This document shows, one piece after another, positions 1 through 37,265 of a DNA stretch of 37,265 nt (within the stretch, counting starts at the first letter, position 1; each line of letters begins with the position of its first letter). Position numbers and translations under genes: made by a program. This stretch comes from Bacteroidota bacterium (GTDB lineage: Bacteria > Bacteroidota > Bacteroidia > Bacteroidales > Prolixibacteraceae), in contig JAUXUF010000075.1 of the NCBI GenBank assembly GCA_030684645.1, positions 1-37,265 of the forward strand. Direction: 5' to 3'. The notes beneath the pieces are model-generated. The model made no database searches and had not been told where the DNA came from. It saw only the letters and a list, made by a program, of their open reading frames with translations.

Positions 1-2
1 TT

Positions 3-92
3 AAGATAAGTGATGAAGAAATGAACATGTTGAAAATAACAAGGCATGAATTTCATGGCGAATGGAATTACACTATAAAACCAGAAACGTAA
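3..92 (+). pseudogene. C-terminal end of an ISAzo13-family transposase
   Basis: The frame is open from the window edge to a TAA at 90-92 and encodes about 29 residues ending HEFHGEWNYTIKPET. As I recall the family, a C-terminus like FHGEWNYTI is typical of ISAzo13 ('Rhodopirellula') DDE transposases. It lies on the strand opposite the phage genes and its stop is 3 bases from the stop of the neighbouring truncated head gene. The element's terminal repeat should therefore lie within about 93-115. I cannot say whether the rest of the element, outside the window, is intact. Confidence 0.6.
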
Positions 93-95
93 AGT

Positions 96-737
96 TTAAT
101 ATGTCCCAATTCCTAAGTATTGCCTGACTTCGCGGCTAATTTCACCAGCTGTTTTACCGGCTTCCACTCCATCCGCCAGATAGCTTTCAATTATTGGTTG
201 AAATTGAGTTTCCTGAAGTTTCCAAACCTGCTCCGAGAGCCGAATTCCATTAACTTGCCTTTCGAGAAAAGTATCCAAGGCGGCTGTATTTCGAGGTGTA
301 GCTATAACCCTGTCAAGTATTTCGCCTGAAAGTGTAATCTTTGATTTCGGGTCGACGTTTTCAGGCAGTATCCGGCTAAACCACTTATAAAGTCTGGAAA
401 CGGTGATTTCAGGCCCTACGTTTCCGACTAATACGCTTTCGATGTGATTCTTGATAAGCAGATCGTTTTTGATTTCAGCGGCTTCCCAAACGGCTTTTGT
501 TTGCTTTCTGATATGGTTGGTGATGTTGCCTGAATATTCATTCAAAAGATTGTCGATTACCTTTTTAATGGCAGAATTTCCCGACCAGACATCTGAATAG
601 CTCATATTCTTATATTGCTTCAGGACGTGTGACATCTTCCAGACAATTTGATTCAGTTGGTCATTGATAACGTTCCCTGATTGTAAGAGAATCCGGATGA
701 GTTCCATCCTAAATTTCTTTTCAGTCTGATTCATCAT
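96..737 (-). CDS. truncated phage head-morphogenesis-like protein
   Basis: This encodes 213 residues, mostly helical. The C-terminal part (LSEQVWKL, then a GVEAGKTAGEISREVRQYL-like stretch) resembles minor head proteins of the SPP1 gp7 / Mu F type, where this segment precedes a longer catalytic or structural region. Here the protein stops a few residues after RQYL, inside sequence that appears to belong to the adjoining ISAzo13 element, so the gene is most likely truncated at its 3' end. Its start overlaps the end of the tape measure gene by 4 bases (ATGA), so it was the next gene in the same operon. The family assignment is tentative; the truncation is better supported. Confidence 0.5.
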   Translation of the reverse strand: MMNQTEKKFRMELIRILLQSGNVINDQLNQIVWKMSHVLKQYKNMSYSDVWSGNSAIKKVIDNLLNEYSGNITNHIRKQTKAVWEAAEIKNDLLIKNHIESVLVGNVGPEITVSRLYKWFSRILPENVDPKSKITLSGEILDRVIATPRNTAALDTFLERQVNGIRLSEQVWKLQETQFQPIIESYLADGVEAGKTAGEISREVRQYLGIGTY

Positions 738-2818
738 AGCCTATCTTTTAGGGTTTTGTTCATATCCTTCAACTCATTTTCAACGCTTTCAAGTCGTGCA
801 GCATTGGTTTTAATGTCCTTGGTATTTCCGGCAATAGTCTGTAAGTATGATAGGCCTGTATCCATCAATTCAAGCTGATTTTGCATCAGGTTTTGATTCA
901 TCTTGATGTCAACACGGATTGCCATTGCCTGACCAACCATCGCGTTTACTGTATCTTCAGTTGCGGATGCTGCTATACCGGTCATGCCGGACCGAGAGGC
1001 TGAAGTTGATGTTCCGTATTTATTTAGGATAGGTTGAATTGCATTAATAGCGGCGGTTCCTTCACTTACGGCTAACATGTACTCATTCTCAAGTTTAGTA
1101 AGTTCGGTTGGTGTTAGCCCTTTACCTCCATCACTTTCCGGTTTTAAGAAGTCGGTCATATCAGCCAAAAACCCTTCAGTTAGCTTCAGTTGCATTGCGT
1201 CGGTTATGCCTTTAACCAAAGCTTTTTTAACCTGATCGCCGAACGATTGAGTAAAACCACCAAGACCGTTATCAGCAAGTTTCAAGCCGTCCTGAATGCC
1301 CTGAATGATTGAATCAGATAACTCAGAAGCATCAAAGCCCAAGGCTCGCCTGAAAGTTTCCTGAATCAGTTCGGCCCTTAATTTTTGTTTCTCAGTTATT
1401 TCAGTTACCCATGCAATTTGTTGTTCATCCAGTTTTAAACTCCCGCTTGCGTAAGCCTCTACAAATTGTTCTGGTGTCCAGTTTAAGGTTTCCCGGTTTT
1501 TTTGAAAGTCTGCATAGTCTTTATTGTATTTTTCAAGTGCTGCCTTATATTGTGCTTTTTCAAGCGGGTCAGCTGGTTGGCCTGGAGAACCGGGTTCTAT
1601 TGGCCTTACAAGATTCATTTTTCTTCGCTTCTCTTCTTCGGTCAAAGCACCTCTCAGGCTCGACGTATTTAATTCAATAGCAGAGGTATAGTCGCTTATC
1701 TGCTTTGCTGCCAAATCAAAATAGCTTTCACCATCGTTTAGATTTGCCAGAATAACAGACTGAGTTTTGAGTAAATTATTAACATTTTCAAGTGCCTTGA
1801 TCGTAGGGTCTTCTTTTTGGTTTTTTGTTAAGCCAATAACATTACCGATAATGCCGATTCCGGATGTTATTGCACTCACAACATTGCCAGATTCAATATT
1901 GGCAACCATGCTTGCTGCATTATTGGCTAAATCTGCCATCTTTCCAACTGATTGACCTAGGGTGCTATCAAATTCACCAACTGCATAACTCATTGCACCA
2001 AGCAATTCGCCTGCATCACTCAAAGCTTCTGCCAATCCTTCAAAAAGCGCGGACTGGCGTGTGTATTGGTCGTTTTGTTTTTTGATTGCATCAGCATTTT
2101 TCTGAGCTTCTGCTGTTTTTGCTTTCGATTGTTTCAGAAGCTTATCCCCTTGAAACTCCTGTTTGACCTGTTCTTTTGTAATGCTCTGGATAACTCCTAA
2201 AGAATCCCTTCCAGATAACGGCTTAATCGCAGTTATCGGCTCAATCTTCAGAGCCTCGCGTAACTTATCGTAGTAAGCCAATACCTCCCGTTGAAGGGCT
2301 GAAATCTTTACCAATATACTGATATCCTCTTTCATGCTTCCGGTGCCCAAAGAATCCTGTTGCGTTTTTATCTCATCCAACATGGTCTTTAACGTTCTGG
2401 CTTTGGTTTCACCGCCTCCACTACCTTCGGATCCTTCATTTACTTTAATGGCTTCTTTTGCCCGGGCTTCAACTTCGCCCCAGAGTTCTCCACGAATTTT
2501 CAGGGCTGCATTTTGCTGCTCGTCGTTTTGGAATACGGTTTTGCCAAAATCAGATTCAGCCGATTTCATGGAAACTAAAAATTCATTGAGCTTTGTCAGG
2601 CGTTCATCTTTATCCTTGATTCCGAGAATATCACCCAGGAACATTTGTTGTTGAGACAGTCCTTGTTTCGCATAATTCTGAATCGTTTTGATGTACTGGT
2701 CATATTGTTCCCTTACAGCACTTTCAGTCATCAGGCCGCCTTTGATATACGAACCAACCAAGGAGCCGCCCATCAAGCGCAAAGCCTTGATTTTATCAGC
2801 TATCCCGTAAATACTCAT
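734..2818 (-). pseudogene. phage tail tape measure protein, C-terminal part, split by an IS
   Basis: The 694-residue frame has the long helical, low-cysteine composition of a tape measure protein, with coiled-coil-like stretches near residues 240-260 and at the C-terminus. It covers only the distal part. The ATG at 2818 is an internal Met exposed by the insertion at 2829. Upstream of the IS the same frame continues as the N-terminal part (4193-5338). Removing 2829-4211 (1383 bases, a multiple of three) joins the parts through Val-Asn-Thr-Asn-Met without a stop, giving 1073 residues. In life the tape measure scaffolds tail assembly and sets tail length. As it stands, no full-length product can be made without excision. 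Whether this part is expressed from the IS-proximal side is unknown. Confidence 0.85.
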
Positions 2819-2823
2819 GTTTG

Positions 2824-2849
2824 TATTACAATGGTTCGTTAAATTTTAA
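2824..2849 (+). repeat. IS left terminal inverted repeat with target duplication
   Basis: The target copy TATTA lies at 2824-2828 and is followed by the 21-bp left end at 2829-2849. The end matches the right end in inverted orientation with three mismatches. Confidence 0.8.
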
Positions 2850-4206
2850 TATAAATATTTGAATATCAATAAAATAAGCGAAAAATAAGTATAAAATAAT
2901 TTGTTTAAGACCTTAAAAATCAGTAATTTAAAAGATTATTCCGTAATTTTTTATTTATGATTCCTAAGGTCTGTGATTCGGTTAAGTGTTTTATTATCAG
3001 CATATTAGAAAACGAGGTTTTCGATATGCTAAATAAGTCTCGTAAAGATTTTATTGTTATCGTTCTTTGGCATATTTTGAGCATCAAAGGTAGGATAAAT
3101 TTCTTGCAACTTGGGCGGTTCAGTCCTCTTACGGAGCAAACTTACCGGAATCATTTTGAGAAAGGGTTCGACTTCCTTTCCTTCAACAAGCAGTTGATCA
3201 ATCAGGTAGTTTCTGGTGAAAGGATTATAGCGTTTGATCCAAGTTATATTCCCAAGGCAGGCAAGTCAACTTACGGTAGAGGTAGATACTGGTCTGGTGT
3301 CGCCGGTGCAGCAAAATGGGGTTTGGATATATGTGGTTTTGCAGTGGTTGACATTGTGAATAACACTGCACTACATTTAAAAGCATGGCAAACACCATCT
3401 GCCGATGAATTGGCTGAAAAGGGATTGAACCTACTTTCCCACTATGCAAGTCTTGTAACCGAAAACGCAGAACAGTTTAAATTTTTTTCAAACTATATTG
3501 TAGCCGATGCCTTTTTTTCTAAAAGACCATTTGTTAAGAAAGTACAGTCAGCCGGACTTGAGTTCATTAGTCGGTTAAGAGATGACAGTGTGTTGATGTA
3601 CAAGTTCACGGGTGACAGAACGGGTAAGAAAGGAGCTCCAAAGAAATTTGATGGTTTGGTTGATGCTTACAACTTTGACCCCAATCGATTTTCATTAGAT
3701 TTCTCTAACGAGGAGATTACGATCTACTCATTGGTCGTTTACTCGAAGGCATTCAAAATGGACATCAAGTTGGCCATTGCAATTTTTTACAAAGACGGAA
3801 GAGAGACGGCAAGAAAACTATTTTTCTCTACTGATTTGAAGCAAGCCGGTGAAAAAATTGTTCGCTATTATCAGGCACGTTTCCAGATTGAATTTCTGTA
3901 TCGTGATGCAAAGCAGTTTACTGGTCTGAATAACTGTCAGGGAAGAAGTAAAAACAAATTGGATTTTCACTTCAATGCAGCTCTTACGGCTGTAAATCTG
4001 GCAAAACAAGACTGGTTGGCAACCAAAGGTAAAGTGGATAAACCATTCTCAATGTCCGATTATAAAACAATGTATAACAACACTTTGATGCTCGAACGAT
4101 TTATGTGCATGTTTGCTATAAACCCAAACACACCAAAAAATCAAAAAATTGTCAAAGAACTATTGGATTATGGCAAAATTGCCGCTTAAAATTTACCGAA
4201 GTATTG
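2829..4206 (+). mobile_element. IS4/ISH3-like insertion sequence, 1378 bp, complete
   Basis: The element carries one transposase gene on the plus strand and has matching ends. The left end 2829-2849 and the reverse complement of 4186-4206 agree at 18 of 21 positions (outer CAAT, inner TAAATTTTAA). The pentamer TATTA directly flanks both sides (2824-2828 and 4207-4211). The transposase has the IS4-type YREK signature. A 5-bp target duplication is shorter than in most classical IS4 groups and points toward ISH3- or IS1634-like groups. The element sits inside the phage tape measure gene in opposite orientation. The ends and reading frame look intact, so it may still be mobile. The outer boundary could shift by one base because G precedes TATTA on both sides. 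Confidence 0.85.
2957..4189 (+). CDS. IS4-type DDE transposase
   Basis: The 410-residue protein cuts and joins DNA at the element's ends. The likely catalytic triad is Asp94 (in IAFDPSYIPK), Asp184 (in IVADAFFSK) and Glu312. The signature Tyr305-x2-Arg308-x3-Glu312-x6-Lys319 is the YREK motif of IS4-related transposases. The long region between the second Asp and the Glu is consistent with the beta-strand insertion domain of IS4 enzymes. The first ATG is at 2957; a second at residue 24 (3026) is equally possible because no clear ribosome site is seen. It is the only gene of the element. The exact subgroup (IS4 or ISH3) needs a database comparison. Confidence 0.88.
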   Translation: MIPKVCDSVKCFIISILENEVFDMLNKSRKDFIVIVLWHILSIKGRINFLQLGRFSPLTEQTYRNHFEKGFDFLSFNKQLINQVVSGERIIAFDPSYIPKAGKSTYGRGRYWSGVAGAAKWGLDICGFAVVDIVNNTALHLKAWQTPSADELAEKGLNLLSHYASLVTENAEQFKFFSNYIVADAFFSKRPFVKKVQSAGLEFISRLRDDSVLMYKFTGDRTGKKGAPKKFDGLVDAYNFDPNRFSLDFSNEEITIYSLVVYSKAFKMDIKLAIAIFYKDGRETARKLFFSTDLKQAGEKIVRYYQARFQIEFLYRDAKQFTGLNNCQGRSKNKLDFHFNAALTAVNLAKQDWLATKGKVDKPFSMSDYKTMYNNTLMLERFMCMFAINPNTPKNQKIVKELLDYGKIAA

Positions 4207-4211
4207 TATTA
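4186..4211 (+). repeat. IS right terminal inverted repeat with target duplication
   Basis: The right end lies at 4186-4206 and begins within the last codon of the transposase gene. It is followed by the second TATTA copy at 4207-4211. The IS supplies the last five residues and stop of the truncated N-terminal tape measure frame. Confidence 0.8.
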
Positions 4212-5338
4212 ACATCAGCACCATTTGAAAGAAGCGCGTCAATGAAGTTAGCCATGTTCCCGGATTCGTCTTTCATTGCTTTTCCCAGCTCTCTAATCTC
4301 GCGGGTCCATTTATTGTGAACGATTGACCATTTGTTATTCGCCTCTTCCATCATTCGCCCGTAAGCGGTCTCCATTGCCCCCGCTGCTTTGGCGGTTTCG
4401 TTCAGGTCTTCAGCCGCGCCTTTTGCTTTGTCACCTGTCAAGGCTAAAACAGCACTCACGCCCTCAACGTCCGGGATCAGTTTTTTCAATTCGATTTGAC
4501 TACCACCCGCCATTTCACGAACCTTATTTAATCCATCCTGATAGGTCATCGTTTTACTCCAACCATCACCTAATACAGCGGTCATGTTCACAATTGAACT
4601 TCTGATCTGGGTCATTGCCTGAGCTGTAGGTGTTCCTTGCTTAGTGATAGTCTGTAGTGCTGCAAAAATCTGTTCAAATTCGATATTGTTTGCAGCTGCT
4701 AAAGGTGCAACCTGAGCGATATTTGAAGCCAATTGGCTGAAAGTAGTCTTTCCCCTCTCAACTGTTTTAAACATGATGTCTGCAACAAAATTGGCCTTAT
4801 CCGAAGACAATCCCCATGCGTTTATAACTGTGGTCAAACCATCCGCGGCTGTCAGTGTATCGGTCACTCCGGCAACCGCCGCTTTTGATGCAATTGACAA
4901 TAATTCAAGACCAGCCGCACCATCATGCCCGGCTGAAACGATCTGGTAATATGACTTTGCCAGTTTTATCGCATCATCTGGACCATTAGCGGCCATGTCA
5001 ACGATCTTTTGGGATATCCCCTCAAAATCATCCTGAACAGCCTTTGAAATAGTTTGCACCTCGCGCATGGCCATTCCAAAGGCCTTTTCAAACTCCAAAG
5101 CCTCATCGGCCAATTGTTTGAATTTAAAAGCTGCTGCCAATGCTCCTGCTGGTCCTATAAGACTAGGGATATTGATTCCCATTTTATCAAGGGTATTTCC
5201 AACCTTGCCGAAAGCATTGTCCATAACCGAACCGCTGTTTGCAGCCTGTTTTGCAATCTTTTGTAGGTCTTGATCTATTTGTTGCGCCTGTTGATGAATC
5301 TTATTGTCGATTTCAGCAACGATTTTTAAATTGCCCAT
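4193..5338 (-). pseudogene. phage tail tape measure protein, N-terminal part (TP901-like), split by an IS
   Basis: Residues 1-376 are phage-encoded; the last five residues and the stop come from the IS end and target duplication. Residues about 80-300 match the TP901-type tape measure core: an ISQKIVDMA-like helix, a SAGHDGAAGLELLSIASKAAVAG segment and a GLTTVINAWGLSSDKANFVADIMFKTVERGKTTF-like segment are typical (AAG...A.TTA..AF..S...A..VAD.L). A glycine/alanine-rich hydrophobic stretch lies at about 58-72. The start is 2 bases downstream of the gp10-like gene's stop, so the tail genes form a tight operon. Together with 734-2818 it forms one broken 1073-residue gene. Confidence 0.85.
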
Positions 5339-5340
5339 AA

Positions 5341-5790
5341 TTATTTTTTATTGAATCGTTTCTCAATTATATCCATGTAGTCTTTTAGATCGACCAGAAG
5401 GGCTTCAGCCTGAATAGAAATTACATTCATTCCTTTGCCTTCAACTATTGAAGCATATTCCATTCCGGCTACACCAATTAACTGAAACCCTTTAACCTTT
5501 GGGACTTCCTCAACCGCTCTTTTTGCCGCTGCGACACCCTCGGCTTTTTTGCCTTTAAAGTCACCGAAAATAATTTTGCCGTCCTTCAGGATTGAATAGC
5601 CAATTGAACTTCTCAGGTTGGTCGTACGGTCGCCAAATCCGCCCTGTGACTTTACCATATTTCGGGCATCTGTTACGAACCGTTCACCTGCATCTTTTAT
5701 GGCTTCAATAATGGCATCTTCGACATCCTCGGTGAATTGCCTGATTTCAGTCCGGAACTGATTGGTATTAAATTCTACTTTTAGCGGCAT
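5341..5790 (-). CDS. HK97 gp10-like tail completion/connector protein
   Basis: The 149-residue protein has an N-terminal helical region rich in charged residues, a central segment in which NLRSSIGY leads into a short 'KDGKIIFGDF' strand pair, and a late GMEYASIVEGKGMNVIS segment. This arrangement (helix, 'LR.SI.Y', then 'YA..VE.G') is typical of HK97 gp10-family proteins, which lie between the head-tail connector and tape measure genes and act at the head-tail joint or tail terminator. The position directly before the tape measure gene agrees. The assignment rests on motif resemblance. Confidence 0.6.
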   Translation of the reverse strand: MPLKVEFNTNQFRTEIRQFTEDVEDAIIEAIKDAGERFVTDARNMVKSQGGFGDRTTNLRSSIGYSILKDGKIIFGDFKGKKAEGVAAAKRAVEEVPKVKGFQLIGVAGMEYASIVEGKGMNVISIQAEALLVDLKDYMDIIEKRFNKK

Positions 5791-5804
5791 GGCGTGGTGT
5801 TTTA

Positions 5805-6137
5805 TTATTTTAAATTATGATTATCAAGAATCTGATTGAAAATTTCGTTTTCTTTCAGCTCTTTGACGGAGAGTAGATCAACCGCCCGTCCCGAAGAGTT
5901 AATAAGAATTATTGATTTGGCTTCACCCCCATGCTTCAAAGCTGAAACAAGAGCGTTCACACTCATCATTTCGTCTAAAACAGAAACGATTGATGATTTT
6001 ACAATCATATCAGATTCTCTTTCGCCAAGCCTGTGATAAGCATTTACTATTTCCAGTTCAACCTTAACTAATTGTTCGCTTAAAATGTCCAAATATCTTT
6101 CTCGAAGACTGTTAAGCATTGCTTCAGTTTTGTCCAT
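5805..6137 (-). CDS. phage protein of unknown function, 110 aa
   Basis: I do not recognise this protein. It is acidic and helical, with a long N-terminal amphipathic region (residues 1-45, heptad-like) and a short 'SIILINSSGRAVDLLSVKEL' segment that could form a strand-helix unit. Its start overlaps the upstream 67-residue gene by 14 bases, and the gp10-like gene begins 15 bases after its stop. It lies where many phages place head-tail connector or tail chaperone genes, but nothing in the sequence demonstrates either role. Confidence 0.5.
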   Translation of the reverse strand: MDKTEAMLNSLRERYLDILSEQLVKVELEIVNAYHRLGERESDMIVKSSIVSVLDEMMSVNALVSALKHGGEAKSIILINSSGRAVDLLSVKELKENEIFNQILDNHNLK

Positions 6138-6327
6138 AATGAATTTTATTAATATTGTTGTTTGATTGTGTATTAAGTTGATTTTCTGCGGTTTTCTTTC
6201 TTAACTCTCCAGTTCGTTGCATCTGTTCAACGGTCAATAACTCAATCAGAGAACATCTGTTAAATAGCCTGCGGCAAATTTCAACTTTCTCAAATTCCGA
6301 TGTGTTTTCTATAAGTTTTCCTTCCAT
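6124..6327 (-). CDS. small phage protein of unknown function, 67 aa
   Basis: This is a charged small protein with no motif I recognise. The C-terminal third is Asn-rich (a QSNNNINK segment) and probably disordered. It begins 11 bases after the dnaB-like stop and its end overlaps the next gene by 14 bases, so it is translated within the same phage operon. The overlap and packing support a real gene; its function cannot be guessed. Confidence 0.45.
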   Translation of the reverse strand: MEGKLIENTSEFEKVEICRRLFNRCSLIELLTVEQMQRTGELRKKTAENQLNTQSNNNINKIHYGQN

Positions 6328-6337
6328 GACTTAGGTT

Positions 6338-7774
6338 TTAAAAAGGTTCGTGTTCTTTTTCAATTCTTGAATTTGGGTTTAAATAATCAGGTTGAGATTC
6401 ATATCTCGGATCATAATCATAAAATCCGGTAGTTTCGGGATTGAACTTTAGCAGAAAGGATCCTGTCCCGATGTTGCGGCCCTTTTCGATTAAGCACTCT
6501 GCAAGTCCGGACGTTGCTATTCCTTTGTGAGGTTCTGGGAATTGGTCAATTTCATAGGTTTCAGGTCTCCAAATCAACATCACGACATCAGCGGCTTCCT
6601 CTATTTGGCCTGATCCTCTCAGTCTGCTCTTTGTTGGCCTATGATTACCGTTTGTCGTGCGGCTAAGTTGTGATAGTGCAACTACTGAAATTCCTAAATC
6701 TTTGGCCACATTTTTCAGCCTTCTGGCTATTTCGGCGATTTGGGCCTCATCTGTTTTATTCTTAAGTCCTGAGCCAACTAATTGCAGATAATCAACTACG
6801 GCCAAGCCGATGTCATATTTTATCTTTAACCTGCGTATCGAAGTGCAGATTTGGTCTATTGTTGAAGTACTGCTTTCGTCAAAGAATACAGGCAAATTAT
6901 TCATGATTTTTGCGATACTGGAGACTTGACTAATTTCTTCTTTACTGAGCTTTTGGTTGAGAATTTTTTTTGCTGAAATTCCAGTTTCCTGAGCTATTAA
7001 CCTTGCAACAAGCTGAACCTTATCCATCTCTAAGGAATAGACCGCTGCCCTGGCATTGTACTTCATTACGGCATTTTTCAGAATTGTTAGGGCTAAAGAT
7101 GTTTTACCCTGAGAACTCTCACCGGCAATAATCAAGAGATCGGTTTTTTGTAATCCACCCGAGAATTGATCAAACTTGAATATTCCAGTGCCTGTGCCAG
7201 ACAGTCCGGTGTTTTTCTGATTACAGGTAATTCTTTCTTTAAGTCCTCTGATTCCTTCTGATATGTTTGATTCTTTGCTTTGCCCGGTTTGCTGAATGGA
7301 TGCCAGTTCGTTTTCGGCCTCTGTAATTAAATCATCAACATCAATAGCATCATCGTAGGCTTTGGTTTGTATCTCAGTAGAAATGCGAATCATTTCGCGC
7401 TGCATAAATTTCTGGGCAATAATGCGCGAATGGAATTCAATGTGCGCAGCCGATGCAACTCGTGACGTCAATTGGGTAATCATCATGGGGCCGCCAACCA
7501 CTTCAAGCAGGTCGCGGTTTTTCAGTTCCTGGGTAACCATCAGCAAGTCAATCGGCCTATTGTTGGATGACAAATACTTGATCGCTTCAAATATCTTTTG
7601 ATGTTCTTGCTTATAGAAACTCTGTGTGTCGATAATGTCGGCAATGGTGATGTAAGCGTCGCGTTCAAGCATCAGTGCTCCAAGAACGGCTTCCTCTACC
7701 TCAATTGCCTGAGGTGGAATCTTTCCAAAAACGGCGTTTATTTCATCAATGTTTTTTTTATGATTCGGACTCAT
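6338..7774 (-). CDS. dnaB: phage replicative DNA helicase, DnaB type
   Basis: The 478-residue protein unwinds the replication fork as a hexamer. Residues about 18-165 form the DnaB N-terminal helical domain (AVLGALMLERDAY, HQKIFEAI). Residues about 195-450 form the RecA-like motor with Walker A GESSQGKT at 218-225, a Walker B AVVDYLQLV stretch, and the LSQLSR and RGSGQIEEAADVV motifs typical of DnaB. Length matches bacterial DnaB (450-520). Its ATG overlaps the TGA of the DUF1376 gene by four bases, which points to translational coupling of initiator and helicase. It lies in a phage operon rather than near host replication genes, so it is a phage copy and presumably not the host enzyme. Confidence 0.92.
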   Translation of the reverse strand: MSPNHKKNIDEINAVFGKIPPQAIEVEEAVLGALMLERDAYITIADIIDTQSFYKQEHQKIFEAIKYLSSNNRPIDLLMVTQELKNRDLLEVVGGPMMITQLTSRVASAAHIEFHSRIIAQKFMQREMIRISTEIQTKAYDDAIDVDDLITEAENELASIQQTGQSKESNISEGIRGLKERITCNQKNTGLSGTGTGIFKFDQFSGGLQKTDLLIIAGESSQGKTSLALTILKNAVMKYNARAAVYSLEMDKVQLVARLIAQETGISAKKILNQKLSKEEISQVSSIAKIMNNLPVFFDESSTSTIDQICTSIRRLKIKYDIGLAVVDYLQLVGSGLKNKTDEAQIAEIARRLKNVAKDLGISVVALSQLSRTTNGNHRPTKSRLRGSGQIEEAADVVMLIWRPETYEIDQFPEPHKGIATSGLAECLIEKGRNIGTGSFLLKFNPETTGFYDYDPRYESQPDYLNPNSRIEKEHEPF

Positions 7775-8562
7775 ATTGCGGGTAGGGGTTTCGGTTGTTT
7801 AAATAGATCGGGTTGTTTAGATTGACTTCCATTTGACTTATTTTCAGGTCGAAACCAAACGTGTTGACATTTTTGTTTCCAGTTTTTAATTTGCTTCCCT
7901 TCAGAATCGTGCCACTGAGCAACCTCATAACCTTTAAAAGCTCTTCCTGCTAATTCAGGTGAATAACCATTTGCTTTAAAGTATTCTGTGAATTCATCAA
8001 TTGTTGGTGGAGTGAATTTCTTAGAAGAATGATTTTTATTTACATCTTCATTTGCATTTGCATTTACATCTGCGTTATTGTTGTCCGTTTGGTTGTCCAC
8101 TTGGTTGTCCACTTGGTTTACCATCTGGTCAACCCACCTATAAACCTCATCCTTAATTTTTTCATCAGAAACAGATTCAAAAATCTGATAATCAAACATT
8201 TTCTTTAAATCATTTAATCTTTTGAAGGGTAGATCAAGCATTTTTACTTTTGCAGCAAAACACCCGTTGATTTTGTTTTTCAAGGCCTTTTGTTGGTTCT
8301 CTTCAATCACTTGGTTTAACCGATGGTTAACCACATGGTCACCTTCAATAATAAACTTGTACTTGATGGTTTCCCATATCCTTGAAAACTCATCAAGAGA
8401 TAACCGGGCAACCCTGGCAAGCTTTCTTTCATCGCTCGGAAGCGACCCGTTAACGTGTTGGTGTGACAGTAGATCAATGTAGACGCCTTTAGATTCTGGA
8501 TCCCAGTCTGCCGTATCTGCTATCCAGTCTTTGCTGTAAAATAGAAATGCTGGACTGTTCAT
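7771..8562 (-). CDS. DUF1376-type phage replication protein
   Basis: The N-terminus PAFLFYSKDWIADTADWDP followed by GVYIDLLSHQ is the DUF1376 (YdaU-like) signature, a winged-helix-like domain common in phage initiators and helicase-loader genes. Residues about 150-175 are low complexity, with repeated VDNQ and NANAN units. The C-terminal 80 residues (EYFKANGYSPELAGRAFKGYE, then NWKQKCQHVWF) resemble the DNA-binding end of Bacteroidota initiators. The gene overlaps its upstream and downstream neighbours by four bases each and precedes the helicase, the usual place for a phage initiator. The VDNQ coding repeats are also direct DNA repeats that could act as an origin. Confidence 0.75.
   Translation of the reverse strand: MNSPAFLFYSKDWIADTADWDPESKGVYIDLLSHQHVNGSLPSDERKLARVARLSLDEFSRIWETIKYKFIIEGDHVVNHRLNQVIEENQQKALKNKINGCFAAKVKMLDLPFKRLNDLKKMFDYQIFESVSDEKIKDEVYRWVDQMVNQVDNQVDNQTDNNNADVNANANEDVNKNHSSKKFTPPTIDEFTEYFKANGYSPELAGRAFKGYEVAQWHDSEGKQIKNWKQKCQHVWFRPENKSNGSQSKQPDLFKQPKPLPAI
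8081..8128 (-). repeat. four 12-bp tandem repeats, possible iteron origin
   Basis: The units start at 8081, 8093, 8105 and 8117 (plus-strand consensus TTGTCCACTTGG; the second and third are identical). An AT-rich stretch with a CATTTG repeat lies at 8030-8070. The repeats lie inside the replication gene, the arrangement of the lambda O gene origin. The alternative is a simple coding repeat with no role in replication. Confidence 0.45.
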
Positions 8563-8768
8563 TCTGGAATTGTTTTAATGTATTTTTCAATAAGGCAGGG
8601 CTTTCTTAACAGCTTTCGAAGTATCTTCTCAATCTCTTTTTTTGTTCCCACAAGACAAGGTACATATCCGCCAATCGGTACTTTTTCGGCAAATTCAGAA
8701 AGCAGGTCCATTGTTGGATGGCCGGATTCTTGATTTATCCAAATACAGTGTTTTTCTTCGGAGCTCAT
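8559..8768 (-). CDS. small phage protein of unknown function, 69 aa
   Basis: I do not recognise this protein. It is predicted to be alpha/beta, with a GGYVPCLVGTKKEIEKILRKLL segment that reads as a strand followed by a basic helix, and has two Cys that do not form a metal motif. It starts two bases after the HTH gene and overlaps the DUF1376 gene start (ATGA), so it is part of the early operon. It may be a small early regulator, but nothing shows this. Confidence 0.5.
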   Translation of the reverse strand: MSSEEKHCIWINQESGHPTMDLLSEFAEKVPIGGYVPCLVGTKKEIEKILRKLLRKPCLIEKYIKTIPE

Positions 8769-8770
8769 GG

Positions 8771-9109
8771 CTAAGCTGTTTTTCTGGGAATATTCGACAA
8801 TCTATTTGCGGCTTTTTGCTGTCCGACGTGTGGCATACCAGATTCAATCCAAGATTCAAGCTCTTCACGATTGAACCAAAGTTTTTTGCCTCTCTTTGTG
8901 CACGGAATACGGCCCTCGTGTGACCATTTGTAAACTGTTGGCTTTGAGTTGATGCCAGCTTTCTCGGAGAGTATCACTAGAGCGAGTTCAATTCCACCTT
9001 CATTTTTAATTGGCGGGGAAACAGCGGTCTTGCATCCTATTGCATTTAGGATTTTGTCCAACTTATGATTTATTCGATCATAGTCTTGTTTGGTGGGTAA
9101 AAAAATCAA
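8771..9109 (-). CDS. helix-turn-helix (excisionase/MerR-like) protein
   Basis: The 112-residue protein carries a DNA-binding domain at about 50-95: ILSEKAGINSKPTVYKW, then GRIPCTKRGKKLWFNREELESWI. This is the Bacteroidota HTH_17/excisionase layout of helix-turn-helix plus a wing with 'G.IP....GK.LWF...EL..W'. An N-terminal helix (DYDRINHKLDKILNAI) may dimerise. It is the first gene of the prophage's minus-strand operon and lies directly below a 27-bp palindrome, so an autoregulator of early genes or an excisionase is likely. No integrase is visible nearby to partner it. Confidence 0.7.
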   Translation of the reverse strand: MIFLPTKQDYDRINHKLDKILNAIGCKTAVSPPIKNEGGIELALVILSEKAGINSKPTVYKWSHEGRIPCTKRGKKLWFNREELESWIESGMPHVGQQKAANRLSNIPRKTA

Positions 9110-9115
9110 TTTCCA

Positions 9116-9142
9116 TGTCTCAGATTTTTAAATTCTGAGACA
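9116..9142 (-). promoter_or_regulatory. palindromic operator-like site at the prophage promoter
   Basis: Perfect 9-bp arms TGTCTCAGA and TCTGAGACA are separated by 9 bases, ending 7 bases upstream of the HTH gene start. On the minus strand the sequence TTTATTTG, one mismatch from the Bacteroidota -7 box TAnnTTTG, runs into the distal arm. A repressor binding here would block the promoter. The HTH product itself is a candidate ligand. Confidence 0.5.
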
Positions 9143-9179
9143 AATAAACGTAGTAAGATAAAGTAAATCAAGTATTTGT

Positions 9180-9213
9180 AGTTGTAATAAGTTGTAAACA
9201 ACTATTTGCAACT
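9180..9213. repeat. cluster of AGTTG half-sites in both orientations
   Basis: AGTTG occurs at 9180 and 9190, and its reverse complement CAACT at 9199 and 9209. The inner pair forms a hairpin or palindrome with a 4-base centre (9190-9203). It lies 70-100 bases upstream of the HTH gene in an otherwise gene-free space and could be a second regulatory site or an integration arm site. Confidence 0.35.
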
Positions 9214-9318
9214 TTGGCGCAAAATGGTTGCTGCTATTTTTCAGACCAATATCTGAATGAGTTTCTTCACAATCAAAATTAATCAGTATTTCGGTGCTTG
9301 TATGAAAATTGTATGCAC

Positions 9319-9357
9319 AAAAAAACCGCTTACAGAATTTTGTATCTGTAAGCGGTT
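9319..9357 (-). terminator. rho-independent terminator downstream of tRNA-Gly
   Basis: A perfect 13-bp stem (9324-9336 with 9345-9357) and an 8-base loop are followed, on the minus strand, by seven T (9319-9325, partly within the stem base). It begins 12 bases past the tRNA 3' end and would end the tRNA transcript before the prophage. Confidence 0.85.
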
Positions 9358-9368
9358 GAATATCAATG

Positions 9369-9440
9369 AGCGGGAAACGGGGATCGAACCCGCGACCCTC
9401 AGCTTGGGAAGCTGATGCTCTACCACTGAGCTACTCCCGC
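9369..9440 (-). tRNA. tRNA-Gly (anticodon CCC)
   Basis: A 72-nt cloverleaf can be drawn on the minus strand: acceptor GCGGGAG/TTCCCGC, D arm GCTC-AGTGGTAGA-GAGC type, anticodon stem TCAGC/GCTGA with loop TTCCCAA (anticodon CCC), T arm CGCGG-GTTCGAT-CCCCG with GTTCGA. CCA is not encoded. The 3' end faces the prophage, and tRNA 3' ends are common phage integration targets. The far attachment site lies outside the window. Confidence 0.95.
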
Positions 9441-9593
9441 TTTTGATTAATGATTAATTATTTTCGATTAATGTTTTGAACCTACTTTCAACTGGACACA
9501 ATACAATAATCGCTGCTCTGTTTTTTCAACGCCCAAAAATAATAAAACTAAGCTATCCGTATGGAGGTTTTCAGAATATAATTTCGGCGTATT

Positions 9594-10946
9594 TCAAAGA
9601 TTTACCTTTTTAAGAACCGATTTAATTAATCCGGTTCGCTGTTTCAATAGTCGTTTGATCATATTTCGGTACGATTTACTCCCAGTTAAAAATATGGATT
9701 CGTCAAAGATTTGGCGGTAGAATACCAGCAACTCAAAAGCAATTTTGCCTCCGACCGGCATCAGCATGAACGCAATAATGGAAATTGCTCCGCTACCCGT
9801 GAAGCGGAAAATCAGACTAGCACAGAACAAATAAAACAAGGGGAAAAATATCAATCCGGTTACAAAAATGAAAGTACTCAAAAACGCGGTGTCCTTCACT
9901 TTTTGTCGAAGGAACATTCGTGGTATAAAATGTGGAATAGCATTGAAAACAAATCCAAATACAAAAAGAGGCAAAAAAAGGAAGGCTGCCAGCAATCGGA
10001 CAAGAAACAGTGACCAACGTGTATCTCCTGCATTCCTGACTTGCATGTCAGAAACACCATTTTTATGAATGTTCCCGAAATATCCGGAAGTTTCATTGAT
10101 GAGTTCATCAAAGATTTTAGGATCAGTGATTTCGATTTGTTCAATTTTATCAATCACTTCCTTTTGAGCATGGAAAAGCTGCAACCTTTTGTCGTTATTG
10201 AAAAAATGGGTTTTAGAATAGGCCTGACCGACCAGATGGCTGATATTTTCATATTCCTGATAATATTTATTGCTTTTGATATCAATGGTCAGGCTTGAAA
10301 TCCGGGAATAAATTTTATCGCGCAGACTGATCATGGCTTTTTGCGGATTCTCGGCATATTCAGTCTGGTAATGATCGATCCCGATGGGTTCACCATATTG
10401 CACAATGATCGATCGGTTAAAATCCCAGTAGTGGGTGTAAAATATGCCCACAGGAACAATTTGCAAATACAGGTTAAAACCGTTCTTTTCTTCAGCTTCA
10501 AGGGCAATGCGTGGAATAGCCTTTTTGTGCGGCAACATTTGCCTTTTACCTGAATGAGCTGCTTCAGGAAAGAGTGCAATTGTTTCCTTCTTTTCCAGAA
10601 TATGTGTGACCTGCTCAAAAATTTGTTCGTTGTTCGAAAGATTTTCCTTGCCGTCACGAATGCGGTAAATGGGCAATAATTTCAGGTACTTCAGAAACGA
10701 ACCAACGGTTTTTGATTTGAAAAGATCGGCTCTTGCCAGCCATACCGTCTGGTACGGATTGGTACAAGCTATAGCCAGCGGGTCCATCAGTGCATTTTGG
10801 TGATTGGCAGCAAAAATGATTGGTTTTCCTTTAGGGATCAAATGCCGGCCGGTCACCACCACTCTTTTGTGAGTCAGCCTAAAGGCAAACCGTACATAAC
10901 TCCTGATTATTTCGTATCCTGTCGGCCAGTTTTTCATATCAGGCAA
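9594..10946 (-). CDS. PlsC-like phospholipid acyltransferase with C-terminal membrane region
   Basis: The 450-residue protein probably transfers an acyl chain to a lysolipid or glycerol phosphate at the inner membrane. Motif I is ANHQNALMDP (the Bacteroidota variant with five residues between His and Asp), motif II is LLPIYRIRDG, motif III is ALFPEAAHSGKRQML and motif IV is VPVGIFY, all within residues about 55-190. The C-terminal half has two hydrophobic segments pairs (about 320-345 and 352-400) that should anchor it. It overlaps the BASS transporter gene by 8 bases and is co-transcribed with it. The family often sits in Bacteroidota genomes as 'lysophospholipid acyltransferase'; the true acyl acceptor is unknown. 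Confidence 0.8.
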   Translation of the reverse strand: MPDMKNWPTGYEIIRSYVRFAFRLTHKRVVVTGRHLIPKGKPIIFAANHQNALMDPLAIACTNPYQTVWLARADLFKSKTVGSFLKYLKLLPIYRIRDGKENLSNNEQIFEQVTHILEKKETIALFPEAAHSGKRQMLPHKKAIPRIALEAEEKNGFNLYLQIVPVGIFYTHYWDFNRSIIVQYGEPIGIDHYQTEYAENPQKAMISLRDKIYSRISSLTIDIKSNKYYQEYENISHLVGQAYSKTHFFNNDKRLQLFHAQKEVIDKIEQIEITDPKIFDELINETSGYFGNIHKNGVSDMQVRNAGDTRWSLFLVRLLAAFLFLPLFVFGFVFNAIPHFIPRMFLRQKVKDTAFLSTFIFVTGLIFFPLFYLFCASLIFRFTGSGAISIIAFMLMPVGGKIAFELLVFYRQIFDESIFLTGSKSYRNMIKRLLKQRTGLIKSVLKKVNL

Positions 10947-11886
10947 TCACAGGTCTGCGTGACCAGACAAAAGCTACAGTTAATCCACTGATAATATGCC
11001 AGATTCCCCACCATGCAGCAATTATTGCCATTCCTCCCAGTTCCATTTCAGGAGGAAAAATTTTAGGATTAAACATGAGTGCGAGTGCCAGTCCTGAATT
11101 TTGTATTCCGGTTTCGATAGAAATAGTGCGTTGTTCGGTTTGTGGTAGTTTCATTATTTTACTGAAGAAATAACCTGTGGCCAATGCCAATCCGTTGTGG
11201 AGTAGAACGATGAAGAAAACTAAATGAACGTAACTGGTGAATTGCGAGAAATTGGCAGAAAGCATGGCAACTACCATCAGGATGAAAAACAGCAGCGAAC
11301 CCCGGCTGATTGGTTTTTTGATTTTTTCAGTCAGTTTGGGAAATTTTTTTGCCACAAACAGCCCAATGATCACGGGAATTCCGAGTAAAATAAAAACGGT
11401 CTGAAACATCTGATATTGGTCGACTTCCAATGGTCGCAGCAAACCAGCCGCACCATGTGCATTGTAAAAGTTGATGTATAAATCTCCCCAAAGGGCGAAA
11501 TTGAAAGGGGTGAAGAAGATGGCTGTTGAGGTGGAGGCGGCAGTAAGGCTCACCGAAAGGGCAACATTGCCCTTGGCCATTGAACTGATAAAATTTGAAA
11601 TGTTACCACCTGGACAGGCTGCCACCAGAATCATTCCCAGGGCAACGGTAGGAGTTGGCTTAAGCAACAGAACCAGCAAAAAGGTGAAGGCAGGCAATAA
11701 AAGGTTTTGGCTAATAAAACCTATAATCGCTGATTTAGGTTTATACAGGATTTCTTCGAAGTGTTCTACCTTAATGCCCAAAGCTACACCAAACATGATA
11801 AATGCAAGTGCAATATTCAGGAAAACTAATCCGGAGGGAGAAAAATTCAGGCGGACATGGTCTAGAATTTCAAGCGAATTGTTCAT
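10939..11886 (-). CDS. bile acid:sodium symporter (BASS) family transporter
   Basis: The 315-residue integral membrane protein has about nine or ten hydrophobic helices. The segments VALGMILVAACPGGNISNFISSMAKGNVALSVSLTA and 'ETGIQNSGLALALMF' are the two crossed-helix motifs of the BASS/SBF fold, which bind sodium and an organic anion. Substrates across this family include bile acids, pyruvate and pantoate, and the sequence does not identify this one. It starts 18 bases below a TAACTTTG -7 box and overlaps the following acyltransferase gene, so the two share a transcript. Confidence 0.85.
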   Translation of the reverse strand: MNNSLEILDHVRLNFSPSGLVFLNIALAFIMFGVALGIKVEHFEEILYKPKSAIIGFISQNLLLPAFTFLLVLLLKPTPTVALGMILVAACPGGNISNFISSMAKGNVALSVSLTAASTSTAIFFTPFNFALWGDLYINFYNAHGAAGLLRPLEVDQYQMFQTVFILLGIPVIIGLFVAKKFPKLTEKIKKPISRGSLLFFILMVVAMLSANFSQFTSYVHLVFFIVLLHNGLALATGYFFSKIMKLPQTEQRTISIETGIQNSGLALALMFNPKIFPPEMELGGMAIIAAWWGIWHIISGLTVAFVWSRRPVIA

Positions 11887-11903
11887 AAAAGTCTCAAGTT
11901 TAG

Positions 11904-11911
11904 CAAAGTTA
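11904..11911 (-). promoter_or_regulatory. Bacteroidota-type -7 promoter box
   Basis: The minus-strand sequence TAACTTTG exactly fits TAnnTTTG and ends 18 bases upstream of the BASS start codon. T-rich sequence lies upstream where a -33 element would be, but none is a clear match. Confidence 0.5.
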
Positions 11912-11925
11912 GAGACCTTAAAAGT

Positions 11926-11966
11926 AAAAAACTATGGATGAAACAAAAGCTTTCAACCATAGTTTT
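11926..11966 (-). terminator. rho-independent terminator of the alkaline phosphatase gene
   Basis: A 16-bp stem (11928-11943 with 11951-11966, one mismatch) with a 7-base loop leads into T residues on the minus strand. It lies 23 bases past the phosphatase stop and just before the BASS promoter, separating the two transcripts. Confidence 0.8.
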
Positions 11967-11988
11967 CTTAAAGATGCCTGCGATTGGA

Positions 11989-13140
11989 TTAGAAATTCAA
12001 TAGTTTCATGATTTTTTTTGGAATATCTGTATTCTCCATGATACCGGTGAAATTTTCGGAACCGGGGCCGTAAGCAAAAACGGGAACCATAACAGCAGTG
12101 TGTTCGCCGGAAGTGAAGGCTCCTTTCACCATTCCCGTTTTCATATCGCCTCCAACGATAGCCATTCCTCCGGTTTCATGATCAGCGGTTACAATGATTA
12201 GTGTTTCGCCATCTTTAGCGGCAAATTCGAGCGCTTTGCCTATGGCCTGATCAAAATCCAGCATTTCGATGATTACGTATCTGGTGTCATTCTGATGTCC
12301 GCCCCAGTCAATTTGTGAACCTTCAACCATGATGAAAAATCCTTTTTTGTTCTGATCCAGAATATTCAGCGCGGTTTCAGTTGAAAGAGGCAGGTTCATT
12401 TTACGCTTAATGGCAATGTCGTTGTGTTCGTCAGCAGTAAGTCCGGCCAGTTTCCCGGTTTTTACCTGAGCTATTTCGTCCATATTTCGAAGTACCTGAT
12501 AGCCTTTTTGCTGAAGTTCTTTCGTGAGGTCGCGTTTATCTTTACGATCGGAAAAGTGTTTGTAACCGCCACCAATAAACACGTCGATGTCAGTTTTCAG
12601 AAAATCGGCAGCAATGTCTTCGTAACTACCCCGACTTGCCTGGTGGGCAATGTATGAAGCCGGTGTGGCGTGAGTAATGGCCGATGTAGAGACTAATCCG
12701 GTGGCCAGTCCTTTTTCTTCGGCCATTTCCAGAACTGTTTTGATGGCAACGCCTTTGGCATTCACACCAATAGCGCCGTTGTATGTTTTTTGTCCGGCTG
12801 AAAGTGCAGTACCACCGGCAGCCGAGTCGGTAATGTAATTATCGGACGACTGTGTTTTCGAAAACCCCACCTGTTTAAAATTATCGAGGAACAGATGCCC
12901 GCCGTTGGCTGTCAGTCCGGCAAAAATGGCCGATACACCCATTCCATCGCCAATCATCATGATTACGTTTCTGGGTTTTTGGGTTTTAAACTTCTGAGTG
13001 TAGGTTTTTACATCGTATTTTGGTCCTCCTAAATACGTTTTGGTAGAATCTTCTTTGGAAAGCGACTTGTAGTTTTCCTGGCTGTATAACTGCTGAAAAC
13101 TAATCAACAGAGTCAAAATAATTAATGATTTTAATTTCAT
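11989..13140 (-). CDS. secreted alkaline phosphatase
   Basis: The 383-residue enzyme hydrolyses phosphomonoesters outside the cytoplasm. A signal peptide (MKLKSLIILTLLISFQQLYSQ) suggests periplasmic export. Metal-binding and catalytic motifs of the alkaline phosphatase family are present in order: NVIMMIGDGMG (Asp ligand), DSAAGGTALSAG (nucleophilic Ser), THATPASYIAH (Thr/His), EGSQIDWGGH (Asp/His ligands), TADHETGG (Asp-His) and GEHTAVMVPVFAYGP (His ligand). It is somewhat shorter than E. coli PhoA (about 470). It has its own terminator and no strong gene partner. It may release phosphate from organic esters. No Pho-box can be identified with confidence. Confidence 0.93.
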   Translation of the reverse strand: MKLKSLIILTLLISFQQLYSQENYKSLSKEDSTKTYLGGPKYDVKTYTQKFKTQKPRNVIMMIGDGMGVSAIFAGLTANGGHLFLDNFKQVGFSKTQSSDNYITDSAAGGTALSAGQKTYNGAIGVNAKGVAIKTVLEMAEEKGLATGLVSTSAITHATPASYIAHQASRGSYEDIAADFLKTDIDVFIGGGYKHFSDRKDKRDLTKELQQKGYQVLRNMDEIAQVKTGKLAGLTADEHNDIAIKRKMNLPLSTETALNILDQNKKGFFIMVEGSQIDWGGHQNDTRYVIIEMLDFDQAIGKALEFAAKDGETLIIVTADHETGGMAIVGGDMKTGMVKGAFTSGEHTAVMVPVFAYGPGSENFTGIMENTDIPKKIMKLLNF

Positions 13141-13161
13141 TTCGGAATAGATTTGTTTGGT

Positions 13162-13936
13162 TTATAATTTTTGCCTGATACCAGGGAATATGTTTTTTAC
13201 ATGACAGGCAAAACTAGCTTTTTTTGATTTCCTGATTAATACAAAATTGTTAAAATTATATGACTTATTATCTTTTGTCTTGTATTCCCATTCATCCCGG
13301 TTAAAATTATCATTGATGCCGTAGTCAGTCCGGTTATCACTAAAACAATCTTTCAGAATATTCAGCACCCTGAAATTGATGATAATCTGTTCGGCATTTT
13401 TATAGGTGATGTGGGCAATCCGGGCATATTTACTGACTGAAATTTTCTCATGTTCTCCGAGATAATCGAGCAGGCATTTTTCGGCTTCGGAATAGGCTAT
13501 CAAGATTCCATCCGAACTTTTCTGTTTCTTCCAGACTTCGATCATGATTTTACTGGACAGTCGGTTTTCATCGTCTTTTCTGAAATAGGCCCACCACTTG
13601 CCTTCTTCGTCGAGTGCAAAATGAGGTTTTTCAGTACTGGGGTCAACGATTATTTCCAGCACTGTTTTTCCCTCAGCGATGTGTTGCCTGATAGTGAAAT
13701 CGATAGCTGGTTTTGAATACATTTTTGCGGCTGGTTCAACCATGTAATATTCTTCGTCTGATCGGACTCCAGCAATGCGACCATTATCTTTTATTCCAAC
13801 GAGTAGCCGTCCTCCATCGGCATTGGCAAAAGCCACGAGAAGATCGGGCGATTTTCCTCGAATCGCTGATGCAGTATTTAAAATCCTGCGTCTGATGCTC
13901 GCCTTGTTGGATGAGATTAAACAGATAGTTATTCAA
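13162..13936 (-). pseudogene. AlbA_2 (Schlafen-like ATP-binding) domain protein, frameshifted
   Basis: The C-terminal 224 codons read from 13836 (VAFANADGGRLLVGIKDNG), the core of AlbA_2 domains. In homologues this is preceded by a segment like QGEHQTQDFKY-ISDSRKIARS, which is present here in another frame from a possible TTG start at 13936, overlapping the upstream activase stop. The frames meet at 13838-13843, where one extra T (minus strand) explains the break. Reconstructed, the protein would have about 257 residues: AlbA_2 at 1-130, then a helical winged-helix-like region. These proteins often act as regulators or RNA-processing factors. Sequencing error or genuine inactivation are both possible. 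Confidence 0.65.
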
Positions 13937-14826
13937 GAGAAGATAGTTTCAACGTTCAACTTATGCCTTTCCGGTATATCTCGTCCTAAAGCCAAACATT
14001 TATTAATTCCTGAAGGATTGTAGGCAAGCATTTCATATCCGTCAATATGAAGTCTTTTAAGGTATAATTTGATTGCTTCTGTGTTTTCTTCAGTAGCTGT
14101 TATTTCAGGAACCATCGGGGTACGAACAATGAGGGTTTGCCGCTTTTCTGATTGAAGTTTATAGAGATTCTCCAGGATTAGATCATTATATTGGCCAGTA
14201 TAGAAGTAGTGTTTTTTCCTGTTCATAACTTTTAAATCGAAATAAATAATATCGATGTAGGGTTTTAATAACTGTTCAAAGAGTTTGTAATTGAAAAACC
14301 CAGAGGTTTGAACCGCAATATTGATCGATTGTTTTTTTAATTCCCTGCAAACCTTTTCCAGATAGGGGATATGCACTAAAGGTTCCCCTCCGGAAAAAGT
14401 AATTCCACCTCCCGATGATTCATAAAATGCTTTATCGCGCAGTAGTATTTCGATCAGTTTTTCCGGCGAATACACAGTCCCAATTTGTTTTAAAGCATTG
14501 AAAGAACAAGCCTCAACACACTTGCCACACCCGGTGCACTTTTCACGATTAAAAAGCCTCACCCCCGGCCCCTCTCCAAAAAGAGAGGGGTGAAGAGATT
14601 CGGAATTATAAGAAATCGCGTTTTCGGGACAACTCCTTATGCAGGTATTGCATTTTACGCATTTGTCAGCATACCACGCAATTTCGGTTCGATGGATTTG
14701 AGATTCAGGATTATGGCACCAAACACACCGCAGTGGACAACCTTTAAAAAAAACGGTTGTCCGGATGCCGGGCCCGTCAACAAACGAACCCCTGACCAGA
14801 TCAAATATCAGCGGAATAGAACTCAT
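13933..14826 (-). CDS. glycyl radical enzyme activating enzyme (radical SAM)
   Basis: The 297-residue protein uses SAM and a 4Fe-4S cluster to abstract a hydrogen from the glycine of the partner enzyme encoded upstream. The radical SAM motif is Cys30-x3-Cys34-x2-Cys37 (GCPLRCVWCHNPES), followed by two 4Fe-4S ferredoxin motifs (CVKCNTCIRSCP and CTGCGKCVEACS), an extra pair found in most dehydratase-type activases but not in PflA. The SAM-binding GGEP segment is at about 150. Between the ferredoxin motifs a stretch reading LHPSLFGEGPGV is encoded by a palindromic DNA repeat and looks inserted. It overlaps the SCP2-like gene by four bases. Function as an activase is well supported. Confidence 0.92.
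   Translation of the reverse strand: MSSIPLIFDLVRGSFVDGPGIRTTVFFKGCPLRCVWCHNPESQIHRTEIAWYADKCVKCNTCIRSCPENAISYNSESLHPSLFGEGPGVRLFNREKCTGCGKCVEACSFNALKQIGTVYSPEKLIEILLRDKAFYESSGGGITFSGGEPLVHIPYLEKVCRELKKQSINIAVQTSGFFNYKLFEQLLKPYIDIIYFDLKVMNRKKHYFYTGQYNDLILENLYKLQSEKRQTLIVRTPMVPEITATEENTEAIKLYLKRLHIDGYEMLAYNPSGINKCLALGRDIPERHKLNVETIFS
14556..14597 (-). repeat. palindromic repeat inserted in-frame in the activase gene
   Basis: GC-rich inverted sequence: CCCCTCTC-CAAAAA-GAGAGGGG forms an 8-bp perfect stem with flanking CTCACCCC and GGGTGAAG. This word pair is a known-looking dispersed repeat of Bacteroidota genomes (from memory, usually intergenic). Here it adds about 14 residues between two ferredoxin motifs without breaking the frame. 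Confidence 0.65.
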
Positions 14827-15275
14827 TTCCCAGGAGCAAATTGCAATTTTAGATTCTTGGCCATGTAGGCGAATTTAGCAAGGTAGTTCAGATTGCCGGT
14901 GTACTGAACTTCGCTGCTTAGAATTGCACCGATAATATCAGGAGAGTCGGAGAATAAGAAATTTTTCAGCGCTTTCCCGTCTTTAAAAATGACTGTAACA
15001 TTCGTATTATCGATAACATGATTGATCACCTTCATTTTTGAACCTGAAAAAATAACTGAAGCATCAATCCTTCCGTCCTGACTTTTGAAAGCATAACGGG
15101 CATTAAAATTTTCGATATTTCTTCTGAATTTCTTGTTGAGCGCCAGATACAAATCCATGAAATTAAGCAGGATTTCAAGGAAAAAATCGAGTGATTCTTC
15201 TTCCAGGCATTTAACAAATTTTTTTTGTGCCAATCGCATCAAAAAACTCTTTATGGGATGTAGCAACCAGTTCAT
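14823..15275 (-). CDS. SCP2-like lipid/sterol-binding domain protein
   Basis: The 150-residue protein has a mostly helical N-terminus (about 1-50) and a domain at about 60-150 that resembles SCP2: a beta stretch around SGSKMKVIN and TNVTVIFKD, then 'KALKNFLFS' and 'IIGAILSSEVQYTGNLNYLAKFAYMAKNL', matching the 'L..A.M.G.....G...LA.K...L' end of that fold. SCP2 domains form a hydrophobic tunnel for lipids. It lies between the glycyl radical enzyme and its activase, starts 11 bases after the enzyme and overlaps the activase. A carrier role for the enzyme's substrate is inference. Confidence in the fold is moderate. Confidence 0.55.
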   Translation of the reverse strand: MNWLLHPIKSFLMRLAQKKFVKCLEEESLDFFLEILLNFMDLYLALNKKFRRNIENFNARYAFKSQDGRIDASVIFSGSKMKVINHVIDNTNVTVIFKDGKALKNFLFSDSPDIIGAILSSEVQYTGNLNYLAKFAYMAKNLKLQFAPGK

Positions 15276-15286
15276 AGGATTCGGAA

Positions 15287-17772
15287 TTAAAGATTTTCGG
15301 TTAAGCTAAAATCAGCGGGTAACGGAACAGCTTGTCCGGAGAACAAATTATACTGGGTTCGGGTGATCAGCTCGTCTTTCATTGCTTCGCTCAGATCCTT
15401 ATAATAGGCAGAGTATCCGGAAACACGGACAATCATTTCAGGATATTTTTCGGGATATTTTTTAGCCTCTATCAAGGTTTTATAATCCTGAATATTGAAT
15501 TGAACCTGCATTCCTCCCTGGATGAAAAAACCATCGATCAGGTCGCCGAATTTCGATAAATATTCAGCGCCATTACCATTCGTAACGATAGGCGTAAATT
15601 TGATATTGAGCGCCCATCCGCCGGGGATGGATTTATGGTCGAGCGAGGCAATCGCATTAAAAGCTTCGGTAAGGTTTTGAGCTGCTTGTGATGCAGGAGT
15701 AATGCCACTCGAAAATACCTCATGGGCTTTTCGTCCGTTGGGTAAAGCGCCGGCAAGTTTTCCCTGGCCGGCATGAGTGGTCATCGTCCAAAATGCAGGC
15801 CGATAGGTACCACCCCGGTAATTTTTATGTGATTGCAGAATCTGGTATATATCATTCACCAACAGTTGCGAGTTTTTCAACGCAATCGGGTTTTCGGTAC
15901 CAAACTTTACCGACTTGTTTTTCAAATAAGCCTGCAGGGTAACTTGTGCCGGATCAGCAAAATTTTGCCTGATGGCTTCGGCCAGTTCTTCCATGCTGCA
16001 TTTTTTTTCAGTAAATACGGCCTGTTCAATGGCATTGAGTGAGTCGCAAACATCTGGAAATGCAAGAAAACTGGCACCGGATGAATTGTAAAGAGCGCCG
16101 CCATAAATCAGGTCGCGGCCTTGCTCCAGTGGTCCTTCAAAAAATGCTGAAAGAAGTGGAGTGGGGGCAATTTCCTGATGAATAAGTCCCATTTTTTCAT
16201 TGAGATCAACCGCATTTTCCAAGAGCCAGGTCAGTTGTGTTTTAAAGGCCTGATAGAACTGTCCAAAGGATGTAAACTGTCGTGGATCGCCGGTTTGAGG
16301 GCCAATCTGTTCACCACCCATGGTCATCTTTTTACCATCGAAAAGCGCAAGTTCCAGCACCGATGAAAGATTAAACATGATCGATGAAGATGAAACATAG
16401 TCCCTGCCGGTACTTGCCAATTCAACACAACCCACAATGGCGTAATCTCTTGCATGTTCCAGCGACACTCCTTGATTAACCACTGTTTGAATATCGGTGA
16501 TGTCGTTATGGAAGGCTGGTATGGCTTTGGTCTTTAGAATGACTTCAGCCACCCGCTGGCGATACTGCATCGTGTTCACTTCCGGATGATACCTTGCATT
16601 TACACTCGGATCGCGCAAACGCATCAGCTCTGTTGTCTTCAGGAACAGGTATGTCAGATCGTTCACCGCATCCTTGCCATTTTTATCAACACCACCAAAT
16701 GTAACCGCAGGAGTCGAACCCGCTCCCCCCAGAGTTTTTCGGCAGCTTCGGGTACAAGGTTGGTGTTGTCGGCAATTTTCAGCCATAAACAGCAACATAT
16801 ATTCAGCGCTTCTTCAATGGTAATTTTCTGGTTTTCAGAGTCGCTTTTAAAATAGGGATAAAGCACTTGGTCCAGACGACCGGGGCTCATGGCCATATTG
16901 ATATTTTCTGCATGAATACCCACCTGACACAACCACAAAGCATTGGCTGCCTCCCTGAAATTTCTTGCCGGTTTTGCAGGAACCTGAGCACAAATTGCGG
17001 CAATCTGTTCGAGATCCTGTTTCCGGAAAAAATCAGTTTCTTTCAGGGCTAATTTTTGGGCCTCTTCTGCGACATTGCCCGCATAATTGATAATTCCCTG
17101 AAGTGCAATTTGAACCGCCTGGTAAAACGCAATTTGTTGGTCAATTTCTTTTCCCTTTTCCCGGGTCAGTAATTCTTTTTCTTTGTCAGAGGCTTCAGCA
17201 ATAAGGACTTCGAGTCCTTCAGCAAGTGCACGGCTGTAACCGGGAACACAATGTGAAATACAACCGGCTTTACCACTGATGTAATACACTATTTTTTCAA
17301 GTAGTTGCAGTGACAATGGATTATTAAACCGCTTCCTTGTTACCTCAAGCACGGTATTGTCCATCCAGAATGGGAAAATCTCAAAATTGCAGGTTTCAGC
17401 ATCTTCTTTGGTTAGTTCCTGGGGATTTATATTTCTGGAACTGATGGTGTCTAACTCGGGCCAGATGGATAGCCCCATAAACTCCGGATACAAAGGAGCT
17501 CCAATTGGTTTGGAGGTGGTGGTTCCGCCAAGCAGGTTGTCATCGAATAACAATGCTTTTCTGTTGGTCAAATAGTGATTAATTGCTTTTGCTCTTACCA
17601 CCTGAGGATTTTCATTGGGTGTTTTATTGTTTTTCAAAAATTCAGTCATCAGTTTGGCCCGTTCAATGCAAACTGCTGTTTTTGTTTTGAAATGCAAGTC
17701 CCGTAATTTCTTTATCAGAGGCAGGTTCTCCAGGGTGAATTCCTGCAATCTTATATCCTGAATAGTGTTCAT
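15287..17772 (-). pseudogene. glycyl radical enzyme (dehydratase/lyase type), frameshifted in a G tract
   Basis: Two overlapping frames (N-terminal ending 16663, C-terminal from about 16727) read as one 828-residue enzyme if one G is added to the six G at 16725-16730. Start ATG 17772 is chosen because an upstream Met at 17820 would overlap the DUF6765 gene. The catalytic Cys is in YAIVGCVELA (about residue 448); GCVE marks the dehydratase/C-N and C-C lyase class rather than PFL, which has a CC pair. The glycyl radical site is VRVSGYSAYY with Gly at about 785. The residue after GCVE is Leu, not the Pro seen in glycerol and propanediol dehydratases and choline lyase, so the substrate is unclear. 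It is activated by the enzyme encoded at 13933-14826. Confidence 0.85.
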
Positions 17773-17807
17773 GGGTTTTAAGGTTAATTTTTTATATGCT
17801 CTAACTA

Positions 17808-18896
17808 TTATGCCGCGCAAATACCATATTTGGGTAAAATATCACGGAGTACTGCAAGCCGGTGCTTTTGCAGGGCATCGTGAAAATATCTCCAATTGCT
17901 CGTTAGAAAGCTATCGTGATAGGGGAAACGATCTGTTCTAAGATCAAACTTTCTTTCAGTTCCAAGGGCCTCGTATTTCCAGGAGCCGGTTCCTTTTGGG
18001 AAATAGGTAATTTTTTCCTCTCCTTTTTCCGCAAAAGAAAAATCTCCGTTGAAAATAGAATCTATCCAATTTTGATGGCGTATTTTGCCATCCACATTTC
18101 TAAACGCAAGAATATTCCTTTCAATTTGATCCAAGTCCTGCTTCGGAATTTCTTGTGTAACGATATATTCAGGGTCTTTCCTGCGAAAACGTACCATTAT
18201 CTGGAATATACTTTCAATTGCTTGTTTGAAGATCAGCGGATTATTCCTTTCAATTTTTTTATTCAATCCGTTGGTATATTGCCACTTTAGAAAAGGAAGG
18301 TCAGGACAGGTCAGTGCGGCGCCATGACCCAGAGGCAGCACCTTCCCAATAAATAGGCTTTTTATGGAATTGATTTTGTCTTGCCAGCTTTTTTTTTGTT
18401 CCAGTATGCCGTCACTATCCAATTCTTTGACTTCATTAATTTGATGACTTACACCAGCAAATTCCTGATGTGCGAAAGTATCGGCAAAAACATGCATGGT
18501 AATTCCTAACCGGTGGAGGGCATAAGGTTCATCAGCATCGAAAATGCAAAGAGCAACCATATCCCGGGCAACAAAACTTCCTGGTGTGCAAACCAGCTTT
18601 TGAATGAATGTTCCATCAGGGTCCTCTCCCGGTTTTTTCCCTCCATTACCGGGCAGAAAATGAAAGGGAAGCATCGCAAAGCGGTTAGCCAGTGGCCTGA
18701 AGTTGCGCAGGTCAATCAACTTATGGGCTGAACTGATTCTACTATAATAGGCATCGTTGGAAAACCGGACTAACCCATTATTAACAGCGTCGTCAACATA
18801 CTGTGATGAATAGGCAACAACAGCTGCTTCGTCTGCAGAAAATCCTGCAAGCCTGGCAATGATGTAAGTAACCGCGTGATGAAAATCTATTTGCAT
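17808..18896 (-). CDS. DUF6765-like protein with a zinc phospholipase C / S1-P1 type metal motif
   Basis: The 362-residue soluble protein begins MQIDFHHAVTYIIARLAGFS followed by SSQYVDDA, matching DUF6765 as I recall it. The segment at about 155-172, His-x6-His-x3-Asp-x3-His (HRLGITMHVFADTFAH), is the core metal motif of zinc-dependent phospholipase C and S1-P1 nucleases, and the N-terminal FHH could supply further ligands. It may hydrolyse a phosphodiester such as a phospholipid head group, but this is inference. No signal peptide is present. It lies 32 bases below the second GWPAWE membrane gene and 36 bases before the glycyl radical enzyme start. Confidence 0.65.
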   Translation of the reverse strand: MQIDFHHAVTYIIARLAGFSADEAAVVAYSSQYVDDAVNNGLVRFSNDAYYSRISSAHKLIDLRNFRPLANRFAMLPFHFLPGNGGKKPGEDPDGTFIQKLVCTPGSFVARDMVALCIFDADEPYALHRLGITMHVFADTFAHQEFAGVSHQINEVKELDSDGILEQKKSWQDKINSIKSLFIGKVLPLGHGAALTCPDLPFLKWQYTNGLNKKIERNNPLIFKQAIESIFQIMVRFRRKDPEYIVTQEIPKQDLDQIERNILAFRNVDGKIRHQNWIDSIFNGDFSFAEKGEEKITYFPKGTGSWKYEALGTERKFDLRTDRFPYHDSFLTSNWRYFHDALQKHRLAVLRDILPKYGICAA

Positions 18897-18927
18897 CGTT
18901 TTTTCTGGTTTTCAAAGGATAATTTGA

Positions 18928-19482
18928 TCAGCTTTTCTTTTTAAGCCACAGATAAAACAGCACCAACGACCCCCAGAAATAAATATAAGTGAGCGTTAAA
19001 CCTATAGCAAAAGGTCCGGTCAGGAGTGAATAGTATTCGCCAGCTTCATATTTTGCCTGAGTACTTGAAATATTAAATGTTGAATTGAAAAGAGCAAGGA
19101 TAATGAATCCAGTAAGAACAAAGAGACCAATATAAGTAAGCCTAAGCAGTTTATCCTTCCCTTTCAGAAGAAGTACAATTCCGAGTTCGAGGCCAAGCCA
19201 GGTTGGAAGAACCGCACAGGCTAATAAAACATAGGCAAAGGCAGCCCTTAAAGGGTGGTCGGTAATATGATCTACCCAGGGCCACATAAAATTAACCTCC
19301 CAGGCTGGCCATCCCAGGAAATAATAAACTGGAGTCGGTGCGATAAAAATAGCTGCATAAGCCAATGTTATAAAGCGGATTAAAAGCTTTTTGTTTTCAT
19401 CCTGACTCATGATTAACTTTTTGCCACCTTCAGCAAGTATCATTCCGCTCATGGCGGCTATTGGAATGTCCATTGCTAGCAT
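18928..19482 (-). CDS. membrane protein with GWPAWE motif (copy 2)
   Basis: The 184-residue protein has about five hydrophobic segments (near 5-20, 35-55, 78-105, 115-135, 150-178). It shares with its neighbour (19569-20144) the order of a short N-terminal helix, then GWPAWE, then a [N/D]xP..AA..Y segment and further helices, so the two are tandem paralogues. The Trp/Glu-bearing GWPAWE lies at the membrane-water boundary and may line a site. I do not recognise a named family. It is the second gene of the cluster leading to the glycyl radical enzyme. It could be a transporter or a membrane-bound enzyme; no catalytic motif is evident. Confidence 0.6.
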   Translation of the reverse strand: MLAMDIPIAAMSGMILAEGGKKLIMSQDENKKLLIRFITLAYAAIFIAPTPVYYFLGWPAWEVNFMWPWVDHITDHPLRAAFAYVLLACAVLPTWLGLELGIVLLLKGKDKLLRLTYIGLFVLTGFIILALFNSTFNISSTQAKYEAGEYYSLLTGPFAIGLTLTYIYFWGSLVLFYLWLKKKS

Positions 19483-19568
19483 AACAGTTTCCTTTCTTTA
19501 GTTTAAGTGATATAAATATTGAAAATTACCGATTTGTGATTTGCAGCTAACCGTTTGATATGAATGGT

Positions 19569-20144
19569 TTATTGCTTATTGGCAGCAAGTTTCCTGCTCC
19601 TGGCTCTAAACCATAAGCCTGACAGGATACCTGTAATGAAAAGATAGCTCATAATCCACATCCATCCTGTGAAAAAAGGAGGTTCGCCAAAAGGATATCC
19701 GCCGTTGTTGCGGATTTCGTCATAAGTACCGATTTGGCTCCAACACCCCCATTTCAAAATGAATGGCAGTGCTGTGAGAAAAATTCCCGCGATTATTCCC
19801 GCAATTACAAAAACATCCCGTTTGGTTTTATACCAGTAATGGCCCAGCAAATATCCGGCATTTCCAAGCAGAATCATTGCAATAACAAAGAGCGCGTAGA
19901 TAGCGGCTACAAAAGGATTATTGTAGGAGTTTTCAATCCATTGAACCGAATACATGGCCTCCCAGGCAGGCCAGCCAACCAATAAAAATAATCCGCCTGG
20001 CGCAAATCCACACGAAAGATAAATATTGAAAGGCCCCAGGAGTTTACTGGTAAATAAATTGGATTCTTGTTGTAAATATTTTTTTGAAATCAAGGCAAAA
20101 ACTTGTCCGATAGTAAAGGCTGCAGGTAAATCAACTTGTATCAT
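19569..20144 (-). CDS. membrane protein with GWPAWE motif (copy 1)
   Basis: The 191-residue protein has about five transmembrane segments and GWPAWEAMYSVQWIENSYNNPF, related to GWPAWEVNFMWPWVDHITDHPL in the next gene. A Pro/Gly-rich loop (NNGGYPFGEPPFFTG) lies before the last helix. It seems to be the first gene of the minus-strand cluster ending at 13162. The 194 bases upstream (20145-20338) are AT-rich, hold no gene, and presumably carry the cluster promoter, although no clear -7 box was found. Function is unknown. Confidence 0.6.
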   Translation of the reverse strand: MIQVDLPAAFTIGQVFALISKKYLQQESNLFTSKLLGPFNIYLSCGFAPGGLFLLVGWPAWEAMYSVQWIENSYNNPFVAAIYALFVIAMILLGNAGYLLGHYWYKTKRDVFVIAGIIAGIFLTALPFILKWGCWSQIGTYDEIRNNGGYPFGEPPFFTGWMWIMSYLFITGILSGLWFRARSRKLAANKQ

Positions 20145-20338
20145 AAGATTAAGTTTTTATGATTTAACTTCCGAACTTTCTGCTTTTTTTGTATTCAGAA
20201 TTTATGGGTAATCGATTAACTATCACATCAATTCTGCATAAAATTTAGTAAATATTTAGTTATTTATAATCCTTAACAGGTGAATAATTTTTAAAATCAG
20301 TATTTATATCAGCTAACCTACTGATAATCAACAGTGAG

Positions 20339-21241
20339 TTAAACTTCAATTCCGAATAAAATCCTTACCACATAACCTAATCCGAAAGAAATAAGACCAA
20401 CAACCGTGCTCAAAATCACCATTTCTGTAAATCGTTTTCGGAATGGTTGGTCGTTGGCCACCGAAATATAATAGGTAAACAGGAAAACGATCAGGATCGA
20501 ATCAAACAGTGCAGCCAGCAAGGCAACATATACGGACGTAAAAATCAGGAAGGGCGCTACCAGGAATATCACTGCAATAATGTATGCAATTCCGGTAAAC
20601 ACGGCTGATTTTATGGCCAGATCCTCTTTTCCTTCAGCTTTGTTCGATAAATATTCTGACGATGACATCGAAAGCGCACCAGCAATGCCGGTGATGATTC
20701 CGGCCAATGCCACCAGTTTCGTATTTTGAAGGGCGAAAGTCAATCCGGCTAAGGTCCCAAGAATTTCCACCAGAGCATCATTCAATCCTAAAACAATCGA
20801 ACCCATGTATTTCAGGTGTTCTTCCTGAATTAGTCCGATCAACTCTTTTTCATGCTTATTTTCATCCTCCGCAACGTTCAGCGCTTCAGGAACCTCTGTA
20901 GCAATCAGTCCGTAGTTGATCTGAGCTTTTGCCTCACCTTTCTCCATCAGTTTCAGGCCAAAAGTTAAGCCAAAGAGTTTGGATATCCAGTAATATTTCC
21001 ATATTTCCCACTGGCTGGGCGAAACTTCTTTATTGGTATAGGTTCCCCACATTTTGTAATGTCTCAGCTCATCGGCAGCAATCTGGTTCAGCACTTTTTT
21101 GTTTTCGGCATCACTGGATTGTCCGGCGAGTTTACTGTAAATGTGATATTCCGTAATTTCCTCACGCTGAGCGTAAATCAACTGCTGGCGAATTTCAGGA
21201 GAAATGGGTTTTTTTATCATGGTTAATTTTTTTTTATCCAC
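20339..21241 (-). CDS. ferritin-like domain fused to VIT1/CCC1 iron/manganese transporter
   Basis: The 300-residue protein has two parts. Residues about 10-140 form a ferritin-like four-helix domain with carboxylate/His iron ligands (REEITEYHIY, AADELRHYKMW, EDENKHEKELI). Residues about 140-300 form a VIT1/CCC1 membrane domain of about five helices with the conserved GLNDALVEILGTLAG and SMSSSEYLS motifs. This layout equals the membrane-bound ferritins (MbfA type) that export or store Fe2+ or Mn2+. The start overlaps the GNAT gene's end by 19 bases, so they are co-transcribed. It likely protects against excess metal. Confidence 0.88.
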   Translation of the reverse strand: MDKKKLTMIKKPISPEIRQQLIYAQREEITEYHIYSKLAGQSSDAENKKVLNQIAADELRHYKMWGTYTNKEVSPSQWEIWKYYWISKLFGLTFGLKLMEKGEAKAQINYGLIATEVPEALNVAEDENKHEKELIGLIQEEHLKYMGSIVLGLNDALVEILGTLAGLTFALQNTKLVALAGIITGIAGALSMSSSEYLSNKAEGKEDLAIKSAVFTGIAYIIAVIFLVAPFLIFTSVYVALLAALFDSILIVFLFTYYISVANDQPFRKRFTEMVILSTVVGLISFGLGYVVRILFGIEV

Positions 21242-21675
21242 TCGTACATTTGGTAGTGCTCGGCAGTCATGCCCAGATGTTCGTAAACACCGTGAGCAGA
21301 AGTGTTGGTTTTGTCGGCATACAGGCGGATACCACGCAAATCAGAATTTGAATCGACCAACTCCTGAATGTGTTTGTACAAGCGGCTAAAAATGCTTCGT
21401 TTACGGAACTCAGGCAGAACATAAACCGACTGAATCCACAGTACCGTTCCGTTGCGCCAGTCGCTCCACTCAAAAGTGGTAAGCAGCGAGCCCACTACCT
21501 GTCCGTTAAGTTCTGCCACATAATAAATCCCTTTCGACGCATCGGCAAAAACGGCTGCGACACCCAATACAACGGTTGGTTCGTGCAGCTCGAACTGTTC
21601 AGTTTCGAGAGCCATTGCCAGCTGAAATTCTACGATTCGGAATGAATCTGTTTCGGTTGCCTGTCGGATCATCAT
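21223..21675 (-). CDS. GNAT family N-acetyltransferase
   Basis: The 150-residue protein fits a single GNAT domain. Residues 45-75 (YYVAELNGQVVGSLLTTFEWSDWRNGT) form the central strands, VLWIQSVYVLPEFRKRSIFSRL at about 78-100 carries the acetyl-CoA loop (consensus R/Q-x-x-G/A, here RKRSIF, a weak match), and ADKTNTSAHGVYEHLGM ends the fold. The substrate is unknown. Its end overlaps the ferritin/VIT1 gene, an uncommon pairing. Confidence 0.8.
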   Translation of the reverse strand: MMIRQATETDSFRIVEFQLAMALETEQFELHEPTVVLGVAAVFADASKGIYYVAELNGQVVGSLLTTFEWSDWRNGTVLWIQSVYVLPEFRKRSIFSRLYKHIQELVDSNSDLRGIRLYADKTNTSAHGVYEHLGMTAEHYQMYEWIKKN

Positions 21676-21823
21676 TTGTAAGTGTTTTATAATTGAGGAC
21701 TAAAATAACAAAATAGTTTAGCTCTCCGGAAACTGTTTCGATATTAAACCTGAAACAGGAGTTCAGGTTCACCGGCAAGTCATGTTTTTTCGTATTTTGG
21801 GCAGAAAATTGATCTTGCCCGAT

Positions 21824-22351
21824 ATGATAAAAATTATTGTTGCTTCTAAAAATCCGGTGAAGCTGGATGCCGTAAGAGAAGGGTTGTCCGTTTTTCTGAA
21901 TGATAAGTTTGAATTAACCGGAGTGTCGGTTGAAAGTGGTGTGTCCGATCAGCCGATGAGCGATGCCGAAACCATGCTTGGCGCAGCGAACAGGGTAGAA
22001 AATGCCCGGGTTCAATTCCCGGGGCACGACTTTTATGTGGGTGTTGAAGGGGGTGTCGGGGATTCCGTTTCAGGATTAATGGCTTTTGCGTGGATTGTGA
22101 TCAGCAACGGCGAAAAAACAGGAAAAGCCCGGACAGCAAGCTTTTACCTTCCTCCTGAAGTGGCAAAGCTGGTGCATCAGGGAATAGAGTTGGGTGATGC
22201 CGACGATATCGTCTTTGCCAAACAAAATTCGAAGCAGCAAAATGGGGCAGTTGGATTGCTCACCAGAGATGTTATTACCCGCAAATCGCTTTATTTACCT
22301 GCCGTGCAGATGGCATTCATTCCGTTTTTAAATCCTGAATTGTATTCGTAG
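21824..22351 (+). CDS. yjjX: inosine/xanthosine triphosphatase (YjjX/NTPase family)
   Basis: The 175-residue enzyme hydrolyses non-canonical purine nucleotides such as ITP and XTP, keeping them out of nucleic acids. MIKIIVASKNPVKLDAVREGL is the N-terminal substrate loop of the family, and VSDQPMSDAETMLGAANR and FYVGVEGGVGD are its central motifs. I place the start at the ATG at 21824; an in-frame ATG at 21782 would add 14 non-conserved residues. Length fits the family (170-180). Confidence 0.88.
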   Translation: MIKIIVASKNPVKLDAVREGLSVFLNDKFELTGVSVESGVSDQPMSDAETMLGAANRVENARVQFPGHDFYVGVEGGVGDSVSGLMAFAWIVISNGEKTGKARTASFYLPPEVAKLVHQGIELGDADDIVFAKQNSKQQNGAVGLLTRDVITRKSLYLPAVQMAFIPFLNPELYS

Positions 22352-22365
22352 TCGAGGTGAAATGC

Positions 22366-22715
22366 TTAATTTTCGTTGTCCAGAATGGTGTCAATCTGGA
22401 TTTTATTTTCAGGAAGATAATTCGTAGCAACGTCCCACAATATTTCATAATCTACACCGAAATATTCATGGGAAACTTTATTTCGTAATAAATACATTCA
22501 TCCCATGGGACTTCCGGATATTTGGCCTTTATCTCGACTGGTATTTTCCTTGATGCCTCACCTATAACTTCAAAGTTGCGAATTACGGCATCAACTGTTT
22601 TGTAATCTTTTTTAAATTCGGGGAAGGTGAAATCTTCAATATATTCTGCAATTCGAGACATTGCAGTTTGAATGTCAGATAGATACATTAAATGTGTTCG
22701 GCTTGTTTTTTTCAC
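22366..22715 (-). pseudogene. hepT: HepT-like toxin, frameshifted
   Basis: The first 78 residues from a GTG at 22715 match HepT/DUF86 (RNFEVIGEASRKIP, KYPEVPWDE), the RNase or AMPylation target toxin of type VII systems. After PWDE the frame reads nonsense for 10 codons. Adding one A near 22487 restores MYLLRNKVSHEYFGVDYEILWDV and a normal C-terminus ending at 22366, total 116 residues. The restored piece carries the catalytic R-x4-H-x-Y motif (RNKVSHEY), so the encoded frame as read lacks the active site. It starts next to the antitoxin stop. Confidence 0.82.
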
Positions 22716-23006
22716 TTACACGTAATTTACTTGCTTCAAAATATTGTCTTTGATCTGTTCTTTCAACGCGTTTTTGGTAACTAAATCAATTTTTCGCCCA
22801 AAGATTTTTTCGAGATAAATTTCAAGAGTAAAAATTTTCCAGCCTATTGGTCTTTCTAATTCCACAAGAAGATCAATATCGCTTTCTTCTGTGTATGAAC
22901 CATCAGAGAATGATCCAAAAAGACCTATCTCACTGACAGCATAGTTTTTGTGGAGTTCTGGTTTTAACTCCCTAAGTTTTGATAATATGTCAATCTTTGT
23001 AATCAT
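22716..23006 (-). CDS. mntA: MntA-like nucleotidyltransferase antitoxin
   Basis: The 96-residue protein has the minimal nucleotidyltransferase signature GLFGSFSDGSYTEESDIDLLVEL: GS-F followed by D-x-D (DID), with Mg-binding aspartates. Such proteins AMPylate the HepT toxin on the Tyr of R-x4-H-x-Y and so neutralise it. It lies directly before hepT on the same strand, the usual order. Because hepT is frameshifted, this antitoxin may be free of its target. Confidence 0.88.
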   Translation of the reverse strand: MITKIDILSKLRELKPELHKNYAVSEIGLFGSFSDGSYTEESDIDLLVELERPIGWKIFTLEIYLEKIFGRKIDLVTKNALKEQIKDNILKQVNYV

Positions 23007-23081
23007 TCTCCAAATATAACTATTTCTACAATTTTCTGAAACTTCCTTTGGTAGAGCAAAATTTCAAATTAGCAGCAACAG

Positions 23082-23426
23082 TTACTGATTCTGTAGTTCT
23101 TCCCAGTATTCTACCGCGCGACGGGTATGAGGAATCACAATGGTTCCGCCAACCAGGTTGGCCACCGAAAATATTTCGAAAACCTCGTCGGTTGTTACTC
23201 CCAATTCATGGCATTTCCCCAGGTGATATTTGACACAATCGTCGCAGCGAAGCACCATCGATGAAACCAGTCCGAGCATCTCCTTGGTTTTGGTACTCAA
23301 TGCACCCTTTTGGTAAGTCAGGGTGTCGACGCTGTAAATGCGTTTCATCACTTTGTTGTCGGCCGCCATGATTTTTTCGTTCATCCGTTCGCGGTAATTG
23401 TTAAAATCGTCGATTAACTGGCTCAT
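23082..23426 (-). CDS. carboxymuconolactone decarboxylase/AhpD-like protein
   Basis: The 114-residue all-helical protein has the AhpD-type CxxC site CDDCVKYHLGKCHELGV with the adjacent His two turns on, followed by a DEVFEIFSVANLVGGTIVIPH helix typical of the CMD family. These proteins act as alkylhydroperoxidase-like reductants or simple decarboxylases. No peroxiredoxin gene is next to it. It is probably monocistronic. Confidence 0.85.
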   Translation of the reverse strand: MSQLIDDFNNYRERMNEKIMAADNKVMKRIYSVDTLTYQKGALSTKTKEMLGLVSSMVLRCDDCVKYHLGKCHELGVTTDEVFEIFSVANLVGGTIVIPHTRRAVEYWEELQNQ

Positions 23427-23479
23427 AGATATTTAGTTTTAAGATTGAGTGTGCTCCAAAAAGTCAAAAATAATTAAAA

Positions 23480-23574
23480 TGCCACGAAGACTCAAAGCCC
23501 CAAAGAAACACAAAGTATTGATATAATTTTTTTAGCCCTTGTGATAACCTTGGTGTTTTGGCGCCTTTGTGGCA
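23480..23574. repeat. imperfect inverted repeat, dispersed-element-like
   Basis: The left arm begins TGCCACGAAGACTCAAAG and the right arm ends TTGGCGCCTTTGTGGCA, which pair imperfectly (both carry 'CCACRAAG.C.CAAA'). Arms with this wording recur in Bacteroidota intergenic spaces from memory. It lies in a 460-base gene-free space (23427-23886) between the AhpD-like and SPOR genes. The rest of that space has no recognisable gene; it holds the SPOR promoter at its right end. Confidence 0.45.
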
Positions 23575-23858
23575 GGGAAATACTTTTCGGAGTAAATTAA
23601 AGATTCATCTGTATGTTTACGGACAAAGTTTCAGGTTTTTGTCTCCTAAAACCACCTCAGAGTGGATTTAGGTGGCTTTATCTCAAAAAAATTAACATTC
23701 AGGAAAAATTCCAATGTCCGGAGTGAGTTTTTTAGAATATGTTTTTTCACTGAATAGCTTCCAAATACTTTGATTAATAGCAGTTTTGTGACAATATTGG
23801 CTCCTGTATTCCGAAACAAAGTACCGTTCGCTAATGGGTAGTTGTGCTATTTAAATCT

Positions 23859-23866
23859 TATATTTG
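23859..23866 (+). promoter_or_regulatory. -7 promoter box of the SPOR/PurF-like operon
   Basis: TATATTTG exactly matches TAnnTTTG and ends 20 bases upstream of the chosen start at 23887. A clear -33 box at the expected spacing is not seen. Confidence 0.55.
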
Positions 23867-23886
23867 CAAACTCAAAAACTGATCGT

Positions 23887-24381
23887 ATGAGGTATTTGTG
23901 TGGTGTCGTCTTTTTATTTGTGCTTTTCAGTTCACAGGGGTATGCTCAGATTGATACGCTTGGACTGAATTCAGGCATATTTAGCCAGACGGCAAAAATG
24001 GAGAACCTTCTCGGGAAATTACAGATCAGACAAGATCCCCGGATTACCGATTTACTCATCCGTCATTCTCAGATTAATCAGCGCCGGCGCGGAACCGATG
24101 GGTATCGCCTGGAAATTTTCTTCAGTTCCGAAAATAAAGCACGGGAGCAAGCTATGCGGATTAGAAACGAGTTTAATCTCATTTTTCCGGATATTCCCAG
24201 TTACCTGCTGTTTCAGACTCCCAATTTCAAAGTGAGGATCGGTGATTTCCGAAACAAGAGTGAAGCCTTAAAAACAAAGAATTACATCGCATCGAAATAT
24301 CCCGATGCCTTTATCGTTAATGATATGATCAGGTTTCCGGAACTATTTCCAGAACAAATAGAACAAACCGAAGAACAATGA
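23887..24381 (+). CDS. secreted SPOR-domain protein
   Basis: The 164-residue protein has a signal peptide (MRYLCGVVFLFVLFSSQGYA, cleavage before QIDT) and a C-terminal SPOR domain at about 82-150: YRLEIFFSSENKAREQA, then 'NFKVRIGDFRNKSEALKTKNY'. SPOR domains bind glycan strands stripped of stem peptides and are typically found at septa. I start it at 23887 rather than the earlier ATG at 23842 because this gives the signal peptide at the N-terminus and matches the promoter. Its end overlaps the next gene by four bases. Confidence 0.8.
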   Translation: MRYLCGVVFLFVLFSSQGYAQIDTLGLNSGIFSQTAKMENLLGKLQIRQDPRITDLLIRHSQINQRRRGTDGYRLEIFFSSENKAREQAMRIRNEFNLIFPDIPSYLLFQTPNFKVRIGDFRNKSEALKTKNYIASKYPDAFIVNDMIRFPELFPEQIEQTEEQ

Positions 24382-26276
24382 GCGAACTGATTAAACATGA
24401 GTGTGGGATTGCATTGATACGGTTGCGTAAACCACTTGAATATTACAAGGAAAAATACGGTACCTGGCAATATGGCCTGAACAAACTGTATCTGCTGATG
24501 GAGAAACAACACAACCGTGGACAGGACGGAGCCGGAATTGTGAACGTGAAGATGGAGCTCGATCCGGGTCAGGAATATATAAACCGTCACCGTTCAATTG
24601 AAGATAACCCGATCAAAAACATTTTTGACAAGGTTGCCAAAGGAATTAAAAAGGCCGAAAAAAATAAACCAAAAGACGCTGACATTCGTTGGATTTATGA
24701 AAATGTACCTTTTTCGGGCGAAGTTTACCTCGGTCATTTGCGTTACGGAACGTTCGGACGAAACAGCATCGAATTTGTTCATCCCGTCATGCGGCAGAAC
24801 AACTGGAAATCGAGAACGCTGGTGCTGGCCGGAAACTTCAACCTGACCAATACCGACGAACTGTTCCATAAATTGATCGCTCTTGGGCAACATCCGAAAG
24901 CCTACACCGATACAGTGACCGTTCTTGAAAAAGTGGGCCACTTTCTCGACGAAGAAAATCAACTTCACTTCCGGAATTACAAAAATGAAGGATATTCGAA
25001 CCGTGAAATTTCACCGCTGATCGAAAAAAATCTGGATGTTCAGAAAGTACTCGAAAATGCCAGTAAGGACTGGGACGGAGGATATGCCATTGCCGGAATG
25101 TTTGGTCATGGCGATGCGTTTGTCATGCGCGATCCGTGGGGGATCCGGCCTGCATTTTATTATTACGACGATGAGATTGTGGTAGTTGCCTCCGAACGTC
25201 CGGTTATTCAGACTGTGATGAACGTGAGGGCTGAAAGCGTCAGCGAAGTGAAGCCTGGCGAAGCCCTGATCATCAAAAAAGACGGGTCGGTTTCAAGTAA
25301 AATGATTCGGATACCACATACCCGCCGGTCGTGTTCGTTCGAACGGATCTATTTTTCGCGAGGAAGCGATAAGGATATATACCAGGAACGCAAAATGCTG
25401 GGCCGGTTGCTCTCGCCTGCCATCCTGAAATCGATCAACTACGACATTGAAAATACGGTATTTTCCTTTATTCCGAATACTTCCGAAACAGCTTTCTACG
25501 GACTCGTCCAGGGAGTGCGGCAATATTGTGTCGATTGGAAAATCAAAGAGTTGAAGGCACGCAACGGCAGTATGACCAACGAGGAAATGGAAACCATTCT
25601 GACGGTTGAACCAAGGGTTGAAAAGCTGGCCATTAAAGACGTGAAACTGCGCACCTTTATTGCCGACGATGCCAGCCGCGACGACCTGGTGGCTCACGTT
25701 TATGATGTGACATACGGAATTATCCGCAACAACACCGATACGCTGGTCATTATCGACGATTCGATCGTTCGCGGAACTACCCTGAAGAACAGTATCCTGA
25801 AAATACTGGACCGTCTGCACCCGAAGAAAATTATTGTGGTTTCTTCTGCCCCGCAAATCCGCTATCCCGATTGTTACGGCATCGATATGGCTGTTCTTGA
25901 AAAATTTATTGCCTTTAACGCGGCTATTGAGTTATTAAAAGACACCAACCAGAAACACGTGATTGATGAGGTTTACCGTAAATGCAAAGAGCAGGAAAAC
26001 CTTCCAAAGGAAGAAATCGTAAATTACGTCAAAGAAATTTACAAACCATTTAAGGCAGAAGAGGTGTCGGCCAAAATTGCTGAACTCTTGAAACCTGACG
26101 AATGCAAAGCCGAGGTGGAAATCATTTACCAAACCATCGAGAACCTGCATGTGGCCTGTCCCAACGATACCGGCGACTGGTATTTTACCGGTAATTATCC
26201 AACCCCAGGCGGTAACAAGGTGGTAAACACTTCGTTTATCAACTACATGGAAGGCAAAGACGGAAGGGCATATTAG
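24378..26276 (+). CDS. PurF-like amidophosphoribosyltransferase paralogue, 632 aa
   Basis: The protein joins a class II glutamine amidotransferase domain (Cys9, in HECGIALIRL; the first eight residues would be a removable leader) and a phosphoribosyltransferase domain with the PRPP loop TLVIIDDSIVRGTT at about 455-470. PurF normally has about 470 residues; this one has a longer N-terminal domain and a C-terminal extension of about 90. I know from Bacteroides genomes that such a 630-residue form occurs alongside canonical PurF. Whether it makes phosphoribosylamine is not settled by the sequence. It is translationally coupled to the SPOR gene. Confidence 0.8.
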   Translation: MSELIKHECGIALIRLRKPLEYYKEKYGTWQYGLNKLYLLMEKQHNRGQDGAGIVNVKMELDPGQEYINRHRSIEDNPIKNIFDKVAKGIKKAEKNKPKDADIRWIYENVPFSGEVYLGHLRYGTFGRNSIEFVHPVMRQNNWKSRTLVLAGNFNLTNTDELFHKLIALGQHPKAYTDTVTVLEKVGHFLDEENQLHFRNYKNEGYSNREISPLIEKNLDVQKVLENASKDWDGGYAIAGMFGHGDAFVMRDPWGIRPAFYYYDDEIVVVASERPVIQTVMNVRAESVSEVKPGEALIIKKDGSVSSKMIRIPHTRRSCSFERIYFSRGSDKDIYQERKMLGRLLSPAILKSINYDIENTVFSFIPNTSETAFYGLVQGVRQYCVDWKIKELKARNGSMTNEEMETILTVEPRVEKLAIKDVKLRTFIADDASRDDLVAHVYDVTYGIIRNNTDTLVIIDDSIVRGTTLKNSILKILDRLHPKKIIVVSSAPQIRYPDCYGIDMAVLEKFIAFNAAIELLKDTNQKHVIDEVYRKCKEQENLPKEEIVNYVKEIYKPFKAEEVSAKIAELLKPDECKAEVEIIYQTIENLHVACPNDTGDWYFTGNYPTPGGNKVVNTSFINYMEGKDGRAY

Positions 26277-26282
26277 CTTCAA

Positions 26283-26317
26283 GTTCCAGGTTCCAGGTTC
26301 CAGGTTCCAGGTTCCAC
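26283..26317. repeat. five tandem copies of a 7-bp unit
   Basis: The unit GTTCCAG repeats at 26283, 26290, 26297, 26304 and 26311 (last GTTCCAC). It sits in the 63-base gap between the convergent ends of the PurF-like and GlsB genes, where it can do little to coding. Such arrays can vary in copy number. Confidence 0.8.
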
Positions 26318-26339
26318 GTTTGAAATGTGAAATTCTTTC

Positions 26340-27299
26340 CTATTCCGGCAAAGGCCAGTCTTTGAATTCCTTGGTGCGTACATAAGTTTCGATGTGGCGG
26401 TCGGTCTTTGCCTCGTAAATGTCTGAGATGGTCAGGATAATTCCGGTTTCTTCCACGTTGCCAAAATGATCGTTGATCACGGTTCCGAATGTTTTCATCG
26501 ACGGGCTCAGGTTCATGTACGAATTGATCAGCGGAGGAATGTTCTCGCCAAATTCGCGTACCTTTTGTGAAAGAATTTTGTAGTCTTCTTTGTACGATCC
26601 ACCGTTGAATACTTCTTCCATTTCTTTCATATTGATTCCCAGATCCATTGGTTTGATCGGGGTCACCAGGTTTTCATGGTCATTAAAGTACTTCAGGAAG
26701 AAATATTGAATCAGGTTACGTGCATGGGTGTGAAAATGGGTGTACATGGTCACTTTCCCGAAGAAATATTTGATTTCGGGATGATCGACAATCAAGGCGC
26801 CCAACCCATCCCATAAATTATCGAGGGCAAACAGCGCTTTAGCTCCGGCTTTGCTCGATTGGTAATGTGGTTGAACAAACGAACGGCCCAACTCAAGCGT
26901 ATAAGGAAGATATTCTTTAATAAATTTTTCAGAGAATCTAAACAAATGGGTGGTTGCAAGATTTACAATCCCGTTTTCATCGACCGGAACGTCTTTGCAC
27001 AATATATACCGGTATCCGCCAATGATTTCAAGAGCCTGGGGGTCCCAAACGATCAATTGTTTATAAGGATCATCGCAGGTGTCATAAGAGTCAATGTCAA
27101 CTTCCTCACCCATTCCTCCCCCTGCGTCCCGAAATGTAATTTCCCTTACACGTCCAATCTCCAGCATGACATTTGGAGAATCCTGGGCAGTAATGATATA
27201 TATTTCGTTATCGCCTTTATTTGTCTTCCGCATCAACTTGTCCGGTGTCAGTTCGGCAAGCAATTTTGCTTTCGACACAGGTGCAATAATATCTTTCAT
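26340..27299 (-). CDS. glsB: GNAT-type N-acyltransferase for glycine/ornithine lipids (GlsB-like)
   Basis: The 319-residue protein (start MKDIIAPV at 27299; an earlier ATG at 27329 adds ten poorly conserved residues) matches the Bacteroidota 'hemolysin/acetyltransferase' family that includes GlsB of Bacteroides thetaiotaomicron, which acylates the amine of glycine. Conserved pieces are EIGRVREITFRDAGGGMGEEVDIDSYD and LELGRSFVQPHYQ. The neighbouring PlsC-like gene is the O-acyltransferase partner. Together they make an acylated glycine or ornithine membrane lipid. The two genes are 80 bases apart and probably co-transcribed, PlsC-like first. Confidence 0.8.
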   Translation of the reverse strand: MKDIIAPVSKAKLLAELTPDKLMRKTNKGDNEIYIITAQDSPNVMLEIGRVREITFRDAGGGMGEEVDIDSYDTCDDPYKQLIVWDPQALEIIGGYRYILCKDVPVDENGIVNLATTHLFRFSEKFIKEYLPYTLELGRSFVQPHYQSSKAGAKALFALDNLWDGLGALIVDHPEIKYFFGKVTMYTHFHTHARNLIQYFFLKYFNDHENLVTPIKPMDLGINMKEMEEVFNGGSYKEDYKILSQKVREFGENIPPLINSYMNLSPSMKTFGTVINDHFGNVEETGIILTISDIYEAKTDRHIETYVRTKEFKDWPLPE

Positions 27300-27379
27300 A
27301 CTATATAATCTGATTTTATAGAGGTACAAAATTATAAAAATCTGTCAGATATGTTTTCTTGCCTGAATATATCTTGATC

Positions 27380-28216
27380 CTACGACTGAATAGGTAACTT
27401 GTACACAATGTCCCTTACTTCGGCCGCCCATTGTTCGAAGGTTTTACTTTTGTCGAAATGGGTATAAGAGATTGGTTTTCCAAATATAATGGTGAATTCC
27501 TGGTTTTTATGTCCAAAAGTTTCGTCGGCAAGGAAAAACATTTCAAGGTTCCACTTTAACCTGAAGAAAGTACGAAAATTTGCCAAGCTGTAGAAAAATC
27601 CTGAATTCCGTCCACTTACATGAATAGGAATGACATCTCTCTGATATTCAACCGATTTGGCTATAAAATGTTTTTTCCATTCATAATCCTGAATTTTGCC
27701 CTTAATTCGCCGTGAAGCAAATCCGGAGGGAAAAATCAAAATTTGGTTGTCAGACGAATAGGCTTCATGGATTTGCCTGATCACATCTTTACTGTGGCCA
27801 CCGTGCTTATTTAATGGAACAAATATTGGAGTCAGTTGAGGGATGCTCATCAATACATCGTTCACCAGGGTGACTGTTTGCCCCAGCAGCCGGTCGATGT
27901 TACACAGGATCAGAAGCGCATCGAATCCTCCCAGCGGATGGTTGGAGGCAAATATAAAACGTCCGGAAGAGGGAACATTTTCTGCTCCGTTAATTACCTG
28001 ATGAACGTTAAACGCCTTGACCATGCTGCGGGCAAATTCAATTCCTCTTTCGTTGCCATGATTGGCCAGAAGCTCATTGATTTCGTCTATGTGCATGATT
28101 CGGGTAATGTACCGGTACACAAAACCGGGTAATCTTTTGGCAAGCTTTGGATTTTTTTCAAGAAATACTTCCCTGATGTTGATTGGTTTGACCGGCGCTT
28201 GTTTTTCAGGATTCAT
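27380..28216 (-). CDS. glsA: PlsC-like O-acyltransferase of glycine lipid synthesis (GlsA-like)
   Basis: The 278-residue protein carries the acyltransferase motifs NHPLGGFD (His-x4-Asp), FVPLNKHGG, LIFPSGFASRR and VIPIHVSG. It lies upstream of the GlsB-like gene on the same strand. In B. thetaiotaomicron the equivalent pair adds a second acyl chain on the 3-hydroxy group of the N-acyl amino acid. Such amino acid lipids are typical of Bacteroidota outer membranes. It differs from the acyltransferase at 9594-10946, which has no GNAT partner. Confidence 0.8.
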   Translation of the reverse strand: MNPEKQAPVKPINIREVFLEKNPKLAKRLPGFVYRYITRIMHIDEINELLANHGNERGIEFARSMVKAFNVHQVINGAENVPSSGRFIFASNHPLGGFDALLILCNIDRLLGQTVTLVNDVLMSIPQLTPIFVPLNKHGGHSKDVIRQIHEAYSSDNQILIFPSGFASRRIKGKIQDYEWKKHFIAKSVEYQRDVIPIHVSGRNSGFFYSLANFRTFFRLKWNLEMFFLADETFGHKNQEFTIIFGKPISYTHFDKSKTFEQWAAEVRDIVYKLPIQS

Positions 28217-28450
28217 TGCTCATTTATAAATTGAAGTCGAAAATATAAAATAAATCATTAGTGACGGATAAAATTTTATTCAAGGATTCCGCTAGTAACC
28301 AAAGGTTGGTAGAATGAATATAAAAAGGCTTACCTTTTGTCCCGTACGAGACAATACAACGAATGGGTCTCAATATTTCTACCGAGCGATTTTCCAGATG
28401 GGAAATTTTGAAACAGATTCTCTTAATTAACAGCCAATTTCGTTTACAGC

Positions 28451-28520
28451 TACACGCAGGACTGCCGGGAAACTGGCACGTACGGTTCTTAGGGGGGAAG
28501 GGGGTGAAATTCCCCTGACC
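28451..28520 (+). other. possible group II intron 3' remnant (domain V/VI-like)
   Basis: The segment TGCCGGGAAACTGGCA is a GAAA-capped hairpin followed by CGTACGGTTC, which resembles the distal half of group II intron domain V. It is followed by a GGGG/CCCC hairpin and GACCTAC, like a domain VI end. The proximal strand of domain V (normally GAGCCGTA) does not match well, and no reverse transcriptase frame was found upstream to 28217. It could be a degraded intron tail. Confidence 0.3.
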
Positions 28521-28527
28521 TACCCGG

Positions 28528-28814
28528 TTCAAAGCTTTATCATCGAAAACAGACTGGTCTTCAAGTGCGGAAAATATTGGGGGCGATTTAACAAAAAACA
28601 ACTCATCGGGTTTTACAGCCCTTCCTGGCGGTAAGCGGATCTGGGGTTCATTCGGCGGACTTGGAAGCAACGCTAACTGGTGGTTTCTGGTGCGTATGAA
28701 ACCTATGCGGTGAGCATCGGTATGGGCGACTACGGCAGGGATCCCGATGATGATTTAGAAGCATTCGTTTCAGATAAGAAGGAGGGGCTCTCTGTTCGTT
28801 GCGTTAAGGATTAG
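28528..28814 (+). pseudogene. FISUMP-domain protein remnant, 5'-truncated and frameshifted
   Basis: Codons from 28528 read LSSKTDW, GGDLTKNNSSGFTALPGG, then NANWW, the pattern of the 'Fibrobacter succinogenes major paralogous' domain found in Bacteroidota surface proteins. After NANWW one T appears lost near 28684-28690. In the next frame it continues SGAYETYAVSIGMG to EGLSVRCVKD and stop at 28814, the expected C-terminus. No start is visible: the intron-like segment cuts the 5' side. Confidence 0.72.
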
Positions 28815-28869
28815 AAAATTTATTAAATATTGATTGTTATCCAATTACTTAGAGTCTTCTTTAATAAGA

Positions 28870-28909
28870 CAAGGCCGTTTCATTCACATTGAAACGGCCT
28901 TGTTTTTTT
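28870..28909 (+). terminator. rho-independent terminator
   Basis: A perfect 13-bp stem (28870-28882 with 28890-28902) and a 7-base loop are followed by seven T at 28903-28909. It ends the FISUMP region transcript and lies 118 bases before the lipoprotein start. The rest of 28815-29026 has no gene. Confidence 0.92.
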
Positions 28910-29026
28910 AGGGCTAAAGTGGTTCACAAACGAAATAGTGTGTTTTGTACACAATTTTTGGAGCTTCATAATAAGCGGTTTACATTTAATAAAAAATAGA
29001 AGTCACTAACTCTAAAAATTGAAAAT

Positions 29027-30121
29027 ATGAAAACGAAAATGTCAATTATCCTTGTTCTGATCATGGTGTTCACAAACTCATGCGGACTATATGATGATCT
29101 CTTTGATACTGTTGAAGAAAATAGTTTTGTTGCTGATATCAGCTCAACTACCGAATTTGACTACCTGGTTTTTTTCGAAAAGGATGAATCCTTTCTTGCA
29201 ATTGATCAGGAAAATGTATGCTTTTATCAAACTATACCACAACCTGTTTCGACCTTGCCATTGTTAGTCCCGAAGGTGAAATTTCTGTAATCAGAGAAGT
29301 GAATATTCCTGGTGATAAAAGAGAATATTCAAAATTGAAAAGCGCTGATCCATCTGATGTTCTAAGATGGACTTCTCATATTATGGGGGCTGTTACATGC
29401 GGGAGTGCAGTGATAGGAGGAACAGCAGCTACAGTTGCATCGCTTGGAGTTAGCGCCCCAGTCGCTGCGTTCTTAATTACTTTAGGATGTGGAACAACCG
29501 CCTTGAGTATTGCGACAGAATTTATTTCAGATGAGCAGATTGCAGATATCACAGGAATGTCAGCTAAAACATTAAAAAGTTTTTTGGCAATCACAAAATG
29601 TACATTGGGTGATTTAACAACTTGTCTGGAAAGCTCACTTGGTTTATTTATGGGAACTGCCGCTGATATTGTGAAATACCGCAAAGAAGAAATAAAGTTG
29701 GCACAAGGCTCGCTGGATGGCGGTTATGGCGATATTCAGGTAACATTAAGCTGGGATTCTTCTGCTGATATTGATTTATATGTGCAGGATCCAATGGGTG
29801 AATGGATTTGGTACAAGCATAAAAATGCCCAATCAGGGGGCTGGTTAGATGTTGATGACAGAGATGGTTTTGGGCCCGAAAACATTTTTTGGAAAAAAAA
29901 ATGAATCCCCATCAGGGAACTATCAGGTATATGTACAACATTATGAGGGTGGCAATGCAAACTACTCAGTGTTGGTTCAGGCTTATGGACGAACCAAACA
30001 ATACAAAGGATTTATTTCGCCCGGAGGAAAAACTTATATCACAGAATTCTCAAAAACATTTTTGAAAAGCGGACAGATTCAACCTGACGATATTGAATTA
30101 CCAAGTCTCAGAAAAAATTGA
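29027..30121 (+). pseudogene. DUF2135-type lipoprotein, broken by two frameshifts
   Basis: Three frames make one 364-residue protein. The signal peptide ends in a lipobox-like VFTNSCG, so the mature protein is a lipoprotein. A first shift lies between 29204 and 29240 (one base missing); the second frame starts about SNYTTTCFDLAIVSPEGE. It includes a Gly/Ala-rich hydrophobic stretch (about residues 130-170). The C-terminal part VTLSWDSSADIDLYV, then WLDVDDRDGFGPENIFW and NYQVYVQHYEGG is DUF2135-like. A second shift occurs at nine A (29893-29901); eight A would restore GPENIFWKKNESPSG. Transcriptional slippage at the A tract could rescue the product. Confidence 0.72.
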
Positions 30122-30154
30122 ACTCATAAATTTAAAAAAACAACTAGTGTTGCG

Positions 30155-30320
30155 TTAATTTAAAATTGACGGATAAAGCCTTCTAAGTTTGATTCGTGCT
30201 TGGTCATTTGTAAACTGCCAATTAACCTCGACAGTAATTCGGTCAGCCCGAAAGTAGCCAGTGCTAGCCAGACGGGCAAGGTCGCGCGGCCAAAGAATAT
30301 CTTTTTGAATTTGTTTTTAG
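30155..30320 (-). pseudogene. transposase C-terminal remnant, family not determined
   Basis: On the minus strand the frame ends at a TAA at 30157-30155 and reads LARLASTGYFRADRITVEVNW, then QFTNDQARIKLRRLYPSI. A Trp-rich strand followed by 'F....AR.KL..LYP' is typical of transposase C-termini, for example IS630-like ones. It is too short and has no start. It lies between the lipoprotein and the mpl 3' fragment, so an IS probably entered mpl here and later decayed. No terminal repeat could be confirmed. Confidence 0.4.
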
Positions 30321-30335
30321 CCATGTATCAAGTGA

Positions 30336-30749
30336 AATGCGATTGCGAAGATCAGGAATTCTCCATCGAAACTCAAAGCAACCACCGAAGCGGTGAAAAA
30401 ACAGTTTCCAGAGCGAAAACTGGTGGCTTGCCTCGAATTGCAGACCTTCAGTTCATTGAAAAAAGAGTTTCTTCCGCAGTATAAAAACAGCATGGATGCG
30501 GCTGATCTGGCTATTGTATATTTTAATCCACATACCATCGAGCACAAAAAACTGGAGCCCATTACCGAACAGCAGGTTGCCGATGCGTTCGATTCCCCGG
30601 GGCTGATGGTTTTAACGGATTCGGATCAGTTATTTGCTTTCCTGAGGTCTCAAAACTGGGAAAATGCCAACCTGTTGCTGATGACGTCCGGAAATTTTTC
30701 AGGCAAGAATTTGAAGGAACTGGCAGCAGAAATGGTGAAAAGAGTATAG
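30336..30749 (+). pseudogene. mpl: 3' fragment of mpl (UDP-MurNAc tripeptide ligase)
   Basis: The frame reads SPSKLKATTEAVKKQFPERK, LVACLELQTFSSLKKEF, MDAADLAIVYFNPHT, and GNFSGKNLKELA, the C-terminal domain of Mpl, the peptidoglycan recycling ligase that joins UDP-MurNAc to the L-Ala-gamma-D-Glu-mDAP tripeptide. Only about 130 of the roughly 460 residues remain. The ATP-binding and substrate domains are absent, so this fragment is not functional. The break lies near 30325-30360, where the transposase remnant begins. Confidence 0.8.
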
Positions 30750-30764
30750 GCAAACTGTTGAGGG

Positions 30765-32264
30765 TTACTGCATGTTACGATTCTGACTTAAACCATAGAC
30801 CACTCTGTAATGATATCCATACACTGTAAAAATCATGGCATCCAAAAATGAGCCGGGTCGTTTTACAAGGGTCCAGATCAGAAATTTCCAAAACTCACCT
30901 CGACCTTTGGTGACAATGCCGATAATAATAATGGATCTGAAGAAGGCGGTCACCAAAGAAAACTGAATTCTTATCTGTTTGGAAGGTGGTTTGTTGTAGT
31001 TCAATAAAAATTGACGTATTCGCTGATAGTATGGCTTCGCTTCATAGATATTCCGAATCACCGATTTGTACCCTTCCAAAAGTTCGTCAGGGTTCATTTT
31101 CGGGATAAAATTCAATGTGAAATCAGTATTGTTTCCTGTTGATCCGTTTATTAACCTGTTTTCAGCATTCAGCCGCTCGTACAATTTGGTGTTTTTTGGC
31201 GCATTTAACAGTCCAACCATTGCCGACACGATTCCACTTTGTTGGATAAAATCGATCTGCCGTTGAAAAACCGAGGGAGAATCACTGTCGAAACCCACGA
31301 TAAATCCTCCGGAAACCTGAAAACCAGCCTTTTGAATCTTCTTTACACTTAGAAGCAAATCCCTGTTTTTATTCTGCAATTTATTGCATTCCTGAAGCGA
31401 TTGTTTCTCCGGAGTTTCGATACCAATAAACGTGTGGTTAAAACCTGTTTCGATCATCAATGTCATGAGTTCTTCGTCATCAGCCATATTAATGGACGAC
31501 TGGATGCCAAAAGCAAAAGGAAAATGATGCAGCTGCATCCACTTTTTCATTGCCGGAAGCAAGTTGTATTTCACTTCTTTTTTGTTCCCGATAAAGTTAT
31601 CGTCAACGATCGAAACCGGTCCGCGCCAATTCAGATTATACAAGGCATCCAGTTCTTTTAGAATCTGACTGGTATCTTTCATCCGGACCTCATGGCCGAG
31701 TAATGCGGTAATTTCACAGAAATCGCAGGTGAAGGGGCATCCACGCGAAACCTGGATATTCATTGAAGCATAGTCACTTCTCAACAACAAATGGTAGTCT
31801 GGCACCGGTGAACGCTTAATATCAGCATATTCATTAGTCCGGTATGTTTTTTGGAGCGGACGTCCCGAAGTTAAATCTTCCAGAAATCGGGGCAAGGTGA
31901 TTTCTGCTTCATTCAATATAAAATGGTCGATTTGAGGAAAGTTTTCGGATTCCTGGGTAAACAGAGGGCCTCCACCGATCATCTTCACCCGATGTTTGTG
32001 ACATTCCCCGATGACCTGGTTTACCGAATCCTTTTGGATGTTCATGGCGCTTATAAAAACATAATCAGCCCACACGATATCTTTCGTCTGAAGGGGAGTG
32101 ACATTCATATCAACCAGTTTTTTCTGCCATGTGGCCGGGAGCATTGCCGATACGGTTATTAATCCAAGCGGAGGTACAGCTGCCTTCTTGGAAATAAAGC
32201 GCAGCGCGTGCCTGAAACTCCAGTACGAATCAGGACATTGAGGATATACCAATAAAATATTCAT
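30765..32264 (-). CDS. B12-binding-domain radical SAM protein (DUF4070 type)
   Basis: The 499-residue protein begins MNILLVYPQCPDSYWSF (start at 32264; the ATG at 32303 would add 13 residues). Residues about 1-150 form a Rossmann-like B12-binding domain. The radical SAM motif is CPFTCDFCEI (Cys-x3-Cys-x2-Cys) at about 188-195, followed by GGFIVGFDSD. The C-terminal about 120 residues match DUF4070 (KPYYQRIRQFL). Related enzymes modify lipids (for example hopanoid methylation by HpnP). The substrate here is not evident. It faces the mpl fragment convergently. Confidence 0.85.
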   Translation of the reverse strand: MNILLVYPQCPDSYWSFRHALRFISKKAAVPPLGLITVSAMLPATWQKKLVDMNVTPLQTKDIVWADYVFISAMNIQKDSVNQVIGECHKHRVKMIGGGPLFTQESENFPQIDHFILNEAEITLPRFLEDLTSGRPLQKTYRTNEYADIKRSPVPDYHLLLRSDYASMNIQVSRGCPFTCDFCEITALLGHEVRMKDTSQILKELDALYNLNWRGPVSIVDDNFIGNKKEVKYNLLPAMKKWMQLHHFPFAFGIQSSINMADDEELMTLMIETGFNHTFIGIETPEKQSLQECNKLQNKNRDLLLSVKKIQKAGFQVSGGFIVGFDSDSPSVFQRQIDFIQQSGIVSAMVGLLNAPKNTKLYERLNAENRLINGSTGNNTDFTLNFIPKMNPDELLEGYKSVIRNIYEAKPYYQRIRQFLLNYNKPPSKQIRIQFSLVTAFFRSIIIIGIVTKGRGEFWKFLIWTLVKRPGSFLDAMIFTVYGYHYRVVYGLSQNRNMQ

Positions 32265-32278
32265 AAGACCTGAAAAAT

Positions 32279-32307
32279 AAATTTGAGTAAAAGTATTTCT
32301 CAAATTT
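32279..32307 (-). promoter_or_regulatory. inverted repeat upstream of the radical SAM gene
   Basis: AAATTTGAG (32279-32287) and CTCAAATTT (32299-32307) form 9-bp arms with an 11-base centre, 15-43 bases above the start codon at 32264. It has no T tract so is not a terminator. An operator is the simplest reading. The remainder of 32308-32413 shows no gene. Confidence 0.4.
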
Positions 32308-32413
32308 ATCCTTCACAAAAAAAAGGGATTAACGGAGATTCGTTTGGGGCAAAATAAATTTTCTGAGGGTGATTTCAAAACTTCGGGGTGGGTGAGACTC
32401 GCCCCAGACCTTT

Positions 32414-33256
32414 TCAAAGCGATTCTTTAAGCTTCAATACATATTGGATTGAGACAGGAATCCGTTCGTCGAATCCTTTCAGCGTCAGCCAGTGATTGCT
32501 GTAATTCCGGCTGAGTTCTTCGATGTAATGTGTATTTACTATACAAATCCGGTGACAGCGTGTAAAATTGGAATACGGACTGAGTTGTTGTTCCATGTTT
32601 TTTAGAGTATTCCTCATTAGCTTCTTCCTGAAAACAAGACCTTCCTTAAACACAATTTCAACATAGTTATCGGCAGATTTAATAAAAGCAATATTTGAAA
32701 TAAGGAGGTTTAAGTGCTCCCCACTATTCTCTGAAATAATCTCAATGGATTTGGTCAGGTAATCATCTTCCTGTTTATCGACTTTCCCTGGTATGATTTC
32801 TCTTTCCTGAAGGAGCCTTATGTTTTGCTCTTTCAATTCCTTAAAAGTATCATTCTGCCATAAAGCTACCGGAGGCGCCAGACAGATTAAAACGACCTTA
32901 AGCATGATGAAAAAGGAAATACTTACTGATCCCACATACCTCATATAGAAAGCAAAAGAAACTGAACATAATGCCAAAATGATGAATCCACCTATAAAAG
33001 AAGACAATCCGGATTCCGGAGTGCTTTGTTCATATTTCTGTTTGAGCCACTGGACAAAAAAACGGACAAAAACCATAAACAGAAAAACAATGGCTGCCAG
33101 ACCGGCAACAAATAATAGCCGGTTGTTAAAATCGAACTTTTCGAGTGGAAATGGTTGAAAAAAAAGGATGAATAAAAACACACTAAAACTTATGCTTAGT
33201 AAAAGTCTAAGATCGTCTTTAAACGAATAAATGAATTGTGTTAATTTAATTTTCAT
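32414..33256 (-). CDS. membrane-anchored LytTR-family DNA-binding regulator
   Basis: The 280-residue protein has four hydrophobic segments (about 18-36, 45-68, 86-104, 107-128), a coiled-coil-like linker and a C-terminal LytTR domain (about 180-280) with IAFIKSADNYVEIVF and SNFTRCHRICIVNTHYI as its signature strands. Such membrane LytTR proteins regulate without a separate receiver domain. The DNA target and signal are unknown. It is upstream of the radical SAM gene on the same strand, 150 bases apart, and could control it. Confidence 0.85.
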   Translation of the reverse strand: MKIKLTQFIYSFKDDLRLLLSISFSVFLFILFFQPFPLEKFDFNNRLLFVAGLAAIVFLFMVFVRFFVQWLKQKYEQSTPESGLSSFIGGFIILALCSVSFAFYMRYVGSVSISFFIMLKVVLICLAPPVALWQNDTFKELKEQNIRLLQEREIIPGKVDKQEDDYLTKSIEIISENSGEHLNLLISNIAFIKSADNYVEIVFKEGLVFRKKLMRNTLKNMEQQLSPYSNFTRCHRICIVNTHYIEELSRNYSNHWLTLKGFDERIPVSIQYVLKLKESL

Positions 33257-33514
33257 TACGAAACTATTATGTGCTGTTGCCTGAAATTCGTACTGAAATT
33301 ACGCATATTGCCACTGGGAGGTTACGTGAAGAGGACCTATTTTGCAATACTGGAAAAGCGACACAGGTTTATTGAACTGTAGCTGAAGTTTCAATGAAAT
33401 TGATGGAACCTGAAGGTTGATGACTAAAAAAGTCACTATTGAACTCAATGTTTCAGTCCTTTACAAATCATGAAAAAGTTGAAAAATCATTTGTAGGTTA
33501 AACCAAAATAGAAG

Positions 33515-33542
33515 TGAGCCATAAAATCATAACTATTGAGCT
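33515..33542 (+). repeat. TGAGCY repeat pair, third locus
   Basis: TGAGCC at 33515 and TGAGCT at 33537 lie exactly 22 bp apart, with ATAAAA following the first as in the copies at 35031 and 36046. It is next to the broken 3' end of the DUF1801 gene. The rest of 33257-33514 holds nothing I can name. Confidence 0.6.
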
Positions 33543-33546
33543 CTAT

Positions 33547-33780
33547 TTAAAAAATCAGGTAAAAACCTGGAAATACAAAGAGCGAACAATGGTTTTTGAA
33601 TGCTGCGAAATACGCGAGCATACCATGAAATTTAAATGCCGGCATTTGGTAACTAATTACTTCAACAGCTCCCGGAGCAGCCTTTCGGATTGCCTGCCTT
33701 AGCGACTCTAACGTGATTCTGGCCTGATCGGTCTGCAGCGCAAGGTATTCATCGATAGTTTTAAATTCTGGTTTTAACAT
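33547..33780 (-). CDS. DUF1801 protein, C-terminally truncated
   Basis: The 77 residues (DEYLALQTDQARITLESLRQAI, then GAVEVISYQMPAFKFHGMLAYFAAFKNH) match the N-terminal two thirds of DUF1801 (frataxin-like fold, YdhG/YyaP type), usually 110-130 residues. After KNHCSLF the family sequence stops and a short unrelated tail ends at 33547, next to the TGAGCY repeat. The gene has apparently lost its 3' end at the repeat. It may be non-functional. Confidence 0.65.
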   Translation of the reverse strand: MLKPEFKTIDEYLALQTDQARITLESLRQAIRKAAPGAVEVISYQMPAFKFHGMLAYFAAFKNHCSLFVFPGFYLIF

Positions 33781-33827
33781 GGCGATTTCTGATTTTATCC
33801 TTTACTTCTCTTTCTTCTCATAATCGC

Positions 33828-34868
33828 CTAAAAGTAAGTTTTCACCGCGAATTCAAATTGACTGATGAAGATTTTTTTAAACGTCGCAATATTGTTTTGC
33901 TCATAAAACAAAAGCATTGCTTTTTTGTACTCAACCGAATCAATGGTCCGGAAAGAGATTGGGCAGTAGTCATTATTCATAAGTATCGCATTGCTTACAA
34001 TCCTTGCCGTCCGTTTATTTCCGTCACCAAACGGTTGAATATAGGATATGATCAAAAGCGCAAGTAATGCTTCTTCAAACACATTTTCGCGATTGTTTAC
34101 AAGTTCACATAAGTCGTTCAATGCTTCCATGATTTGGAATTCGTTATCCAATGGTTTGTAATTTGTTCCTGAAATTCCGACTCTTCGTTTTCTGATATTG
34201 CGGTCAACTCCCAAATCTTTGATCAACAGACTATGAATATCTTCAATCCGGGGAATGGTTAATGGTATCACATAGTTCGGATTCTCAATGATAAAATCGA
34301 TTGCTTCCTTATGATTGAGAAGCATAGTTGCTTCATCCTTTGTCTTGCCCTGTGCGGTTTCTTTGTCTTTCAACAATCGTTCGGTTTCCAGCAGCGAATA
34401 GGTGTTCCCTTCAATTTGCGACGACTTCCAGCTCAAATCAATAGCCAAACGCTCCAGTTCTTTCTTGTATTCCGCATCCGTCAGTTCCGATACGTTTTCT
34501 TTGTGTTTTTTTTGCAGTTCAACCAGTTGCAGTTGCTCTTCAGTAGTAAACAAGTTCGTTTTGCTCAAAACGTCCTTTATCAGTGATAAATTGAAACGTT
34601 CATTGATCACCCGTTCATCAATTTCTTTTCCGAAATATTTATCCACATCAATTGGGTATAGCAATGCATAAGCAGGATCAACGATGTATTTTGTCCCACG
34701 GCCTTTGCCTATCGGTAAAATCAGGTTTTCTGAAATTAATTTAGCTAAAATCCTTTTAACCGTAGCATATCCCAATTCGGATTTAAGCCCATTATGAATT
34801 TCTTTCGAGGAAAGTGAAGGGTTTGCCTTGATGTATTCGAGAATATTTTTGCTTTTATCGTTGGCCAT
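33828..34868 (-). CDS. Fic-domain protein with N-terminal winged helix; motif His replaced by Gln
   Basis: The 346-residue protein has a winged-helix-like segment (about 8-62), a helical linker and a Fic domain (about 170-300). Fic enzymes transfer AMP or other groups using the motif HPFxDGNGRxxR. Here it is QPFGDGNKRTAR, with Gln278 at the catalytic His position and Lys at the second Gly. A self-inhibitory motif of the S/T-x3-E-G/N type is present at 149-154 (SSQIEG). I believe some Bacteroidota relatives also have Gln here, but cannot verify it. The upstream space contains the TGAGCY array; autoregulation by the wHTH is possible. Confidence 0.85.
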   Translation of the reverse strand: MANDKSKNILEYIKANPSLSSKEIHNGLKSELGYATVKRILAKLISENLILPIGKGRGTKYIVDPAYALLYPIDVDKYFGKEIDERVINERFNLSLIKDVLSKTNLFTTEEQLQLVELQKKHKENVSELTDAEYKKELERLAIDLSWKSSQIEGNTYSLLETERLLKDKETAQGKTKDEATMLLNHKEAIDFIIENPNYVIPLTIPRIEDIHSLLIKDLGVDRNIRKRRVGISGTNYKPLDNEFQIMEALNDLCELVNNRENVFEEALLALLIISYIQPFGDGNKRTARIVSNAILMNNDYCPISFRTIDSVEYKKAMLLFYEQNNIATFKKIFISQFEFAVKTYF

Positions 34869-34891
34869 CTTGCACTTGTTTTTTTATTTTG

Positions 34892-35075
34892 TGGCTCACA
34901 AATATATTAATTGTGGCTCACAATACAACAAAAATGAGCTTTAAATTAACCTATTTTGAGCTTTAATTTATTTCTCCGGAATTTTTATGGCTCAATTGAT
35001 AGCAATTTATGGCTCAAAATGTAGAACTAATGAGCTATAAAAGCAAGGTTGGTGAGCTATGTTTTGTAATGAGCC
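34892..35075. repeat. array of nine TGAGCY motifs, in pairs 22 bp apart
   Basis: Motifs (TGAGCY or its complement) start at 34892, 34914, 34935, 34957, 34988, 35010, 35031, 35053 and 35070. The first eight form four pairs, each exactly 22 bp apart (two helical turns), and pairs alternate in orientation. The array fills the space upstream of the Fic gene. The remainder of 34869-35175 contains a palindrome and no convincing gene. See also 35998-36083. Confidence 0.75.
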
Positions 35076-35088
35076 AGGTTTAAACCTG
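35075..35088. repeat. 14-bp perfect palindrome
   Basis: CAGGTTTAAACCTG is a perfect palindrome overlapping the last TGAGCC motif of the array by one base. It could be an operator or a chance word. A 50-codon plus-strand frame begins just after it at 35094 but overlaps the methyltransferase 3' end; I do not call it a gene. Confidence 0.5.
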
Positions 35089-35175
35089 ACAAAATGAAAA
35101 ATGACAGAATTAGTGTATCATTTATTGTTTCAACCGGGCAGCACGAACAGGTTCATTTAGTATTAACAACGAAAG

Positions 35176-35865
35176 TTATAACGGCATCTTCTTTAGAGAA
35201 ATACGCACCCACATTGGTATTCCGGATAGCTTTATTTTTTCTATAAAGTAGTTATCAGCAAAACTCGTCTTTTCTATGATCGAGATGATTTCCTCTATCC
35301 GGTAACTCTTCTTTACCGATTCCCGGACTGCCAGGGGGCCAAATAACCGGCGGATCCAATTCAGCTGCCGAAGATTGTTTTTCAAGGCGATTTGAAATTC
35401 TTCTTTGTTGATATCTCTGTAAGCCTCGAAAAGATAGGCAGACCGGCCTGCCTTAAGAATCCGGTAAATTTCTTCAAGTGATTCCTCCGGGTAGTCCCAA
35501 AGATAAAAACTGCCAGAACAGGTGATCACAGAGAAAAAATCACTGTCGTAGTTTGTTTGCCGAATTGAGCCTACCTGCAGGTTTACCGGTATGTTTTGCA
35601 GATTATTCCTTGCCAGTTCAATCATTGCGTCAGAAATATCAAGTCCGAATAATTCGATCTCCGGGTTTCGCAGATGGATTTCGGCAAGTAACCTGCCCGG
35701 CCCTGTCCCGATATCCAGCAACGGTCCTTTTACCGTTTTGGAAACAAGATCAGATGCAATCTCTTCCAGCCGGCTTCGAATGGGCTCTGCATCCAGAAAT
35801 TTGTCGTATAAGCTTGCGCCGAAGCGTGCCAGTTTAACGAAGTATCTTTCACCTCTGGTTTTCAT
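35176..35865 (-). CDS. class I SAM-dependent methyltransferase
   Basis: The 229-residue protein has the Rossmann-type SAM motif I LLDIGTGPGRLL (about 50-61), motif II with acidic residue GLDISDAMIELARNNL, and a later VITCSGSFYLWDYPEESLEEIYRIL segment of the UbiE/COQ5-like group. The substrate is unknown. It is the only gene between the two TGAGCY loci, and a diverged copy of the array lies upstream of it. Confidence 0.85.
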   Translation of the reverse strand: MKTRGERYFVKLARFGASLYDKFLDAEPIRSRLEEIASDLVSKTVKGPLLDIGTGPGRLLAEIHLRNPEIELFGLDISDAMIELARNNLQNIPVNLQVGSIRQTNYDSDFFSVITCSGSFYLWDYPEESLEEIYRILKAGRSAYLFEAYRDINKEEFQIALKNNLRQLNWIRRLFGPLAVRESVKKSYRIEEIISIIEKTSFADNYFIEKIKLSGIPMWVRISLKKMPL

Positions 35866-35942
35866 AGAACCTCCTTTTTTACTGTAATATTGTGGATGCT
35901 TGTCTATACGACTACGTCAATCAATCAGGTTGCAGAATTCGA

Positions 35943-35958
35943 GTGTAAAAAATTACAC
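35943..35958. promoter_or_regulatory. short inverted repeat upstream of the methyltransferase
   Basis: GTGTAA and TTACAC flank four A, centred about 85 bases upstream of the methyltransferase start. It lies 40 bases from the TGAGCY copy and may be an operator. Confidence 0.3.
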
Positions 35959-35997
35959 ACGTTGATTTTTTGTTTCAATTTGGTTGCCGTAAAATTT

Positions 35998-36083
35998 ATT
36001 TATAGCACACAAGATTGCAATTTAAAGCTCAAAATGCAGGATTTAGGAGCCACAAAAGAGTGGTTGGTGAGCTCTGTTTTTTA
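35998..36083. repeat. diverged copy of the TGAGCY array
   Basis: The segment aligns without gaps to 34983-35068 at an offset of 1015 bp; I count about 67 identical of 90 bases when flanks are included. Motif equivalents at 36003, 36025, 36046 and 36068 keep the 22-21-22 spacing. Some motifs are decayed (TAGCACA at 36003). It lies 135-220 bases upstream of the methyltransferase start and 25 bases beyond the end of the next gene. Confidence 0.7.
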
Positions 36084-36107
36084 TTGTTATCGTTGGAAAC
36101 GAATAAA

Positions 36108-37265
36108 TCAAAATTTAAGTTTTAATTGGCCTTCAGCTTTTTTAAGTTTCCAGCAATCATTCCCTACATGTTGGGCAATATCTTCCAAAACACTCAATAT
36201 CGTTTGATGTTCAGGCGTAATTCCGTTCTTGAGCAATGGTAGAATAGCAAAAACAATCTCCTCAATATCAGGATTATGGCCTTCTCTTCCCTTTCGAGTT
36301 AAATAACTCAATAAATAGTATCGTATCCTTAACCTAACATCAATATGAGTTTGAAACTTTGTGTTCTTTTTTATCGTGAATTTATCGGTAGTTTCATCAT
36401 AATCGAAAGTGCTCATCAGTAGAGGTGTTAAATCGGTATATTCCTTTTTCAGTAAATCAAGGAACCCAAGCTCAAGGCCTTTAATAATCAATTCATCGTT
36501 TATCTGTTCGAGTGTTGCACCACTATTTTTAGCGATGATACCTTCAATGGTTTGCATAACTATTTCGGCAATGTCCATTCCAAGATTTGCTTTAAGAATA
36601 GCACGTGGTTTACGCACTTTACGGAAGTTGATGATCAACTGACCCGAAAGAACGGTGAACGGATTTTGACGTTTTTTGAAACTTGTTTGTCCATTTTTTT
36701 GGGCGACAGCACCGATATATTCAAAACCGCAATTTTCGGCAGTTTCGATAATCAGGTGCCAAAACTCAGGATCTTTATGTGCAAACACGAACGACAACCA
36801 ACGGTCAAATTTAAGCACACGATACATTTCTTTAATGCTTTGGGCGATAAGGCTATTGTAGTCTTCCTTGCTCTTATGATTTTCACCGCCTTCAATGGCT
36901 TCCTGATTATAATCGTCCTGTGTAACTTCGAGGTCAAGCCAAGCATTCCACATCACAGATAGATCAAGATAGGGGATTTTTTTGCCATAAGGTGGGTCGG
37001 TATAGATGTAATCAACGCTTTCTTTCGGAATCCATTTCAGGTTCGTTGCCGATGCTTTACGGATTGTTGCATTGCCAATGGTATCCTTATTTATATAGCC
37101 TGCCATTTCCAATTTTGCTCCTGCAACCTTCCTATATCTTAGTTCATAATATTTCATCAAGTCAATATCCATTGGATTAGGAGCAATTCTATATCGATAA
37201 TAACGAAATGCAGCAGCATCACCTTGACCATCCTTTGTGGCAATTTCAGAAGTGTGGTAAGTTAA
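36108..37265 (-). CDS. adenine-specific DNA methyltransferase-like protein, 5' end outside window
   Basis: The frame is open to the window's right edge (first codons visible: LTYHTSEIATKDG), so the gene is partial and its N-terminus is missing. The motif SVDYIYTDPPYGKKIPY with DPPY is motif IV of N6-adenine or N4-cytosine methyltransferases, followed by LSVMWNAWL, seen in DNA methylases with N-terminal zinc ribbons. Residues after about 240 of the visible part are not obviously catalytic. It may be part of a restriction or defence system continuing outside the window. I cannot choose the system type. Confidence 0.75.
   Translation of the reverse strand, partial: LTYHTSEIATKDGQGDAAAFRYYRYRIAPNPMDIDLMKYYELRYRKVAGAKLEMAGYINKDTIGNATIRKASATNLKWIPKESVDYIYTDPPYGKKIPYLDLSVMWNAWLDLEVTQDDYNQEAIEGGENHKSKEDYNSLIAQSIKEMYRVLKFDRWLSFVFAHKDPEFWHLIIETAENCGFEYIGAVAQKNGQTSFKKRQNPFTVLSGQLIINFRKVRKPRAILKANLGMDIAEIVMQTIEGIIAKNSGATLEQINDELIIKGLELGFLDLLKKEYTDLTPLLMSTFDYDETTDKFTIKKNTKFQTHIDVRLRIRYYLLSYLTRKGREGHNPDIEEIVFAILPLLKNGITPEHQTILSVLEDIAQHVGNDCWKLKKAEGQLKLKF

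What the first reader, a model, noticed from the sequence alone, without database searches (positions are those of the whole stretch)
34892..36083. Helically phased TGAGCY array in three intergenic regions around a Fic gene
Motif pairs sit exactly 22 bp apart in at least six cases, alternate in orientation in the array, and a 90-bp block is duplicated without gaps at an offset of 1015 bp. This fits a multi-site operator for a tetrameric regulator such as the Fic protein's own winged helix, or the end of a mobile unit, as the DUF1801 gene breaks off beside the third copy. I know of no named element like it.
Basis: partly seen in the sequence, partly recalled or inferred. Interest (0 to 1): 0.75.

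Follow-up and report, generated by a model that had tools for sequence, protein, structure and literature searches.

The report
Four-part control switch of Fic gene
A repeated DNA pattern beside a bacterial Fic gene is most likely the switch by which the Fic protein controls its own gene; the same pattern sits in front of its relatives in many bacteria and, unexpectedly, without that gene in tRNA clusters of large viruses, where it may act as bait.

Summary
The array is real. Its unit is a 70-bp quadruple site, RGCTCA-22-RGCTCA-20-TGAGCY-22-TGAGCY. Two perfect copies lie upstream of the Fic gene, a third (22/24) 1 kb further up, a half site downstream; no other copy in the 5.2-Mb genome. Relatives of the gene (58-75% identity) carry it at the promoter: 56 of 74 distinct operators are exactly 22/20/22. 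In 395 Bacteroidia genomes operator and gene co-occur (25 of 32 versus 17 of 363, p=3e-22). Where the recognition helix of the protein's winged helix changes, the half-site mostly changes too and the geometry stays. Best reading: an autorepressor binding as four DNA-binding units; binding untested. Its catalytic Fic His is Gln in 117 of 117 aligned proteins. Close copies share operator plus gene only; two lie between attC-like repeats. Unexpected: 34 viral contigs carry exact operators (controls 1 and 0); 30 lack the Fic gene, 19 of these lie within 10 bp of a tRNA gene, none has the promoter element: possible decoys.

The parts
34893..34962 (.). Operator A: perfect quadruple site, nearest the Fic gene (half-sites 34893-34898 -, 34915-34920 -, 34935-34940 +, 34957-34962 +)
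34899..34906 (-). TATATTTG, matching the Bacteroidota -7 promoter consensus TAnnTTTG, abutting the gene-side outer half-site of operator A
   Evidence: a TAnnTTTG-like element lies at this position in 41 of 75 operators of relatives
34989..35058 (.). Operator B: perfect quadruple site, 96 bp upstream of A
35070..35075 (+). extra single TGAGCC, 17 bp from the last half-site of B, out of the 22-bp phase
36004..36073 (.). Operator C: degenerate quadruple site (22 of 24 positions), about 139 bp upstream of the methyltransferase gene; possible relic or auxiliary site
33515..33542 (+). Half operator D: one exact 22-bp pair downstream of the Fic gene, beside the end of the DUF1801 fragment
33828..34868 (-). 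wHTH-Fic gene, 346 aa: N-terminal winged helix, Fic domain, class II-type inhibitory motif SSQIEG, catalytic His replaced by Gln
34731..34769 (-). recognition helix of the winged helix (residues 34-46); residues 35, 38, 39 track the half-site
   Evidence: AlphaFold2 model, mean pLDDT 91.8; co-variation
34002..34037 (-). Fic core motif QPFGDGNKRTAR (residues 278-289), Gln278 where active Fic enzymes have His

Best explanation
The array is the operator by which a solitary winged-helix/Fic protein represses its own promoter. Each 70-bp operator has four half-sites of about 11 bp (TGAGCYRYAWW) on one helical face, two per arm of a dyad. Four winged helices, as a tetramer or two dimers, would bind together, cover the -7 element and the likely start site, and shut the gene off. 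Tandem operators 8-9 turns apart, and perhaps sites C and D, would tighten this. Shown by sequence comparison: conserved position, near-fixed geometry, linkage to the gene, and half-site changes that go with recognition-helix changes. Inferred: binding, repression, tetramer, cooperativity. Most speculative: the Fic fold, with its catalytic His replaced by Gln but the other core-motif and inhibitory-helix residues checked invariant, serves as a nucleotide-binding sensor rather than as an AMPylating enzyme.
For: Own genome: 5 of 5 exact pairs and 3 of 3 quads (up to 3 mismatches) are in this window; controls 0. Relatives: 73 of 80 loci have at least one exact 22-bp pair, in all 73 within 420 bp upstream of the gene match; 74 distinct operators, 56 exactly 22/20/22, the other 18 off by 1 bp in one or two spacings. 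Motif-agnostic scan of 78 loci: mean score 29.2 at 22/20/22, the best geometry, against 19.1 +/- 0.8 for geometries outside the top 8 and 18.3 +/- 2.2 for shuffles; 59 of 78 loci exceed the 99% point of shuffles at exactly this geometry. Reverse test: 32 of 395 Bacteroidia genomes have the operator, 42 the gene, 25 both, Fisher p=3e-22. Position: TAnnTTTG-like element abutting the gene-side outer half-site in 41 of 75, far side 0 of 75. Co-variation: all 103 loci scored TGAGCY-type have A/S/T/P at 35, K at 38, R at 39; 10 of 13 others have a combination not seen there; of those 10, seven (L069, L070, L077, L142, L148, L153, L155) show another half-site in the 22/20/22 geometry or within 1 bp of it. 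No flanking gene family (ORFs of 90 aa or more) recurs in 3 or more of 80 loci except an ABC ATPase family in 6. Model: confident winged helix, recognition helix 34-46.
Against: No binding or expression data; oligomeric state not modelled. 19 of 78 loci do not exceed the 99% point of shuffles at exactly 22/20/22; many of these have a spacing off by 1 or a decayed half-site. Three of the 13 non-TGAGCY loci (L066, L150, L152) have the usual helix residues; L151 is doubtful; no operator of this geometry was seen for L074, L152, L154, L156 or the fragment L158. L135 has TGAGCG half-sites but the usual helix, and counts among the 103. The nearest plasmid relative (L159, 63% identity over residues 38-346) shows no such operator. 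30 of 34 viral contigs have the operator without the Fic gene, so the site is not exclusive to it. 7 of 32 operator-bearing bacterial genomes lack the gene at E<=1e-40; two of these have clear gene remnants beside the operator and one a weak remnant. The three operators and the half site in the window are not all explained by one promoter.
Confidence: 0.85

Rival explanations
1. The array is primarily the end of a mobile cassette (recombination ends), not an operator.
For: DNA homology between close copies begins at the outer half-site (median -4) and ends at the stop codon (median +3) in 48 pairs among 26 loci. 11 of 78 loci have an inverted copy of the outer end just after the stop codon (1 of 78 on the control strand; 0.7% of shuffles). 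L015 and L020 have 3 and 5 attC-like repeats, among them one just before and one just after the Fic gene; L012 has an attC-like structure just before it by a loose criterion that also hits elsewhere (stem not reached in 100 shuffles).
Against: Ends alone do not explain four half-sites at 22/20/22, the promoter at the gene-side end only, half-sites that follow the recognition helix, or tandem phased operators. No integron integrase reached the family cut-off in 12 of 12 genomes searched. The attC-like model matched 2 of 80 loci and not the window.
Confidence: 0.08
2. The repeats act as RNA: paired arms form a hairpin in the leader of the transcript.
For: Left and right arms are complementary, as in any dyad.
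Against: The -7 element abuts the last half-site, so most of the site lies upstream of the likely transcription start. The variable Y position does not co-vary more between stem partners (Fisher p 0.03 and 0.64) than between non-partners (0.007, 0.007, 0.04, 0.03). Spacings are near-rigid, which hairpin loops do not require.
Confidence: 0.02
3. The site belongs to another, unidentified regulator, and the Fic gene is only one of its targets.
For: 30 of 34 viral contigs and 5 of 32 bacterial genomes, one of them with a weak remnant, have the site without a detected Fic gene or strong remnant.
Against: The own genome has the site only here. Half-site changes go with changes in the Fic protein's own recognition helix. 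Distant relatives at 28-32% identity on proteobacterial plasmids have other repeats at the same place, though not in this geometry.
Confidence: 0.05

Closest known systems
CccR of Yersinia pseudotuberculosis (PMC9755527; passages read)
   Same: Fic protein with a helix-turn-helix domain that represses its own promoter through repeats near the -35/-10 boxes.
   Different: There the HTH is C-terminal, the operator is one inverted repeat with a 26-bp spacer bound by a dimer, the catalytic His is present and the protein is a secreted toxin. Here the winged helix is N-terminal, there are four half-sites and the His is Gln.
Fic/Doc clade D2 of Khater and Mohanty (PMC4454073; passages read)
   Same: Catalytic His replaced by Gln; consensus Qx[FY]x[DE][GV]NKR, which fits the window protein and 7 of 8 plasmid relatives fetched.
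   Different: That paper describes the clade (45 sequences) as usually single-domain; these have an N-terminal winged helix. The passages read mention no operator.
Fic-HTH fusions in the Fido survey (PMC2686095; passages read)
   Same: Suggested that HTH domains fused to Fic may regulate fic expression.
   Different: No operator sequence or test in the passages read.
CbFic2 of Coxiella burnetii and SoFic (PMC10628234; passages read)
   Same: Fic proteins with an HTH domain; DNA binding shown for CbFic2.
   Different: The HTH of CbFic2 is C-terminal, its Fic motif has His, and no specific operator is described in the passages read; they say DNA binding of SoFic has not been shown.
Human FICD / BT_2513 (structural matches)
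   Different: FICD has TPR repeats, not a winged helix (recalled); sequence identity about 20%.

Membership tests
Fic/Doc fold family (PF02661) | Fic domain by profile and fold | tested here: met
AMPylating Fic enzymes | invariant catalytic His in HxFx[DE]GN[GK]R | tested here: not met
   Gln in 117 of 117 aligned proteins (111 distinct) and in 8 of 8 plasmid relatives fetched, out of 279 records with a match. Not in the count: L143 (in-frame stop, Asp there), L156 (motif not found) and fragments such as L158 (Gln)
Class II Fic proteins | N-terminal inhibitory motif (S/T)xxxE(G/N) (definition recalled) | tested here: met
   SS[QE]IEG in 80 of 81, SAQIEG in L060, all fitting the motif; Glu153 invariant in 117 of 117
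Fic clade D2 (Khater and Mohanty) | Qx[FY]x[DE][GV]NKR | tested here: met
   QPFGDGNKR in the window; 7 of 8 plasmid relatives fit, L165 has Ile at the G/V position
HTH-Fic autorepressors (CccR-like) | binds and represses its own promoter | not testable with these tools
   comparative evidence only
HTH-Fic autorepressors (CccR-like) | C-terminal HTH and single inverted repeat | tested here: not met
   N-terminal winged helix, four half-sites
FicTA toxin-antitoxin module | adjacent conserved antitoxin gene | tested here: inconclusive
   only one gene family (ABC ATPase, 6 loci) recurs in 3 or more of 80 loci among 366 flanking ORFs of 90 aa or more; smaller genes, as antitoxins often are, were not tested
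Integron gene cassette | attC sites at the ends | tested here: inconclusive
   attC-like repeats on both sides in L015 and L020; a structure before the gene in L012; not found in the window or the other 78 loci with the model
Integron gene cassette | integron integrase (TIGR02249) in the genome | tested here: not met
   0 of 12 genomes over cut-off; these are draft assemblies, 11 of them MAGs by title and the own genome in 408 contigs

The most novel reading that the evidence does not exclude
Large viruses of Bacteroidota carry promoterless copies of this host operator, tucked between tRNA genes, as decoys that titrate the wHTH-Fic repressor during infection. A solitary, horizontally spreading Fic switch and its viruses would then share one private DNA address. 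In this view the Fic protein is a pseudoenzyme turned ligand-sensing, four-handed repressor, and its system has a defensive or selfish role that phages gain by disturbing.
Probability: 0.35. Interest if true: 0.87.

Novelty: new variant of a known kind. Interest (0 to 1): 0.72.

Why it matters
It gives a widespread group of Fic proteins (His replaced by Gln), whose function I did not find described in the papers searched, a concrete and testable role: a DNA-bound self-regulator with an unusually rigid four-site operator. The co-varying helix and half-site pairs are a natural set for studying how DNA specificity changes while architecture is kept. The viral copies open a question that can be tested directly: why do large phages keep a host operator, without a promoter, inside tRNA clusters?

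Tried and rejected
Chance: rejected by genome-wide counts and controls. RNA hairpin: no excess co-variation of stem partners. Conserved partner gene: none beyond an ABC ATPase family in 6 loci. A second Fic gene or remnant in the window beside operator C or pair D: none; the only other frame hit scored below zero bits. attC-like ends in more loci: the model matched L015 and L020 only; of the other loci tested most stems were within the range of shuffles; isolated stems that no shuffle of 100 reached (5' side of L012, L024, L049; 3' side of L025) were followed only for L012. The L012 site does not fold better than shuffles (z -1.0). Integron integrase: none over cut-off; sub-cut-off hits ring in 13 of 14 control genomes too, so they mean little. 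Named relative of the viral contigs: none for one L191 protein; the nucleotide hits shown were to a single stretch of about 95 bases, a tRNA-Ser gene where annotated. Fic relatives on phage records: 28 records, none covering 80% of the query. No paper describing this operator appeared in the search listings, nor phage decoy operators in tRNA arrays, nor wHTH-Fic cassettes (titles and abstract starts; passages of four papers). The structural comparison rows cover mainly residues 41-346, so the absence of winged-helix neighbours there means nothing.

Full report
WHAT IS THERE. The window's plus strand has four alternating pairs of TGAGCY between 34893 and 35058. They form two perfect copies of a fixed dyad, RGCTCA-22-RGCTCA-20-TGAGCY-22-TGAGCY (start-to-start), at 34893-34962 (A) and 34989-35058 (B), 96 bp apart. 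A third copy with 22 of 24 positions lies at 36004-36073 (C) and a single arm at 33515-33542 (D). The 88-nt repeat at offset 1015 (76% identity) is B against C. In the 5.2-Mb genome all 5 exact 22-bp pairs and all 3 quads with up to 3 mismatches are these; reversed-pattern controls gave 0.

LINKAGE. 80 Fic relatives were fetched by protein, without using the operator (the best 80 of 122; most are MAG contigs, so their species labels can be wrong). 73 of 80 have at least one exact 22-bp pair, in all 73 within 420 bp upstream of the gene match. Setting aside L006 (truncated upstream) and L069, L070, L074, L077 (other half-sites), 75 loci give 74 distinct operators: 56 exactly 22/20/22, 18 off by 1 bp in one or two spacings. 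A motif-agnostic scan of 78 loci also peaks at 22/20/22 (mean 29.2; 22/18/22 and 22/22/22, which are shifted readings of the same dyad, 27.8 and 26.9; the rest outside the top 8 19.1 +/- 0.8; shuffles 18.3 +/- 2.2), and 59 of 78 loci exceed the 99% point of shuffles there. Reverse test in 395 Bacteroidia genomes: operator (up to 1 mismatch, exact spacing) in 32, control 0; gene (E<=1e-40) in 42; both in 25; Fisher p=2.6e-22. Of the 7 operator-only genomes two have clear gene remnants beside the site (L089, L109), one a weak one (L092, E 0.006) and four none (L087, L098, L101, L157). Two of the 25 (L091, L114) have broken genes. I looked upstream in all 17 gene-only genomes (15 of them printed): L127, L128, L140, L144, L145 and L149 have the TGAGCY operator with a spacing off by one or a decayed half-site (one search scores them at least 20 of 24); L135, L142, L148, L150, L153 and L155 have another half-site; L151 is doubtful; L152, L154, L156 and the fragment L158 show no operator of this geometry.

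GEOMETRY AND PROMOTER. The half-site is about TGAGCYRYAWW. Spacings 22/20/22 are near two helical turns each; tandem full operators lie 82-84 or 94-97 bp apart (about 8 or 9 turns) in 10 of 81 loci including the window; L032 and L033 are near-identical, as are L026 and L030. A second quad outside the promoter region occurs in the window (C), in L057 (22 of 24) and in L074 (20 of 24), against 1 in shuffled copies of all 81 sequences. A TAnnTTTG-like element, the Bacteroidota -7 consensus (general knowledge; the papers were seen only as a listing), abuts the gene-side outer half-site in 41 of 75 operators and the far side in 0 of 75. A bound protein would therefore cover the promoter. The variable Y position shows no stem-type co-variation.

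SPECIFICITY CO-VARIATION. In an alignment of 117 proteins (111 distinct), 103 loci scored as TGAGCY type (at least 20 of 24, spacings within 1; L135 with TGAGCG is among them) all have A, S, T or P at residue 35, K at 38 and R at 39; one more (L006) has too little upstream sequence. Of 13 others, 10 have a combination not seen in the 103; L066, L150 and L152 do not. Of the 10, seven show another half-site in the same geometry: TGATAT (L069), TGATYG (L070, with 21 in the middle), TGTCCB (L142 and L077, the same protein), NNGACC (L148), GGATAA (L153, one site GGAAAA) and GATWRT (L155); L151 is doubtful, L074 and L154 show none. On the tree the TGAGCY label needs 7 changes, of which strongly supported branches force 2; L074 and L154 were put with their nearest kin by assumption; L148 is sister to a TGAGCY locus with strong support. 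Eight plasmid relatives were fetched out of 279 records with a match: seven proteobacterial ones (28-32% identity) have repeats of their own upstream, not in the 22/20/22 geometry and in several cases no better than shuffles; the eighth, L159 of Bacteroides finegoldii (63%), shows no such operator. This is suggestive only.

THE FIC DOMAIN. Residue 278, the catalytic His of Fic enzymes, is Gln in 117 of 117, while Glu153, Asp282, Asn284, Arg286 and Arg289 are invariant. The search seeds did not include this motif. L143 (in-frame stop, Asp at this place), L156 (motif not found) and fragments were not in the count. His-to-Gln Fic/Doc proteins are in print as clade D2, said to be usually single-domain (PMC4454073, passages). 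I infer a nucleotide-binding sensor, but no ligand is shown.

UNIT OF INHERITANCE. For 48 locus pairs at 80% or more nucleotide identity (26 loci), homology starts a median of 4 bp outside the outer half-site (IQR -6 to 0) and ends a median of 3 bp after the stop codon (IQR 0 to 22). Four pairs extend more than 60 bp on a side, one of them (L032/L033) throughout; 3 of 48 share other flank homology over 60 bp. 11 of 78 loci have an inverted copy of the outer end after the stop codon (1 of 78 on the control strand). L015 and L020 hold 3 and 5 attC-like repeats; the model was built from 5 of these 8, and no other locus nor the window matched it. One L020 site folds as a strong DNA hairpin (z -5.2), another weaker (z -2.3), the L012 one no better than shuffles (z -1.0). 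Operator and gene thus seem to travel together, in a few cases perhaps as a cassette. No integron integrase passed the cut-off in 12 of 12 genomes.

VIRAL COPIES. The exact quad occurs in 34 IMG/VR contigs; the reversed pattern in 1 and a 24/20/24 spacing in 0. Only 4 of the 34 have the Fic gene, and a search of the whole records found no other (records may be fragments). The 30 others are 19 distinct quads. 19 of the 30 loci (12 of the 19 distinct quads) lie within 10 bp of a tRNA gene, 11 of the 30 between tRNA-Lys and tRNA-Ile; 11 do not; 25 of 30 do not overlap an ORF of 100 aa or more. The half-site extension (A at +8 in 96%, A or T at +9 in 100%), not part of the search pattern, matches the Fic operators. 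None of 38 ends has the -7 element. Searches by two tRNA anchors, taken from quad-bearing contigs but blind to the quad itself, found it beside the anchor in 7 of 7 and 6 of 7 contigs (3 of these with 1-2 mismatches; L217 has none); these include near-identical contigs, so they are not 13 independent cases. In 26 of the 30 records searched whole (four near-duplicates left out) each has one exact quad; 8 also show an overlapping second register with 2-3 mismatches. One contig (L187) encodes a protein with a Por secretion-tail domain, pointing to a Bacteroidota host; the hosts of the others are unknown. I read these copies as possible decoys, a hypothesis only. L210, inside a long ORF, may be chance.

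VERDICT. Known in principle: Fic proteins with HTH domains that repress themselves (CccR, PMC9755527, passages). New here, as far as the listings show: the four-half-site operator, its co-variation with an N-terminal winged helix in the His-to-Gln clade, its inheritance as an operator-plus-gene unit, and viral copies without the gene.

Noticed in passing
L179-L212 (viral contigs): Exact copies of the operator in viral contigs, 19 of 30 Fic-less ones beside tRNA genes; treated in the report as possible decoys.
   Followed up: partly
L015 937-1085, 2203-2345, 5092-5195; L020 1-136, 886-1036, 2154-2302, 3266-3412, 4206-4360: attC-like repeats around a Fic gene, as in a cassette array, without a detected integron integrase.
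   Followed up: partly
L101 725-2778: An operator (1 mismatch, 1501-1570) without a wHTH-Fic gene lies upstream of a small HTH protein and a second, different Fic protein with HCFANGNGR, and downstream of a nucleotidyltransferase/HEPN-like pair (names from my reading of the sequences).
   Followed up: no
window 33547-33780: DUF1801 ORF of 77 aa covers only positions 4-41 of the 85-position family model: C-terminally cut, ending about 5 bp from half operator D.
   Followed up: no
window 36108-37265: DNA methylase-like gene running off the window end, with PglX-like similarity in PADLOC.
   Followed up: no
L160-L166 (plasmids): Proteobacterial wHTH-Fic relatives with Gln in the core motif and upstream repeats of their own, such as ATCGTTTCA, TTGCGCCTA, TGGCGCGA.
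   Followed up: partly
L031 774-2495: A direct-repeat array of more than 20 regularly spaced units (about 73 bp), CRISPR-like, upstream of a Fic gene.
   Followed up: no
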